Below are positions 1 to 64,000 of a stretch of 64,000 nt of DNA, piece after piece. This DNA comes from Paraburkholderia aromaticivorans. Lineage in GTDB: Bacteria; Pseudomonadota; Gammaproteobacteria; Burkholderiales; Burkholderiaceae. The notes under the pieces are model-generated. The model saw nothing but the letters and a program-made list of their open reading frames with translations. It ran no database searches and was not told the DNA's origin. The DNA lies in NCBI RefSeq assembly GCF_012689525.1, contig NZ_CP051516.1:4464001-4528000 (forward strand), in the 5' to 3' direction. A program made the position numbers and the translations under genes. Numbering within the stretch: the first letter of the stretch is position 1; every line of letters starts with the position of its first letter.

Positions 1-105
1 GCCGACCGTCGCTTCGCTCAGCGGAATGTCGGTCGATCCACGGACATACGACAGTCCGTCTTTGGGTTCGATGAGTGCACCTTCGCCTGACACGTGCGTT
101 GCCAT
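1..105 (-). CDS. AMP-dependent acyl-CoA synthetase/ligase, N-terminal fragment
   Basis: Only the first 35 codons lie in the window; the rest runs off the left edge. The ATG (complement of 103-105) follows a good GGAG Shine-Dalgarno sequence. The peptide begins MATHVSGEGALIEPKDGLSY. I recognise this as the start of the AMP-binding (ANL superfamily) ligase commonly found downstream of atpC in Burkholderia-type genomes; these adenylate a fatty acid and transfer it to CoA. No catalytic motif is inside the fragment, so the identification rests on N-terminal resemblance and position. It is separated from atpC by a terminator and so is probably transcribed on its own. Confidence 0.6.
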   Translation of the reverse strand, partial: MATHVSGEGALIEPKDGLSYVRGSTDIPLSEATVG

Positions 106-292
106 GGTGTTGTCTCCGTGAGCTGAGCAGAAGCTCGCCTATTGAAATGAATTTGAAATCGATTGTGCCACCGGCGTGTGTCTGTCCGGCATCAAGTCTT
201 ACCCGCAGCGCGTTTCCCTACTGCCAAGGCGTGGCGCCAACGATTCAAAAGCACGATTTTGCTGACCTTTCCGTAAACGTCAAGTCGAGGTC

Positions 293-320
293 AAAAAAAA
301 GCAGCCGTGAAGGCTGCTTT
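293..320 (-). terminator. Intrinsic terminator of the atp operon
   Basis: On the minus strand an 8-bp stem (AAGCAGCC / GGCTGCTT) with a short loop is followed by eight T residues (complement of 293-300). It sits just past the atpC stop codon at 339 and closes the ATP synthase operon. Confidence 0.9.
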
Positions 321-338
321 CTTTCTGATACGTATTGC

Positions 339-764
339 CTAGTTCTGACCGCGCAGCTTGCGCAGACGCTGAATCGCAGCGAGCTGAGCCGTCGCGTACG
401 CCAGTTCCGCTTGCGCGGTTGCGTATTCGAGGTTCGAACCCGTGTTCTGCAGCGCCTCTTCCGCACGCTTGCGTGCATCTTCAGCCTTGGCTTCGTCGAG
501 ATCCTTGCCGCGGATAGCCGTGTCGGCGAGAACCGTCACAGCGCCCGGCTGGATTTCGAGGATGCCGCCGGCGACGAAGACAAACTCTTCCTCACCGTTT
601 TCAGCTTCGATGCGCACCGCACCCGGACGAATCCGCGTGATGAGCGGGGTGTGGCCCGGCAGAATGCCGAGTTCACCTGCTTCGCCCGGCAGCGCGACGA
701 ACTTCGCCTGGCCCGAGAAGATCTGCTCTTCCGCGCTGACGACGTCTACCTTGATTGTTGCCAT
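339..764 (-). CDS. atpC: ATP synthase F1 subunit epsilon
   Basis: 141 residues, the normal length for bacterial epsilon. The N-terminal beta-sandwich carries the family hallmark [14 protein letters not shown] (about residues 30-43) and the C-terminal part is the helical hairpin ([12 protein letters not shown] onward). Epsilon sits on the central stalk with gamma, couples rotation to catalysis and can inhibit ATP hydrolysis. It is the last gene of the atpIBEFHAGDC order, 210 bp downstream of atpD; that gap holds two copies of a hairpin repeat. Confidence 0.97.
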
Positions 765-787
765 AAGTGTCGACTCCTGTGCCGATC

Positions 788-877
788 AGAGTTAGCGCTT
801 TAGCGCTTACTCTGGTCCCATGCAAAGCTCGACGAGAGTTAGCGCTTTAGTGCTTACTCTCGTCACATGCAAGGCTG
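788..877. repeat. Two tandem copies of a REP-like hairpin repeat
   Basis: Two copies about 47 bp apart lie in the atpD-atpC gap. Each is a palindrome containing GAGTTAGCGCTTTAG, followed by a conserved tail (C)CATGCAA(A/G)GC. A third copy lies between atpA and atpG (3373-3415). They would form hairpins in the operon transcript. The same palindrome is familiar to me from intergenic spacers of Burkholderia genomes, but no search was run. Confidence 0.75.
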
Positions 878-974
878 GGTTGAGCGTAGTAAGAGGCGCC
901 GGTTTTGCGATTCAATACCGTGATGGTATCCGTTCCGCGCGAGACGCCGGCGCCCGCTTCGTTACACCCGACCT

Positions 975-2387
<1,413 letters not shown>

Positions 2388-2470
2388 TCAATTCTTCACT
2401 CGCGCAAAGGCGCAGTTTCGGTGGGTGCGCCACACAGGCGCACACGAAGCAGCCCGCCTGACCGTCAAGG

Positions 2471-3355
2471 TCAAACAGCCGCCGCGCCACCGACGATTTC
2501 CGACAGTTCTTTCGTGATCGCGGCCTGACGGCTCTTGTTGTACACGAGCTGCAGTTCGTTTATGACCGTCTTCGCGTTGTCCGAAGCGGCCTTCATTGCG
2601 ACCATTCGTGCCGACTGTTCCGATGCCATGTTTTCCGCGACGGCCTGATAGACCAGCGCTTCGACATAACGCACCAGCAGTTCGTCCACCACTGCCTGCG
2701 CATCCGGCTCGTAGATGTAGTCCCACTGCGTGCTCGGCGTCGTGCCGTCTTCTTCCTTGCGCTCGAACTGATCTGCCGACAGCGGCAGCAGTTGCTCGAT
2801 CACCGGCTCCTGCTTCATCGTATTGACGAAGCGCGTGTACGCCAGGTACACCGCCGAAACCTTGCCTTCCGAGTACAGGTCGAGCTGCACCTTCACCGCG
2901 CCGATCAGCTTTTCCAAATGCGGCGTATCGCCCAGATGCACGACATTCGACACCACCTTGGCGCGCAGACGATTCAGGAAACCCAGACCCTTGGTGCCGA
3001 TCGCGGTTGCTTCGATCGTCTTGCCGTGGCCTTCCAGTTCCTTGAACTTCTGCAGCGACGCGCGCAGCACGTTGGTGTTCATGCCGCCGCACAGACCTTT
3101 ATCGGTCGTGACGAGGATGATGCCAGCCGCCTTCGCGCCTTCGTTCGACACCATGAACGGGTGACGATACTCCGGGTTCGCACGGCTCATGTGTGCAGCG
3201 ATATCGCGGACCTTGTCGGCATACGGGCGAGCAGCGCGCATGCGCTCCTGAGCGCGGCGCATCTTCGATGCGGCCACCATCTCCATCGCTTTCGTGATCT
3301 TGCGCGTGTTTTGCACGCTCTTGATCTTGCCGCGAATTTCCTTCATTCCAGCCAT
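2471..3355 (-). CDS. atpG: ATP synthase F1 subunit gamma
   Basis: 294 residues starting [20 protein letters not shown], the classic gamma N-terminus. The frame is open further upstream to 3412 but that part is encoded by the hairpin repeat, so I place the start at 3355 after an AGGA-type ribosome site. Gamma forms the rotating central shaft. The C-terminal helix has the conserved [11 protein letters not shown] and [13 protein letters not shown] segments. It lies between atpA and atpD. Confidence 0.97.
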
Positions 3356-3372
3356 TGCTTGCTCCTTGTCGG

Positions 3373-3415
3373 CCCGAGTTAGCGCTTCAGCGCTGACTCG
3401 GGTCCCATGCAAAGC
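3373..3415. repeat. REP-like hairpin repeat, third copy, between atpA and atpG
   Basis: A strong palindrome (CCCGAGT-x-AGCGCT / AGCGCT-x-ACTCGGG) followed by the same CCCATGCAAAGC tail as the pair at 788-877. It begins 17 bp upstream of the atpG start, so the hairpin would sit close to the atpG ribosome-binding region in the polycistronic mRNA. Confidence 0.75.
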
Positions 3416-3494
3416 GATCGAAGCAGCGCGGGTTCAGTTGCCTGCGGCCCGCGCCGCTTCAAGGTCCGTTTATGCCTTGCGGGTCACTCGCGGA

Positions 3495-5036
<1,542 letters not shown>

Positions 5037-5094
5037 TATTCGCTCCTGATAGTCAATTCTGTTGCGTGCCAGCCGCTTCAGCGCCTTGGGCGCT

Positions 5095-5634
5095 TCAGGC
5101 CGTCAGAGCCGTCTGCATGCTGGCAAGCCGCGCGCGGACCGAGGTATCGAGCACTTCGTCGCCGACCGTCACGCGCACGCCGCCGATCAACGACGAGTCG
5201 ACTTCAACCGTCGGCTTCAGCTTGCGTTTGAACTTGCGTTCGAGACTTGCGACGAGGTCGTTCAACTGCGCGCCTTCGAGCGGGAATGCGCTGACGATCA
5301 GCACATCGGCCGCGCCTTCGCGGGCGTTCTTCAACTCTTCGAACTGCACAGCGATTTCCGGCAGCAATTGCAGACGATGGTTGTCCACCAGCATTTGCAC
5401 CAGATTCTTCGCTTGCGCGTTGTCTTTGAGCGGCGACTTGACCGCAGCCAGCAGCAGTTCGCTGACTTGGGCGCGGCTTACTTTCGGGCTCGAGGCAATC
5501 GACAGCACTTCGGGCAGACGCGCAACCTGTGCCAGCTCCTGCACGAGCGTGGACCAGGCGGCGATGTCACCAGCTTCGGCCACGCCAAACAGCGCTTCTG
5601 CGTACGGACGGGCGATGGTTGCAAGTTCGGCCAT
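5095..5634 (-). CDS. atpH: ATP synthase F1 subunit delta
   Basis: 179 residues, the usual size for delta (OSCP-like). It starts [16 protein letters not shown], the conserved N-terminal helix that caps the alpha subunits, and ends with a domain that binds the b-subunit stalk ([19 protein letters not shown]). It starts 2 bp after the atpF stop codon, so the two are probably translationally coupled. Confidence 0.98.
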
Positions 5635-5636
5635 GA

Positions 5637-6107
5637 TCAGAGCTCGGCTTTCAGTTGATTCAGCAGGTCAGCGTGAGCTGCCTGGTCGACTTCGCGCTTC
5701 AGGATCTGTTCAGCGCCCTTCACAGCGAGTGCAGCGACTTCGCCACGCAGCGTTTCGCGCGCTTTCACGACTTGCTGGTCCGCGTCGGCCTTCGCTTGCG
5801 CGATGATGCGAGCAGCTTCAGCTTGTGCTTGAGCCTTGATTTCGTCAGCGACTGTCACAGCGCGCTTTTCCGCGTCGGCAATACGTTGCTGACCGTCGTT
5901 GCGTGCCTGAGCGAGTTCCTGGTCGACGCGCTTGTGAGCGGCTTCGAGTTCTGCCTTGCCCTTTTCAGCAGCCGACAAACCGTCAGCAATCTTCTTCGAG
6001 CGCTCGTCGAGGGCGTTGATCAACGGCGGCCACACGAACTTCATCGTGAACCACGCGAGGATCAGGAACACGACCATTTGCGCAAACAGGGTTGCGTTGA
6101 GATTCAC
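5637..6107 (-). CDS. atpF: ATP synthase Fo subunit b
   Basis: 156 residues: one N-terminal membrane helix (about residues 5-27, containing [18 protein letters not shown]), then a long charged Ala/Glu/Lys-rich coiled coil that forms the peripheral stalk dimer. Length and architecture match E. coli subunit b. It lies between atpE and atpH. Confidence 0.98.
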
Positions 6108-6246
6108 GGTGTTTCCTTAAACGTTGCTAGTTCGGAAAGTGAAACGGCAAGGCGCTCATCGATTCTGTATTCGATCAGCGCCCGAGTGCCCGTTCCGCCC
6201 CTGCGCCTTTACCAGTTATAGCTCAGGCGCAAACTTCCGAGGAACC

Positions 6247-6540
<294 letters not shown>

Positions 6541-6604
6541 TTAGAACTGGTTGGAACTGGGATTTAATGAAACAAAACTAAAAACGTCGTTCGACAAGCC
6601 GTGA

Positions 6605-7546
<942 letters not shown>

Positions 7547-7619
7547 TCATATCCGCACACCTGTTGCCGGCGCTGCGCGCCAGCCTGAATTTTTTGCTAC
7601 TACTTTCGTTGCTGCTACC

Positions 7620-8165
7620 TTAGCGCCAAGCTAAGGCGATCCAGTACGTCTTGAGCGCGATGAGGTAAGTCACGAGCAGCGGAACCCAGCGTACGTCGTG
7701 ATACCAGAAGGCGATGGCTACAAACATCGCGATCGTTGCCCCCATCTTGAGCGCTTCGCCGATCATCCAGCTCATCGCTGTTTCGGCGCCGCTCAGCGTT
7801 CTCAGTCGTGCCGCGAACAACGCGCTCGGCACCCAGCAGATCGCTCCCCCCAGGAACGCGGACAGCGCAGCAGCGCCCGGCGGCTTGTAGAACAGCCACC
7901 ACACCAGCGTAGCACCCAGGGACAAAACCATTTGCGCTGCCACGACCTTGAAAGGCGTAACGCGCGATGGACGGCTCACGGCGGGACCAAATAGCTTTTC
8001 AGCTTCGGCCCGCGTGAGCGGAACGATATTGTTATCTTGCTGCTCGACATCCCACGCTTCGTCAGGTGTCGCTTGCCGACCGGTGGACGCAACGGAAGCT
8101 TTGCGTTCAGCGCGGTGTTCGTCGTGCCCATTCTTCGGCGCTTGATTCGACGTTTTGACCGCCAT
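7620..8165 (-). CDS. atpI: ATP synthase subunit I (assembly factor)
   Basis: 181 residues. The C-terminal half has four hydrophobic segments, as in AtpI proteins that help assemble the c ring or bring Mg2+ to the membrane. The first 80 or so residues are hydrophilic, longer than in E. coli AtpI (about 130 residues in total). It is first in the operon, and a promoter is visible 80-108 bp upstream. Position and hydropathy make the assignment firm although the family is poorly conserved. Confidence 0.88.
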   Translation of the reverse strand: MAVKTSNQAPKNGHDEHRAERKASVASTGRQATPDEAWDVEQQDNNIVPLTRAEAEKLFGPAVSRPSRVTPFKVVAAQMVLSLGATLVWWLFYKPPGAAALSAFLGGAICWVPSALFAARLRTLSGAETAMSWMIGEALKMGATIAMFVAIAFWYHDVRWVPLLVTYLIALKTYWIALAWR

Positions 8166-8244
8166 CGCAGTGTTCCGAAAGTCTTATTCCAGCCCGCGAG
8201 CTTACGCTGCGCTTACGGGGTTCCCGTGCAATTAAATCCGGGCG

Positions 8245-8273
8245 ATTGTAAGCGATAGTTGCAGGCAATTCAA
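8245..8273 (-). promoter_or_regulatory. Sigma-70 type promoter of the atp operon
   Basis: On the minus strand, TTGAAT (complement of 8268-8273) and TACAAT (complement of 8245-8250) are separated by exactly 17 bp. This predicts a start near 8238 and a leader of about 70 nt before atpI. It is the best promoter match in the 420 bp between atpI and the IS element, where I see no gene. Confidence 0.7.
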
Positions 8274-8589
8274 GACTTTAGGCCGTTCAATAACCAGCGT
8301 GAAAAGGCTCCTCACCATGCGGGAACGGCTGTTTCACCGGGCGAAACACGTCAAATGTAAGGCTGTCGGGCAGTGCCAAAACATGCTGTGCGAAGCGGGA
8401 GAATTTACCCTCGTTGATGGGTCGTTTAAACGCCGTAGCAGACGTCTCGAAAATGCAACAAACGTCGATTTTTGCCTAAGCAGGTGGACATGGCGGGCGC
8501 CGCCCGGTAGGCGCGAAGTAATGTGCTCTGATTCGTGGACCGTGCGTGACGATCCACGAGAAAGGCCTTCGAGAAGTATCCCCTCGCTA

Positions 8590-9750
8590 GTGTGCCGTTC
8601 TGTTGTTAACTAATCTATGTTCACGTAGCATGCTGGTATCAATGGAACGGGAGATGCCAGCATGCCCATGGGACGACCGAAGGCCGAACTGGTGTTGAGT
8701 GAAGATGAGCACTCGCAACTGACTTCGATAGCGCGTTCGCGCTCGATTTCGGCGGCGCTGGTGACGCGTGCGCGCATCGTGCTGGCTGCTGCTGTCGGGG
8801 AACCCAACAGCGCCATTGCCCAGCGTCTTCAGCTCACGCGTGCCACGGTGGGCAAGTGGCGTCTCCGGTTCCTGGAGCATCGCATCAACGGGCTGTATGA
8901 CGAAGTACGTCCCGGCAAGCCGCGCACGATTGACGATGAGCGGCTGGCGCAGCTGATTCACAAGACCCTGCACACCAAGCCAGCGGATGGCTCCACGCAC
9001 TGGAGCGTGCGCACGATCGCCGCCGAAACGGCTATCTCGCCCACGAGTGTGCACCGGTACTTCAAGCTGCTGGGCCTGCAACCGCATCGCAGCGAAAGCT
9101 TCAAGCTCTCGACCGATCAATTCTTCATCGAGAAACTGCGCGACGTGGTTGGCCTGTACCTGAGCCCGCCCGAGAATGCATTGGTCCTGTGCGTGGACGA
9201 GAAGAGCCAGTGTCAGGCGCTCGAACGCACGCAACCCATGCTGCCGATGGGTTTCGGCTACGTCGAAGGCGTTACCCACGACTACGTTCGTCATGGCACC
9301 ACCACGCTGTTCGCCGCCCTGAACGTACTCAACGGCGCAGTGCTCGCGACCTGCAAGCCGCGTCATCGGCATCAGGAGTTCCTGTCGTTTCTGCGCGAAA
9401 TCGACAAGGCCGTACCGGCTGAACTCGACGTGCACTGCATCGTGGACAACTATGGCAGTCACAAGCATCCCAAAGTCAAGGCGTGGCTCGCAGCAAAGCC
9501 CCGCTGGCACATGCATTTCATTCCTACCTACAGTTCGTGGCTTAACCAGGTCGAACGCTTCTTTGCGCTGATCACCGACAAGGCCATCCGCAGGGGCTCG
9601 TTTGGCTCGGTCAAACAACTGATCAAGCGTATCGATCAGTTCGTTTCCCACTACAACGAAAACTGCAAGCCATTCATGTGGACTGCTTCCGCTGATTCCA
9701 TCCTCGAAAAACTACACAGACTTTGTTCGCGAATCAGCGGAACGGAACAC
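8590..9750 (+). mobile_element. IS630-family insertion sequence, complete, with TA target duplication
   Basis: About 1161 bp. The ends are imperfect inverted repeats: left GTGTGCCGTTCTG, right (reverse complement) GTGTTCCGTTCCG. TA flanks both sides (8588-8589 and 9751-9752), the target duplication of this family, and the reconstructed target is CTAG, the site preferred by IS630. It carries one transposase gene and sits between parB and the atp promoter without interrupting a gene. Confidence 0.88.
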
Positions 9751-9753
9751 TAG
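8662..9753 (+). CDS. IS630-family transposase
   Basis: 363 residues. It has an N-terminal winged helix-turn-helix (RLQLTRATVGKWRLRFLEH, about residues 55-73) and a DDE catalytic core: Asp in VLCVDEKSQ, Asp in CIVDNYGSH and Glu in YSSWLNQVERFF. It cuts and pastes the element into TA dinucleotides. The last sense codon CAC is the end of the element, and the TAG stop is formed from the duplicated TA plus the next host base. The gene looks intact and probably active. Confidence 0.93.
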   Translation: MPMGRPKAELVLSEDEHSQLTSIARSRSISAALVTRARIVLAAAVGEPNSAIAQRLQLTRATVGKWRLRFLEHRINGLYDEVRPGKPRTIDDERLAQLIHKTLHTKPADGSTHWSVRTIAAETAISPTSVHRYFKLLGLQPHRSESFKLSTDQFFIEKLRDVVGLYLSPPENALVLCVDEKSQCQALERTQPMLPMGFGYVEGVTHDYVRHGTTTLFAALNVLNGAVLATCKPRHRHQEFLSFLREIDKAVPAELDVHCIVDNYGSHKHPKVKAWLAAKPRWHMHFIPTYSSWLNQVERFFALITDKAIRRGSFGSVKQLIKRIDQFVSHYNENCKPFMWTASADSILEKLHRLCSRISGTEH

Positions 9754-10187
9754 CGCTGAATGAATGTGCTGGCGAGGTGGCGGCCAACTTTCAGCCTTTG
9801 CGTCGGACACGCCCTCCTCCGTGAAAGTTGTCCCCGTGGAGATTGCGGCCTAACCGCTTCGCGGCTCCTGACACCGGTCAGGCTGAAATGCGCTCGTATC
9901 GCGACGGAGACATGACGGCTACGCGCGCGACGGCCGCAATCCTCGCCGCCAGCGAGACCCCGTCGGATGGCTCGATATATGAGCAATCCTGATTATCCAG
10001 CGCCGTTTTTATTTAGGAATCCGTCGAACGTTGATATGGGTCACTGATCAGCCGCAGAGTGCGATCAGCGATGTGCGCTTTTTTTCAAACTCGCCGCCCC
10101 AAGACACCCATGGCGAACCCAACAGCTTGCGAAAGGTATTCAGCTTCATCGCAAGCTATCAGGCGCTCTTCCCATTCAACTCGCTAA
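9754..10187. other. Gene-free spacer between the IS630 element and parB
   Basis: I see no convincing gene in these 434 bp. There are dispersed inverted repeats, for example GATTGCGGCC near 9841 matched by GGCCGCAATC near 9932, and CAACTTTCA near 9785 matched by TGAAAGTTG near 9822. These suggest degenerate mobile DNA or RNA structure, but nothing identifiable. Confidence 0.4.
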
Positions 10188-11075
10188 TCAAGCAGTGGCG
10201 TTACCACGCAACCGCACTAGGATGCCTTCCAGCGCGTCCAGATCACCGAAGTCCACCAGCACCTGCCCGCGCCCGCGTCGGCCGAGCTTGATCTTGACCG
10301 TCGCCGCCAGCAAGTCCGACAGTTCTTCTTCGAGCCGCCGAGTATCGCGGCCACCATCGCCATTCGCACGCGCCTTCACCGCTGGCGCAGCCTTTGTAGT
10401 CGCCGTCACTAGCTTTTCGGTTTCGCGCACCGACATGCGCTTGTTGACCACCTGGTTGGCCAACGTGATTTGCGTCGCGGCGTCGACAGCCAGAAGCGCG
10501 CGAGCGTGGCCCATGTCGAGATCGCCGGCCAGCAGCATCGTCTGTACGGGCGACGCCAGGTTGAGCAAACGCAGCAGATTCGATACCGCGCTACGCGAGC
10601 GGCCGACCGACTCCGCCGCCTGTTCATGCGTGAAATTGAACTCGTCGAGCAAGCGCTGGATGCCCTGCGCTTCTTCCAGCGGATTCAGATCTTCACGCTG
10701 AATGTTCTCGATCAGCGCCATCGCGGCGGCAGCCTGATCCGGGACGTTCTTCACCAGCACCGGCACTTCGTCGAGGCCCGCGAGACGCGCCGCGCGAAAC
10801 CGCCGCTCGCCAGCGATGATCTCGTACCTGTCCGCCGACACAGGACGCACGAGGATCGGCTGCATCACCCCTTGCGCGCGGATGCTGGCCGCCAGCTCTT
10901 GCAATGCGCCCTCGTCCATGCGCGTACGTGGCTGATATTTGCCTGCCTGCAACTTGCTAAGCGGCAGCACGTTCGGCGCACCTTCGATCGTTACCGCCTC
11001 GGTAATGTCAGCTGTGCCACCCAGCAATGCTTCCAAGCCGCGGCCCAGTCCCTTCTTTCTTGCTACTGCGTTCAT
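10188..11075 (-). CDS. parB: Chromosome-partitioning protein ParB
   Basis: 295 residues. The N-terminal domain has the CTP-binding GERRFRAARLAGL motif (about residues 92-104), then a helix-turn-helix region (FTHEQAAESVGRSRSAVSNLLRLL) that reads parS, and a C-terminal dimerisation domain. ParB loads on parS and spreads as a CTP-dependent clamp. It lies 18 bp downstream of parA, and two perfect parS sites are within 5 kb. Confidence 0.97.
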   Translation of the reverse strand: MNAVARKKGLGRGLEALLGGTADITEAVTIEGAPNVLPLSKLQAGKYQPRTRMDEGALQELAASIRAQGVMQPILVRPVSADRYEIIAGERRFRAARLAGLDEVPVLVKNVPDQAAAAMALIENIQREDLNPLEEAQGIQRLLDEFNFTHEQAAESVGRSRSAVSNLLRLLNLASPVQTMLLAGDLDMGHARALLAVDAATQITLANQVVNKRMSVRETEKLVTATTKAAPAVKARANGDGGRDTRRLEEELSDLLAATVKIKLGRRGRGQVLVDFGDLDALEGILVRLRGNATA

Positions 11076-11093
11076 CGTGCTTCCTCGATCCGC

Positions 11094-11885
11094 TTAGGAT
11101 GCCTGGGGCGCGTCATTCAATGCGCGCACCCGCTCAATCATTTCTGCGCCGAACTGCACGTACGCCTGCGCACCACGCGATGCCCTGTCGAACACCACGC
11201 CCGGCAAACCATAGCTGGGTGCTTCGGCGAGACGTACGTTGCGCGGGATCACCACGTCGAACACCTTGTCGCCGAAATGTTCTTTCAGCTGATCCGAGAC
11301 TTGCTGTTGCAATGTGATGCGCGGATCGAACATCACGCGCAACAGACCGATCACCTTTAGGTCGCGATTCAGGTTCGCGTGCACCTGTTTGATCGTGTTG
11401 ACCAGATCGGACAATCCTTCTAGCGCGAAGTACTCGCACTGCATCGGGATCACGACGCCGTGCGCGGCGCACAGGCCGTTGAGCGTCAGCAGCGACAAAG
11501 CCGGCGGGCAGTCGATCAGCACGAAGTCGTATTCGCTTTCGACCGTCGCGAGCGCGATCTTCAATTGACGCTCACGGTTCTGCACGCTGACCAACTCGAC
11601 TTCAGCACCGGCAAGTTCGCGGTTCGCGGGCAGGACATCGTAACCGACGGCCTCCGGCCGCACTCGCGCATCGGCCACCGCGACGCCGTCCACAAGCACT
11701 TCATAGACGGTGTTTGCGCATGCAGCCTTGTCGATGCCGCTGCCCATCGTGGCGTTGCCCTGCGGGTCCAGGTCGATGAGAAGGACTCGCTGTCCCTGCG
11801 CTGCCAAGCTCGCGGCCAGATTGACTGTGGTCGTCGTCTTGCCGACGCCGCCCTTCTGGTTCGCAACGCAGAAGATTTTTGCCAT
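11094..11885 (-). CDS. parA: Chromosome-partitioning ATPase ParA (Soj type)
   Basis: 263 residues. It has the deviant Walker A motif KGGVGKTTTTVNLA (residues 11-24), Walker A' DLDPQGNAT and the switch II region DFVLIDCPPALS. There is no N-terminal DNA-binding domain, as expected for chromosomal Soj-type ParA. With ParB it segregates the origin region. It is probably cotranscribed from mnmG through rsmG. Confidence 0.97.
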   Translation of the reverse strand: MAKIFCVANQKGGVGKTTTTVNLAASLAAQGQRVLLIDLDPQGNATMGSGIDKAACANTVYEVLVDGVAVADARVRPEAVGYDVLPANRELAGAEVELVSVQNRERQLKIALATVESEYDFVLIDCPPALSLLTLNGLCAAHGVVIPMQCEYFALEGLSDLVNTIKQVHANLNRDLKVIGLLRVMFDPRITLQQQVSDQLKEHFGDKVFDVVIPRNVRLAEAPSYGLPGVVFDRASRGAQAYVQFGAEMIERVRALNDAPQAS

Positions 11886-11977
11886 CGTTGGTGTGTCCCT
11901 TTTGCAGCTTGGATGAAGTAAAAATCGTGGGTGGTGCCGATGCGGCTGTGGGCTAGCACGTGTCAGCCGCTAAGCCG

Positions 11978-12661
11978 CTAGTTGCCGGCATTCACCAAAA
12001 CCTTGATCAGGTGTCGCTCGGCATCGAGCGACGGCACGTTCAGCCGAATAATCTGTTCCACGTGGGCGCCCGCCGGCAAGCGTTCGATCTCGCCGTCCGG
12101 GCGCACGCCTTTCATAGCCCAGATCGCACCCTGCTCCGAAACCAGATGACGGGCCAGTGTAACGAAATCCGCGAGCTCTGCGAATGCGCGCGAGACAATT
12201 ACGTCGAACTTTGCCGGTACTTCGGCGCCTGGCTGCAAAGTCTCGACCCGGCCGGTTACCACCGAGAGATTCGCAAGGCCGAGTTCGGCCTTGGCCTGCG
12301 CCTGGAAAGCCGTCTTTTTATGAACGATGTCGTTCACGGTGACGGTCCATTCCGGCAGAACAATCGCCAGCACGATGCCCGGCAGGCCGCCGCCGGAGCC
12401 AACATCGAGTACCGAGGACGGGCCGAGCGGCGCGAGGTGCGGCACGATCGAAAGCGAATCCAGAATGTGCTGAATCAGCATCTGCCGCGGATCGCGAATC
12501 GCCGTGAGGTTGTAGACGGCATTCCACTTCGACAGCAACGCGACGTAGTCGAGCAGTTTGTCGAGTTGCGCGTCGCTCATGTCCAGGCCGAGCTCGTGTA
12601 CACCGTCCGCCAGTAGCGGCGCCAACGCGTCCCTACCGCTTCCCATCTGGCTCACCGTCAT
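11978..12661 (-). CDS. rsmG: 16S rRNA (guanine527-N7)-methyltransferase
   Basis: 227 residues. The SAM-binding motif [17 protein letters not shown] (about residues 82-98) is typical of RsmG/GidB. It methylates N7 of G527 in 16S rRNA; loss causes low-level streptomycin resistance in other bacteria. Its ATG overlaps the mnmG stop codon (ATGA), indicating translational coupling. A 92-bp gap separates it from parA. Confidence 0.96.
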
Positions 12662-14616
12662 TGCGTCACCGGCGTGCTGTCGGTGCCCGGCTCGACGGGT
12701 TTCGTCGGACGACGGCCCAAACCGCGCTTCAGATGGACCATCAGCAAGGAGATCGCCGCCGGCGTAATGCCCGAAATACGCGACGCCTGGCCAATGGTTT
12801 CAGGGCGGAATTGCGTCAGTTTCTGGCGCGCTTCGAATGACAAGCCTCGTACTTCCGCGTAGTCCAGCCCTTCGGGCAGACGCGTGCTTTCGTGCGCCTC
12901 GTTTCGTTCGATTTCGCCAGCCTGGCGGTCGATATAGCCCTGATATTTGATGCCGATCTCGATCTGTTCCTTGAGCTGGGCGAGCAGCACGTCGTCTTCT
13001 GCCAAGGTCTCAGGCGCGGCACAGGCGCCGGCACGCAATCCGCAAACCCCGTCGTAGGACACTCCCGGACGACGCAGCAGATCCGCCAAGCTGTACTCGT
13101 GATCGATCGGCTTGCCGAGCAACGCCGTCGCTTCATCGGCCGATAATGTCTTAGGATTGACCCAAGTCGTGCGAAGACGCTCTGTTTCACGTGAAACAGC
13201 GTCGCGCTTGCGGCTGAAAGCGTCCCAGCGAACGTCGTCAACGACGCCCAACTCGCGGCCAACCTCCGTGAGACGCATGTCCGCATTGTCTTCGCGGAGG
13301 CTCAGACGATATTCGGCGCGGCTTGTGAACATGCGATACGGCTCAGACACGCCGCGCGTCACCAGATCGTCGACGAGCACGCCAAGGTAGGCCTGATCGC
13401 GGCGCGGGCACCAAGCTTCCTTGCCTTGCACAAACAGACCCGCGTTGATCCCAGCCAGCAGACCCTGCGCCGCCGCCTCTTCATAGCCGGTCGTGCCGTT
13501 GATCTGACCCGCGAAGAAGAGCCCATTGATCACCTTGGTTTCCAGCGACGCCTTCAACCCGCGCGGGTCGAAGTAGTCATACTCGATCGCATAGCCCGGC
13601 CGCAGGATGTGTGCGTGCTCCAAGCCGCGCATCGACCGCACAAGCTCCAGTTGCACATCGAACGGCAGGCTCGTGGAAATCCCGTTGGGATAGAACTCAT
13701 TGGTCGTCAGCCCTTCTGGCTCAAGGAAGATCTGATGCGATTCCTTTGATGCGAACCGGTGGATCTTGTCCTCGATCGACGGGCAATAGCGCGGCCCCAC
13801 TCCTTCGATCACGCCGGTGTACATCGGCGAACGGTCGAGACCGCCGCGGATGATGTCGTGCGTGCGCTCGTTCGTATGCGTCACCCAGCACGGCACTTGC
13901 CGCGGATGTTGCTCAACGCGCCCGAGAAACGAGAAGACCGGCACCGGATCCAGATCGCCCGGCTGCTCTTCGAGTTGCGAAAAGTCGATCGTGCGACCGT
14001 CGATCCGCGGCGGCGTCCCCGTTTTGAGGCGGCCTTGCGGCAGCTTCAGTTCCTTCAGGCGCGCGGACAGCGAGATCGCAGCTGGATCGCCGGCGCGGCC
14101 GCCGGTGTAGTTATTCAAACCCACGTGAATCTTGCCGTCGAGGAACGTCCCGGCCGTCAGAACCACCGCGCGCGCGCGGAAACGAATCCCCACCTGCGTG
14201 ACAGCGCCGACAACGCGGTCGCCTTCCACCATCAGATCGTCGACTGCTTGCTGGAACAGCCACAAGTTCGGCTGATTCTCCAGCCGATGCCGGATAGCCT
14301 GCTTGTATAGGAGACGATCAGCCTGAGCGCGCGTCGCGCGAACAGCCGGACCCTTCGACGAATTCAGGATACGGAACTGGATCCCGCCCTCGTCCGTCGC
14401 GGCGGCCATTGCACCGCCGAGCGCGTCGACTTCCTTCACGAGATGGCCCTTGCCAATGCCGCCAATCGACGGATTGCAGCTCATCTGTCCGAGGGTTTCG
14501 ATGTTGTGGGTCAGCAGGAGCGTCGTATTACCCATGCGCGCCGAAGCTAAAGCGGCTTCGGTGCCGGCATGACCGCCGCCGACGACGATTACGTCAAATT
14601 CTGAGGGAAAGAGCAT
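12658..14616 (-). CDS. mnmG: tRNA uridine-5-carboxymethylaminomethyl modification enzyme MnmG
   Basis: 652 residues from the ATG at 14616 (a GTG four codons earlier is possible). The N-terminal FAD-binding fold is [16 protein letters not shown], followed by the conserved [28 protein letters not shown] region. With MnmE, which is not in this window, it adds the cmnm5 group to wobble U34. MnmC, encoded at 46-48 kb here, processes that product further. A perfect parS site lies inside the coding sequence. Confidence 0.98.
13183..13198. other. parS: parS centromere site within mnmG
   Basis: TGTTTCACGTGAAACA, a perfect match to the 16-bp bacterial parS consensus, inside mnmG and about 1.3 kb upstream of parA. 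It is the ParB loading site for origin segregation. Confidence 0.95.
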
Positions 14617-14623
14617 CGCGGAT

Positions 14624-14678
14624 CTCACGCCAGATCGTCGCGTGAGCCTTTCAAAGGAAAATGTATGGGCGAATTATA
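14624..14678 (-). promoter_or_regulatory. mnmG promoter -10 box and leader hairpin
   Basis: On the minus strand a perfect TATAAT (complement of 14673-14678) lies 57 bp upstream of the mnmG ATG; the -35 is weak. Between them a 7-bp stem (CTCACGC 14624-14630 / GCGTGAG 14640-14646) ends 8 bp before the ATG and could mask the ribosome-binding region. Confidence 0.55.
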
Positions 14679-14723
14679 ACGGGTTCGGTTTAGGCCCGAA
14701 TTTCGTCCGAATGGCCAATCCGT

Positions 14724-14759
14724 AAAAAAGCGGTGTGTTTCACGTGAAACACACCGCTT
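14724..14759 (-). terminator. parS: Terminator of livF whose stem contains a perfect parS site
   Basis: A 32-bp perfect palindrome (14728-14759) consists of AAGCGGTG, the exact parS 16-mer (14736-14751) and CACCGCTT. On the minus strand it is followed by a run of T (complement of 14724-14729), so it has the form of an intrinsic terminator for the livF operon and is also a ParB site. Confidence 0.85.
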
Positions 14760-14791
14760 CGAACAACGGGAAACAGCAGCCAATCTAAGCG

Positions 14792-15556
14792 CTAAGCCAC
14801 TTTCTTGGCCAACCCAAGATAGGTTTCGATCACGCGCGGATTCTGCGCCAAGTCCGCAGCCGGTCCTTCCAGTGCCAGCTCACCGGTTTCCAGCACATAC
14901 CCGTAGTCGGAGATTTGCAACGCGGCGCGCGCATTCTGCTCGATCAGCAATGTGGCGACGCCGGTTTGCCGCAATGCGCTAATGATGTGGAAAATTTCTT
15001 TCACGATCAACGGCGCAAGACCGAGACTCGGCTCGTCCAGCATCAGCAGATCCGGCTTGCCCATCAGCGCCCGGCCCACCGCGAGCATCTGCCGCTCGCC
15101 ACCGGATAAGGTTCCGGCAGCCTGCTTGCGTCGTTCTTTCAGCCGCGGAAACAGCGTAAAGACCGGCTCGAGCTGGTCGAGGAAGTTGCGCTCCCCTGCC
15201 CGCTTGCGCCGATAAGCGCCGAGGACGAGGTTGTCTTCCACCGTCATCGACGCAAACAGCTCGCGCTTTTCCGGCACCAGGCACATACCGCGCGCGACAC
15301 GCTTTTCGACCGGCACGGCGCTGACGTCTTCACCTTGGTATAGAACGGCGCCCTTCGCGTGGCCCGTGGTCGGCAACGCGCCCATGATCGCGTTCAACAG
15401 TGTGGACTTGCCCGCACCGTTCGGGCCGATCACCGAGACGATCTGCCCGGGCCGCACCTTGATCGCCGCGCCGTGCAGCGCCTCGACCTTGCCATAACGG
15501 ACCGACAAACCGTCCACGTCGAGAATGGGACCAGCAGCATTCATCGTGTTCTCCAT
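14792..15556 (-). CDS. livF: Branched-chain amino acid type ABC transporter ATPase LivF
   Basis: 254 residues. Walker A GPNGAGKST, signature LSGGERQ and Walker B LLMLDEPSLGLAP are all intact, and the C-terminal half has the LivF-type VEQNARAALQ segment (here IEQNARAALQ). It powers uptake together with the fused LivMG and LivH encoded just upstream. Its ATG shares one base with the livMG stop (TGATG). An ATG five codons later has a better GGAG spacing, so the exact start is uncertain. Confidence 0.93.
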   Translation of the reverse strand: MENTMNAAGPILDVDGLSVRYGKVEALHGAAIKVRPGQIVSVIGPNGAGKSTLLNAIMGALPTTGHAKGAVLYQGEDVSAVPVEKRVARGMCLVPEKRELFASMTVEDNLVLGAYRRKRAGERNFLDQLEPVFTLFPRLKERRKQAAGTLSGGERQMLAVGRALMGKPDLLMLDEPSLGLAPLIVKEIFHIISALRQTGVATLLIEQNARAALQISDYGYVLETGELALEGPAADLAQNPRVIETYLGLAKKVA

Positions 15557-17340
15557 CACTCCACCCCACCGAGATACGCTTCCAGCACTGCCGGATCTTG
15601 TTGTACGTCTTGCGGCAAACCTTCCGCGATCCGGGTTCCGAACTCCATGACTACCAGCCGATCGGTGAGATTCATCACGAAATCCATATCGTGCTCGACC
15701 AGCAGCACGCTCATGCCTTCAGCTTTCAGGCGACGCAGCAGGTCAGCCAGTTGCAGCTTTTCCTGGTAGCGCAGACCGGCGGCCGGTTCATCCAGCAACA
15801 GCAGCGTCGGATCGCAGCACAGCGCGCGAGCGATTTCCAGAATCCGCTGCTGTCCCAACGCCAAGCTACCGGCTTCGTCGTACATGTGCTGCTCGAGGCC
15901 GACGCGGCGAATCTGACGCGCCGCCTCGGCCATCAACCGCGCTTCCTCCACACTGTTCAGGCGCACGACGCTGCGCCAAACACCGGCTTGCCCACGCAGA
16001 TGCGCGCCGATCGCGACGTTCTCGAGCACCGTCATGCCCGGCAGCAGCTTGACGTGCTGGAAGGTGCGGCCGATTCCGCGTTTGACGATTTCACGTGAAC
16101 TCAGCGAATCGATGCGCTCGCCGCGGAACGAGATCTCACCGCTGGTCGCCTGCAGCACGCCGGTCACCAGATTGAAGGTGGTCGACTTGCCGGCACCGTT
16201 CGGGCCAATGAGACCAATGATCTGCCCTGCTTTCACTTCGAAGCTGACATCGTTCACCGCAACCAGACCGCCGAATTGCTTGCGCGCCTTGTTCACCGTC
16301 AGCAGGTCTTCGCCGGCCGCCGGCTTGCTGCGCTGCGGCAACGGCTCGGCATGATCGGCCAAATGAGCACGCGGCCCCTTCGGGAAGAAACGCGCGACGA
16401 ACGGCCAAACGCCTTGGCGCGCGTACTGCAGCAACAGCACCATCAAGATGCCGAACACGATCACTTCGAAGTTGCCGTTCTCACCGAGCAGCTTGGGCAG
16501 CAACGTTTGCAGATAATCCTGCAGCACCGTCAGGATCGCCGCGCCGAGCACCGCGCCCCAGACGTGCGAGACGCCGCCCACGACCGCCATGAACAGAAAC
16601 TCGATGCCGTGATTCAGACCGAAAGGCGTCGGGTTCACTGCGCGCTGCAGGTGGGCGTAAAGGAAACCCGAGACCGAGGCCAGCACCGCCGCGTACACGA
16701 AGATCACCACACGCATCCACCCGGTGTTCACGCCCATCGCTTCGGCCATCATGCCGCCGCCGCGCAACGCGCGGATCGCCCGCCCCGGACGACTATTAAG
16801 CAGGTTCTGAACTGAAATCACCGCGCCGAGCACGACCACCCAGATCAGGTAATAGATATGGCGGCCGGATTCGAGGTTGATGCCGAACACATTCAGCACC
16901 GGAATTCCGTTGATGCCGTCGTACTTGCCGAGCATCTCAAGATTGCCGAACAGGTAGAACAGCGCGAGCCCCCACGCGATCGTGCCGAGCGGCAGAAAGT
17001 GTCCCGACAGACGCATCGTCACCAGCCCGAGCATCAGCGCGATCAACGCCGTCACCACCACGCCGGCGATCAGCGCGAGCCACGGCGAAACACCGTAGCG
17101 CGTCGTCAGAAACGCGGTTGCATAGGCGCCGATACCGACAAACGCGGCCTGGCCGAAGCTCGTCATCCCACCGATACCAGTCAGCAGCACAAGACCGATC
17201 GCCACGATCGAATACAGGCCGATATAGTTGAGCAGCGTCACCCAGTACTCAGGCACGTGAATCGGTTGCGGCAACACCGGCAGCGCGAACAGCACCACGA
17301 GGAACAACCAGAAGAACTTGTTTTGCATGATCCGTTTCAT
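15556..17340 (-). CDS. Fused permease-ATPase LivM-LivG
   Basis: 594 residues. Roughly residues 1-320 are a LivM-type permease with many membrane helices (NYIGLYSIVAIGLVLLTGIGG, FGQAAFVGIGAYA). After a linker, residues 345-594 are a LivG-type ATPase with Walker A GPNGAGKST, signature LALGQQRILEIA, Walker B LLLLDEPAAGL and an H-loop histidine in VEHDMDF. The family usually encodes these as two proteins. I start at MKRIMQNKFF (17340), 4 bp after the livH stop codon. Confidence 0.93.
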   Translation of the reverse strand: MKRIMQNKFFWLFLVVLFALPVLPQPIHVPEYWVTLLNYIGLYSIVAIGLVLLTGIGGMTSFGQAAFVGIGAYATAFLTTRYGVSPWLALIAGVVVTALIALMLGLVTMRLSGHFLPLGTIAWGLALFYLFGNLEMLGKYDGINGIPVLNVFGINLESGRHIYYLIWVVVLGAVISVQNLLNSRPGRAIRALRGGGMMAEAMGVNTGWMRVVIFVYAAVLASVSGFLYAHLQRAVNPTPFGLNHGIEFLFMAVVGGVSHVWGAVLGAAILTVLQDYLQTLLPKLLGENGNFEVIVFGILMVLLLQYARQGVWPFVARFFPKGPRAHLADHAEPLPQRSKPAAGEDLLTVNKARKQFGGLVAVNDVSFEVKAGQIIGLIGPNGAGKSTTFNLVTGVLQATSGEISFRGERIDSLSSREIVKRGIGRTFQHVKLLPGMTVLENVAIGAHLRGQAGVWRSVVRLNSVEEARLMAEAARQIRRVGLEQHMYDEAGSLALGQQRILEIARALCCDPTLLLLDEPAAGLRYQEKLQLADLLRRLKAEGMSVLLVEHDMDFVMNLTDRLVVMEFGTRIAEGLPQDVQQDPAVLEAYLGGVE

Positions 17341-17344
17341 CGCG

Positions 17345-18400
17345 TCACTCCTCTTCCTCTTCGGCGTGCGGGCTGGCAAGACTTCGCCAGAGCAACACGG
17401 GGATGATCAGCGTAAACACGATCACTTCCTTATAAGCGCTCGCCCAGAACGACGAATACGACTCCAGCAAGCCGACCAGAATCGAACCGGCGGCCGCCAG
17501 CGGATAGCTGACGAGCCCGCCGATAATCGCCCCCACGAAGCCCTTCAAACCGATCAGGAAGCCCGAGTCGTAGTAGATGGTGGTCAAGGGTGCGACGAGG
17601 ATGCCGCACAGCGCGCCGAGGCCCGCCGCCAATGTGAACGCGAGGCGCCCCGCTTGCGTCGTGCCGATGCCGACGAGCCGCGCGCCGAGCCGGTTCACCG
17701 ACGTCGCGCGCAAGGCCTTGCCCGAGATCGAGCGATCGAAGTACAGATACAGCGCACCGATCAACACCACCGCCGTGCCGACCACCCACAGGCTTTGCCC
17801 GGAAATCGTCAGCGTGTCGATGTTGAAGGTCGCATCGGAAAACGCGGTGGTACGCGAACCTTCCGCGCCGAACATCACGAGACCCAGACCGACCATCGCG
17901 AAGTGCACCGCCACCGCCACGATCAACAGCAGCAGCGTGGTCGCCTCCGCGATCGGCTCATAGGCGAGCCGGTACACATACGGCCCCATCGGAATCACGA
18001 TCAGCAGCGTCAACGCGATCTGCGCGATCATCGGCAGCGGATGCATGAAAACGCCTTGGGTGAGCGCGTAGACCGCGATCGGAAACAACAGGTATTTACC
18101 GACCAGCATGACCAGCGTACGCGCCGCATGCCGGCGCCGCTCGGGATGCCGCACCAGCCCCGCTATCTCGACGACGAAGCAGGCCGCGCCCATCGCCATC
18201 AGCAACCAGCAGGTGGCCGGAAATTTCTGTGTCTGCAGTGCGGCGAGCGTCAACGCGCCGTACGAAACAAACTCCCCCTGCGGGATGAAGATCACCCGCG
18301 TCACGGAGAACACCAGCACCAGCGCGAGCGCGAGCAGCGCGTAGATCGCGCCGGTGGTGATGCCGTCCTGCGCGAGGATCGCCGCAATTGATAGATCCAT
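17345..18400 (-). CDS. livH: Branched-chain amino acid type ABC transporter permease LivH
   Basis: 351 residues with about eight membrane helices. The N-terminal ITTGAIYALLALALVLVFSV segment is characteristic of LivH, as is the C-terminal GFVGAIIGGLVSYPLAAAGS. It is longer than typical LivH (about 300) owing to an insert of charged residues around positions 80-95 (RHPERRRHAAR) and an acidic tail of five glutamates. It is first of the livH-livMG-livF operon; the binding-protein gene lies 205 bp further upstream. Confidence 0.92.
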   Translation of the reverse strand: MDLSIAAILAQDGITTGAIYALLALALVLVFSVTRVIFIPQGEFVSYGALTLAALQTQKFPATCWLLMAMGAACFVVEIAGLVRHPERRRHAARTLVMLVGKYLLFPIAVYALTQGVFMHPLPMIAQIALTLLIVIPMGPYVYRLAYEPIAEATTLLLLIVAVAVHFAMVGLGLVMFGAEGSRTTAFSDATFNIDTLTISGQSLWVVGTAVVLIGALYLYFDRSISGKALRATSVNRLGARLVGIGTTQAGRLAFTLAAGLGALCGILVAPLTTIYYDSGFLIGLKGFVGAIIGGLVSYPLAAAGSILVGLLESYSSFWASAYKEVIVFTLIIPVLLWRSLASPHAEEEEE

Positions 18401-18605
18401 ACTTCCTCGTCCTGAAGCGTCGAAATCGAAACTGGGAAACCGTCGTGGCGGCAGAACTCGCGGCCGTCCACCGACCCGCTATGCCTGAAAAGGCGACCGC
18501 CGCGCCGGAACACGGCGCGGCGGTCGATGCCATTGTCATCGAACAGAATGGCAATGCGGCGTCACATGCCGCACGTTGCGCGAGAGGCGCGTAGCGCTTT
18601 TGTTG

Positions 18606-19766
18606 TTAGTCGTTCTGCAGCTTCCACTTGCCGTCGACGATCTGCACGATCACGCGTGCGCGCTTGTCGAGGCCGTTGTGGTCGGTCGTCGTGGTGTTCA
18701 TGATGCCGTGCGAGACCGGCAGCTCCTTGATGTTCTCAAGTGCGCCGCGCAGTGCCACGCGGAACGCTTCGGTGCCCGGCTGAGCGGTCTTCAGCGCGAC
18801 CGGAATCGCCGCTTGCAGCATCTGGCCGGCGTCCCATGCATGACCGCCGAAGGTCGCGACCGAGCCCGCGCCATACGCCTTCTCGTACGCCGCCTTATAG
18901 GCCAGCGACGACTTCTTCACCGGGTTCGAGTCAGGCAGTTGATCGGCGACGAGGATCGGTCCGGCCGGCAGGAATTCGCCTTCGCAATCCTTGCCACATA
19001 CGCGCAGGAAGTCGTTGTTGGCGACGCCGTGCGTCTGATAGACCTTGCCCTTGTAGCCGCGCTCCTTGAGCGTCTTGGCCGGCAGCGCCGACGGCGTGCC
19101 CGCGCCCGCGATCAGCACCGCGTCGGGGTTCGCGCCCATCGTCTTCAGCACCTGACCCGTCACCGATGCGTCGGTGCGGTTGAAGCGCTCGTTCGAGACG
19201 ATCTTCAGATTGTGTGCCGCGGCCGCCGCGGTGAAGACGTTGTTCCAGCCGTCGCCGTAAGCATCCGCAAAGCCGATGAAGCCCACCGTCTTCACGCCGT
19301 GATGCTCCATATAGTCGGCGATGGCGTCAGCCATCAGACTGTCGTTTTGCGGTGGTTTGAAGGCCCATGCGCGCTTCGCGTCCATCGGCGAAATGATCGC
19401 GGCCGATGCCGCCAGCGAGATCACCGGCGTCTTGCCTTCAGCCGCGGCGTCGAGCATGGCGAGCGAATTCGGCGTGACGGTCGAACCGATGATCGCGTCG
19501 ACGTGGTCTTCGTCGATCAGCTTGCGCGTGTTCTGCACAGCTTTGCCGGTATCGGATCCGTCGTCGAGAATGATGTACTGCACGGTCTTGCCGCCGATCT
19601 CTTTCGGCAGCAGCGCAATCGTATTCTTTTCAGGAATCCCGAGCGATGCGGCCGGCCCCGTAGTAGAAAGCGTCACGCCGATCTTCACCTGAGCGAACGC
19701 CGCGCCCGCACTGCACATTAACGCCATGGCAATGCCGGTGCGTACCCATTGCTTTGTCTTTTTCAT
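18606..19766 (-). CDS. Periplasmic branched-chain amino acid type binding protein, paralogue 1
   Basis: 386 residues from the ATG at 19766, preceded by GGAG. It has an N-terminal signal peptide ending AGAAFA before QVKIGV and a Peripla_BP (LivJ/LivK) fold with the conserved GPAASLGIPEKNT. It binds solute in the periplasm for the LivH/LivMG/LivF system downstream. It is closely similar to the protein at 21589-22755; the two are separated by an IS3 element and are probably a tandem duplication. The exact ligand cannot be read from sequence. Confidence 0.9.
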   Translation of the reverse strand: MKKTKQWVRTGIAMALMCSAGAAFAQVKIGVTLSTTGPAASLGIPEKNTIALLPKEIGGKTVQYIILDDGSDTGKAVQNTRKLIDEDHVDAIIGSTVTPNSLAMLDAAAEGKTPVISLAASAAIISPMDAKRAWAFKPPQNDSLMADAIADYMEHHGVKTVGFIGFADAYGDGWNNVFTAAAAAHNLKIVSNERFNRTDASVTGQVLKTMGANPDAVLIAGAGTPSALPAKTLKERGYKGKVYQTHGVANNDFLRVCGKDCEGEFLPAGPILVADQLPDSNPVKKSSLAYKAAYEKAYGAGSVATFGGHAWDAGQMLQAAIPVALKTAQPGTEAFRVALRGALENIKELPVSHGIMNTTTTDHNGLDKRARVIVQIVDGKWKLQND

Positions 19767-19958
19767 TGCAAGTCTCCAAACGCTTTGAAGCGCGAATCTG
19801 AAATCCGACTCATGGGCCGGGTGTCTGAATCTAGTTATAGGGTTCTGGCGTGCCAAGCATGGTTTTCCCTGCTCAGCACGAATACCGTCGCCGCTTTGGT
19901 GCTACTTCACTGCTGCATACCACGACTGCAAACTGCTGCGATATCCTGTGAACAAAAC

Positions 19959-19972
19959 ACTAACATGTTAGT
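19959..19972. promoter_or_regulatory. 14-bp perfect palindrome upstream of binding-protein gene 1
   Basis: ACTAACATGTTAGT is fully self-complementary and lies 193 bp upstream of the gene at 18606-19766, in the spacer before the IS3 element. It looks like an operator for a dimeric regulator. Otherwise I see no gene in 19767-20090. Confidence 0.4.
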
Positions 19973-20070
19973 AGTATTGCGTTCTGCATGATTGACGGTC
20001 AATAGACCGCAACCCAAATGCGGGTTTGTCCTGAAGCCGCGGAGCCACACTTTCTCACGCGATGCGGACA

Positions 20071-20086
20071 ATAAAAAAAGACGCGT
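20071..20086 (-). terminator. Distal arm of a terminator split by the IS3 element
   Basis: AAAAGACGCGT (20076-20086, preceded by more A residues) is the exact complement of ACGCGTCTTTT at 21545-21555. Removing the IS and one AAC duplicate leaves an 11-bp stem with a 7-nt loop and, on the minus strand, a run of T: a normal intrinsic terminator for the gene at 21589-22755. Confidence 0.8.
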
Positions 20087-20141
20087 CAACTGAACTGCAC
20101 CCCAAAAGTTGGACACCAATCCAACCTTTGGGGTGTTTTTC

Positions 20142-20669
20142 ATGGCGAAGTACAGTGAGCAGTTAAAGCTGAAGCTGGTTAAGCAATACCTGGCTGGCGT
20201 CGCCGGTGCAGGTGTAATTGCACAGCGGTACGGTGTGGGTCCCTCTGTTTTGCGGCACTGGGTGGCGACTTACGAGCAGCATGGCCGTGATGGATTACGC
20301 AAGAAATTCAGTCACTACGACGCGCAGTTCAGGATGTCGGTCCTCACTCATATGTGGCGCAAGGATCTGTCGTGTCGGCAAGTGGCTGTGGTGTTCGACA
20401 TTCGCAACCCCAGTTGTGTAGGGAAATGGGAACGCCGGTATCATGAGGGCGGTATGGATGCTCTGGCGCCCCGCCCACGAGGGCGCCCCAAAACAATGAC
20501 CCACCCGACACCCGAACAGCCGACCGGAGAGAGTGCGCCGGATGAGCGCACACGTGAGCAGTTGCTCAAGGAAAACGAGTACCTGCGCGCGGAGGTGGCG
20601 TACCTAAAAAAGCTCGATGCCCTGCTTCAGGCGAAGAAGCAGGGCGCGCAAAAGAAAAAGCGCAAATAG
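20142..20669 (+). CDS. IS3-family transposase OrfA
   Basis: 175 residues from the ATG at 20142 (MAKYSEQLKLKLVKQYLAG). It has two helix-turn-helix regions (about residues 15-45 and 65-100) and a C-terminal leucine-zipper-like helix (EQLLKENEYLRAEVAYLKKL), the arrangement of the IS150 group. Alone it usually regulates; fused to OrfB by frameshifting it forms the transposase. The slippery A AAA AAG is in frame within the zipper at 20606. Confidence 0.92.
   Translation: MAKYSEQLKLKLVKQYLAGVAGAGVIAQRYGVGPSVLRHWVATYEQHGRDGLRKKFSHYDAQFRMSVLTHMWRKDLSCRQVAVVFDIRNPSCVGKWERRYHEGGMDALAPRPRGRPKTMTHPTPEQPTGESAPDERTREQLLKENEYLRAEVAYLKKLDALLQAKKQGAQKKKRK
20606..20644 (+). promoter_or_regulatory. Programmed -1 frameshift signal of the IS3 element
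   Basis: The heptamer A AAA AAG (20606-20612) is in the orfA reading frame. It is followed after 7 nt by a perfect 9-bp stem (CCCTGCTTC 20620-20628 / GAAGCAGGG 20636-20644) with a 7-nt loop. The -1 frame is open from the slip site straight into orfB, so a fused OrfAB can be made. Confidence 0.9.
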
Positions 20670-21505
20670 TGCAGGAACTGCGGCAGCACCATGCGACGCT
20701 GGCCTTGCTCAAGGCTGCGGGTCTGGCGCGCAGCACGTTCTACTATCAGTTGAAGGTGATGGACGGCGTCGACCGGCACAAGGACCTCAAAGCCAGGATC
20801 AAGACGGTGTATGAGCGCCACAAGGGCCGTTATGGCTACCGGCGCATCACCCTTGAGATCCGGAAGGCGGGTCAGCTGGTCAACCACAAGACAGTGCAAT
20901 GTCTGATGGGAAAACTGAACCTGAAATCGCTGGTGCGCGCGAAGAAATACCGCTCATGGCGCGGCGAAGTCGGGCGTATCGCACCGAATCTGCTGAACCG
21001 CGAGTTCAGCGCGTCGCAGCCCAATCAGAAATGGGTGACGGACGTGACGGAGTTCAACGTGCTCGGACAGAAACTGTATCTCTCGCCGATCATGGATCTG
21101 TATAACAACGAAATCGTGGCTTACCAGATGAACACGCGTCCGGTCTTTGAAATGGTGAACGGCATGCTCAGGAAAGCACTGGCGAAACTGGGAGACGAGG
21201 ACAGGCCATTGCTGCATTCGGATCAGGGCTGGCAGTACCAGATGCGCGCTTATCGAAGGCTGCTGGATCAACACGGCCTGACGCAGAGTATGTCGCGCAG
21301 GGCAAACTGCTACGACAATGCGGCAATGGAAAGCTTCTTCGGCACGCTCAAATCCGAGTTCTTTCTTCTGAACAGGTTCGAGAGTATTGAGGCGTTAAAG
21401 GCGGGTATCAGACAGTACATCCGTTACTACAACCACAAACGCATCACGTTGAAACTGAACGGCCTGAGTCCTGTGATGTACAGGACCCAGGCCTGCCGGC
21501 CCTAG
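20669..21505 (+). CDS. IS3-family transposase OrfB (DDE integrase domain)
   Basis: 278 residues. The rve-type catalytic core shows Asp in WVTDVTEFNV, Asp in LLHSDQGWQY and Glu in NAAMESFFGTLKSE. The nominal GTG start overlaps the orfA stop by one base, but the main product is expected from -1 frameshifting at 20606. No frame disruption is visible, so the element may be active. Confidence 0.93.
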   Translation: MQELRQHHATLALLKAAGLARSTFYYQLKVMDGVDRHKDLKARIKTVYERHKGRYGYRRITLEIRKAGQLVNHKTVQCLMGKLNLKSLVRAKKYRSWRGEVGRIAPNLLNREFSASQPNQKWVTDVTEFNVLGQKLYLSPIMDLYNNEIVAYQMNTRPVFEMVNGMLRKALAKLGDEDRPLLHSDQGWQYQMRAYRRLLDQHGLTQSMSRRANCYDNAAMESFFGTLKSEFFLLNRFESIEALKAGIRQYIRYYNHKRITLKLNGLSPVMYRTQACRP

Positions 21506-21544
21506 CCGAAAACTGTCCAACTTTGCGGGGTCAGTTCAAACTGC

Positions 21545-21555
21545 ACGCGTCTTTT
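21545..21555 (-). terminator. Proximal arm of the split terminator
   Basis: ACGCGTCTTTT lies 34 bp beyond the stop codon (complement) of the binding-protein gene at 21589-22755. Its partner arm is at 20076-20086, now 1.45 kb away because of the IS3 insertion. Confidence 0.75.
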
Positions 21556-21588
21556 GTTTATTGAAGGTCCATATCGCTTTGCCTTCGC

Positions 21589-22755
21589 TCAGTCGCCGGA
21601 CAACTTCCACTTGCCGCCGACAATCTCCACCATCACGCGCGCCCGCTGGTCGAGACCAGCATGGTCGTTCGCGCTCATGTTGAAGATGCCGTGCGACGCG
21701 GGCATGTCTTTGGTGCTTTCCAGCGCGGCCCGCAATGCTTCGCGGAATGCAGGCGTGCCCGGTTGACCCTTCTTCAACGCCAGCGGAATCGCACGTTGCA
21801 GCAGCAGGCCCGCGTCCCATGCGTGGCCGCCGAAGGTCGACACCGAGCCGGCGCCGTAAGCGGTTTCGTACGCGCGCTTATAGGCGAGCGAACTCTTCTT
21901 CACCGGATTCGAATCGGGCAGTTGCTCAGCGACGAGCAACGGACCCGCCGGCAGATATGTGCCTTCGCAATCCTTGCCGCACACGCGCAGGAAGTCGTTG
22001 TTGGCGACGCCGTGCGTCTGATAGTACTTGCCCTTGTAGCCGCGCTCCTTGAGCGTTTTCTGCGGCAGCGCGGCCGGTGTGCCGGCGCCCGCGATCAAGA
22101 CCGCGTCCGGATTCTGCGACATGATCTTCAGCACCTGGCCGGTCACCGATGCGTCGTTGCGTGCGAAGCGTTCGTTCGCGACGACCTTGATCTTCGCGAG
22201 ATCCGCGGCCTTGCCGAATTCCTTGAACCAGTTCTCGCCGTAAGCGTCGGAGAAACCGATGAACGCGACCGTCTTCACACCGTGGTTCGACATGTGCTGC
22301 GCGATCGCCGTGGCCATGAGAATGTCGTTCTGCGGCGTCTTGAAGACCCACGCGCGCTTCGCATCCATCGGCTCGACGATGCTCGCCGCGGCCGCCATGG
22401 AGATCATGGGCGTGGTGCTTTCAGCAGCGACGTCGATCATGGCCAGCGAGTTCGGCACGACGGTCGAGCCGATCAGCGCATCCACGTGATCTTCGCTCGT
22501 GAGCTTGCGCGCGTTCTTGACGGCCTGGGTGGAATCCGTGGCGTCGTCGAGCACGATGTAATCGATCTTCTGGCCTGCCACCTCTTTGGGCAGCAGCGCG
22601 ATCGTGTTCTTTTCCGGAATGCCGAGCGACGCGGCCGGACCCGTTGCCGACACGGTCACGCCGATTTTCACGTCCGCGAATGCATGGCCGCTCCATGCTG
22701 CGCTCACTCCGGTGGCGACCAATGCCGCGCTGATCCATCGCAATGCCGACTTCAT
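21589..22755 (-). CDS. Periplasmic branched-chain amino acid type binding protein, paralogue 2
   Basis: 388 residues. It has a signal peptide ending GHAFA before DVKIGVTVSATGPAASLGIP, then a Peripla_BP fold. It is very similar throughout to the protein at 18606-19766 (shared ASLGIPEKNTIALLPKE, YYQTHGVANNDFLRVCGKDC versus VYQTHGVANNDFLRVCGKDC), indicating a gene duplication. It probably supplies a second ligand range to the same LivH/LivMG/LivF permease. Two palindromes lie immediately upstream of its start. Confidence 0.9.
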   Translation of the reverse strand: MKSALRWISAALVATGVSAAWSGHAFADVKIGVTVSATGPAASLGIPEKNTIALLPKEVAGQKIDYIVLDDATDSTQAVKNARKLTSEDHVDALIGSTVVPNSLAMIDVAAESTTPMISMAAAASIVEPMDAKRAWVFKTPQNDILMATAIAQHMSNHGVKTVAFIGFSDAYGENWFKEFGKAADLAKIKVVANERFARNDASVTGQVLKIMSQNPDAVLIAGAGTPAALPQKTLKERGYKGKYYQTHGVANNDFLRVCGKDCEGTYLPAGPLLVAEQLPDSNPVKKSSLAYKRAYETAYGAGSVSTFGGHAWDAGLLLQRAIPLALKKGQPGTPAFREALRAALESTKDMPASHGIFNMSANDHAGLDQRARVMVEIVGGKWKLSGD

Positions 22756-22788
22756 CCCGCTCCTCTATCTACCCCGTCATTCATTCGA

Positions 22789-22827
22789 ATTTAAATCCGT
22801 GGATTTAAATCCCGACCAAGCGGTCGG
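22789..22827. promoter_or_regulatory. Two adjacent operator-like palindromes upstream of binding-protein gene 2
   Basis: 22789-22810 is ATTTAAATCC-GT-GGATTTAAAT, a perfect 10-bp inverted repeat. 22812-22827 is CCGACC-AAGC-GGTCGG, a shape typical of TetR-family operators. They begin 34 bp upstream of the start codon of the gene at 21589-22755, where promoter control would act. Confidence 0.5.
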
Positions 22828-22970
22828 TGAATAGCGAGTTTAGCGGACGAAAGCCACGCGCTGCAAGCGTTTTGCAGGGTTGAGGGGTGTGAAATAGAGA
22901 CATGTTCGGTGAATACAAAAGGGTCACCGAATTAGCGGGGAATTTGAATGGCGAATAACCGGAAATACAA

Positions 22971-23012
22971 ATAAAAAGCGCTGTTGGATATCAATCCAAC
23001 AGCGCTTTCGTC
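22971..23012 (-). terminator. Strong intrinsic terminator downstream of livM
   Basis: A perfect 15-bp stem (22975-22989 / 22994-23008, AAAGCGCTGTTGGAT) with a 4-nt loop is followed on the minus strand by a T-rich tract. It lies 265 bp beyond the livM stop and could end the liv operon or a small RNA starting in that gap. Confidence 0.8.
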
Positions 23013-23273
23013 TGGGCACTGAGTGCCTCATTGTCTCCTCGTTCTCCACCTGCAAAATTCGTGGTGCATCAGAACTGCATGAAGATTAAACGAGCACCCT
23101 GCGTACTACAACTAGCAATTACCCTAGTGGTGCACTGCGGCACTGAATTGGGGCACGTTTGCGCGCGCCTTACCGCGCATGCATTTCGACGCGATTACCG
23201 CTCTGTTTAACCCCGCGCATCAAGATGGCCGGATTATATCGGACGCCGAAGCAATTGCCCATTTCACTGTGCG
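23013..23273 (-). other. Gene-free spacer with a possible small-RNA gene
   Basis: On the minus strand a perfect TATAAT (complement of 23233-23238) is followed about 260 bp later by the strong terminator at 22971. A short GGCAC-TCA-GTGCC hairpin precedes the terminator. No convincing protein gene is present, so an sRNA of roughly 250 nt or less is possible. Read-through from livM would also give this transcript. Confidence 0.3.
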
Positions 23274-24248
23274 TCACGCTCGCAACGGCCGCACTCGCGC
23301 GATGATTTCGCCGACAATGCCACGCCGGAACGCCAGCACGCAGGCAATGAAAATCACGCCGGTCACAATCGTCACCGATTCGCCCAGCGAGCGGAACCAT
23401 TCGACGCCCGTGGTCGTCGCCAACGCCCCGCCGATATCGCCGAGCCGGTCCTCGAGCGCGACGATCAGCGCCGCGCCGAGCAGCGGTCCGAACAAGGTGC
23501 CCATGCCGCCGACGAGCGTCATCAGGATCACGAGGCCGGACATGGTCCAATACGCGTCGCTCAACGTCTCGAAGCCCTGCACCAACACCTTGAGCGAACC
23601 CGCGAGCCCTGCAATCCCCGCCGACAGAATGAACGCGAGCAGCTTGAAGCGATCCGTATCGTAGCCGAGCGACACCGCACGCGGCTCGTTCTCCTTGATA
23701 GCCACCAGCACCTGCCCGAACGGCGAATGCACGATCCGCACGATCAGCAGGAAGGCCAGCACCATCACGGCGAGTACGACAAAGTACAGCGCCACGTCGG
23801 ACGATAGATCCAGCACGCCGAACAGCTTGCCGCGCGGCACGCCTTGCAGGCCGTCCTCGCCATGCGTGAACGGCGCCTGCAGGAACACGAAGTAGACCAT
23901 CTGCGCGAGCGCCAGCGTGACCATCGCGAAGTAGATCCCCTGGCGGCGAATCGCGAAGAGGCCCACGATCAGGCCGAGCAAGGTTGCCGCCGCTGTGCCG
24001 GCAAGCACGCCGAGCTCCGGCGAGAAGCCGAGCGACTGGATCGCATAGCCTGTGACATACCCAGCCGAAGCGAGAAACATCGCGTGGCCGAACGACAGCA
24101 AACCGGTGTAGCCGATCAGCAGATTAAACGCCGCCGCGAACAGCGCGAAACACAGCACCTTCATTACGAACAGCGGATAGATGCCGAGTACGGGCACCGC
24201 GAGAAGCACGATCAGCAGCAGACCGTAGAGCACTTTTCTCTGCATCAT
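23274..24248 (-). CDS. livM: Branched-chain amino acid type ABC transporter permease LivM
   Basis: 324 residues with about ten hydrophobic segments. It has the LivM hallmark FNLLIGYTGLLSFGHAMFLA (about residues 41-60) and the cytoplasmic EAA-like loop IKENEPRAVSLGYD. Its ATG overlaps the livH stop (ATGA). It belongs to a second, separate transporter cluster with the LivH at 24245, the binding protein at 25316 and ATPases at 26583 and 27427. Confidence 0.95.
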   Translation of the reverse strand: MMQRKVLYGLLLIVLLAVPVLGIYPLFVMKVLCFALFAAAFNLLIGYTGLLSFGHAMFLASAGYVTGYAIQSLGFSPELGVLAGTAAATLLGLIVGLFAIRRQGIYFAMVTLALAQMVYFVFLQAPFTHGEDGLQGVPRGKLFGVLDLSSDVALYFVVLAVMVLAFLLIVRIVHSPFGQVLVAIKENEPRAVSLGYDTDRFKLLAFILSAGIAGLAGSLKVLVQGFETLSDAYWTMSGLVILMTLVGGMGTLFGPLLGAALIVALEDRLGDIGGALATTTGVEWFRSLGESVTIVTGVIFIACVLAFRRGIVGEIIARVRPLRA

Positions 24249-25129
24249 TTTTCCTTGCCGAAGAGACCCGCCGGGCGCACCAGCAACACGAGCGCCATGA
24301 TCACGAAGACGACGGTCGCCGACGCTTCTGGGTAAAACACGCGCGTCAGCCCTTCGATCACGCCGAGCAGCAAGCCGGTGAGAATCGAGCCCATGATCGA
24401 ACCCATGCCGCCGATCACGACCACCGCGAACACGGTGATGATCATCGGCTGCCCCATCAGCGGCGAGACCTGAATCACCGGTGCGGCGAGCACGCCGGCA
24501 AACGCCGCCAGCGCGACGCCAAAGCCGTAGGTGAGCGTGATCATCAGCGGCACGTTGATGCCGAACGCTTCGACCAGTTTCGGGTTTTCCGTGCCGGCGC
24601 GCAGATAGGCGCCGAGACGCGTCTTCTCGATCACGAACCATGTCGCGAAGCACACCGTCAGCGAGGCGACCACGACCCATGCGCGATAGTTCGGCAGGAA
24701 CATGAAGCCGAGATTGGTTGCGCCGGAAAGCGCCGACGGCACGTCGTACGGCTGGCCGGAGGAACCGTAGATGGAGCGGAACACGCCCTCCACCACCAGC
24801 GTGAGCCCGAAGGTCAGCAAGAGCCCATACAGATGATCGAGCTTGTAGAGCCAGCGCAGCATCGAGCGCTCGATGGCCATGCCGAACAGCCCGACGATCA
24901 GCGGTGCCAGCACCAGCATCACCCAGTACGGCAGGCCGAAATACGAAAAACCCATCCACGCGAGCATCGCACCCAACATGAACAACGCGCCGTGCGCGAA
25001 ATTGATCACGTTGAGCAAGCCGAAAATCACCGCCAGCCCAAGGCTCAGAATTGCGTAGAACGAGCCGTTCACGAGCCCCAGCAGCAGCTGGCTCAGCATC
25101 GCCGGTAGCGGAACGCCAAAGATTTCCAT
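24245..25129 (-). CDS. livH: Branched-chain amino acid type ABC transporter permease LivH
   Basis: 294 residues, normal for LivH. It begins with the family segment GLVNGSFYAILSLGLAVIFG, then INFAHGALFMLGA, and ends with GQPMIITVFAVVVIGGMGSI, all characteristic. It forms the membrane channel with LivM, with a 4-bp overlap between the two genes. The binding-protein gene is 186 bp upstream; that spacer holds no gene that I can see. Confidence 0.95.
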   Translation of the reverse strand: MEIFGVPLPAMLSQLLLGLVNGSFYAILSLGLAVIFGLLNVINFAHGALFMLGAMLAWMGFSYFGLPYWVMLVLAPLIVGLFGMAIERSMLRWLYKLDHLYGLLLTFGLTLVVEGVFRSIYGSSGQPYDVPSALSGATNLGFMFLPNYRAWVVVASLTVCFATWFVIEKTRLGAYLRAGTENPKLVEAFGINVPLMITLTYGFGVALAAFAGVLAAPVIQVSPLMGQPMIITVFAVVVIGGMGSIMGSILTGLLLGVIEGLTRVFYPEASATVVFVIMALVLLVRPAGLFGKEK

Positions 25130-25315
25130 TGAAGCCTTAACCCATCGCCAAGGTGAGATCGATCACGCACGATCCGGCCGGCGCGCGATCAGCGGCAACG
25201 ACGCCGATCGCGCGCGGCATGTGAAACGCTTCGCCGTCAGCCTGTGTACCATCACGGCACCACGCATCGCCCGTCATGTAAGCAGACAGACGGCTATCCG
25301 GTTACGAACCAGCGA

Positions 25316-26530
25316 TTATTTCCACAACGCGCAGCGCGTTTCGGCCTTGGTCGTGAACGCCTGCTCGCCGGGGATCGTCGCCGTGATCTTGTAGTAGTCC
25401 CACGGCTCTTTGGATTCAGCCGGCGTCTTGACCTGCATCAGGTACATGTCGTGGATCATGCTGCCGTCCTGACGGATGTAGCCCTTCGCATAGAAATCGT
25501 CGATCTTGGCCTTCTTCAACTGCGCCATCACCTTGTCGGAGTCGGTCGAACCCACCGCCTTCACCGCGTTCAGGTAGGTCATGGTCGCCGAGTAGTCGGC
25601 GGCCTGCAGGCTCGACGGCATCTTCTTCATCTTGTCGAAGTAGCGCTGCGCCCACTTGCGCGTGGTGGCGTCCTTGTTCCAGTACCAGCTGTCCGTCAGT
25701 ACGAGGCCTTGCGTGGTTTCCAGACCCAGGCTGTGCACGTCGTCGATGAACATCAGCAGCGCGGCGAGTTTCATCGTCTTGGTGATGCCGAACTCCTTGG
25801 CCGCCTTGATCGAGTTGATCGTGTCGCCGCCCGCGTTGGCGAGGCCCAGAATCTGCGCCTTCGACGCCTGCGCCTGCAACAGGAACGACGAGAAGTCCGA
25901 CGCCGACAGCGGATGGCGCACCGCGCCCAGCACCTGGCCGCCGCTCGCTTTAACCACGTCCGACGTATTCTTTTCCAGTGCCTTGCCGAACGCGTAGTCG
26001 GCGGTCAGGAAGTACCAGGTCTTGCCGCCCTGCTTCGTCACCGCCGAGCCCGTGCCCTTGGCCAGCGCCGTGGTGTCGTACGCATAGTGGATCGTGTACG
26101 GCGTGCATTGCTCATTCGTCAGCGTATCCGCGCCCGCGCCGATGCTGATGTACACCTTCTTCTTTTCTCCGGCCACGGTGTTCATCGACAGACCGGTCGC
26201 CGAATTCGTGCCGCCGATCAGCAGATCGACGCCGTCGCGATCGAACCATTCCCGTGCGCGCGACGCGGCGATGTCCGCCTTGTTCTGGTGGTCCGCATAC
26301 ACCACCGTGACCGGCTTGCCGTTGACCTTGCCGCCGAAATCCGCCACCGCCATGCGGATCGCTTCGAGTCCACCCTGCCCGTCGATGTCCGCATACAGAC
26401 CGGACATGTCGGTGATGAAACCGATCTTCACCGCGTCGTCAGCCGCTTGCGCGCTGCCCATCGTCAATGCGGCGCCGGCGGCGACCGCGAAACAAAGTGT
26501 GGCAAGCCGCGCGAGTGGGTTCTTTTTCAT
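25316..26530 (-). CDS. Periplasmic branched-chain amino acid type binding protein, cluster 2
   Basis: 404 residues from the ATG at 26530, preceded by an AGGAGACAGGA ribosome site. It has a signal peptide ending MGSAQA before ADDAVKIGF and a Peripla_BP_6 fold with YADHQNKADIA and GGTNSATGLSM. It is only distantly related to the two proteins of cluster 1 and lacks their SLGIPEKNT motif, so a different ligand is likely. It is encoded between the livG/livF ATPases and livH/livM. Confidence 0.92.
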   Translation of the reverse strand: MKKNPLARLATLCFAVAAGAALTMGSAQAADDAVKIGFITDMSGLYADIDGQGGLEAIRMAVADFGGKVNGKPVTVVYADHQNKADIAASRAREWFDRDGVDLLIGGTNSATGLSMNTVAGEKKKVYISIGAGADTLTNEQCTPYTIHYAYDTTALAKGTGSAVTKQGGKTWYFLTADYAFGKALEKNTSDVVKASGGQVLGAVRHPLSASDFSSFLLQAQASKAQILGLANAGGDTINSIKAAKEFGITKTMKLAALLMFIDDVHSLGLETTQGLVLTDSWYWNKDATTRKWAQRYFDKMKKMPSSLQAADYSATMTYLNAVKAVGSTDSDKVMAQLKKAKIDDFYAKGYIRQDGSMIHDMYLMQVKTPAESKEPWDYYKITATIPGEQAFTTKAETRCALWK

Positions 26531-26582
26531 TCCTGTCTCCTGGTTTCTTCGCTTGTGGTTATCAGAGGCAATCGGGCATTCT

Positions 26583-27341
26583 TTATACGCCCAGTAGATC
26601 GTGCAGGACCGGCATCTTGCTTTCGAGCTCACTTGCCCCGAAGTGCTCGACAATCGCGCCGTGCTCCATCACATAGAAGCGGTCCGCCAGCGGCGCGGCA
26701 AAACGAAAGTTCTGTTCGACCATCACGACGGTGTAGCCCCGCGCCTTGAGTGTCATGATCATGCGCGCCAGCGCCTGCACGATGACAGGCGCGAGCCCTT
26801 CCGAGATCTCGTCGAGCAGCAGCAAACTCGCGCCGGTACGCAGAATACGCGCCACCGCCAGCATCTGCTGTTCGCCGCCGGACAGCCGGGTGCCCTGGCT
26901 CGCGCGGCGCTCCTGCAGATTCGGGAACATCGAATAGATTTCTTCGAGCGACATCATGTGCGCCTTGTCGCCGATGGGCGGCGGCAACAGCAGGTTTTCC
27001 TCGCACGAGAGGCTCGAAAAGATACCCCGTTCTTCCGGGCAGTAACCCACGCCGCAATGCGCGATGCGATGCGTGGGCAGATTGATGGTTTCGCGTCCGC
27101 CGATGCGGATCGAACCGGTGCGCCGTCCGGTCAGGCCCATGATGGCGCGCAGCGTGGTGGTGCGTCCGGCGCCGTTGCGACCTAGCAGCGTGACGACTTC
27201 GCCGCGGTTCACCGTCAGATCGACGCCATGCAGAATATGGGATTCCCCGTACCACGCCTGCAAACCCTTGATGTCCAGCGCGGGAACGGCGTTATCCGTC
27301 CCGCTTACGTCGAGGCTTTCGCGCTCGGCAATCGTATTCAT
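26583..27341 (-). CDS. livF: ABC transporter ATPase LivF with an arginine in Walker A
   Basis: 252 residues. Signature LSGGEQQ and Walker B LLLLDEISEGLAP are intact, but the Walker A loop reads GRNGAGRTT: the usual invariant lysine (residue 60) is arginine, encoded by CGC at the complement of 27162-27164. Its ATG overlaps the stop of a 30-codon ORF lying between it and livG. It is expected to partner LivG (27427-28206) in the transporter with LivH and LivM. Confidence 0.9.
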   Translation of the reverse strand: MNTIAERESLDVSGTDNAVPALDIKGLQAWYGESHILHGVDLTVNRGEVVTLLGRNGAGRTTTLRAIMGLTGRRTGSIRIGGRETINLPTHRIAHCGVGYCPEERGIFSSLSCEENLLLPPPIGDKAHMMSLEEIYSMFPNLQERRASQGTRLSGGEQQMLAVARILRTGASLLLLDEISEGLAPVIVQALARMIMTLKARGYTVVMVEQNFRFAAPLADRFYVMEHGAIVEHFGASELESKMPVLHDLLGV

Positions 27342-27502
27342 GCGTAGGCTCCGGCGAGCGCCTGATCGGAGCTGCCCACGTAGGCTTGAATCATGAGCGA
27401 GGTCTTTAACGTTTCGGCAATCGTATTCATGCGTGGGCTCCGGCGAGCGCCGCGTCAGCGCTGCCCATATAGGCTTGCATCACGAGCGGGTTCTTCGACA
27501 CT
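27325..27502. repeat. 89-bp tandem duplication across the livG-livF junction
   Basis: 27325-27413 and 27414-27502 are diverged tandem copies. Both begin TCGGCAATCGTATTCATGCG and contain GGCTCCGGCGAGCGCC and GCTGCCCA. The copy boundary shows that the livG 3' end and livF 5' end were duplicated together. Confidence 0.9.
27338..27430 (-). CDS. 30-residue chimeric ORF between livG and livF
   Basis: The ORF starts ATG overlapping the livG stop (ATGA) and ends TGA overlapping the livF start (ATGA). Its product begins MNTIAE, like LivF, and then follows the LivG tail: QAYVGSSDQALAGAYA against QAYMGSADAALAGAHA in LivG. It is a product of the 89-bp duplication. Translation is plausible because ribosomes leaving livG would restart here before livF. 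Function is unknown; it may only pass ribosomes on. Confidence 0.55.
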   Translation of the reverse strand: MNTIAETLKTSLMIQAYVGSSDQALAGAYA

Positions 27503-28206
27503 TCGGCGTAGCTGCCTTCGGCGAGCACTTCGCCTCGTTGCAGCACGGTAATCGTGTCGGAGATGCCGGCGATCACATTCATGTTGTGCTCGACCATCAG
27601 GATGGTGCGGCCGCTCGATACTTTTTTGATCAGCGCCGTCACGCGATCGACGTCTTCATGGCCCATGCCTTGCGTCGGTTCGTCGAGCAGCATGAGCTCG
27701 GGTTCCATCGAAAGCGTCGTGGCAATTTCCAGCGCGCGTTTGCGGCCGTAGGAAAGTTCGACCGTCAACACATCGGCGAAATCGGTCAGTCCGACCTGGG
27801 TGAGCAGATCCATTGCGCGGTCATCGAGTTGGCGCAGCGTGCGCTCGCTCTTCCAGAAATGGAATGCCGTGCCGAGCTGGCGCTGCAAACCGATGCGCAC
27901 ATTCTGCAATGCTGTCAGATGCGGAAACACCGCAGAAATCTGGAACGAGCGGATGATGCCGCGTCGCGCAATTTGCGCCGGACGTTCGCCCGTGATGTCG
28001 ATGCCGTTGAAAACGATCTGGCCCGCAGTGGGTTCCAGAAATTTGGTGAGCAGATTGAAGCAGGTGGTCTTGCCTGCCCCATTCGGGCCGATCAGCGCAT
28101 GGATCGAGCCACGGCGCACGCGCAGGTTCACACCGTTCACGGCGATGAAGCCTTTGAACTCACGGGTGAGGCCGCGCGTTTCGAGAATCGTATCGCCGAG
28201 AATCAT
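27427..28206 (-). CDS. livG: Branched-chain amino acid type ABC transporter ATPase LivG
   Basis: 259 residues from the ATG at 28206, which follows GGAAGGG; an ATG four codons earlier is possible. Walker A GPNGAGKTT, the signature variant LSYGRKRALEIA, Walker B LMLLDEPTQGM and H-loop VEHNMNV are intact. It is first in the order livG-orf30-livF-binding protein-livH-livM, so the whole second cluster may be one operon started from the 28207-28499 spacer. Confidence 0.94.
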   Translation of the reverse strand: MILGDTILETRGLTREFKGFIAVNGVNLRVRRGSIHALIGPNGAGKTTCFNLLTKFLEPTAGQIVFNGIDITGERPAQIARRGIIRSFQISAVFPHLTALQNVRIGLQRQLGTAFHFWKSERTLRQLDDRAMDLLTQVGLTDFADVLTVELSYGRKRALEIATTLSMEPELMLLDEPTQGMGHEDVDRVTALIKKVSSGRTILMVEHNMNVIAGISDTITVLQRGEVLAEGSYAEVSKNPLVMQAYMGSADAALAGAHA

Positions 28207-28444
28207 GTTCCCTTCCATACGGAGTAAGGCGAAGCATTACGATCTTCCGCGCAAACCGCTGCGCGACTTTTTGTGACGGCGGCACCCCGTGCCGCTCGTT
28301 GGCGTGCTGCACCAATCCGGACGGTAATCCATGGGGCGGCACGCAGCATGGCTGCCATTGTCGCGCCAATGATGCAGCGCATTCATCGGGATTTGCACTT
28401 AGTGGAAGTGGATGACGCCCGCCCCGAGCGGGGCTCATACGTGC

Positions 28445-28478
28445 GAGATGCCCGCCGCGCAGGTCGGACGGGCATCTC
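28445..28478. other. Hairpin between the dehydrogenase gene and livG
   Basis: A perfect 10-bp stem (GAGATGCCCG 28445-28454 / CGGGCATCTC 28469-28478) with a 14-nt loop lies just past the stop of the gene at 28500. There is no T run, so it may act as a weak or Rho-assisted terminator. The rest of 28207-28444 must hold the livG promoter, but I see no clear consensus. Confidence 0.4.
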
Positions 28479-28499
28479 ATGCGGCTCGCGTGCTGCCTG

Positions 28500-30212
28500 T
28501 CACACTGCGGACATGGAAGACGCCGACCTCGTTTGTGCCGCGAAACTGCCGCCCACGCGCGCTCGGCGATCTTCGCGGATCATGTCGCTGGCGCGCTCGG
28601 CGATCATCAGCGTGGGCGAATTGGTGTTGCCCGAGGTGATGGTCGGCATGACAGATGCATCGACTACCCGCAGTCCGTCAACACCGATAACCCGTAGCCG
28701 GTTGTCGACCACGGCGCCGGCGTCGTCGGTCGTCCCCATGCGGCAGGTGCCGACTGGATGGAAGATGGTCGTGCCGACCGCTCCCGCGGCCTGCTGCAGT
28801 TCCTCTTCGGTCTGGTACTGAATGCCCGGCAAAATCTCCTGCGGCCGGTAGCGTGCGAGCGCGGGCGCTGCGGCAATGCGGCGCGTGAGACGCAGCGCAT
28901 TGGCGGCAACGCGCCGGTCGTAATCGGTGGAGAGATAGTTTGGTGCGATCAAGGGTGGCGCCGAAGCATCGGCGGATTCGATGTGAATGCTGCCGCGCGA
29001 CGTGGGCCGCAACTGGCACACCGACGCCGTGAACGCATTGAACCGATGCAGCGGTTCGCCGAACCGATCGAGCGAAAGCGGCTGGACGTGATATTGGAGG
29101 TCGGGCCGCGTGAGCGAGCGATCGTTCGGATCGGATTTGGCGAACGCGCCGAGTTGCGACGGCGACATCGACATCGGGCCGCTTTGAAAGAACGCGTACT
29201 GCATCCCGATCAGCAGCTTGCCCCACCAATGCGCGGACGCCGTATTGAGCGTGCGCACGCCGTCGACTTTATAGGCCATCCGCAATTGCAAATGATCCTG
29301 CAGATTTTCGCCCACACCACGCAGATCGTTGACGACCTCGATACCCAGATTTTGCAGACGCCCACCATTGCCGATGCCGGAGAGTTCAAGCAATTGCGGC
29401 GAATTCACCGCGCCTGAACTGAGGATCACTTCGCAGCGGGCCTTGGCCAGATAGTCCGTGTTGTCGCCGCGATATTCGACGCCTGAGCAACGGCGTCCTT
29501 CAAATACGACGCGTTGCGTGTGCGCGCCGGTGATCACAGTGAGATTCGGCCGCTTGAGTGCGGGACGCAAAAACGCCTTCGATGCATTCCAGCGAATGCC
29601 GCGTTTCTGATTGACGTCGAAGTAGCCGACACCGGTGTTATCGCCGCGGTTGAAGTCGTCGGTGGCGGGAATGCCGGCCTCTTGCGCGGCGCGCGAAAAC
29701 TCTTCGAGAATTTTCCATTTCAACCGCTGTTTTTCGACCCGCCACGGTCCGCCCGCGCCATGCGATTCGGTCGCGCCGGCATGGTGATCTTCGCTGCGTT
29801 TGAAGACCGGCAACACCGAGTTCCAGGACCAGGACGGATCGTTCGTGACGCGCGCCCATTCATCGTAATCTTCGCGCTGACCACGCATGTAGATCATGCC
29901 GTTGATGGAAGAACTGCCGCCCAAAACGCGTCCGCGCGGATACGACAGCGAGCGGCCATTGAGGCCGGCTTCCGCCTGCGTTTTATAGAGCCAGTCCGTG
30001 CGTGGATTGCCGATGCAATAGAGGTAACCGACCGGCACGTGAATCCAGTGGTAGTCGTCCTTGCCACCGGCTTCGAGCAGCAACACCTGCACATCCGGAT
30101 CCTGGCTCAGGCGATTGGCCAGCACACAACCCGCCGTGCCCGCGCCCACGATGATGTAGTCGAACTCGCCTTCGAGGCGCCGAGCCGCGGGCGTCGTGTC
30201 GGTATAACTCAT
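28500..30212 (-). CDS. GMC-family FAD alcohol dehydrogenase, probable 3-hydroxypropionate dehydrogenase
   Basis: 570 residues. It has an FAD-binding dinucleotide fold YIIVGAGTAGCVLANRLS (about residues 19-36), GMC signature 1 PRGRVLGGSSSINGMIYMRG, signature 2 GAVNSPQLLELSGIG and the catalytic-region histidine in FHPVGTCRMG. By family alone it is choline-dehydrogenase-like. Its neighbours, mmsA upstream and a divergent LysR gene, match the hpdH-mmsA-hpdR arrangement known for 3-hydroxypropionate catabolism in pseudomonads, so I infer that substrate. A GGAG site precedes the ATG. Confidence 0.75.
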   Translation of the reverse strand: MSYTDTTPAARRLEGEFDYIIVGAGTAGCVLANRLSQDPDVQVLLLEAGGKDDYHWIHVPVGYLYCIGNPRTDWLYKTQAEAGLNGRSLSYPRGRVLGGSSSINGMIYMRGQREDYDEWARVTNDPSWSWNSVLPVFKRSEDHHAGATESHGAGGPWRVEKQRLKWKILEEFSRAAQEAGIPATDDFNRGDNTGVGYFDVNQKRGIRWNASKAFLRPALKRPNLTVITGAHTQRVVFEGRRCSGVEYRGDNTDYLAKARCEVILSSGAVNSPQLLELSGIGNGGRLQNLGIEVVNDLRGVGENLQDHLQLRMAYKVDGVRTLNTASAHWWGKLLIGMQYAFFQSGPMSMSPSQLGAFAKSDPNDRSLTRPDLQYHVQPLSLDRFGEPLHRFNAFTASVCQLRPTSRGSIHIESADASAPPLIAPNYLSTDYDRRVAANALRLTRRIAAAPALARYRPQEILPGIQYQTEEELQQAAGAVGTTIFHPVGTCRMGTTDDAGAVVDNRLRVIGVDGLRVVDASVMPTITSGNTNSPTLMIAERASDMIREDRRARVGGSFAAQTRSASSMSAV

Positions 30213-30241
30213 TGTTCAGTCTCCTAAGCTTCTTTGCCGGC

Positions 30242-30266
30242 CAGTCGCATGGTTGCCATGCGACTG
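30242..30266. other. Intercistronic hairpin between mmsA and the dehydrogenase gene
   Basis: A perfect 11-bp stem (CAGTCGCATGG 30242-30252 / CCATGCGACTG 30256-30266) with a 3-nt loop lies in the 160-bp gap, about 30 nt upstream of the dehydrogenase start on the mRNA. It could stabilise or separate the two messages. Confidence 0.55.
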
Positions 30267-30372
30267 CGGCGTTGGGCTCTAGTTGTGTTTTCTACCTGTC
30301 CAGCGCGCTGTTTTTACCACGGCCTTCGGCAGACCACCACAAGCGCTATCTGCCGAAAGCAATCGCCTCACA

Positions 30373-31911
30373 CTACTTGGCCACCGGCATCGTGAACTCA
30401 GCACCCTTGGCGATACTGTCGGGCCAGCGCTGCATGATGCTCTTGTAGCGCGTGTAGAACCGCACGCCTTCTTCACCATACGCGTGATGATCGCCGAACA
30501 GCGACTTCTTCCAGCCACCAAACGAATGCCATGCCATCGGCACCGGAATCGGCACGTTGATGCCGACCATACCGATCTGAATCTGCCGCGAGAAAGCGCG
30601 AGCGACGCCGCCATCGGACGTAAACAACGACACGCCGTTAGCAAACTCGTTGGCATTGATCAGTTCCACCGCGGAAGCAAAATCCGGCACGCGCACCACG
30701 CAGAGCACCGGTCCGAAAATCTCTTCGCGATAGATCTTCATGTCGGTTGAAACATTGTCAAACAAGGTACCGCCGAGAAAGAAACCCTTCTCATGACCGC
30801 TGACCTGATGGCCGCGTCCATCGACAACCAGCTTCGCGCCCGCCTCGACGCCAGAGTCGATATAGCCGACCACTTTCTCGCGATGCACCGACGTCACCAG
30901 CGGTCCCATCTCGGCATCCGATTCCATGCCGTTGAGAATCTTCAAACTCTTCACGCGCGGTATGAGTCGCTCGATCAGTTCATCGGCGATATGACCCACG
31001 GCGACGGCCACCGAAATCGCCATGCAACGCTCGCCCGCCGATCCATATGCCGCGCCGATCAAGGCATCGACGGCCTGGTCGAGATCCGCGTCCGGCATCA
31101 CCACCAGATGATTCTTCGCTCCGCCCAAAGCCTGCACGCGCTTGCCGTGCTTCGTGCCTTCCGTGTAGATGTACTCGGCAATCGGCGTCGAACCGACAAA
31201 CGACAATGCGCTGACTTCCGGATGCACGAGTAGCGCATCGACAGCAACTTTGTCGCCGTGCACGACGTTGAACACGCCGTCCGGCAAGCCGGCTTCCTTC
31301 AACAGTTCCGCGAGACGGTTCGAACAGGACGGATCGCGCTCCGACGGCTTCAGCACGAACGTGTTGCCGCATGCAATCGCGACGGGGAACATCCAGGACG
31401 GCACCATCATCGGGAAGTTGAACGGCGTAATGCCGGCGACCACGCCAAGCGGCTGACGCAGATTCCAGTTGTCGATGCCGCCGCCGATCTGATCGGTGAA
31501 GTCGCTCTTCAACAGATTCGGAATGCCGCACGCGAACTCGACGATCTCGATGCCGCGCATCACTTCGCCCTTCGCGTCCGAAAACACCTTGCCGTGTTCA
31601 CGCGTGATCAGCTCCGCGAGTTCGTCGTGGTGACGGTCGAGCAGTTCCTTGAACTTGAACAGGACACGCGCACGCTTGATCGGTGCGGTTTCACTCCACG
31701 CGGGAAACGCGGCCTTGGCGGCGGCGACGGCCGCATCGACTTCGGCGACGCTCGCGAGCGGCACGCGCGCGCTCACGCTGCCTTGCGCGGGATTGAAGAC
31801 GTCGCCGAAACGGCCGCTCGTGCCTTCGAGCGTCTTGCCGTTGATGAAATGGGTCAGCGCACGGGCGCTGGTCGCGCTGCGCTGGGTTTGGTCCTGATAT
31901 GTCTCGCTCAT
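30373..31911 (-). CDS. mmsA: CoA-acylating (methyl)malonate-semialdehyde dehydrogenase
   Basis: 512 residues from the ATG at 31911 ([12 protein letters not shown]), preceded by GAGGA. It is an ALDH-fold protein with catalytic cysteine in [12 protein letters not shown] and the MmsA-type [10 protein letters not shown] and [14 protein letters not shown] segments. It converts methylmalonate semialdehyde to propionyl-CoA, or malonate semialdehyde to acetyl-CoA, with CO2 release, at the end of valine or 3-hydroxypropionate catabolism. It is divergent from a LysR gene 143 bp away. Confidence 0.93.
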
Positions 31912-32054
31912 GGTGTCCTCTTTCCTGTGAAGTCTTCCGCCCCGGCGTGCCAGGCGTGATAAAGGCGTACTGAAGGTGAAGCGTACGGCGCTTCGGGCCG
32001 AGAAATCCAATGAGTAATGCTCAACTGCGCTATAAGGCGCGCTAATATCAGGAC

Positions 32055-32954
32055 ATGGATCTGACTCTGCTCCGGGCGTTCGTCACCGTGGCACGCGAGG
32101 GCAACCTCACGCGTGCCGCCGTGCAGCTTCACCTGACCCAACCCGCGGTCAGCCTGCAAATCAAGCATTTGCAGGAGACACTCGGCGTGACGCTGTTCAC
32201 GCGGACTTCGCACGGACTCTCGCTCACGCGCGACGGCCAGGCGCTGCTGCCTCACGCCGAGCGCGCGCTCGGCGCGGCAAACGACGTGCAACGGGCGGCG
32301 CAATCGCTACGTCACGAAGTGCGCGGACGACTGCGGATCGGCACGATCCTCGACCCGGCGTTTCTGCGCCTGGGCGGCTTTCTCAAGCAGCTCGTGGAGA
32401 CCTGGCCGCGCATCGAGACGGCCTTGCGCCACGGCATGTCGGGCTGGGTGCTGGACCAGGTTCGCGCGGGTGAACTGGATGTCGGTTACTACATCGGTCT
32501 GCCGTCCGAAGACGAACCGCGCGACGGCCCCGCTTTTCACGCGCTCACGCTGACTCACTTCCAGTACCGCGTGCTCGCGCCGGCCGGCTGGAAAGACCGT
32601 GTCAAGGGCGCGCGCGACTGGCGTTCGCTCGCGGCGCTGCCGTGGATCTGGACGCCGCCGGCGTCGGCGCATAACCGGCTGTTGACGCGCTGCTTCGACG
32701 AAGCCGGTGTGAAGCCGGTCAAGGTGGCGGAGGTGGATCAGGAGCCTTCGATGCTCGATCTGGTCAAATCGGGCGTCGGTCTCACGCTCGCACGCGACGC
32801 CACCGCGATCGCCGAAGCGCATGCGCACGCGTTGACCATCGTCGAAGGTGTTACCGTGCCGACTCAGCTCAGCTTTATCACGCTCGCTCAGCGCAAGGAA
32901 GAACCGGCGATTGCCGCGGCGTTGAAGCTGATCGAGCAGCAATGGGCGACTTGA
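32055..32954 (+). CDS. LysR-family regulator, probable controller of mmsA and the dehydrogenase
   Basis: 299 residues. The N-terminal winged helix-turn-helix is residues 1-60 ([28 protein letters not shown]); the C-terminal part is a LysR substrate-binding domain. It lies divergently from mmsA with a 143-bp shared spacer, the classic layout for a LysR activator of the adjacent operon. The comparison with HpdR-type regulators is inference. The spacer 32955-33299 downstream has no gene that I can support. Confidence 0.88.
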
Positions 32955-33299
32955 GGCGTATCGAACGGTGCTCGCGTGCAGCGCGCGATGGAATCAGCTT
33001 GAGAGCGTGAGGCGAGCGATATGAGCCGCTCTCATGACACGCGCAAACAGTGCGGTCCGCGTCGCGATCTCCTCGCACAGCACCTTCGCCAGCGCCCATC
33101 GCGGAACCCGATCTCCCGCCGCGACCGCTCGCCCAGCGCCTGAAACCACACCGTCACGCAGTTTTTGTTAGATTGAGGGTTTGCGCTCACGCGCCGTCTC
33201 CGCATCTTTTCCGTTCCGCTTGACTTTGTCCTTCCCGGCAGCTTCGCCCCGGCAACACCGGAAGCCGCCGACCACTCGATCCTTCGACAGGAGCCTGAC

Positions 33300-33836
33300 A
33301 TGGCACGCAACATTGAAATCAAAGCCCGCGCCCAGCATTTCGAGCAACTCCGCGAACGCGCGGCGCAGCTCGCGCCGGACGCGCCGCTGATCTTCCGCCA
33401 GCAGGACTTTTTCTACGACGTGCCGCGCGGCCGCCTGAAACTGCGTCAGTTCGACGACGGCACGCCGGCCGAACTGATCTTCTATCAGCGCGACGACCGC
33501 GACGGTCCGAAGGCGTCGTATTACACACGTAGCCCGGTGACCAATCCGGAAGCCATGCACGCGCTGCTCGCCACCGCGCTGACCACGCGCGGCATCGTCA
33601 CCAAGGAACGGCATGTGTATCTGACCGGGCGGACGCGGATCCATCTGGACCGGGTCGACGGTCTGGGCGACTTCGTGGAACTCGAAGTGCTGCTCGCCCA
33701 GGACGATGACGAAGAAGGCGGCCACGCCGAAGCGCATGCGATGTTCACCACACTCGGCGTGCCGGAATCGGATCTGGTGGCGGTGGCCTACGTCGATTTG
33801 CTGAGCCCGGACAGCGAGCCGAAACAAGCGGCATAA
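33300..33836 (+). CDS. CYTH-domain protein, class IV adenylate cyclase-like
   Basis: 178 residues. It begins MARNIEIKARA, the CyaB/CYTH signature with the acidic and lysine residues that bind triphosphate and metal, and later has KASYYTRSPV, LDRVDGLGDFVELEV and a C-terminal YVDLL. CYTH proteins form a tunnel that binds nucleotide or inorganic triphosphates; activity may be adenylate cyclase or triphosphatase and cannot be told from sequence. An AGGAG site lies upstream. It is a single gene with unrelated neighbours. Confidence 0.82.
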   Translation: MARNIEIKARAQHFEQLRERAAQLAPDAPLIFRQQDFFYDVPRGRLKLRQFDDGTPAELIFYQRDDRDGPKASYYTRSPVTNPEAMHALLATALTTRGIVTKERHVYLTGRTRIHLDRVDGLGDFVELEVLLAQDDDEEGGHAEAHAMFTTLGVPESDLVAVAYVDLLSPDSEPKQAA

Positions 33837-33903
33837 GACTGAGGTAATACAGGGCCGCGAGCGACGTCATCGCGCCCCGCGCCTCACCCATGCCGCCGCC
33901 GCA

Positions 33904-34410
33904 TCAAGCGGCAGCGGTCCCCGGCGACAGATGGCCCAGCGGCAACGGACCATTGCGCTTGAAAGTGGTGAGCACGATATTCGAGCGGACGCTGTCCACG
34001 CCCGGTACGCGCATCAATTTCTTCATCACAAACGTCGACAGATAATTCAGATCGGGCGCGACGATGCGCAATAGATAGTCGGCGTCGCCCACCACGGCAT
34101 GACATTCCAGTACTTCAGGCAGCACCTCGATCTGCTGCTGGAATTGCTCGATGATCGAATCGCCGTGGTGCTTCAATTTCAGACTGGTAAACGCGGTGAC
34201 GCCGAGCCCGAGCTTTTCCGGCCGCAGCACGACGCGATAGCCGTCCACCACGCCCACCTGCTCCAGGCGCTGCAAGCGCCGTCCGATCTGCGACGGTGAC
34301 AGCGGCACCTGCTCGGCTAATTGCTGATGCGTTGCACGGCCGAAGCGCTGAAGCACGTCCAGCAGCGCAAGATCGAAGTGATCCAGTTCTAACATGTCGA
34401 GTACCCGCAT
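33904..34410 (-). CDS. Lrp/AsnC-family regulator divergent from phhA
   Basis: 168 residues. It has an N-terminal helix-turn-helix (ATHQQLAEQVPLSPSQIGRRLQRLEQ, about residues 27-52) and a RAM ligand-binding domain (GDADYLLRIVAPDL). It is divergent from phhA across 132 bp that hold a long palindrome, so it very likely senses phenylalanine or tyrosine and controls phhAB. An alternative ATG lies five codons downstream (MLELDHFD). Confidence 0.88.
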   Translation of the reverse strand: MRVLDMLELDHFDLALLDVLQRFGRATHQQLAEQVPLSPSQIGRRLQRLEQVGVVDGYRVVLRPEKLGLGVTAFTSLKLKHHGDSIIEQFQQQIEVLPEVLECHAVVGDADYLLRIVAPDLNYLSTFVMKKLMRVPGVDSVRSNIVLTTFKRNGPLPLGHLSPGTAAA

Positions 34411-34413
34411 CGA

Positions 34414-34452
34414 ATGGCTTATTAATGCACGATTATTGCATATCTAAGCCAT
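34414..34452. promoter_or_regulatory. Long imperfect palindrome in the lrp-phhA divergent region
   Basis: ATGGCTTAttAATGCA (from 34414) is matched by the inverted TGCATATcTAAGCCAT (to 34452), with 13 of 17 positions complementary around a short AT-rich centre. The first arm starts 4 bp upstream of the lrp start codon. The size and symmetry fit an Lrp-type operator controlling both genes. Confidence 0.6.
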
Positions 34453-34542
34453 AAACCGCCATCATTGCGCCCTTTCCGCACTGATGCCGCTCTACACTTG
34501 CATCACCGATATACACCAGCCATCACCGTAGAGCGCAGCATT

Positions 34543-35433
34543 ATGCCGACCGCCAATACCGCCAAACTGAAAGAGCAATTCGACGCCGGCCTCGAAACCC
34601 GCGCCGATTTCACCATCGATCAACCGACCGAGCGCTACGGCGCGGTCGACCACGCGGTATGGCAACAGCTTTACGCACGCCAGACGGCGCTGCTCAAAGG
34701 ACGCGTCTGTGACGAGTTTCTGGCCGGCGTCGACACCATCGGCATGCCGGCCGACCGCGTGCCGTCGTTCGACGAAATCAACGCGAAGCTCACGCCCGCC
34801 ACTGGCTGGCAGATCGTCGCCGTGCCGGGCCTCGTACCGGACCAGGTGTTCTTCGAGCATCTGGCAAATCGCCGCTTTCCCGTGACGTGGTGGATGCGCC
34901 GGCCGGATCAGATCGATTATCTGCAGGAACCGGACTGTTTTCACGACCTGTTCGGCCACGTGCCGCTGCTGATCAACCCCGTATTCGCGGACTATATGCA
35001 CGCGTACGGTCGCGCCGCGCTAGCCGCCCATGACGCCGGCGCGCTGCCGCTGCTCGCGCGTCTCTATTGGTACACCGTGGAGTTCGGGCTGATCCGCGAC
35101 GCGGCGAGTCCGAACGGCGTGAAGATCTACGGCGCGGGCATCGTGTCGAGCAAGGGCGAAACGCTCTACAGCCAGCAAAGCGCCGCGCCGAACCGCCTCG
35201 GCTTCGACCTCGAACGCGTGATGCGCACGCGCTACCGCATCGACACGTTCCAGAAAACCTACTTCGTGATCGACGACTTCGCGCAGCTGTTCAACGTCGC
35301 GCAAACCGATTTCGCGCCGCTGCTGGCAAGGCTCGCGGCCGAACCGGCGGTCGCGGCCGGCGACGTCCTCGAGCACGATCGCGTCATCACGCGGGGCTCG
35401 CAGGAAGGCTGGCTGGCCGACGGCGATATCTGA
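34543..35433 (+). CDS. phhA: Phenylalanine 4-monooxygenase
   Basis: 296 residues from the ATG at 34543. This is the bacterial monomeric aromatic amino acid hydroxylase fold. The iron ligands are His134 and His139 in CFHDLFGHVPLL and Glu180 in YWYTVEFGL. It converts phenylalanine to tyrosine using tetrahydrobiopterin or a related pterin and O2. phhB, which recycles the pterin, follows 104 bp downstream. Confidence 0.97.
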   Translation: MPTANTAKLKEQFDAGLETRADFTIDQPTERYGAVDHAVWQQLYARQTALLKGRVCDEFLAGVDTIGMPADRVPSFDEINAKLTPATGWQIVAVPGLVPDQVFFEHLANRRFPVTWWMRRPDQIDYLQEPDCFHDLFGHVPLLINPVFADYMHAYGRAALAAHDAGALPLLARLYWYTVEFGLIRDAASPNGVKIYGAGIVSSKGETLYSQQSAAPNRLGFDLERVMRTRYRIDTFQKTYFVIDDFAQLFNVAQTDFAPLLARLAAEPAVAAGDVLEHDRVITRGSQEGWLADGDI

Positions 35434-35537
35434 AAAGCACGGCTGACCGGGCCGTCTGCGGGCGGGCGGCATCCGTGAAAAAATAGCGGATGCGCACGCC
35501 CACCGGCGTGCCTGTTCAGATCAAATGAGGTAGCGCC

Positions 35538-35828
35538 ATGATTCACAAACTGACTTCCGAAGAACGCGCCACGCAACTCGCCGGCTTGCACGGCTGGCAA
35601 GCCACGGCGGGCCGCGACGCAATCCAGCGCCAGTTCAAATTCGCCGACTTCAACGAAGCATTCGGCTTCATGACGCGCGTGGCGATCAAGGCGCAGGAAA
35701 TGGATCACCACCCGGAATGGTTCAACGTGTACAACAAGGTGGAGATCACGCTATCCACGCATGACGCCGGCGGCTTGACCGAGCGCGACATCAAATTGGC
35801 GACGTTTATCGACAGTATTACGGCGTAA
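35538..35828 (+). CDS. phhB: Pterin-4a-carbinolamine dehydratase
   Basis: 96 residues, the normal length. The conserved catalytic region [26 protein letters not shown] (written in part here) has the paired histidines and the Asp of the family. It dehydrates the 4a-hydroxypterin made by PhhA. An AGGTAG ribosome site precedes the ATG. Confidence 0.97.
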
Positions 35829-35933
35829 TACAGACGAGCAAGTACGTCTCAGGCGTGTTTATGCGCCGAACATCGAGTAATTCGGCAGCGATGAAAGGGC
35901 ATTGCAGGTAATCCCTTGTCCAAACCTTCAGTT

Positions 35934-36158
35934 CTACAGGCTATTCTTAAGGTGCACGTAAGAATCCCATGCTTGCCTGGCAATCCCGTCCAAACGATCC
36001 GGTGATAGCGTGTGCTGACGCTGTACAATCATCAGCGCATACGGCTTGGAGAGCGCGCTTGCCTCCTTGCACAGAACGAGTTCGTCGCCGCTCGAAGGTG
36101 AGCGGGCGCGCCAGAAGTTGATTGCGGCTTCCAGTTCGTGAATGCTTATCTCGGACAT
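35934..36158 (-). CDS. DUF3717 family protein
   Basis: 74 residues starting MSEISIHELEAAINFWRARS, with ELVLCKEASALSKPYALMI following. I recognise this as the DUF3717 family, small soluble proteins found mainly in Burkholderiales with no assigned function. There is no signal peptide or membrane segment. It stands alone between phhB and a two-component system. The 228-bp spacer 36159-36386 shows no further gene. Confidence 0.75.
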   Translation of the reverse strand: MSEISIHELEAAINFWRARSPSSGDELVLCKEASALSKPYALMIVQRQHTLSPDRLDGIARQAWDSYVHLKNSL

Positions 36159-36386
36159 GACTTCGTGATCGCTTTCGGGAAAACGCAGGGTCGTCCAAAG
36201 TTATCTCGGCCCTTCGGGAGACTGGTGCGATGTGACAGATCTAAAAGCGCCCGGTCGGCGCTTCAAGGCCGCTCGATGCCTGCTTCGTGCCGGTTCGGTA
36301 CGGCCACGCCGCATGCTGCCTGTGCAGCAGGCGCCCCGGCGAACCGCTTGCCCAAACGCCTAACCCATTGTACTTGAGCGAAACCC

Positions 36387-37073
36387 ATGCGACTCCTTCT
36401 GATCGAAGATGACCGCCCCATCGCACGCGGCATCCAAAGCAGTCTCGAACAAGCCGGCTTCACCGTCGACATGGTCCACGACGGCATTTTCGCCGAACAG
36501 GCCCTCACGCAAAATCGCCATGAACTGGTGATCCTCGATCTGGGTCTGCCCGGCATCGACGGCATGACACTGCTCTCGCGCTTCCGTCAGAGCAATCGTC
36601 ACACGCCGGTGATCATCCTCACCGCGCGCGACGAACTGAACGACCGCGTACAAGGCCTGAATTCCGGCGCCGACGACTACATGCTGAAGCCGTTCGAACC
36701 CACCGAGCTCGAAGCGCGCATCCGCGCGGTCATGCGCCGCAGCGGTCCGCACGGCGATATGCCGCGTCCGGAAGTGTCGCTGGGCGGTGTGCGCCTGTCG
36801 GGCGTCGATCGCCGCATTTTCAACGACGACAAGCCGCTCGAACTCTCGCCGCGTGAATTCGCAGTGCTCGAAATGCTGCTCTTGCGTCATGGCCGCGTGG
36901 TCAGCAAGGCGCAACTGCAAGACCATCTGACGCACTTCGGCGGCGATCTCGGCGACACCGCGATCGAGGTCTATGTGCACCGGGTGCGTAAAAAGCTCGA
37001 AAGCTGCCGTGTCGAGATCGTCACGGTGCGCGGCTTCGGTTATCTGTTGCAGGAAATCCGCCAGGCCGCATAA
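36387..37073 (+). CDS. OmpR-family response regulator, TctD-like
   Basis: 228 residues. The receiver domain has an acidic pocket (EDD at 7-9), phosphorylation site Asp51 in LVILDLGLPG and the conserved lysine in MLKPFEPTE. The C-terminal winged helix has ELSPREFAVLEMLLLRHGRV and VYVHRVRKKL. Its gene is 134 bp upstream of the sensor kinase gene on the same strand. The pair resembles TctD/TctE, which sense tricarboxylates in other bacteria, but the signal here is not known. Confidence 0.92.
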   Translation: MRLLLIEDDRPIARGIQSSLEQAGFTVDMVHDGIFAEQALTQNRHELVILDLGLPGIDGMTLLSRFRQSNRHTPVIILTARDELNDRVQGLNSGADDYMLKPFEPTELEARIRAVMRRSGPHGDMPRPEVSLGGVRLSGVDRRIFNDDKPLELSPREFAVLEMLLLRHGRVVSKAQLQDHLTHFGGDLGDTAIEVYVHRVRKKLESCRVEIVTVRGFGYLLQEIRQAA

Positions 37074-37207
37074 TCGTCATGAAGGCCGCACGCTCTGCTG
37101 CGGCCTGACGGCGCCGGGCCGGCGCCGCGCACTCGGTGCGCAATTCGCCGGCTTCCGGCGAAATTTCGCGGTGCTTGCGCCGTTGCTACTTTCCCGCGCG
37201 TTCGATC

Positions 37208-38713
37208 ATGCCCCAGCCGGCCGCCAATAGTCTGCGCCGCACGCTGCTGCGGCGCCTCGCTGCTCCCCTTTCGCTGCTCGCGCTCATGAGCGGCCTGATC
37301 GCTTACTGGCTGGCCTGGCAGTACACGCAGCACGTGGTCGACCGTTCGCTCGCCGATCTCGCCACCGCCATCTCCAAACAGATCCAGATTGCCGGCCCGG
37401 ATGCGCGTATCACGGTGCCGCCGCTCGCGCAGGCCATGTTCTCGGACCCGGTCGAGCACCTCGTTTACCGCATCAGCACCGGCGAAACGGAAATCGCCGG
37501 CGATCAAAATCTTCCGCTGCAAGGCACGAGCGTACGGCGCATGCATTACGCGTACGTATTCGAAACGGAGCATCAAGGCGTGACGGTGCGCGTCGCGCAG
37601 GTCCGGGTCGATCAGCCGACCGGCAATCCGATCGTCGTCGAAGTCGGTCAGCCGGTGCATCACCGGTTTCGCATTGCCGCCGAGTTTCTGGTCGCGATCA
37701 TGATGCCGCTGCTGTTGCTACTGCTGGCGGGCTGGGTGATCGTGTGGCGCGTGGTCAATCAGCAGCTCAACCCGCTCACCGATCTCGCCGACTCGCTGAA
37801 CCGGCAAACCCACACGTCGCTCGAACCGGTCGATGAAACCTATGTGCCCGTCGAAATCCGGCCGCTGACGGGCGCGCTGAACGCGCTGCTCGGTCGCCTG
37901 AAAACGGCACTCGACGGCCAGCGCAAATTTATCGCCGACGCCGCGCATCAACTACGCACGCCGCTGACCGCCGTCAAGCTGCATGCGGAGCAGGCGGCCG
38001 TCGCGCGCGACCCGCAGCAAACCCTGGCCGCCGTGCGTGAATTGCGCGCCGCGGCGGATCGCGCAGTGCGGCTGTCGAATCAACTGCTCTCGCTCGCGCG
38101 GGCTGAGCCGGGCGAACAGGCGGCTCGCTTCGTCAACGTGGACATGGCCGCGCTCGCATTCGACACGGGCGCGGAATGGGTGCCGCGTGCATTGACGTTC
38201 CACGTCGACCTCGGTTTCCAGCGTCTGGACGACCCCAGCAACGGCCATCCGTTGATGGCGCGCGGCAATCCCGTGCTGCTGCACGAGGTACTCGCCAATC
38301 TGCTGGACAACGCGCTCAAGTACGTGCCGCCGTCGCGCTTCGATGGCGGCCGCATCACCGTGACGGTGTCGCAAACGGTGATCGACGAATTACGCATGGC
38401 GGAGATCGTCGTCGAAGACAACGGGCCGGGCGTGCCGCGCAACCAGCAGGCCGATCTCTTCAAGCGGTTCTTCCGCGGCGACGGTCAGACCGATGCCGGC
38501 GTGGATGGCGGCGCCGGTCTCGGCCTCGCGATCGTCCACGACATCATGGTGCTGCATCACGGCAGCGTGCATTACGAGGACGCACCGGAAGGCGGCGCAC
38601 GTTTCATCGTGCGCATTCCGCTCGTGCCGATCACCGTGCAGAGCGACGTGGAAACCCTTGAACCAAGGCGCCCGGCAAAAAAATCGGCGTACTCGGCGCC
38701 TGTGGATTTCTGA
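37208..38713 (+). CDS. Sensor histidine kinase, TctE-like
   Basis: 501 residues from the ATG at 37208 (MPQPAANSLRRTL); the 24 codons upstream look unrelated. Two membrane segments (about 20-40 and 170-190) enclose a periplasmic 2CSK_N-type sensor region. The H-box FIADAAHQLRTPL carries the phosphorylated histidine. N-box LANLLDNALKY, G1 VEDNGPGVP and G2 GGAGLGLAIV are intact. It works with the response regulator encoded just upstream. Confidence 0.92.
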   Translation: MPQPAANSLRRTLLRRLAAPLSLLALMSGLIAYWLAWQYTQHVVDRSLADLATAISKQIQIAGPDARITVPPLAQAMFSDPVEHLVYRISTGETEIAGDQNLPLQGTSVRRMHYAYVFETEHQGVTVRVAQVRVDQPTGNPIVVEVGQPVHHRFRIAAEFLVAIMMPLLLLLLAGWVIVWRVVNQQLNPLTDLADSLNRQTHTSLEPVDETYVPVEIRPLTGALNALLGRLKTALDGQRKFIADAAHQLRTPLTAVKLHAEQAAVARDPQQTLAAVRELRAAADRAVRLSNQLLSLARAEPGEQAARFVNVDMAALAFDTGAEWVPRALTFHVDLGFQRLDDPSNGHPLMARGNPVLLHEVLANLLDNALKYVPPSRFDGGRITVTVSQTVIDELRMAEIVVEDNGPGVPRNQQADLFKRFFRGDGQTDAGVDGGAGLGLAIVHDIMVLHHGSVHYEDAPEGGARFIVRIPLVPITVQSDVETLEPRRPAKKSAYSAPVDF

Positions 38714-38736
38714 CAGTCTAGATGCTTGACGGACGC

Positions 38737-38766
38737 CTGAATCGATTGCCAACGTGATCGATTCAG
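38737..38766. terminator. Hairpin between convergent kinase and SET genes
   Basis: A perfect 10-bp stem (CTGAATCGAT / ATCGATTCAG) with a 10-nt loop lies in the 68-bp gap between convergent genes. It lacks a T run, so it is a candidate bidirectional, possibly Rho-assisted, terminator. Confidence 0.5.
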
Positions 38767-38781
38767 ACAGCCCATAAATCA

Positions 38782-39306
38782 TCATTTCTTCTTCGCTTTC
38801 TTCGCCGACGTTTTGCCCTTGCTGGCCACCTTCTCGGACTTGCCCGCGCCCTTCTCCTTCTCCGGCAACGCCAGCATCGTGCCGCGGCACTTACGCGCGC
38901 CGCAACGGCATTCATATTCCTTCTTGAGCTTCTTGGTCTGACGCGCGTCGATCACAAGGCCATAGTCGTAAAAGACTTCTTCGCCTTCCGCGATATCGCG
39001 CAACGCGTGCACAAACACGTGACCGTCGATTTCTTCGGCTTCGCAGTTCGGCGCACAGGAATGGTTGATCCAGCGCGCGCTATTGCCGTCCACTTTGCCG
39101 TCGATGACCTTACCGCTGTCGAGCGCGAAATAGAACGTGTGATTCGGTTCGGCCGGATTATGCGGATGACGGCGCAACGCTTCTTTCCAAGAGATCCGCT
39201 CGCCCTTGTATTCGATTAGGCGCTCGCCGGCCGCAATCGGTTCGAGGGCAAACACGCCTTTGCCGTGCACACCCGAACGGCGCACGGCGATCCTGCGTGA
39301 ACTCAT
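38782..39306 (-). CDS. SET-domain protein-lysine methyltransferase
   Basis: 174 residues. The SET domain spans about 1-125: GVHGKGVFALEPIAAGERLIEY, the pseudoknot motif RWINHSCAPNCE and the catalytic-tyrosine region EEVFYDYG. A post-SET cysteine cluster CRCGARKCRGTML follows, then a lysine- and alanine-rich tail of about 25 residues ending KTSAKKAKKK, reminiscent of histone tails. It would methylate lysines on a protein using SAM; the bacterial target is unknown. It is a single gene. Confidence 0.88.
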   Translation of the reverse strand: MSSRRIAVRRSGVHGKGVFALEPIAAGERLIEYKGERISWKEALRRHPHNPAEPNHTFYFALDSGKVIDGKVDGNSARWINHSCAPNCEAEEIDGHVFVHALRDIAEGEEVFYDYGLVIDARQTKKLKKEYECRCGARKCRGTMLALPEKEKGAGKSEKVASKGKTSAKKAKKK

Positions 39307-39400
39307 TGAATGAATCCTTGTGAAGAACTGGGGGTGAAGTTTGGCAGCCGTCGAAAATGCCCGCGTCTGACGCGCTGCTTTTTTCTGACGTGGATAGCAA

Positions 39401-39425
39401 ACGCGGCGCCTTGCGAGCGCCGCGT
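39401..39425 (-). terminator. GC-rich hairpin terminator downstream of the flavin oxidoreductase gene
   Basis: A 9-bp stem (ACGCGGCGC / GCGCCGCGT) with a 7-nt loop is followed on the minus strand by TTTGC. The T tract is short, so the assignment is moderate. It lies 100 bp beyond the stop codon at 39525. The remaining spacer 39307-39524 has no gene. Confidence 0.45.
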
Positions 39426-39524
39426 CGACCTGCGACGCACCTGCGCCACAACCGGCATCCTACACGCTGAAGACGGCTTAGTTCAACCGTCAAAAAGACG
39501 CGTACGGATGACGGCTTGCCAACT

Positions 39525-40637
39525 TCACCGTTGTCCGAACGAAATGTCGCCGAACAGTGCCTTTTGCTCGCGCGGTTGCGAACGCCAGTACTGCGGCGGC
39601 GCTTCGACCGTCGCGCCGAGCTGCGCCGCGGCGTGCCACGGCCAACGCGGGTTGTATAGCAACGCGCGGGCCAAGGCGATCAGATCGGCGTCGCCGGCTT
39701 CGATCAGTTGCTCGGCATGCAAGGGGTCGGTGATAAGGCCCACGCCGATCGTCGCGAGGCCGGTGGCCTCCTTGACCGCCTTGGCAAAGGGGATCTGATA
39801 ACCCGGTTCAAGCGGAATCTTCTGCAACGGCGAGACGCCGCCGGACGACACGTCGATCCAGTCGCAGCCGCGCTTTTTCAGTTCCTGCGCAAACGCGATC
39901 GTGTCTTCGAGCGTCCAGCCGCCTTCGACCCAGTCGGTCGCGGAAACACGCACGCCGACCGGTTTGTCAGCGGGAAATGCAGCGCGCACGATATCGAATA
40001 TTTCAAGCGGAAAGCGCATGCGGTTTTCAAGCGAGCCGCCGTAGTCGTCGCCACGCTGATTGGCGATCGGCGAGAGGAACTGATGCAGCAGATAACCGTG
40101 CGCCGCGTGCACTTCCAGTCCGTCGACGCCGAGACGCGCGGCACGGCGAGCCGAGGCCGCGAATGCTTCGCGAATACGGTTCAGCGCAGGCGTGTCGAGT
40201 GCCAGCGGCGGCTCTTCGCCGGCCTTGTGCGGCAACGCGGACGGCGCGTGCGGCAGCCATCCGCCTTGCGACACCGGAATCAGCTGGCCGCCTTCCCACG
40301 GCGCCTGGCTCGACGCCTTGCGCCCCGCGTGCGACAACTGCATCGTGACCTTGACGTGCGAATGCTTGCGGATCGCGGCCAGCACAGGCACGAGCGCGGC
40401 TTCCGTCACGTCGTCCCACAAGCCGAGATCGCCGGGTGTGATGCGGCCTTCCGGCTCGACCGAGGTCGCCTCGATGCACAGCATGCCGGCACCGGATAAC
40501 GCCATGCTGCCGAGATGGATCATGTGCCACGCCGTTGCCTCGCCACGGTCGGCGGAATACTGGCACATCGGGGACACGACGATACGATTGGGAAGCGTCA
40601 CGCTACGCAGCGTGAGCGGAGAAAAAAGCGCGCTCAT
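39525..40637 (-). CDS. NADH:flavin oxidoreductase, Old Yellow Enzyme family (YqjM/NamA-like)
   Basis: 370 residues. It is a TIM-barrel OYE protein with RIVVSPMCQYSA at the N-terminus (the Cys of YqjM-type enzymes), a substrate-binding histidine pair in EVHAAHGYLLHQFLSP, and GVGLITDPLHAEQLI near the flavin phosphate. It reduces activated C=C bonds with FMN and NAD(P)H. Class assignment is from motifs; the natural substrate is unknown. It stands alone, 74 bp downstream of the amidotransferase gene. Confidence 0.93.
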   Translation of the reverse strand: MSALFSPLTLRSVTLPNRIVVSPMCQYSADRGEATAWHMIHLGSMALSGAGMLCIEATSVEPEGRITPGDLGLWDDVTEAALVPVLAAIRKHSHVKVTMQLSHAGRKASSQAPWEGGQLIPVSQGGWLPHAPSALPHKAGEEPPLALDTPALNRIREAFAASARRAARLGVDGLEVHAAHGYLLHQFLSPIANQRGDDYGGSLENRMRFPLEIFDIVRAAFPADKPVGVRVSATDWVEGGWTLEDTIAFAQELKKRGCDWIDVSSGGVSPLQKIPLEPGYQIPFAKAVKEATGLATIGVGLITDPLHAEQLIEAGDADLIALARALLYNPRWPWHAAAQLGATVEAPPQYWRSQPREQKALFGDISFGQR

Positions 40638-40711
40638 GGATTACGCCCAGTAGAAACCCGAGAGCGATCGAGCATAGCACCGCAAGTGATTTAGTGCTGG
40701 CCCATAGCCTT

Positions 40712-41425
40712 TCAGGGTTTCGCCTCGACCTGATCGAGCCACTCGCCGAACATCCGGCACGCGGCGGCTTCGAGCGCGGGACCGAACTTTGCGGTCTCGG
40801 CCCGCAACTGGCGCGCGTCGATGCCGTGGCCAATCAGTTCACCGGCGTTGCCGATCAGCCAGGGCTCGAAGCGATCGGTACGAATCTCCGGATGACACTG
40901 CAGACCCAGCACATGATTGCCCCAGGCGAACGCCTGGTTTTCGCAGGCCGGCGTCGAAGCAAGACGCGTTGCGTTGTCAGGCAGATCGAAGGTATCACCA
41001 TGCCAATGCAGCATGGAGGTCTGCGCGCCGTCCAGATGACGGACCGGCGAAGCGCGGCCGGCGTCGGTCAGCGCCAGCGGTGACCAGCCGAGTTCGGTTT
41101 GGCCTGCGGGATAGACGCGAGCGCCAAGGGCACGCGCGATCAATTGAGCGCCCAGGCAGATGCCGAGGGTCGGCAAACCCGCTGCGATGCGTTTCTCGAT
41201 CATGGACAGCAACGGCACCAGCGTCGGATAAAGCGCGTCGTCGGTTGCGCTGATCGGGCCGCCGAGCACCACCATCAGCGATGCGGCGACCGGGTTCGGC
41301 GCCTCGATGCGGGCAAAGCCGACATCGAGATAACGGACCGGGCGCCCACGCTCGCCGAGCACCAGCTCGAGACTGCCCAGATCCTCGAAGTGCACGTGGC
41401 GAATGGCCAGAACTTCGCGATTCAT
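40712..41425 (-). CDS. Class I glutamine amidotransferase domain protein
   Basis: 237 residues from the ATG at 41425. The nucleophile cysteine is in TLGICLGAQLIARALGA (about residues 95-111) and the catalytic histidine and glutamate are in LQCHPEIRTD. No synthase domain is attached, so it resembles the stand-alone GuaA-like amidotransferases that hydrolyse gamma-glutamyl compounds or serve an unlinked partner. It may be coexpressed with the downstream oxidoreductase gene. Confidence 0.88.
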   Translation of the reverse strand: MNREVLAIRHVHFEDLGSLELVLGERGRPVRYLDVGFARIEAPNPVAASLMVVLGGPISATDDALYPTLVPLLSMIEKRIAAGLPTLGICLGAQLIARALGARVYPAGQTELGWSPLALTDAGRASPVRHLDGAQTSMLHWHGDTFDLPDNATRLASTPACENQAFAWGNHVLGLQCHPEIRTDRFEPWLIGNAGELIGHGIDARQLRAETAKFGPALEAAACRMFGEWLDQVEAKP

Positions 41426-41551
41426 CGGCCTGCCCACCTTCAGGTTGACTAAAGACTTGCCGCCACGCGGCACCCGTCGGCTGACGGGCGGCAAACGCCG
41501 CCCGCCGAAGCCGGCTTGGCAGTGTAGCGGATTGTCCCGGAAGAAGCCGCC

Positions 41552-42190
41552 TTATTGGGCGAAGATCTTCCAGGTCTTCTTCTGGGTGGCGACGTCGGCA
41601 ATTTCATACACCGAGCAGTCGAGGCGCAGATCCGTATCCGACATGTTCAGATCGAGCAACGCGCAATGATGTGGCGTCTTCTTCGGGTTCTTGCTCGGCT
41701 CGAAATGCGTGCAGCTCAGACACATGCGGTGCGGCGGGATCGTGCCTTGCGCTTCCAGCTGATGAACGGTCTTGAGCAGCGTGCGATAGAACACAGCCTG
41801 CTCGTCGTCACGCAACGTGCCGACCGCCTTGGCCAGGAAGTCCGGCCATTGCGCCGCGCGCTTCGCGGCCGTACGGCCACGAGCCGTCAGACGGACCGCG
41901 AGGGCACGGCCGTCGTCGAGGGCCCGGCGCTTTTCGACCAGCCCTTTGGTTTCGAGCGTGCTGACTGCATCACTGGTCGTCGCGGCGGTGAGCGCCGTTT
42001 CACGGGCAATTTCGCCGAGACGCATCGGGCCTTTGCGCTGCATCAGCAAAACCAGAATTTCGCCCTGGGTGGGTGTCAGGCCAGCGCCTTCCGCCCATTC
42101 CCAAGCCTGGCTCCGCATTGCCGTGCTCAATCGCAATAGGCTGTGGGTCACCCGCCCGGTCGCCTGTTCTCCGTATACGCCTTCGCTCAT
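41552..42190 (-). CDS. MarR-family regulator with a C-terminal cysteine cluster
   Basis: 212 residues, longer than ordinary MarR (about 145). Residues 1-145 are the winged helix-turn-helix (GLTPTQGEILVLLMQRKGPMR, DDGRALAVRLTARG wing). The extra tail has four cysteines spaced CLSC...HHC...LDC (about residues 157-193) plus histidines, which could hold zinc or an iron-sulfur cluster. Targets are unknown. Its promoter region overlaps the edge of origin-like module A. Confidence 0.88.
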   Translation of the reverse strand: MSEGVYGEQATGRVTHSLLRLSTAMRSQAWEWAEGAGLTPTQGEILVLLMQRKGPMRLGEIARETALTAATTSDAVSTLETKGLVEKRRALDDGRALAVRLTARGRTAAKRAAQWPDFLAKAVGTLRDDEQAVFYRTLLKTVHQLEAQGTIPPHRMCLSCTHFEPSKNPKKTPHHCALLDLNMSDTDLRLDCSVYEIADVATQKKTWKIFAQ

Positions 42191-42384
42191 AATCTTCGAT
42201 TGGTTTATTTACAGCTTTCGTACGATGCCGGCGAACTGCCTGCCGACCGCGCCCGTAGCCTGTGTGGGGTAGCCTCGCCCAACTGCGACAAGACGGTTTT
42301 CTACTATCTCAAAAATTTACCGCCTTGCAAGGCAAAGCAGCGAAAACGACATTCTATGCGAGAGCGGCGAATCGTACAGCTAAC

Positions 42385-42624
42385 TTATCCAACACAAGCT
42401 GTGGATAACCACGGGAAAACTCAGGGATGGCTTGTGCGCCGATTCTTGATAAGCACCCAGGCCTGGTCCACCTGTCACAAAGTTGTCCTCGTATACCGCC
42501 GCCGATGCGCCCTCGATCAGCTCAGTTATGGTTTACGCAGCGCATTGACTTTGCAGGGAATTATTCAGTTGTCCACAGGCAGATGCAATGCTTGTTAACT
42601 ACTACTACGTTTGTATACGTTAAC
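42385..42624 (-). other. Origin-like module A (inverted copy) with DnaA boxes
   Basis: Read on the minus strand it has: GTTAAC, ACGTAGTA, AGTTAACAAG, 13 nt, TGTGGACAACT, CATAAC, GTATAC, AACTTT, then GTGGTTATCCACA and GGATAA. The perfect DnaA box is at 42400-42408 and an 8/9 match at 42569-42577. Order and spacing match module B at 45733-45984 in the opposite orientation. It occupies most of the gene-free stretch 42191-42670. Confidence 0.7.
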
Positions 42625-42670
42625 GCTATAAAAACCTAAGGCACGCCGAGCTGGAAAATTAATTTATTGA

Positions 42671-42694
42671 AAAAAACCCGCTCGAGGCGGGTTT
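42671..42694 (-). terminator. Intrinsic terminator of ybdK
   Basis: On the minus strand an 8-bp stem (AAACCCGC / GCGGGTTT, 5-nt loop TCGAG-type) is followed by a T run. It lies 35 bp beyond the ybdK stop codon. Confidence 0.88.
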
Positions 42695-42728
42695 CCTTAC
42701 GGTTTCACGCAGGCCATCCTGCCTTCGG

Positions 42729-43844
42729 TTAGGCCCGCCACTGCAAACACTGCTGTCTGACGGCTTCATGCAGAGACTTTTCCCGTTCGACCACACCGCG
42801 TAGCCAGGTTGCATCGTTGACCTGACCGCGAGCGATCGCGCCGATCTCGGCAAGGGCGTTGCCCGAACCCAACGCTTCGGCGTGCGGAGCAATCAGATCC
42901 AGCGTTTCGAGGATGTCTTCGGAAATCGTCTTGCGCTCGCCCGTTTGCGGATTGATGCAGGTGCCGGCCAGACCGAAGCGGCATGCTTCGAAACGATTGA
43001 ACGTGTAGACGAGGTAATCGTCTTCTTGCGGCGTGATCGGTTTGTCGAGCAGCAGATGCCGGGCAAGCGTCTGGATGTAGCAGGCAATCGCCGCCGCGCG
43101 ATCCACCGAAAACGGCGTGTCCATCACACGAACTTCGATCGTGCCGAAACCCGGCTTCGGCCGAATGTCCCAGTAAAAATCTTTCATGCTGTTGACGACA
43201 CCGGTGTGAACCATCTTCGAGAAATATTCCTCGAAGCTGTCCCACGTCAGCACGAACGGCGCGCGGCCCGACAGCGGGAACGCGAAGACGGAATTCAGTC
43301 GTGCCGAATGAAAACCGGTATCGACACCCTGCACGAACGGCGACGACGCGGACAATGCGATGAAATGCGGAATGAAGCGCGACATCGAATGCAGCAGATA
43401 GAGCGCGCTGTTCGGATCAGGGCACCCGATATGTACGTGCTGGCCGAACACCGTGAATTGCTTGGCAAGATAGCCGTACAACTCGGAGATGTACTGAAAG
43501 CGCGGCGTATCGACGATCTGCCGCTCGCTCCATTGCTGGAACGCGTGCGTGCCGCCGCCGCATAAGCCGACGTTCAGGTGATCTGCTGCTGAAACCAGCG
43601 TGTCGCGAATCTTGCGCAAGTCGGTGACGGCCTGTTCATGCGTCGTGCAAATGCCGGTCGACAACTCGATCATGCTTTCGGTGATTTCCGGCGTGATGTT
43701 GCCGGGGATCTTTTCGTCCTTGATGAGGCGCAGCAGATCCGAGCCGGCTTTGGTCAGATCATAGTCGTGCGTATTGACGATCTGCATCTCGAGTTCGACA
43801 CCGAATGTGAACGGTTTCGAATCGATGAAGGGTTCGAGTGACAT
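42729..43844 (-). CDS. ybdK: Carboxylate-amine ligase YbdK (glutamate-cysteine ligase type 2 family)
   Basis: 371 residues, the family length. It has the N-terminal [13 protein letters not shown] glutamate-rich motif, [15 protein letters not shown] and [12 protein letters not shown], all characteristic of the GCS2/YbdK group. Members ligate an amine to glutamate weakly in E. coli; in some bacteria they are annotated as glutathione-pathway enzymes. The in vivo reaction here is not certain. It sits between the two origin-like modules. Confidence 0.92.
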
Positions 43845-43970
43845 GGCGTCCCCTGAGTCAGGTCGGCCGGGTGTGGGTCACATGCCCGGCCGTTTTTGAA
43901 TCGAATTAAGTCGGATAAAGCGCGTCAAGCATCGAGCTTTGAACGGCGCAGCACGCTCATTGGCTTGCGC

Positions 43971-45176
43971 TTACGCTTCGCGCCGTTCAGCGACGAGCGC
44001 AAGGCTGCGATAGACGAGCCACGGCCCGAGAATCTGCAGCACGAAAATGGAACACATCACGATCGCGCGCAGTTGCGGATCGAAGTTCGGATACAGGTTG
44101 TAGGTGTCGTCGACCAGCAGATACGCGAGCGCCGACATCGGCGATAAGGACAGACCGAGCGCCATCCCCTGCTTCCAGTTCAAACCGCTCGGCTTGGCAA
44201 ACGCCAGCACGCCGACCAGTTTAGCGACAAGGCGCGCAACAATCAGACCGAGCGCCGCGACGCCGCCAAGCGCGATGTCTTTCCATTCGAACGAAGTCAG
44301 CGTCAGCACGAACAGAATCACCGTCAACAACCAGCCGGCCGTGCCGAAGTGCTCCGGCCACAACTGCGGACGCGCTTCATGATTCTTCACGATGATGCCG
44401 GCGGCCAGCAACGCAAGAATGGTCGACAGCTTGAACAGATGCGCGACCGCGATGGCCAGCAGCACGAGGCCGAACAACGCGACGAACGAGTGCTCGTCCT
44501 GCATGTTCAAACGTCGATAAAAGAAGGTGCAGGTGCGCGCGAGCAGATACGCGAGCACGAGCGAGCCGACCAGCAGATAAAGCGGCTGCAGGATGGTCGC
44601 GAATACGTTGCCGTACATCTCCTGATGCAGCCAGCTCGACACGAGCTTTTCGATCACCACGGCGTACATGCTGTTCAGGGCGGTCAAAGTCAACAGACGC
44701 TGGGTGACCTGGCCTTCCGCGCGCAATTCCGTTTTCAGCTGAATCACCATGGCCGGCGACGTCGCCATGGCGATCGCGGCGAGCACGGTTGCCACCATCA
44801 GCGGCACGTTCAGGAACAGCAAGACAGGCAACACGAGCGCGAATGTCAGCGTGGCTTCAGCGACGCTCGACAGAATCAGCCAGGGATTGCGACGAATCCA
44901 GCGCAAATCGAGCCGGCTGCCGAGTTCGAACAACAGCAAACCGAGCGCGACGTCGAGCAGCGGCCGCGCCGCGCTCGCGGAATCGGCATCGATCACGCCC
45001 GAACCGGCCGCGCCGGCAATCAGACCAATGACCGCATAGCCGGAAATGCGCGGTAAACGCCACGCGCGATAGCACAGCTCACCGCACAGACCGGCGGCGA
45101 GCAATGCGAGACCAGCCCAAAAAATGGCGTCGGGTGAAAGCGGCCAGGCTGGAAAAAATGAAAACGCCGAATTCAT
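43971..45176 (-). CDS. CPA2-type cation/proton antiporter, KefB-like membrane domain
   Basis: 401 residues with about twelve hydrophobic segments. The Na+/H+ exchanger family motifs are RISGYAVIGLIAGAAGSG near residue 43 and LDVALGLLLFELGSRLDL near 74. It has no C-terminal TrkA-N (RCK) domain, unlike KefB/KefC, so it resembles short Na+/H+ or K+/H+ antiporters. The ion is not predictable from sequence. It is 126 bp upstream of ybdK on the same strand. Confidence 0.9.
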   Translation of the reverse strand: MNSAFSFFPAWPLSPDAIFWAGLALLAAGLCGELCYRAWRLPRISGYAVIGLIAGAAGSGVIDADSASAARPLLDVALGLLLFELGSRLDLRWIRRNPWLILSSVAEATLTFALVLPVLLFLNVPLMVATVLAAIAMATSPAMVIQLKTELRAEGQVTQRLLTLTALNSMYAVVIEKLVSSWLHQEMYGNVFATILQPLYLLVGSLVLAYLLARTCTFFYRRLNMQDEHSFVALFGLVLLAIAVAHLFKLSTILALLAAGIIVKNHEARPQLWPEHFGTAGWLLTVILFVLTLTSFEWKDIALGGVAALGLIVARLVAKLVGVLAFAKPSGLNWKQGMALGLSLSPMSALAYLLVDDTYNLYPNFDPQLRAIVMCSIFVLQILGPWLVYRSLALVAERREA

Positions 45177-45732
45177 CGTGATGGGTTCTCCTTAGCAGCA
45201 ACGGCAGGCGACACGAACCGGCGCAAACACCGGCGAGCGGGGTGGGCACATGAAGCGCTCACTGTCGCGATCGCTTCGCGTGGCCAGCGTTGCGAGTTTT
45301 CAACGATCGGATGATCTGAATGCGCGGCAGCAGCAGGGAGCCTGGCGCATTCGGGGTGCGGCCGTAGCAACCGGCACGGTGAAAGAACGCCGTCGACTTT
45401 GAATCAGATTCTGATTGCGCGGCACCGTTCCGTTTACTGCGTGTGCCGCTGTAGAGACAAGGCACGACGCGGAAAAGAAGGCGATTGTGCCATAGCTTTT
45501 TCAGCCTTGACCGAAAAGGCGCGAACATGCTGGTAAAACGGTAAAAACGTACGTTATCTCGCCGACATGAGGAAAAACCGACCGTTTTGGGCGCGAATCC
45601 GGCCGGGCAGACGGCTAGTTTGACCGCGGCAGATGTGCTTTTCGGGACATCGCCGCAGAAGTTTTGCACGGTTTAGGAGGGGGCAAGCTCCGCCGATAAG
45701 CTCTGCTCCAGCCACGGTCTTTCTGTTTACAG
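45177..45732. other. Gene-free spacer upstream of the antiporter gene
   Basis: 556 bp with no supportable gene. Several GTTTAC or GTAAAC hexamers recur here and in the adjoining module (for example near 45430, 45531, 45723), suggesting protein-binding sites. The antiporter promoter must lie here but no clear consensus is seen. Confidence 0.5.
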
Positions 45733-45984
45733 GTTTACCGTATGTATACGTAGTAACAGTTAACAAGGTGCCTCGGTTTCTGTGGATAACTCCTGTTTAC
45801 CGAAATGAATCATCGCTTTGCCGACGGCATAACCGGATGCACAGCATGTGGGCGAGCGGCGCGTATACAAGGGTAACTTTTGGCGATTTTCGGCGACGGC
45901 AAAGTTACCCCGTTTACGTCCACAACGGTTCCACACCCGTTGCGCCGGTAAACGGCGTGGTTATCCACAACTCTCAGTGCATAA
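45733..45984 (+). other. Origin-like module B with DnaA boxes, candidate oriC
   Basis: It contains GTTTAC, ACGTAGTA, AGTTAACAAG (to 45767), 13 nt, TGTGGATAACT (perfect DnaA box 45781-45789), CATAAC (45828), GTATAC (45863), GGGTAACTTT and its inverted AAAGTTACCC (45871-45880 / 45901-45910), then TTATCCACA (perfect, 45961-45969) and a near-match box at 45977-45985. It lies between the antiporter gene and mnmC. Confidence 0.7.
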
Positions 45985-46018
45985 CTCATCTGCCGCGCGT
46001 GCTAGGGGGAGCCTGCAG

Positions 46019-47989
46019 TTAACTCACCGTCCCCTGACGCAATGCGCGCAACAGGAAGCGCGCCGGGTCGACGTCTTCAGCCAGATCCCGTTCGAGTGGC
46101 CACGGTTCGCCTTCCAGTTGCGAGGCGATCAGTTCCGCGCCGAGTGCCGCCCATACGAGGCCTCGCGAACCGTACGCAAAAGCACCGTACAGGCCGTCCG
46201 CGCGGGGCAGATCGAGCGGCCATGCGCCCCGCAGACGCTGGGCATCGAGCGCTGCCTGCGCTTCGTCGGCGAGCTGGCCGATCATCGGCATGCGATCGCT
46301 GGTGACGCAGCGAAACGCGACGCGTCCGGTCAAGTCCGCCGACCGAACCCGATCGACGACTCCCGCGAACGCCGGCAGCATCTGCGCGACGCGCTCGAGG
46401 TTTTCCATGTGGCCGTCCGCGCGCAGCGATGTCTCGGGGTCGTCGAGCTCATAAGTGGCGCCGGTTAACGTCACGCCGTCCGCCAGCGGCACCGCGTAGC
46501 CTTCGCCGATCACCGGCATCTGAAGCGGCGGCAGCACCGTGCCGGCCGGCAGCAAAGTGAGTTGGCCGCGAATGCTGCGAGTCGGCGCGCGCTGCAAACC
46601 GGCGATGCGCGCGGCATCGTGCGCGCTGGCGACGATCACCACCGGCGCATGGGCGATGGCCTCGCCCGAGGTGTCGAATACGGTCCATTGGCCGCTGGAC
46701 CGCTCGATCCGCGCGACGTCGACACCGAAGCGGCGCTCAAGCAGTTGACCCGCTGCAGCGCACTGCGCGGCGCACAGCGACGCCGGGTCGATCCAGCCAC
46801 CTTGTGGAAAGAACCATCCGCCGCGCGCGAGCGGCATCCCGGCGAGCCGCTGAGCTTCGTCTGAAGAGACAGGCGTCACGTAGTCGGACGGATAGCCGAA
46901 CGCGTCGATCGCTTCGCTGATCGAACGGGCTTCATCGTCGTCCGCGGCAATCTGCAACAAGCCTTGGCCGCCGCGCAACGGCGCGTGTCCGAGCCGCTCG
47001 AGCGCGGCCCAACGTCTGAGCGCATACAGAAAGCCGGCACGCGTGACGCGCGAGGCGACGCTGTCGTCGCGCGAAATCATGGGATGGAACACGCCGGCCG
47101 GATTGCCTGATGCCTCCTGCGCCACCGAAGCGTGCCGCTCCAGAGACGTGACGCGCCAGCCGCGCGCGGCGAGCCGTTCGATCACCGCGCAGCCGGCCAA
47201 CCCCGCGCCGATCACCACCGCATGCCTTTCGTCGACCGCGAGCGGCGCCGGCGGCTCATAACGGCGCACGCGCCAGCGCGGCGCGAAATGGCCGACCAGC
47301 ATCGCCCGTTTCCAGCCGAAGCCGTCTACCTTGCGGTACTCGAAGCCGCATTGCGTCAACGCGCGTTTGATGTCGCCGGCGCTGCTGTAGGTGGCGAAGG
47401 TGGCGCCCTCGCCTGCCAGCCGCGCGAGTGCCTTGAAGATCGCCGGGCTCCAGAGTTCGGGATTCTTGGCCGGCGCGAAGCCGTCGAGGTAAAACGCATC
47501 GGCGCGCAGCCTCAAGGCAGGCAGGCTCTCCTGCGCGTCGCCGAAAACCAGCGTGAGCACCACGCGCCCTTCATCGAATTCAAGCCGATGCGTGCCGGGG
47601 ACGAGCATCGGCCAGGCGTTCGCGAGCGCTTCCGCGAGGGCGGCAATCCCCGGATCGGAAATCGTCGCTGCAACCACCTTGCGTAAATCGGCGACGGTAA
47701 AGGGATGCTTCTCGGTCGACACGAAATGCAGCCGCTCGCAGCGCGACGAGTCGGCGCGCCACGCGGCCCAGGTCATCAGAAAATTGATGCCCATGCCGAA
47801 GCCGGTTTCCAGCACCGTGAAAATGCGGCGGCCCTGCCACCGGTCGGGCAGCGAATTGCCGCGCAGGAATACGTAATGAGCCTGTTCGAGACAGCCTACG
47901 GCGCTGTGATAGATGTCGTCGTAAAGCGGCGAAAAAGGCGTGCCGTTGTGGCGAAAAGCGAGGACGGCGGGGATCAGCGGATCAGTCAT
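46019..47989 (-). CDS. mnmC: Bifunctional tRNA wobble-uridine enzyme MnmC
   Basis: 656 residues from the ATG at 47989; the 35 codons upstream look unrelated. Residues 1-245 are the SAM methyltransferase domain (VLETGFGMGINFLMTW; DAFYLDGFAPAKNPELW). Residues 255-640 are the FAD oxidase domain (AVVIGAGLAGCAVIERLAARG). It removes the carboxymethyl group from cmnm5U34 made by MnmEG and methylates the amine to mnm5U34. MnmG is encoded 32 kb away in the same window. Confidence 0.97.
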   Translation of the reverse strand: MTDPLIPAVLAFRHNGTPFSPLYDDIYHSAVGCLEQAHYVFLRGNSLPDRWQGRRIFTVLETGFGMGINFLMTWAAWRADSSRCERLHFVSTEKHPFTVADLRKVVAATISDPGIAALAEALANAWPMLVPGTHRLEFDEGRVVLTLVFGDAQESLPALRLRADAFYLDGFAPAKNPELWSPAIFKALARLAGEGATFATYSSAGDIKRALTQCGFEYRKVDGFGWKRAMLVGHFAPRWRVRRYEPPAPLAVDERHAVVIGAGLAGCAVIERLAARGWRVTSLERHASVAQEASGNPAGVFHPMISRDDSVASRVTRAGFLYALRRWAALERLGHAPLRGGQGLLQIAADDDEARSISEAIDAFGYPSDYVTPVSSDEAQRLAGMPLARGGWFFPQGGWIDPASLCAAQCAAAGQLLERRFGVDVARIERSSGQWTVFDTSGEAIAHAPVVIVASAHDAARIAGLQRAPTRSIRGQLTLLPAGTVLPPLQMPVIGEGYAVPLADGVTLTGATYELDDPETSLRADGHMENLERVAQMLPAFAGVVDRVRSADLTGRVAFRCVTSDRMPMIGQLADEAQAALDAQRLRGAWPLDLPRADGLYGAFAYGSRGLVWAALGAELIASQLEGEPWPLERDLAEDVDPARFLLRALRQGTVS

Positions 47990-48427
47990 GCGCGACGGAA
48001 AATGACGCTCGGAAAAATGCCCCCAGACCTGTCGCTTCGCGCCAGGCGCCCCGAGGGCGGTGAGAAAACTTGGGGCGGCCCGGCGGTTACTCACGCGCGG
48101 GTAGAACGTTACCGCGCGCGCGCAGCTCGCCGGACGGCGAAATAGACGCGCCGAACGTTGGCAAAAACCAACGCCAGGCCCCGTCCATACTGGGTTTCAG
48201 GCCTCGGTTGAAGGTCGCCGAACGCAAAAATTGCGATTTCCTTGCGATATCGACCCCGGAACCGCGTAAATCTTCGAAACCCTTGTCCTGATTGGGTTTG
48301 CGCTGCGCTATCATAGCAAGCGCCGCGAAGGGAGCGGCAGCACGGCCGACGGACAGTCATCAGTCCGGCGCTATTGGTCCGGAGGGGATCCGGAGCCGGC
48401 GCTGCTCGACGGCGCGGCCCGCGCACG

Positions 48428-48433
48428 TATAAT
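48428..48433 (+). promoter_or_regulatory. -10 box of the hupB promoter
   Basis: A perfect TATAAT lies 50 bp upstream of the hupB ATG, with AAAGGAA as ribosome-binding site just before the start. The -35 region is GC-rich and weak, so an activator or extended contacts may be needed. The rest of 47990-48427 shows no gene. Confidence 0.55.
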
Positions 48434-48482
48434 CGGCGCGTTCGCGCTGTTCGTGTCAACCTAAACTCAGAAAGGAACCTTA

Positions 48483-48761
48483 ATGAACAAACAGGAACTG
48501 ATCGACGCCGTCGCAGGACAGACGGGCGCCAGCAAGGCTCAAACCGGTGAAACGCTGGACACGTTGCTTGAAGTGATCAAGAAGTCTGTGTCGAAGGGTG
48601 ATGCGGTCCAGTTGATCGGCTTCGGCAGCTTCGGTTCGGGCAAGCGCGCAGCGCGTACGGGTCGTAACCCCAAGACCGGCGAAACTATCAAGATCCCGGC
48701 CGCCAAGACCGTCAAGTTCACGGCTGGTAAGGCGTTCAAGGACGCAGTCAACAAGCGCTAA
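48483..48761 (+). CDS. hupB: DNA-binding protein HU-beta
   Basis: 92 residues starting [20 protein letters not shown]. The DNA-bending arm has [21 protein letters not shown] with the intercalating proline in [10 protein letters not shown] dimers compact DNA and assist DnaA at origins. It is the first rightward gene beyond the origin-like region, with a strong terminator downstream, so it is a single-gene transcript. Confidence 0.97.
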
Positions 48762-48785
48762 GCAGATTGCTGCCAGGCAGTTGAC

Positions 48786-48809
48786 ACCCGCCAACGGCGG
48801 GTTTTTTTT
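48786..48809 (+). terminator. Intrinsic terminator of hupB
   Basis: A 7-bp stem (ACCCGCC / GGCGGGT) with a 3-nt AAC loop is followed by eight T residues, 25 bp after the hupB stop codon. Confidence 0.92.
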
Positions 48810-48885
48810 CGCCTGCGCATTGTGCATGGGAAAGCCGCGACGGGCGTCGCGGCTCGATTCCGCCGAGCGGCGAAGGCCGTTCAGT

Positions 48886-50190
48886 TCAGTCGTGACGATG
48901 CACGATTTCACCGTGGCCATGACCGTCGTGGTCATGATGATCGTGGTCGTCTTCGTCGAAGTCCCAGGCCGGGAACGGGTCGGCGAATTGCTCCCAGGCT
49001 TGCGGTCCCTGCGCGTATTCTTCATCGGTCAAGAGACACGCGTCGAACTTCGCTTGCCAGACCGCCGCGTCGATGTCGACGCCGATCATGACCAGCTCCT
49101 GGCGACGGTCGCCAATGCTCAGATCGTTCGGATCGCCGTACCAGTCCGCGGCGATTTCGGCGGCCAGCTCGTCGTCGCCATCGGGCCACTCGCTGCGATC
49201 CTGAGCGGCCCACCACATGCCCGCCGGACCGTGCCGGCACGCACCGCCCGCCTGCGAGAGCGAACCGGCGATATCGTTACGCGTGGCCAGCCAGAAGAAG
49301 CCCTTGCTGCGCAGCACGCCCTTCCACTCCTGATGCAGCAACGCCCACAGGCGTTCCGGATGAAACGGCCGGCGCGCCCGGTAAATGAAATTGCCGATGC
49401 CGAACTCGTCCGCCTCACCGTGATGAGCATGGCCGTGTTCGTGGTCATGCTCGTGATTGAGCGACGCCAACCATCCCGGCGCGCTCGCCGTCTCGTCGAA
49501 ATCGAAGCGGCCGGTGTTCAGCACCTGCGCAAGCGGCACCTCGCCGAAGCGGGCGACCACTTGCACCGCGCGCGGGTTGATCCGGCCGAGAATGCGCTGC
49601 AGGCGCGTGAGCTCGTCGGCGCTCACCAGATCGGCCTTGTTCACCACCAGCACGTCGCAGAATTCGATCTGCTCGATCAGCAACTCGACCAGCGTGCGGT
49701 CGTCTTCCTCGGTCGCGGCGATGCCGCGCTCGGCGAGTGCGTCGGCCGAACCGTAGTCGCGCAGGAAGTTGAACGCATCGACCACGGTCACCATCGTGTC
49801 GAGCCGCGCGACGTCGGAGAGCGACGCGCCTTCGTCGTCGACGAAGGTGAAGGTTTCGGCGATCGGCATCGGCTCGGCCACGCCGGTCGACTCGATCAGA
49901 ATCGCGTCGAAGCGCTGTTCCCCGGCCAGACGCTTGATCTCGATCAGCAGATCGTCGCGCAGCGTGCAGCAGATGCAGCCGTTCGACAGCTCGACGAGTT
50001 GCTCCTCGACGTGAGAAAGCGCGGCGGCATCGCGCACGAGGGTCGCATCGATATTGACGGCGGCCAGATCGTTGACGATCACGGCCACGCGCAAACCCGC
50101 GCGATTCGCGAGGATGTGATTCAGAAGCGTGGTCTTGCCGGCGCCCAGAAAACCGGAGAGCACGGTGACGGGCAATAGCGGCTGGTTCAT
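48886..50190 (-). CDS. CobW/COG0523-family G3E GTPase, putative metal chaperone
   Basis: 434 residues. The N-terminal GTPase has Walker A GFLGAGKTTLLNH, the metal-binding CxCC motif NGCICCTLRDDL (about residues 70-81) and NKAD for guanine. Two histidine-rich stretches, HEHDHEHGHAHH (about 247-258) and an Asp/His tail ending GHGHGEIVHRHD, suggest Zn2+ binding. The C-terminal CobW_C domain is present. It probably supplies zinc to client proteins under shortage; no clear Zur box is visible upstream. Confidence 0.9.
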   Translation of the reverse strand: MNQPLLPVTVLSGFLGAGKTTLLNHILANRAGLRVAVIVNDLAAVNIDATLVRDAAALSHVEEQLVELSNGCICCTLRDDLLIEIKRLAGEQRFDAILIESTGVAEPMPIAETFTFVDDEGASLSDVARLDTMVTVVDAFNFLRDYGSADALAERGIAATEEDDRTLVELLIEQIEFCDVLVVNKADLVSADELTRLQRILGRINPRAVQVVARFGEVPLAQVLNTGRFDFDETASAPGWLASLNHEHDHEHGHAHHGEADEFGIGNFIYRARRPFHPERLWALLHQEWKGVLRSKGFFWLATRNDIAGSLSQAGGACRHGPAGMWWAAQDRSEWPDGDDELAAEIAADWYGDPNDLSIGDRRQELVMIGVDIDAAVWQAKFDACLLTDEEYAQGPQAWEQFADPFPAWDFDEDDHDHHDHDGHGHGEIVHRHD

Positions 50191-50332
50191 CGCAGTACGG
50201 AGAAGCTAGAGGATTGGAAGGCGTGCCGGGCTCGGGGCCGCATGACTGCGGACCGCAACGAGGTCGAGCCTCGACGGCGGCACGAAGCCGCATTGTGCAT
50301 CAAAACGGGCGGAGGTCGCGGGACAGGCCGGA

Positions 50333-50779
50333 TCAGCGCGCTGCCGGCATCAGATTCCACTTGCGCAGGATCGCGGCGATCTGCTGCGCGTACTTGTCCC
50401 GCAGCGTCGGCGTCTCGGAGTGATAGGCGCCGATTGCCTGCCAGGTATTGCCGTACTTGTTCATCTGGCGGCGCAGATGCCATGCGGCTATATAGACGTT
50501 CTTGCACGGCTCCATCAGCGTGCCTTGCGAGATGCCATATTGGGCGAGCACGGGCAGATGGATCGAATTGATCTGCATCACGCCGTAGTCGGTCGAGCCG
50601 TTCGAATTTTTATGCGTTGCGTCGGGACGATTGTGTGACTCCTGCCACGCAATTGCGCGCAGAATCAAGGGGTTGACCTTCTGATACTTCGCTGCTTCGT
50701 CAAAGCAATCGGCGCGCGCGGACCCTGCTGCTATCAGCACGGCAAGTCCTACTGCGACGGTGACGAAGCTTCGTTTCAT
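50333..50779 (-). CDS. Lytic transglycosylase, SLT/IagB-VirB1 type
   Basis: 148 residues. A signal peptide ends AGSARA before DCFDEAAKY. The catalytic glutamate is in IAWQESHN (about residue 48), followed by TDYGVMQINSIHLP and NVYIAAWHLRRQM, standard for the family. It cleaves peptidoglycan, often locally to admit envelope-spanning machines; the gsp secretion cluster starts 500 bp away in the opposite direction, which makes that role attractive but unproven. Confidence 0.9.
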   Translation of the reverse strand: MKRSFVTVAVGLAVLIAAGSARADCFDEAAKYQKVNPLILRAIAWQESHNRPDATHKNSNGSTDYGVMQINSIHLPVLAQYGISQGTLMEPCKNVYIAAWHLRRQMNKYGNTWQAIGAYHSETPTLRDKYAQQIAAILRKWNLMPAAR

Positions 50780-51279
50780 CAGTCAAGACCACTAAGCAAA
50801 GCGCAAGAGTAAGGTTCGGTAAGGCATCGCATCGGCCATACTTCAGCCACTGACAGCCGCCGGGCCACGCTGGCCGGACGTTTGTCGGACATCGGGGAAA
50901 ACCCGCGTCGGCAACCCGCAACCAGGGACCCGAACGGCTCGTATCATACCGGCAGGCGGACCCCCGTCAAGTTGGCTAACCGACATAAGAGAGCAGAAAA
51001 CGAAACGTTTTCGCGCCCATCGCCCGGCTTTTCTTCAGCTTTCAATTGCTTGACAACAGGTGGCGGTCTCTAGAGAAATCGCACGAGACAGTTCGTTTTG
51101 TGACAAATCCGACATGAAAAACTGTTACTGTTCATTTTTTTCGGACATCGGGCGGTGGGCAACGAGGACGATGATCGTCCGCGAGGCCGGCCGGCAGATC
51201 GACAGGGCGGCGGCCTGCTCCCATGTCCACACTGCATGACCGTCGGCGGCTACGGCCGTCGGCATCGATACCCTATTCC
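50780..51279. other. Divergent spacer between the transglycosylase gene and gspD
   Basis: 500 bp holding promoters for both directions. I see an AT-rich part around 51090-51145 (AAAACTGTTACTGTTCATTT) suited to the gspD promoter but no clear hexamer pair, and no gene that I can support. Confidence 0.45.
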
Positions 51280-53658
51280 ATGAGAAGAAATCGTATGGCT
51301 TTGCGTCGCGTCGCAACGGCGCTGCTGGTGGCTGGCTTGATCACCGCGCAGACAGCACAGGCACAGGTGACACTGAACTTCGTCAACGCGGACATCGACC
51401 AGGTGGCCAAGGCGATTGGCGCGGCAACCGGCAAAACGATCATCGTCGACCCGCGTGTGAAAGGTCAGTTGAATCTCGTGTCGGAAAACGCAGTGCCCGA
51501 AGATCAGGCGCTGAAAACCTTGCAGTCCGCATTGCGCATGCAGGGCTTCGCGCTCGTGCAGGACCACGGCGTACTGAAAGTCGTGCCCGAGGCCGACGCG
51601 AAGCTGCAAGGCGTGCCGACCTATGTCGGCAATGCGCCTACGGCCCGCGGCGACCAGGTGATCACGCAGGTATTCATTCTGAAGAATGAATCGGCCAACA
51701 ATCTGTTGCCGGTGCTGCGTCCGCTCATCTCGCCGAACAATACCGTGGCGGCCTACCCCGCCAACAATTCGATTGTAGTCACCGACTACGCCGACAACGT
51801 GCGGCGTATCGCCCAGATCATCCAGGGCGTGGATTCGGCGGCGGGCCAGTCGGTATCGGTGGTGCAGCTGAAGAACGCCAATGCGATCGACATCGCCACG
51901 CAACTCAACAAGATGCTCGACCCGGGTTCGATCGGTAGCACGGACGCGACGCTGAAGGTGTCGGTCACCGCCGACCCGCGCACCAACTCGCTGCTGATCC
52001 GCGCGTCGAACGGCGCGCGTCTCGCGGCGGCGAGGCAACTGGCGAAAGAACTCGATACGCCGACCACCATGCCCGGCAACATTCACGTCGTGCCGCTGCG
52101 CAATGCGGACGCGACGAAGCTCGCCAAGACCTTGCGCGGGATGTTCGGCAAAGGCGGCGACACCGGCTCGTCGAGCAACTCGAACGACGCGAATTCGTTC
52201 AACCAGAACAGCGGCGGCGGCATCGGCGGCAACAATTCGACGGGCTCGTCGGGTACGCCGCCGCTGCCGTCGGGCGGACTCGGCAGCAGCTCCCTGGCTT
52301 CGCCGATGGGGGGCAGCGGCAGCGGGGGCGGATATGGCGCGGGCGGCGGTTCCAATACCGGCGGCTTCGGGAACGACAAGGACAAGAGCGACGACAATCA
52401 GCAAGGCGGCATGATCCAGGCGGATTCCGCGACCAACTCGCTGATCATCACGGCGGCCGAGCCGGTGTACCGCAATCTGCGCGCGGTGATCGACCAGCTC
52501 GACGCACGTCGCGCGCAGGTCTATCTCGAGGCGTTGATCGTCGAGTTGAACTCGAACACCAGCGGCAACCTCGGCATTCAGTGGCAGGTCGCGAACAATT
52601 CGATCTTCGCCGGCACCAATCTACAGACCGGTAGCAGCAACAGCATCGTCAATCTGACGGCGGGCGCCGTGGCGGCCGGCGCAACCGGCGGTCTCGCCGG
52701 CGCGCTCGCTGCCCAAAATCTCCAGCAGGGTCTCAACATCGGCTGGATTCACAACATCTTCGGTGTGCAAGGACTCGGCGCGCTGCTCCAGGCGTTGTCG
52801 CAAACCGCCGATGCGAACGTGCTGTCGACGCCTAATCTCATCACGCTCGACAACGAGGAAGCGAAGATCGTCGTGGGTACGAACGTCCCTATTCAGACGG
52901 GTTCGTATTCGAATCTGACGAGCGCGACGGCGACTTCGGCGTTCAATACCTACGACCGCGTCGACGTCGGTCTGACGCTGCACGTGAAGCCGCAAATCAC
53001 GGACGGCGGCATTCTCAAGCTGCAGCTCTACACCGAAGACTCGGCGATCGTCACTGGCACGAACAACGCGGCGACCAACCCGGCCGGCCCGGAATTCACC
53101 AAGCGTTCGATCCAGTCGACGGTACTCGCCGATAACGGCGAGATCATCGTGCTGGGCGGCTTGATGCAGGACAACTACCAGGTCAGCAACAGCAAGGTGC
53201 CGCTGCTCGGCGATATTCCGTGGATCGGCCAGCTGTTCCGCTCGGAACAGAAGACCCGTAACAAGACCAACCTGATGGTGTTCCTGCGCCCTGTGATCAT
53301 CAACGATCGCAGTACCTCTCAGGCCGTGACGTCGAATCGCTACGACTACATTCAGGGCGTGCAGGGTGCGTACAAGCAGGACAACAATCTGATGAAGGAC
53401 AACGACGATCCGGTGGTTCCGCCGATGCCAATCGGTCCGAGCCAGGGCGGGTCGCCCGCGATGAATCTGTTCGATCTCGACAAGATGCGCCGTCAGCAGT
53501 TGGCGCCGCCGCCGGCCAACGGCGGAGCGCCCACGGTCGTTCCCGCGCCGGCCACGAATGGTGCCGTGCAGACGAATCCGGTCACCGTGGCGCCGTCCAC
53601 TCAGAGCAATCCGGTCACTGTGACGCCGTCCACGGCGTCGCCTGGAGTGCGGCCGTGA
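51280..53658 (+). CDS. gspD: Type II secretion outer-membrane secretin
   Basis: 792 residues. A signal peptide (to TAQTAQA) is followed by N0 (VTLNFVNADIDQVAKAIG), N1-N3 domains and the secretin core with VPLLGDIPWIGQLFRS. The N3 region has a Gly/Ser/Asn-rich insert of about 85 residues. The C-terminus is a proline-rich tail with repeated NPVTV-x-PST units. It forms the pore through which folded exoproteins leave. I prefer the ATG at 51280 (MRRNRMALRR); ATG 51295 is possible. The stop overlaps the gspE GTG. Confidence 0.96.
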   Translation: MRRNRMALRRVATALLVAGLITAQTAQAQVTLNFVNADIDQVAKAIGAATGKTIIVDPRVKGQLNLVSENAVPEDQALKTLQSALRMQGFALVQDHGVLKVVPEADAKLQGVPTYVGNAPTARGDQVITQVFILKNESANNLLPVLRPLISPNNTVAAYPANNSIVVTDYADNVRRIAQIIQGVDSAAGQSVSVVQLKNANAIDIATQLNKMLDPGSIGSTDATLKVSVTADPRTNSLLIRASNGARLAAARQLAKELDTPTTMPGNIHVVPLRNADATKLAKTLRGMFGKGGDTGSSSNSNDANSFNQNSGGGIGGNNSTGSSGTPPLPSGGLGSSSLASPMGGSGSGGGYGAGGGSNTGGFGNDKDKSDDNQQGGMIQADSATNSLIITAAEPVYRNLRAVIDQLDARRAQVYLEALIVELNSNTSGNLGIQWQVANNSIFAGTNLQTGSSNSIVNLTAGAVAAGATGGLAGALAAQNLQQGLNIGWIHNIFGVQGLGALLQALSQTADANVLSTPNLITLDNEEAKIVVGTNVPIQTGSYSNLTSATATSAFNTYDRVDVGLTLHVKPQITDGGILKLQLYTEDSAIVTGTNNAATNPAGPEFTKRSIQSTVLADNGEIIVLGGLMQDNYQVSNSKVPLLGDIPWIGQLFRSEQKTRNKTNLMVFLRPVIINDRSTSQAVTSNRYDYIQGVQGAYKQDNNLMKDNDDPVVPPMPIGPSQGGSPAMNLFDLDKMRRQQLAPPPANGGAPTVVPAPATNGAVQTNPVTVAPSTQSNPVTVTPSTASPGVRP

Positions 53659-55232
53659 GCACGCCGTCCACGCCGCCGTCAGCGTCTGCTACGTCAGCCG
53701 CAACGCGAGCCGGTGCCGCGACGCAAGCGACGCAGGCCGCGGCGATGTCGCCCGCGGGCGCGACGGAGCATGCCGGGCGCGAGGCGCCTTCGGCCATCGC
53801 CGCGCGGCTCGTGCCTTACGGCTTTGCCCGTGCCGGCCAGATTCTGGTCGCGCATCAGCATGCGGACAGCCTCGAGGTCTGGATCAGCGAACGCACGAGC
53901 GACGCGGCGCTGTCCGAAATAGCACGTAACTTCGGCGCAGTGTCGATCGTACGTCTGCCCGCCGATGAGCTCACGCAGGCGATCAACCAGGCGTATTCGC
54001 GCCAGGACGGCAGCGCTGCGCAGGTGGTCGGCGAAGTGGAAGGCGAGGTCGATCTTTCGCGCCTCATGCAGGACATTCCCGAGGTGGAGGATCTGCTGGA
54101 GTCGGAAGACGACGCCCCGATCATCCGCATGATCAACGCGCTGCTCACGCAAGCGGCGCGCGAGCAGGCGTCGGATATTCACATCGAGCCGTTCGAAACC
54201 TCTTCTGTGGTGCGCTTTCGCGTCGACGGTACGTTGCGCGACGTCGTGCGGCCGAAGAAAGCGCTGCACGGTGCGCTGATCTCGCGGATCAAGATCATGG
54301 CGCAGCTCGATATCGCCGAAAAGCGTTTGCCGCAGGACGGCCGTATCACGCTGCGCGTGGGCGGCCGCCCGGTCGACGTGCGCGTCTCGACGCTGCCGAC
54401 CGGCCACGGCGAACGCGCGGTGCTGCGTCTGCTGGAAAAAGACGCGTCACGCCTGAACCTCGAAGCGCTCGGCATGGCGTCGGATACGCTCGGCAGGTTC
54501 GACAAACTGATCGGCAGGCCGCACGGCATCGTGCTGGTGACCGGGCCGACCGGCTCCGGTAAAACGACCACGCTGTATGCGGCCATGTCGCGGCTCGAAA
54601 CCGCGACCACGAACATCATGACGGTCGAGGATCCGATCGAATACGACCTGTCGGGCATCGGCCAGACGCAGGTCAACGAACGGATCGGCATGACCTTCGC
54701 GCGGGCGCTGCGCTCGATTCTGCGGCAGGATCCGGACGTCATCATGATCGGTGAAATCCGCGACCTGGAGACTGCGCAGATCGCGGTGCAGGCGTCGCTG
54801 ACCGGCCACCTCGTGCTGGCCACGCTGCACACCAACGACGCGGCATCCGCCGTGACTCGTCTGACCGACATGGGCGTCGAGCCGTATCTGCTGGCGTCAT
54901 CGCTGCTCGGCGTGCTGGCGCAGCGGCTGGTGCGGCGCCTGTGCCCGATATGCCGCGAAGAGCGTGTCGAAGAAGACGGCAGCGTGCGCTACCATCCGGT
55001 CGGTTGCGACCGGTGCGGCCATTCCGGTTATGCGGGACGCCGCGGCGTCTACGAACTGCTGCTGATCGACGATAACATCCGCACGCTCGTTCACCGCAAC
55101 GCAGCCGATGCGGAAATTCTCGCGGCCGGCCGTGCGCAAGGCATGCGCACGCTGCGTGAGGATGCGGACCGCTGGCTCGCCTCCGGGCTGACGTCGCTCG
55201 AAGAAGTGATCCGCGTCACGGGCGGAGCATAA
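53655..55232 (+). CDS. gspE: Type II secretion ATPase
   Basis: 525 residues with a GTG start overlapping the gspD stop (GTGA). It has an Ala-rich N-terminus, then the N1E domain and ATPase core: Walker A GPTGSGKTTTLYAAM, Asp box IMTVEDPIEYDL, Walker B IMIGEIRDLETAQ, and the zinc-binding tetracysteine CPIC...CDRC (about residues 432-456). It powers pseudopilus assembly from the cytoplasmic side with GspL and GspF. Confidence 0.97.
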   Translation: MSTPSTPPSASATSAATRAGAATQATQAAAMSPAGATEHAGREAPSAIAARLVPYGFARAGQILVAHQHADSLEVWISERTSDAALSEIARNFGAVSIVRLPADELTQAINQAYSRQDGSAAQVVGEVEGEVDLSRLMQDIPEVEDLLESEDDAPIIRMINALLTQAAREQASDIHIEPFETSSVVRFRVDGTLRDVVRPKKALHGALISRIKIMAQLDIAEKRLPQDGRITLRVGGRPVDVRVSTLPTGHGERAVLRLLEKDASRLNLEALGMASDTLGRFDKLIGRPHGIVLVTGPTGSGKTTTLYAAMSRLETATTNIMTVEDPIEYDLSGIGQTQVNERIGMTFARALRSILRQDPDVIMIGEIRDLETAQIAVQASLTGHLVLATLHTNDAASAVTRLTDMGVEPYLLASSLLGVLAQRLVRRLCPICREERVEEDGSVRYHPVGCDRCGHSGYAGRRGVYELLLIDDNIRTLVHRNAADAEILAAGRAQGMRTLREDADRWLASGLTSLEEVIRVTGGA

Positions 55233-55236
55233 GCGC

Positions 55237-56454
55237 ATGCCGGCATTTCGTTTCGAAGCGATCGACGCGGCGGGCAAGGCGCAAAAAGGCGTGCTCGACG
55301 CGGACAGCGCGCGCGGCGCGCGGACCAATCTGCGTTCGCAAGGATTGACGCCGCTCGTCGTCGAACCGGCCGCCACGCGCACGCGCGGCGAGCGTAATCA
55401 ACGGCTGTCGCTGGGGCGGCGTCTGTCGCAACGCGAGCAGGCGATCCTGACGCGCCAGCTCGCCAGCCTGCTGATTGCCGGCTTGCCGCTCGACGAAGCG
55501 CTCGCGGTGCTCACCGAGCAATCGGAGCGCGACTACATTCGCGAACTGATGGCGTCGATCCGCGCGGAAGTACTCGGCGGCCATTCGCTGGCCAATGCGC
55601 TGACGCAGCATCCGAAAGACTTCCCCGAGATTTATCGCGCGCTGGTCGCGGCTGGTGAACATACCGGCAAGCTCGGCCTGGTGCTGTCGCGGCTCGCCGA
55701 CTACATCGAGCAACGCAACGCGCTGAAGCAGAAGATCGTGCTCGCGTTCACATACCCGACCATCGTCACGATTATCGCTTTCGGTATCGTCACGTTTCTG
55801 TTGAGCTACGTGGTGCCGCAGGTGGTGAACGTGTTCGCCAGCACCAAGCAGCAACTGCCCTTCCTCACCATCATGATGATGGCGCTTTCCGGGTTCGTGC
55901 GGAACTGGTGGTGGGCGATGCTGATCGGCGTGGTCGTGCTGATGTATCTGGTGCGCTCGATTCTGAAGCAGCCCGGCCCGCGCCTCGCGTTCGACCGTTG
56001 GCTACTGACCGCGCCGTTGCTCGGCAAACTCGTACGCGGCTACAACACCGTGCGCTTTGCCAGCACGCTCGGCATTCTCACCGCGGCGGGCGTGCCGATT
56101 CTGCGCGCGCTGCAAGCCGCCGCCGAAACGCTTAGCAATAACGCGATGCGCGAGAACATCGACGACGCCATTGTGCGTGTGCGCGAAGGCACGTCGCTGT
56201 CACGCGCGCTCGGCAACACGAAGACGTTTCCGCCTGTGCTGGTTCACCTGATTCGTTCGGGCGAAGCGACCGGCGACGTGACCACGATGCTCGACCGCGC
56301 GGCAGACGGCGAAGCGCGCGAACTGGAACGCCGCACGATGTTCCTGACGAGTCTGCTGGAGCCGTTGCTGATTCTGGCGATGGGGGGCGTGGTGCTGGTG
56401 ATCGTGCTGGCGGTGATGCTGCCGATCATCGAGTTGAACAACCTGGTGCAGTAA
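55237..56454 (+). CDS. gspF: Type II secretion inner-membrane platform protein
   Basis: 405 residues, the family length. It starts MPAFRFEAIDAAGKAQKGVLDADSA (in part) and has two GspF domains, each ending in membrane helices (VLAFTYPTIVTIIAFGIVTFLLSYVVPQV and the C-terminal LLEPLLILAMGGVVLVIVLAVMLP). It starts 4 bp after gspE and forms the platform on which pseudopilins are assembled. Confidence 0.97.
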   Translation: MPAFRFEAIDAAGKAQKGVLDADSARGARTNLRSQGLTPLVVEPAATRTRGERNQRLSLGRRLSQREQAILTRQLASLLIAGLPLDEALAVLTEQSERDYIRELMASIRAEVLGGHSLANALTQHPKDFPEIYRALVAAGEHTGKLGLVLSRLADYIEQRNALKQKIVLAFTYPTIVTIIAFGIVTFLLSYVVPQVVNVFASTKQQLPFLTIMMMALSGFVRNWWWAMLIGVVVLMYLVRSILKQPGPRLAFDRWLLTAPLLGKLVRGYNTVRFASTLGILTAAGVPILRALQAAAETLSNNAMRENIDDAIVRVREGTSLSRALGNTKTFPPVLVHLIRSGEATGDVTTMLDRAADGEARELERRTMFLTSLLEPLLILAMGGVVLVIVLAVMLPIIELNNLVQ

Positions 56455-56543
56455 GGCCGGAAGAGAGACTGAATCGCGCGATGACCGGTGTGGTCACCGC
56501 GCAAACATCAGTTAAAGCGAAGCTGCTGCTTTGCGCTTTTGCT

Positions 56544-56963
56544 TCAGCGCACGTAGATCGTCGGACCTGCGGGGTTGGCCGGCAGGAACACTTCGGAATG
56601 CGCGCCATTGCGGTCGATGATGATCGAGCGGGCGCGGACTTCGGAAAGTTTGCTGCCTTGCATCAGCGCGCTGCCGAGCGACACGGCACGCGGCGGTTCG
56701 CCGCCCACGCTGACGATGGCCGCGGCGCCTTCCCGCAAAGCGAGGATGCCGAACAGCCGCACGTCCTGGTTGGCGTTGCGCGTGAGTTGGCCGCCGAACA
56801 GCGTGGCAGCCTGCTCGGTCGAGATCTGCGCATGCGCGGCGGCGGCGGGCAACGGCGCACCGGACAACGTGCTGAGCGTGATGACCCAGTAGGTCAGCGT
56901 CGCGCAGAACACGGCGAACAGCGCGAGCGACAGAAAGCGAATTTGGATGGCGTTCATGCGCAT
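56544..56963 (-). CDS. gspC: Type II secretion inner-membrane protein GspC, reversed within the cluster
   Basis: 139 residues: an N-terminal membrane helix (LSLALFAVFCATLTYWVITL) and a periplasmic homology region (TLFGGQLTRNANQDVRLFGILA...GSKLSEVRARSIIIDRNG). There is no C-terminal PDZ domain, as in the shorter GspC forms. It connects the inner-membrane platform to GspD. The gene lies opposite to its neighbours, an arrangement I know from Burkholderia gsp clusters. The start could also be 56957. Confidence 0.88.
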   Translation of the reverse strand: MRMNAIQIRFLSLALFAVFCATLTYWVITLSTLSGAPLPAAAAHAQISTEQAATLFGGQLTRNANQDVRLFGILALREGAAAIVSVGGEPPRAVSLGSALMQGSKLSEVRARSIIIDRNGAHSEVFLPANPAGPTIYVR

Positions 56964-57130
56964 CATTGTACGGACTATTGTGAAAATTGCGTTGGGCTGA
57001 AAGCGCCTTCTCACGACCCTTCAACTGCATGACATTAAAATGACCGGCCGGGCGTGTTCAATGGCAGCCTGATTGCCAAAACGCGAATCCCGCCCAGTCA
57101 GAAATTTCACCTGAAAAGAGGTAGCAAGCT

Positions 57131-57595
57131 ATGCAACTGTCGACCACTCGCCGTCATGACATCGCGGGTCCGCGCAGCCGTCGTCAACGCGGTTTCACGC
57201 TGATCGAAATCATGGTCGTGATCGCGATTCTGGGCATTCTGGCCGCGTTGATCGTGCCGAAGATCATGAGCCGTCCCGACGAAGCGCGCCGTGTCGCCGC
57301 CAAGCAGGACATCGGCACGATGATGCAGGCGCTGAAACTCTACCGTCTGGACAACGGCCGTTATCCGACGCAGGAGCAAGGTTTGCGCGCGCTGATCGAA
57401 AAGCCGGGCACGGACCCCGTGCCGAACAACTGGAAAGACGGCGGCTACCTCGAGCGTCTGCCGAACGATCCGTGGGGTAACGCCTACCAGTTTCTGAATC
57501 CGGGCGTGCACGGCGAGATCGACGTGTTCAGCTATGGCGCGGACGGCAAGGCGGGCGGCGAAGGCAATGACGCCGACGTCGGCTCGTGGCAGTAG
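57131..57595 (+). CDS. gspG: Type II secretion major pseudopilin
   Basis: 154 residues. The prepilin peptidase site is RQRG/FTLIEIMVVIAILGIL at about residue 22, with Glu+5 present. The mature part has the major pseudopilin loop (RYPTQEQGLRALIEKPG) and the calcium-binding-type C-terminus (FSYGADGKAGGEGNDADVGSW). It forms the shaft of the pseudopilus. Confidence 0.97.
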   Translation: MQLSTTRRHDIAGPRSRRQRGFTLIEIMVVIAILGILAALIVPKIMSRPDEARRVAAKQDIGTMMQALKLYRLDNGRYPTQEQGLRALIEKPGTDPVPNNWKDGGYLERLPNDPWGNAYQFLNPGVHGEIDVFSYGADGKAGGEGNDADVGSWQ

Positions 57596-57702
57596 GCGTT
57601 TAAGGAGTCGGTGGTTTTCATGCGCGCGGCGGGATTGAACCTCGCGCGTTCCTCTCGATGCATCGTCGTTTGATTTTGAGTTGATCGTTCGTGGCCGGCA
57701 CT

Positions 57703-58284
57703 ATGCGATTGTCCCCTTGCAAGTCCCGTGTGGACACGCCCTGTACGGCTTCGTTGCCGCGCGCGGTGTGTACCGGCGCGCGCCCGCATGGCGTGCGCCG
57801 CCCGGGTGACGCGGGCAGGCGCGGCGGCGGCAAACGCGCGGCGGGTTTCACGCTGCTGGAAATGCTGGTGGTGCTGGTGATCGCGGGCCTGCTGGTGTCC
57901 TTGACCGCGTTGACGATGACACGCAATCCGCGCACCGATCTGAACGAGGAAGCGCAGCGTCTCGCGCTGCTGTTCGAATCGGCCGGCGACGAAGCGCAGG
58001 TGCGCGCGCGGCCGATCGCCTGGCAACCGCTCGATGGCGGCTTTCGTTTCGACCTGCGCACCGAAGACGGCTGGCGTCCGCTGCGTGACGATCTGCTTGG
58101 GCCGCGTCGCTGGGAAGGTGGCGTGACCGGCGTGAGCATCAGCTATCCGGGTTCGGATTCGCAGCCCAGCCGTATCGTATTCGGCACCGAGGCGATCGAC
58201 GTGCCCGTGCAGATCACGCTGTTTTCGGCAGCCGGGAGCGCGACGATCGTCGGCACCGGCAATGGCCGCTACGAGGTGCACTGA
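57703..58284 (+). CDS. gspH: Type II secretion minor pseudopilin GspH
   Basis: 193 residues from the ATG at 57703. The prepilin site RAAG/FTLLEMLVVLVIAGLL is at residue 48, so the leader would be unusually long; GTG codons nearer the site (for example 57793) may be the true start. The mature protein has the GspH domain (EEAQRLALLFESAGDEAQVRARPIAW). It probably caps or initiates the pseudopilus with GspI, J and K. Confidence 0.9.
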   Translation: MRLSPCKSRVDTPCTASLPRAVCTGARPHGVRRPGDAGRRGGGKRAAGFTLLEMLVVLVIAGLLVSLTALTMTRNPRTDLNEEAQRLALLFESAGDEAQVRARPIAWQPLDGGFRFDLRTEDGWRPLRDDLLGPRRWEGGVTGVSISYPGSDSQPSRIVFGTEAIDVPVQITLFSAAGSATIVGTGNGRYEVH

Positions 58285-58285
58285 G

Positions 58286-58702
58286 ATGCGTCGTTGCAGG
58301 AGCATGACGGCTCGCGAGAGGGTCCACGGCGCGCAGCGCGGTTTTACGATGATCGAAGTGCTGGTGGCGCTGGCGATCATTGCGGTGGCGTTGGCCGCCT
58401 CGTTGCGGGCGGTGGGCAGTCTCGCGAGCGGCGAGGCCGATCTGCACCGCCGCTTGCTGGCGGGCTGGAGCGCGGACAATACGTTGGCGCAATTGCATCT
58501 GGCGCATGCCTGGCCGAACGTCGGCTCGACGAGTTTCGACTGTTCGCAGGGCAACTTGCAGTTGATCTGTACGGAGCAAGTGACGGCCACGCCGAATCCG
58601 GTGTTTCGTCGAGTGGAAGTGATGGTGACGATGCCGGGCGGGTCCGGCAATCTGGCTCAGATGGTGACGGTGGTCGCGAATGAAAACAACCGTTCGCTCT
58701 GA
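58286..58702 (+). CDS. gspI: Type II secretion minor pseudopilin GspI
   Basis: 138 residues from the ATG at 58286, one base after the gspH stop. The prepilin site is AQRG/FTMIEVLVALAIIAVAL. The mature part has LLAGWSADNTLAQLHL and a cysteine pair (DCSQGNLQLIC). It is part of the tip complex. Its 3' end overlaps gspJ by 23 bp. Confidence 0.93.
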   Translation: MRRCRSMTARERVHGAQRGFTMIEVLVALAIIAVALAASLRAVGSLASGEADLHRRLLAGWSADNTLAQLHLAHAWPNVGSTSFDCSQGNLQLICTEQVTATPNPVFRRVEVMVTMPGGSGNLAQMVTVVANENNRSL

Positions 58703-59357
58703 GCGCCGCCGCCGATCGGGCGCGCGTGGTTTCACGCTGATCGAATTGCTGGTGGCGATTGCGATTCTGGCGGTGATTGCCGTGTTGTCGTGGCGCGGGC
58801 TCGACCAGATCATTCGCGGCCGGCAGACCATCACGAGCGCGATGGAAGAAGAGCGCGTTTTTGCGCAGTTGTTCGACCAGATGCGGATTGATGCGCGGCA
58901 GGCCGCGTCGGATGATGAGGCTGGGCAGGCGGCTGTATCGGTGTCCGGCAGCGTGTTGCAGATCGTGCGGCAGATGAATTTGCCGGGTGCGGCGCCGAGG
59001 TTGCAGGTGGTGAGGTATCGCGTGTCCGATGGACGTGTGATTCGGTATGCGTCGCCGCCGTTGGGGAATATGGGCGAGTTGCGGCGGGCTTTGCGCGGCA
59101 GCGAAGGTGAAGGATGGAGTGGTGTGCCGCTGATGGCCGGTGTTGGTTCTATTTCTGCTCAGGTTTATGTGCCCAAGGTGGGCTGGACTACGCAGATGGG
59201 CGATGTGCAGAGCGCCATTACGGAGGCGGACAATAATCTTAAGGTGCCCCAGCTGGGGAGTGCGCCGCTGCCGCGGTCTGTGACGGGGCTGCAGGTGAGT
59301 GTCGGGGCTAAGTCGTTGGCGCGGCCCGTGACGCGGGTTTTTCTCGTCGGAGAGTGA
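58680..59357 (+). CDS. gspJ: Type II secretion minor pseudopilin GspJ
   Basis: 225 residues. The prepilin site GARG/FTLIELLVAIAILAVI is at about residue 17. GspJ domain features include MRIDARQAASDDEAGQ and the C-terminal VTGLQVSVG. Codon use is odd: in the last 130 codons about four fifths of third positions are G or T by my hand count, unlike the C/G mix of neighbouring genes. This shift ends at the inserted repeat just downstream. Confidence 0.94.
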   Translation: MKTTVRSERRRRSGARGFTLIELLVAIAILAVIAVLSWRGLDQIIRGRQTITSAMEEERVFAQLFDQMRIDARQAASDDEAGQAAVSVSGSVLQIVRQMNLPGAAPRLQVVRYRVSDGRVIRYASPPLGNMGELRRALRGSEGEGWSGVPLMAGVGSISAQVYVPKVGWTTQMGDVQSAITEADNNLKVPQLGSAPLPRSVTGLQVSVGAKSLARPVTRVFLVGE

Positions 59358-59358
59358 A

Positions 59359-61122
59359 ATGAAGTTCTCTTTTTTGTCTTTCCGATGGGTTTGTCTGGGT
59401 GCTTTTGGTGTTGGGCTTTCCTTGAAATCACGGTGGTCTATTGGTGTTGTCCCTGTGCGGGGCGGCACTTACTTTCTTTGCGGCCGCAAAGAAAGTAAGC
59501 AAAGAAAGCGGCTTCAAACCGCTAACGTACAAGCGGGTCCCCCGCACAGCCACAGTAGTGGCGCGATCAACGCACAATCCCTCGCACAGCAAGCGGCAGT
59601 GACCAGGCAGTCATCCGTTCCGGCGGCGCTTCGCGCGCCGAGCGGCAAGCAACGAAACCATCGGTCGCTGGCAATGCCTAGCTACGCCTCACGGTATCTC
59701 CGGTCTGCTTCGGCGTCTGTGCATGCATCCGGGCCTATTTCGGCGCCGCGCCGAGGCGAAGCCGACGGCTCCCACCTCGCGCAGACAAAACCGCTGAGCT
59801 CTACCCTTCCGGCGAGCACACCGTGCGAGGCGGGAGGTATGACGGCCTTGTCACAGGTGTCGAATGTGCGAAGTGACGGATTCCAGATGGTCCACTACCG
59901 AGGCTGTGCGGGGGACCCGCTTGGCAATGGTGGTGTGAAGCGGCTTTCTTTGCCTACTTTCTTTGCCGCGGCAAAGAAAGTAGGTGCCGCCCCGCACAGG
60001 GGCAACGCCAATAGACCACCACGAATTCAAGGAAAGGCCAACACAAAACAGAGCCAGAAAAACCAGACCGGCGTAGCCATCATCAGCGCCTTGTTAGTAG
60101 TCGCGCTATCAGCGATCTTGGTCTCGGGCATGCTCTGGCGCCAGCAAGTCCAAATCCGAAGGATAGAAAACCAGCGCCTCCTTTCCCAAGCCCAATGGGT
60201 AGCCCGCGGCGCGCTAGACTGGACGCGCCTGATCCTCCGCTCAGAAGGCGACACTTCAGCCGGCATCACCTACCTGGGTGGCCTATGGGGCGTCCCGATA
60301 GCCAAAACCCGCCTATCCGATTTCCTGGGCCAAATAGGCGAAGTCAGAGCGCAACAAGGCGCAGAAACCTACCTATCGGGTTCAATCGAAGACGCCCAGG
60401 CAAAATTCAACCTGAGAAATCTGGTAGAGAGCCCCGCCCCTGGCGTGATGCAATTGGACATGGACCAAATCGGCGCCTACCAGCGCCTACTGGTATCGCT
60501 CGGCGCAAACAGCCAGCTGGCAAAAACCACAGCAGTCCAGGTCCGCGCAAGCCTCGCACAATCGGCAACCCGTTTCCAGACCATCACGTCCACGAACGGC
60601 ACAACCGCGACCCCGCCGCCGATCCAGGGCGGCGCCACCGGCGGCAGCTTCACCAACAAACCGGGTATCGAAGACAGCGACGACAGTTCCGCGAACGCAC
60701 CGATCCAGATGACCAGCGTCGACTCGCTGCTCGATATCCCCGGCTATACGCCCGAGATGGTCGCGCGCTTGCGGCCCTTCGTCACCGTGCTGCCGACGGT
60801 ATCGGCGGTCAACGTGAACACGGCTTCCGCCGAAGTCATCGCAGCGGTCATACCGGGAATGAGCGTGTCGACGGCGCAAGCCTTCGTCGAGCGCCGGCAG
60901 ACGGTGTTTTTCCGTAACGTCGGCGACATACAACTCGCGTTGCGCGGCGCTGGCGTGCAATCGATCTCGATCGACCCGAGCGAACTCGACGTCAACTCGA
61001 ATTACTTCCTGATCCACGGCCGCGTGCAGCACGAACGCGCCGAGGTGGACCGCACGACCCTCGTCTATCGCGACGCATTGACTCACACTACGCGTATCGT
61101 GCGAGTAGAAGACCAACTATGA
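59359..61122 (+). CDS. gspK: Type II secretion minor pseudopilin GspK with an N-terminus disrupted by an inserted repeat
   Basis: The open frame from ATG 59359 gives 587 residues, but the first 230 or so are encoded by the inverted-repeat element 59388-60064. The conserved protein begins near 60060 with the prepilin site QTG/VAIISALLVVALSAIL, then the GspK features ARGALDWTRLIL, VDSLLDIPGYTPEMVARLRP and VNVNTASAEVIAAVIPGMS. The most plausible working start is GTG 59935 or another in-frame codon inside the repeat. Either it has a very long leader or the gene is impaired. Confidence 0.8.
   Translation: MKFSFLSFRWVCLGAFGVGLSLKSRWSIGVVPVRGGTYFLCGRKESKQRKRLQTANVQAGPPHSHSSGAINAQSLAQQAAVTRQSSVPAALRAPSGKQRNHRSLAMPSYASRYLRSASASVHASGPISAPRRGEADGSHLAQTKPLSSTLPASTPCEAGGMTALSQVSNVRSDGFQMVHYRGCAGDPLGNGGVKRLSLPTFFAAAKKVGAAPHRGNANRPPRIQGKANTKQSQKNQTGVAIISALLVVALSAILVSGMLWRQQVQIRRIENQRLLSQAQWVARGALDWTRLILRSEGDTSAGITYLGGLWGVPIAKTRLSDFLGQIGEVRAQQGAETYLSGSIEDAQAKFNLRNLVESPAPGVMQLDMDQIGAYQRLLVSLGANSQLAKTTAVQVRASLAQSATRFQTITSTNGTTATPPPIQGGATGGSFTNKPGIEDSDDSSANAPIQMTSVDSLLDIPGYTPEMVARLRPFVTVLPTVSAVNVNTASAEVIAAVIPGMSVSTAQAFVERRQTVFFRNVGDIQLALRGAGVQSISIDPSELDVNSNYFLIHGRVQHERAEVDRTTLVYRDALTHTTRIVRVEDQL
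59388..60064. mobile_element. Non-autonomous repeat element with terminal inverted repeats of about 170 bp
   Basis: Left arm (about 59388-59560) and right arm (about 59892-60064) are imperfect inverted copies. Both contain CTTTCCTTGAA, GGTGGTCTATTGG, CCTGTGCGGGGCGGCAC, nested palindromes TACTTTCTTTGC...GCAAAGAAAGTA, and AAGCGGGTCCCCCGCACAGCC. There is no transposase. I recall similar sequences as abundant repeats in Burkholderia genomes. It lies at the start of gspK. Confidence 0.8.
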
Positions 61123-61150
61123 ATAACGCCTTTCCCAGAGAGAGTGGCCT

Positions 61151-62578
61151 TTGAGCACGCTGATCGTTCTATTGCCGCCGCGTGATCCGGCGGTGCCATC
61201 GCAGGAATGGCAACTGCCGGAGCTGCCGTTCGTGCTGCTCGACAAGTCGGGCCGCGCCCAGCGCGCCGGCCGGTCGGCGCTCGCGCTGCTGCCGCGCGCC
61301 TCTACCACGGTGCTGATGGTCGCCGCGCGCGACCTGCTGATGATGCCCGCCACACTGCCGCCGTTGCGTGGCCCGCGGCTGCGTCAGGCGCTGCCCAACA
61401 TCGTCGAGGATCAACTGATCCAGGACCCGCAGACCTGTCACATCGCCGTCGACCCGAAACCGCTCGCGGGCGGCCGGCAGTTGCTGGCGATCATCGACCG
61501 CGGCTGGTTCCGGTATATCTGCGAATCGTTCTCCAATGCCGGCCATCGCAGCTTGCGCGCGGTGCCGGTCACGCGCTGCCTGCCGCTGGCGGCCGCGCTC
61601 GATGCCGATGTGCCCGCCGAAGTCGCGGAAACGGTGAACGCCGGTGAGCCGGCCATGGCCGGCGCAGCAGGCGTGGCGACGTCGCTGCCGGGCGTCGCGC
61701 CGGTGGTGGCGCCCGGCGTCGCGGCTGCGGTGCCGATGGTGGCCGCCGTGCTCGGCGCCGTGGTGCAGACCGCGCCCGCCCTGCTGCTCGAAGGCGTGGC
61801 GGCCAGCGCGGGCGACCGAAGCGTGCCGCGCGTCGAACTGGCGATCGCGCGCGGGGTGCAAGGCGAAGGGCTGGCCGTGCCGGCCAGCGCGGTAAACGCG
61901 ACGCTCGGCGCGCTCGCCGGCGCGGCGCCGGTCTCGCTGCACATGCTCACCGAAGTGCCCGGCAACGAGCCGAGTCTCGCTCCGAATAGCCCGGCGCGGC
62001 TGGCTGCGCACATCCACGGCGCCAGTCCGCTGCCGTTCGAGCAGCTCGCGCGACGCGCGCTGGAGTGTCGCTTCGACCTGTGTCAGTTCGAGTTTGCTTC
62101 GCAGCCGTGGCGGCTCGACCGCGCGACGCTGCGGCGTCTGCGGCTGCCGGTGCTGCTCGCGGTCGGCGCGCTGGTGATTGCCATCATCGGCGCAAACGTG
62201 CAGTGGCTGATGCTCGCGCGCCAACGCGACGCAATCAACACGCAGATGACCGAACTGCTGCTCAATACCTTCCCCAAAACGACCGTCGTGCTCGACGCGC
62301 CCGACCAGATGTCGCGCCAGTTGCAGCAATTGCGCGTCGCGGCGGGCGAACTGTCGCCGGACGATTTCCTGCCGCTCGCCGACGGCCTCGCTCGCTCGCT
62401 GGCGCCGGTGCCGGTCAACGGCATCGCCGCGCTCGACTATCACGACCGGCGGCTCGACGTGAACTTCAAGCCGGAGGTCAAGCTCGATCCCGATCTCGCG
62501 AAGCGCCTCGCCCGCAACGGCCTGAGCGGTGGGATCGATAGCAATACCGGCAAGTGGACCATCAGGAACGGACAATGA
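61151..62578 (+). CDS. gspL: Type II secretion inner-membrane protein GspL
   Basis: 475 residues with a TTG start at 61151, after AGAGAGAG. The cytoplasmic actin-like domain (LLPRASTTVLMVAARDLLMMPA...) binds GspE. It is interrupted by a low-complexity Ala/Val/Pro stretch (about residues 170-215). A single membrane helix (LPVLLAVGALVIAIIGANVQ) is near 345 and a periplasmic ferredoxin-like domain follows. Its stop overlaps the gspM ATG. Confidence 0.93.
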   Translation: MSTLIVLLPPRDPAVPSQEWQLPELPFVLLDKSGRAQRAGRSALALLPRASTTVLMVAARDLLMMPATLPPLRGPRLRQALPNIVEDQLIQDPQTCHIAVDPKPLAGGRQLLAIIDRGWFRYICESFSNAGHRSLRAVPVTRCLPLAAALDADVPAEVAETVNAGEPAMAGAAGVATSLPGVAPVVAPGVAAAVPMVAAVLGAVVQTAPALLLEGVAASAGDRSVPRVELAIARGVQGEGLAVPASAVNATLGALAGAAPVSLHMLTEVPGNEPSLAPNSPARLAAHIHGASPLPFEQLARRALECRFDLCQFEFASQPWRLDRATLRRLRLPVLLAVGALVIAIIGANVQWLMLARQRDAINTQMTELLLNTFPKTTVVLDAPDQMSRQLQQLRVAAGELSPDDFLPLADGLARSLAPVPVNGIAALDYHDRRLDVNFKPEVKLDPDLAKRLARNGLSGGIDSNTGKWTIRNGQ

Positions 62579-63078
62579 AAGCTGAACTCGCTCAAACATG
62601 GGCCGGATTCTGGGACCAGCGCACCGAGCGCGAAAAAGCCCTGCTGACGTGGGGCGGCGGCGTGCTCGCCGTGGTGATCGCGTGGTCGGTGCTGTGGGCG
62701 CCGGCGCAGGAAGGCCGCTCGCATCTGCGTGAATCGCTGCCCGCCATGCAGCGGCAGTTGGCGCAGATGACCGCGCAGGCGAACGAAGCGCGCCAATTGT
62801 CGGCGGCGGCGCAAGGCGTCGCGCCGACCGGCGCCGCGCTGAAGGACGCCCTCACCGCGTCGCTCAACGATCACGGCCTTGCGGCGACGCAGGTTCAGGT
62901 GATCGGCAACGCGGTCCAGATCCAGTTGAAGAACGCGTCGTTCCCGGCGTGGACGAACTGGGTCGACGACGTGCGCAAGCAGTTCAAGGTGCAAGTCTCG
63001 GAGGCGCACGCCACGGCGCTCAAGGAAGACGGCCAGGTGGACCTGACGGCGTCGTTGCAGCCGTCCACCGCGAAATGA
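62575..63078 (+). CDS. gspM: Type II secretion inner-membrane protein GspM
   Basis: 167 residues from the ATG at 62575, which overlaps the gspL stop (ATGA). It has a short cytoplasmic tail with WDQRTEREKALLTWGGG, one membrane helix (VLAVVIAWSVLWAPA) and a periplasmic ferredoxin-like domain that pairs with GspL. Length is normal. Confidence 0.95.
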   Translation: MKAELAQTWAGFWDQRTEREKALLTWGGGVLAVVIAWSVLWAPAQEGRSHLRESLPAMQRQLAQMTAQANEARQLSAAAQGVAPTGAALKDALTASLNDHGLAATQVQVIGNAVQIQLKNASFPAWTNWVDDVRKQFKVQVSEAHATALKEDGQVDLTASLQPSTAK

Positions 63079-63112
63079 AAATAACCGCGACCTCGCCGTC
63101 ACAGGATCTCGC

Positions 63113-63892
63113 ATGAATTACTGGATGCGGCGCTTGCGCGTCGCGCTGCCCTGGCTGGTGGTCGCGGTGCTGTCCGCCGCGGTCGTGATGCTGACGATGC
63201 TGCCGGCCGCCTGGATCACCCCGCAGTTCGCCAAACAGACGAGCGGCCACGTCAATCTCGTCAATCCGGCCGGCTCGCTGTGGCACGGCTCGGCCACGTT
63301 GATGCTGGCCGCCGGCTCGGACATGAGCGCGGCGACGCTGCTACCTGGCCGGATCGAATGGCACACGGCGTTCTGGCCGCTGTTTACGGGCCGCGTGCGC
63401 ATGATCATGCGGCACAGCGAAGCAATGCCGGAGCCGATCACCGTCGATGCCACGCCGCGCAGCGCGACCGTCACGCCCGGCGCGATCGCCGTGCCGGCTT
63501 CGCTGCTGAGCGGCCTTGGCGCGCCCTTTAACACGCTCGATCTGCAGGGCAATGTGCAACTGTCCTGGTCGGACTGGCGCAGCTTCAACCGGGAAGCGTT
63601 CGGGCAGTTGACGGTCACGTTGACCGACGTCAGTTCGCGTGTCTCGCTGGTCAAGCCGCTTGGCTCGTACCGGGTGCTGTTTCAGGCGCAGGGCGAGTCG
63701 TCCACGCTCGATCTGACCACCACCAAGGGCCCGTTGATGCTGACCGGCAATGGCACGCTGTCGGCGGCGTCGACGTCGTTTCACGGGACGGCCAGCGCCG
63801 CGCCGGAGGCTCGCGACAATCTCGCGGGTTTGTTGAACCTGTTGGGGCGGCCGAGCGGACCGGACACGGTGGCGTTGACGTTCGTGCACTGA
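63113..63892 (+). CDS. gspN: Type II secretion protein GspN
   Basis: 259 residues: one N-terminal membrane helix (LPWLVVAVLSAAVVMLTMLP) and a periplasmic part with NPAGSLWHGSATL, typical of GspN/PulN. It is an accessory protein of the secretion system, present only in some species. Beyond its stop, in the same frame, lies a diverged copy of its C-terminal coding region. Confidence 0.92.
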   Translation: MNYWMRRLRVALPWLVVAVLSAAVVMLTMLPAAWITPQFAKQTSGHVNLVNPAGSLWHGSATLMLAAGSDMSAATLLPGRIEWHTAFWPLFTGRVRMIMRHSEAMPEPITVDATPRSATVTPGAIAVPASLLSGLGAPFNTLDLQGNVQLSWSDWRSFNREAFGQLTVTLTDVSSRVSLVKPLGSYRVLFQAQGESSTLDLTTTKGPLMLTGNGTLSAASTSFHGTASAAPEARDNLAGLLNLLGRPSGPDTVALTFVH

Positions 63893-64000
63893 GGCACGCT
63901 GCCTGGCGCTGCGGCGCCGGCTGGTCAAGCGGCGGCGATGTCGTTCATCGAGGCGGCCAGCGCTGCGCCGCAGGCGCGCGCTAACTTCGCGGGGCGGCTG
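63893..64000 (+). repeat. Degenerate in-frame copy of the gspN 3' end
   Basis: After the gspN stop the same frame reads GTL...MSFIEAASAAPQARANFAG, against GTL...TSFHGTASAAPEARDNLAG inside gspN (13 of 21 residues identical over the main block). It is cut by the window edge. It looks like an old tandem duplication now outside the gene. Confidence 0.65.

Follow-up and report, generated by a model that had tools for sequence, protein, structure and literature searches.

Twin mirrored oriC-like modules at the chromosome 1 origin region of Paraburkholderia aromaticivorans and related genera

Background

Are the two origin-like modules that face each other on chromosome 1 of Paraburkholderia aromaticivorans both origins of replication? 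The modules, here called A and B, lie in a stretch of 64,000 nucleotides (C3:4464001-4528000), referred to below as the window, and a first-pass annotation had described them as inverted twins on either side of two genes. These core genes and the outer neighbors, with positions in the window, are:

41552..42190, minus strand: MarR-family gene, outer neighbor of A
42729..43844, minus strand: core gene 1, GCS2 family (PF04107), earlier named ybdK
43971..45176, minus strand: core gene 2, sodium/hydrogen exchanger family (PF00999), the antiporter gene
46019..48094 (putative start), minus strand: mnmC-like gene (methyltransferase and FAD oxidoreductase), outer neighbor of B

Wherever all of these could be found in relatives, the order is MarR gene, slot A, core gene 1, core gene 2, slot B and mnmC.

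Anatomy of the two modules

Sequence inspection and a search for pairs of DnaA boxes gave the following parts, with offsets counted from the inner box (R1).

42385..42640, minus strand: module A, whole
42592..42607, minus strand: A, DnaA-trio element TAGTAGTAGTTAACAA; after the next G comes a 13-nt spacer
42569..42577, minus strand: A, inner DnaA box (R1 position) TGTGGACAA
42545..42549, minus strand: A, IHF-like core GTCAA at +28, resembling the commonly quoted IHF consensus without matching it
42525..42530, minus strand: A, CATAAC at +47
42400..42408, minus strand: A, outer DnaA box (R4 position) TTATCCACA at +169
45690..45990, plus strand: module B, whole
45751..45766, plus strand: B, DnaA-trio element TAGTAACAGTTAACAA; after the next G comes a 13-nt spacer
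45781..45789, plus strand: B, inner DnaA box (R1 position) TGTGGATAA
45809..45813, plus strand: B, IHF-like core ATCAT at +28
45828..45833, plus strand: B, CATAAC at +47
45961..45969, plus strand: B, outer DnaA box (R4 position) TTATCCACA at +180

Direct inspection confirmed that A and B carry the same blocks in the same order: an AT-rich stretch, GTATAC, GTAGTA..AGTTAACAAG, exactly 13 nt and TGTGGAYAAC, followed past the inner box by CATAAC at +47 and by GTATAC at +81 (A) or +82 (B). The exact 13-nt spacer, the equal offset of CATAAC and the GsATAA lying 18 nt after the start of the outer box (GGATAA in A, GCATAA in B) were likewise found in both modules, and the distance of 88 or 98 nt given in the annotation is that from the start of GTATAC to the start of TTATCCACA. 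The outer box is inverted relative to the inner one, at a box-to-box distance of 169 nt in A and 180 nt in B. The AT content to the left of the inner box is at percentile 99.4 in A and 99.0 in B. The inner boxes are ~3.2 kb apart, and the predicted opening sides of the modules point inwards, towards the core genes and each other.

Both modules show the composition of a DnaA-trio unwinding system, with a box, a spacer of ~13 nt and repeated trios, the trio consensus used being 3'-GAT-5' as given in the accessible text of PMC6669920. Neither contains three TTWTNCACA boxes in 400 bp, so box clustering of that kind was uninformative, and the IHF-like cores of both match the consensus incompletely.

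The resemblance of A to B is not due to chance. In the window, exact TTATCCACA occurs three times, every time inside A or B. Genome-wide (10.84 Mb, four contigs), the inverted pair TGTGGAYAA-N155-185-TTRTCCACA is present at two places, which are A and B, and the control with the pattern read backwards gave none. The trio string GTAGTARNAGTTAAC is found at four places, all on contig C3 (control, none): A, B and two sites outside the window, M3 and M4, which are considered below.

Many of the blocks noted earlier, namely GTTTAC, GTATAC, GTTAAC and GTAAAC, are instances of a single motif, GTWWAC:

42491, 42531, 42594, 42613 and 42619 (42491..42624): five GTWWAC sites in A
45725, 45733, 45744, 45759, 45795, 45863, 45912 and 45948 (45725..45953): eight GTWWAC sites in B, with a ninth at 46018

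Of 87 such sites in 509 kb, the two densest 300-bp windows are B (eight) and A (five). The motif is enriched in other genera as well, for example in g11, with 4.9 sites per 285-bp module against 0.04 outside, a count that overstates the excess by about one, as the search pattern itself requires one site in each module. In B. cenocepacia, the accessible text of PMC7364216 reports that GTWWAC and CACAG are methylated and located at origins.

Position on chromosome 1

Over a scanned stretch of 509 kb, the minimum of the cumulative GC skew falls at window position 42,878, between A and B. The minimum averaged over 73 relatives is at 42,908, and the minima of the individual loci have quartiles of 42,824 and 45,092 (73 loci), a range within which A and B are not separable. 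Two parS-like sites are also present in the window:

13184..13197, strand not applicable: parS-like site, exact match to the commonly quoted consensus
14737..14750, strand not applicable: parS-like site, exact match to the same consensus

The best DnaA match is truncated by the start of C3 (base 1); if C3 is circular, dnaA lies beyond the right side of B, ~64 kb away. A position at dnaA itself was considered and rejected, as the 2.9 kb at the end of C3, ahead of the gene, hold one TTWTNCACA box, no trio match occurs within 13 kb, and the 509-kb scan has no skew minimum there. Given the skew minimum, the parS-like sites and the single box before dnaA, the A-B locus is the origin region of chromosome 1. 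The annotation had raised initiation next to dnaA as the competing outcome, and the skew minimum lies between the modules, away from that gene.

The GC skew at fourfold-degenerate sites was also tried as proof of a switch at B. The values are +0.096 and +0.176 for core genes 1 and 2 versus -0.056 for mnmC and -0.043 for CobW (80, 80, 80 and 79 loci, respectively). A control ruled this measure out: in 22 g11 loci, with a module in slot A only, the core genes have +0.077 and +0.177. Since g11 gives the same result without B, the values belong to the genes themselves.

Conservation of spacing and sequence

The spacing of the boxes is conserved in relatives, which was the check that the annotation had proposed. 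Among loci with a scoreable pair, the distance is 168–170 nt in 89 of 97 A slots and 180–181 nt in 96 of 101 B slots; these counts include three loci that are second copies of genomes already counted. Three further A slots, out of 100, and one further B slot, out of 102, yielded no pair. The distance in slot B is thus that of the E. coli layout (180/181), and slot A is one helical turn shorter. At +28, a TCA core is present in 71 of 72 aligned copies of A and in at least 54 of 63 copies of B.

Column identities were computed for Paraburkholderia-type copies, 58 of A and 53 of B. The mean is 0.95–0.96 in the trio element and 0.99 in the inner box, values that are partly by construction because the copies were picked by trio and box, and it is lower in the spacer (0.72 in A, 0.71 in B) and further upstream (0.62 and 0.48). 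The +28 core (0.98 in A, 0.88 in B) and the block around GTATAC (0.88 and 0.92) played no part in picking the copies.

The anatomy is matched by E. coli oriC (NC_000913.3, 3925744-3925975), in which ATCAA lies at +28 and the outer box follows at +180. Shared features are an inner box, a TCA-containing, IHF-like core at +28, an inverted outer box (at +180 in B as in E. coli) and an AT-rich side next to the inner box. In contrast, E. coli oriC is a single copy beside mnmG and mioC, has GATC where A and B have GTWWAC, and has a less clear trio element. With this layout, the conserved spacing and the skew minimum between the modules, the origin-like twin reading is supported, and we lean towards A and B each being a complete oriC unit with the E. 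coli layout, the pair making up the chromosome 1 origin region and either one probably sufficient by itself.

Distribution and history of the two slots

A match to trio, 13-nt spacer and box with at most 2 mismatches was found in 181 of 299 genomes of the family, and the reversed control gave 0 in every row. In 11 genera (g1, g7, g8, g10, g11, g12, g14, g16, g17, g18 and g25) it is present in 179 of 183 genomes; at this threshold G007, G056, G173 and G221 have none. The box pair alone is found in 209 of the 299 family genomes, in one of which the control matched too. When 300 genomes of the order were searched, 5 of 10 from the same family matched, as did 4 of the 290 others, once each at 2 mismatches, and one further genome matched the reversed control.

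The slots were compared in 134 distinct loci, from which three double-counted ones had been dropped, with the same limit of 2 mismatches. The main sample, the best 80 of 136 loci from Paraburkholderia, Trinickia and strains labelled Burkholderia, was chosen by the antiporter protein; most of the loci from further genomes were chosen because they had a match. No locus is without any module, a statement that is unbiased only for the best 80 of 136, where B is present in 80 of 80. These 80 loci, with those of g8, g10, g12, g14, g17, g18 and g25, make up what we call the mirror-twin clade (107 loci), and the mirrored pair recurs in eight genera. Both modules are present, for example, in P. xenovorans LB400 (L027).

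Slot B carries a trio-box match in all but one of the loci of this clade (106 of 107). The sole locus without one, L213, is cut off within the A side, where its genome (G167) has a match. Of the 105 loci in which both slots could be read, 74 contain the mirrored pair and the other 31 contain just B. Several loci have kept the outer box in slot A and lost the trio; A has decayed in these 31 of 105 loci and is therefore dispensable there.

Other arrangements occur outside the clade. In g11, all 23 loci have A only, and in g7 and g16 three of four loci have two plus-strand (tandem) modules in slot B. The fourth, L193 of genome G036 (g16), has two tandem modules and no match to either core gene. 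For L193, loss of the core genes from between an otherwise intact A and B was considered and rejected, as both copies have the same orientation, like the other g16 loci and g7. The outgroups g3, g5 and g24 have one module, in A orientation and with a variant trio, to the right of a SET gene in 6 of 6 loci read and in L323. In two g3 genomes, G002 and G084, another box pair is present at a different place (L177 and L179), with no trio in the flanks read.

Since GyrB identities alone (81–84% for g11, 81% for g7/g16) do not order g11 against g7/g16, the branching was read from a tree built on 11 origin-adjacent genes, with 32 rows, some of which lack many of the genes, and rooted on g3, g5 and g24. 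With these three outside by rooting, g11 comes next, then g7 with g16, then the mirror-twin genera, with support of 0.98 for g7, g16 and the mirror clade together and 0.81 for the mirror clade. From the single module in A position and orientation in the outgroups and g11, and the tandem in g7/g16, B looks like a derived second copy of one ancestral origin, retained by most of the related genera. The A position would then be ancestral, B would have been gained, presumably by duplication, after g11 split off, and A would afterwards have decayed or been lost in several lineages.

This history also bears on whether only B fires, with A a displaced ancestral origin that titrates or recycles DnaA in the manner of datA and DARS or is slowly decaying. 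The better retention of B (106 of 107 loci, against 74 of 105 for A) and the A copies that retain an outer box without a trio are what such a division of roles would leave behind. However, intact A copies keep the trio and the 13-nt register across eight genera, which titration alone would not need, and A is the sole module in every g11 locus. We regard B as the only active origin as possible but rather doubtful. As generally described, datA and DARS consist of DnaA boxes and an IHF site and have no unwinding element; judged by that description, A and B differ from them in having trios in 13-nt register, though decayed A copies could act like datA or DARS.

Two further modules on the chromosome

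The remaining two places with the trio string lie on the same chromosome:

C3:4,301,101-4,301,139, minus strand: M3, with trio, 13 nt, inner box and +28 core, 209 kb left of B
C3:13,839-13,877, minus strand: M4, with trio, 13 nt, inner box and +28 core, 78 kb right of B

The +28 core is ATCAA in each, and the outer box is degenerate, with an inverted box beside it; the core of M4 is less regular over the genus (ATCAA in 7 of 11). In the genus of the window (41 genomes), two trio-box matches are found in 11 genomes, three in 21 and four in 9. B, M3 and M4 are on one contig in 13 genomes, three of them taken as circular, at distances of 124–294 kb and 46–125 kb. Order and orientation agree in 13 of 13, an agreement that is partly by definition for M3 and M4, because some were assigned by side alone: neighbors told them apart in 10 and 9 of the 13 (own genome included). 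G236 has 2 mismatches in both M3 and M4. Of the genes that neighbor M3 and M4 in the window's genome, at least one recurs beside M3 in all 11 loci of the genus that were compared, and beside M4 in all 10. The third matches in g10 and g12 are at other distances and have other neighbors.

The skew has no lasting reversal at M3 or M4, and they are therefore not main origins. A chromosome 1 with several origins, on which A and B are both active in the population, with M3 and M4 as dormant or occasional extras, seems to us unlikely. Three findings extend or qualify the picture of two equal twins: the trio-box match of A is lost in 31 of 105 loci of the mirror-twin clade, single and tandem arrangements occur, and the chromosome has two modules more.

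Comparison with known origins

A and B might also act jointly, through a loop, as one bipartite origin, and the mirror arrangement and close spacing kept in eight genera would fit this. Against it, B occurs alone in 31 loci and A alone in 23, so that the parts are not always together, and each has its own trios, whereas bipartite origins as generally described have one unwinding site; we consider joint action improbable. The origins of B. subtilis and H. pylori (PMC4403523) resemble A and B in having two DnaA-box clusters separated by genes, but the clusters here each have trios and can occur alone. That the modules are merely regulatory DnaA sites of their neighbors, as the location of A upstream of the MarR gene and of B upstream of the antiporter gene might suggest, is very hard to reconcile with the skew minimum at this locus, with the module pair of G036, which lacks a match to either core gene, and with M3 and M4, which hold their position while neighbors change.

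The DnaA-trio basal unwinding system, in the accessible texts of PMC6669920 and PMC8287927, likewise has a box, a 13-nt spacer and repeated TAG-type trinucleotides, with 13 bp as the commonest spacer (PMC8287927); the difference is that here two such systems are predicted, in mirror image and 3.1 kb apart. More than one origin-like region per chromosome is also known from the two autonomously replicating origins of P. aeruginosa and from chromosome 1 of R. pickettii 12D, whose putative double origin lies beside hemE and dnaA, 291 kb apart (PMC4403523). Unlike these, A and B are a mirrored pair, found in eight genera and flanking two genes at the skew minimum. Gao (2015), who lists putative double origins, calls two functional ones unproven (PMC4403523).

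Origin regions have been reported in two members of the family, at least in the portions of text accessible. For B. cenocepacia J2315, Du et al. (2016) describe a second DnaA-box cluster near nucleotide 1 together with the skew minimum, and call the exact chromosome 1 origin unclear (PMC4948915). For C. metallidurans CH34, Janssen et al. (2010) describe 213 nt with three perfect boxes at the skew switch, ~90 kb from dnaA (PMC2864759). Both are probably the same region as A-B, and the accessible portions of the two papers do not describe two equivalent mirrored modules. The accessible text on C. necator NH9 places the putative chromosome 1 origin around dnaA (PMC6379261), an observation that counts against the A-B reading. 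Marker-frequency data are reported for strains of Burkholderia and Cupriavidus (PMC13342612) and, at a resolution of 10-kb bins, for B. cenocepacia (PMC4948915). The first-pass annotation knew of no description of a twin, mirrored origin in this group; this holds for the mirrored pair, of which we found none in the family in the open-licence literature, supplements and figures aside, but not for the region, since the B. cenocepacia chromosome 1 origin region had been reported.

Proposed mode of action

If both modules are complete oriC units, each could operate much like the origin of E. coli. DnaA would bind the inner and outer boxes, with IHF bending the DNA in between. A DnaA filament growing from the inner box would then cross the 13-nt spacer onto the trios and open the AT-rich stretch, where the helicase would be loaded. 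Either unit would probably be enough, and the one that fires would replicate the other passively. Should both fire, the inner forks would meet within 3 kb, at little cost. The dense GTWWAC sites may restrain both copies from firing again while they are hemimethylated, as GATC does in E. coli.

Implications

A complete oriC-like pair over eight genera, together with natural single, tandem and decayed versions, makes the question of twin origins testable in laboratory species that are harmless. Twin origins would explain why the B. cenocepacia chromosome 1 origin was left open. The arrangement also suggests a route by which an origin may move without ever being lost. If A and B do both fire in the population, with M3 and M4 as dormant or occasional origins, then the gain of a second origin and the loss of the old one would be how bacterial origins move.

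Additional trio-box matches and neighbouring features

Additional trio-box matches (a DnaA-trio element, a 13-nt spacer and a DnaA box) were seen in one genome of g11, a genus with a module in slot A only, and in g12, a genus of the mirror-twin clade. The 1.2-Mb g11 genome G010 has two identical matches on the same strand, spaced 17 kb apart (C2:41732 and C2:59010, 2 mismatches apiece), and this pair, as assembled, could be either a real duplication or an assembly effect. A third match of distinct form, TAGTGATAGTTAACAAG...CAGTGGATAA, is found in g12 (e.g. G088, C2:21634), lying tens of kb from module B in many g12 genomes among the matches listed.

Outside the module, GTWWAC was severalfold commoner in three loci of the outgroup genus g3 (L176, L178 and L180) than in other genera (0.14-0.23 vs 0.04-0.08 per 285 bp), with GTATAC as its main form in these g3 loci.

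In the window's genome, gyrB and the further trio-box module M4 flank a stretch (L106:5179-13303, corresponding to C3:5.2-13.3 kb) that holds a Wadjet-type set with JetA, JetB, JetC and JetD matches and, after it, a reverse transcriptase gene (top PADLOC model, 'RT_other'). The sole Rfam match at gathering threshold across the window was the Burkholderia sRNA ncS01 (RF02865), at 22972-23076. Close to the start of contig C2 of the same genome are two inverted TGTGGATAACT boxes spaced 28 nt (C2:10979-10989 and 11007-11017); these boxes may belong to the origin of the second replicon.
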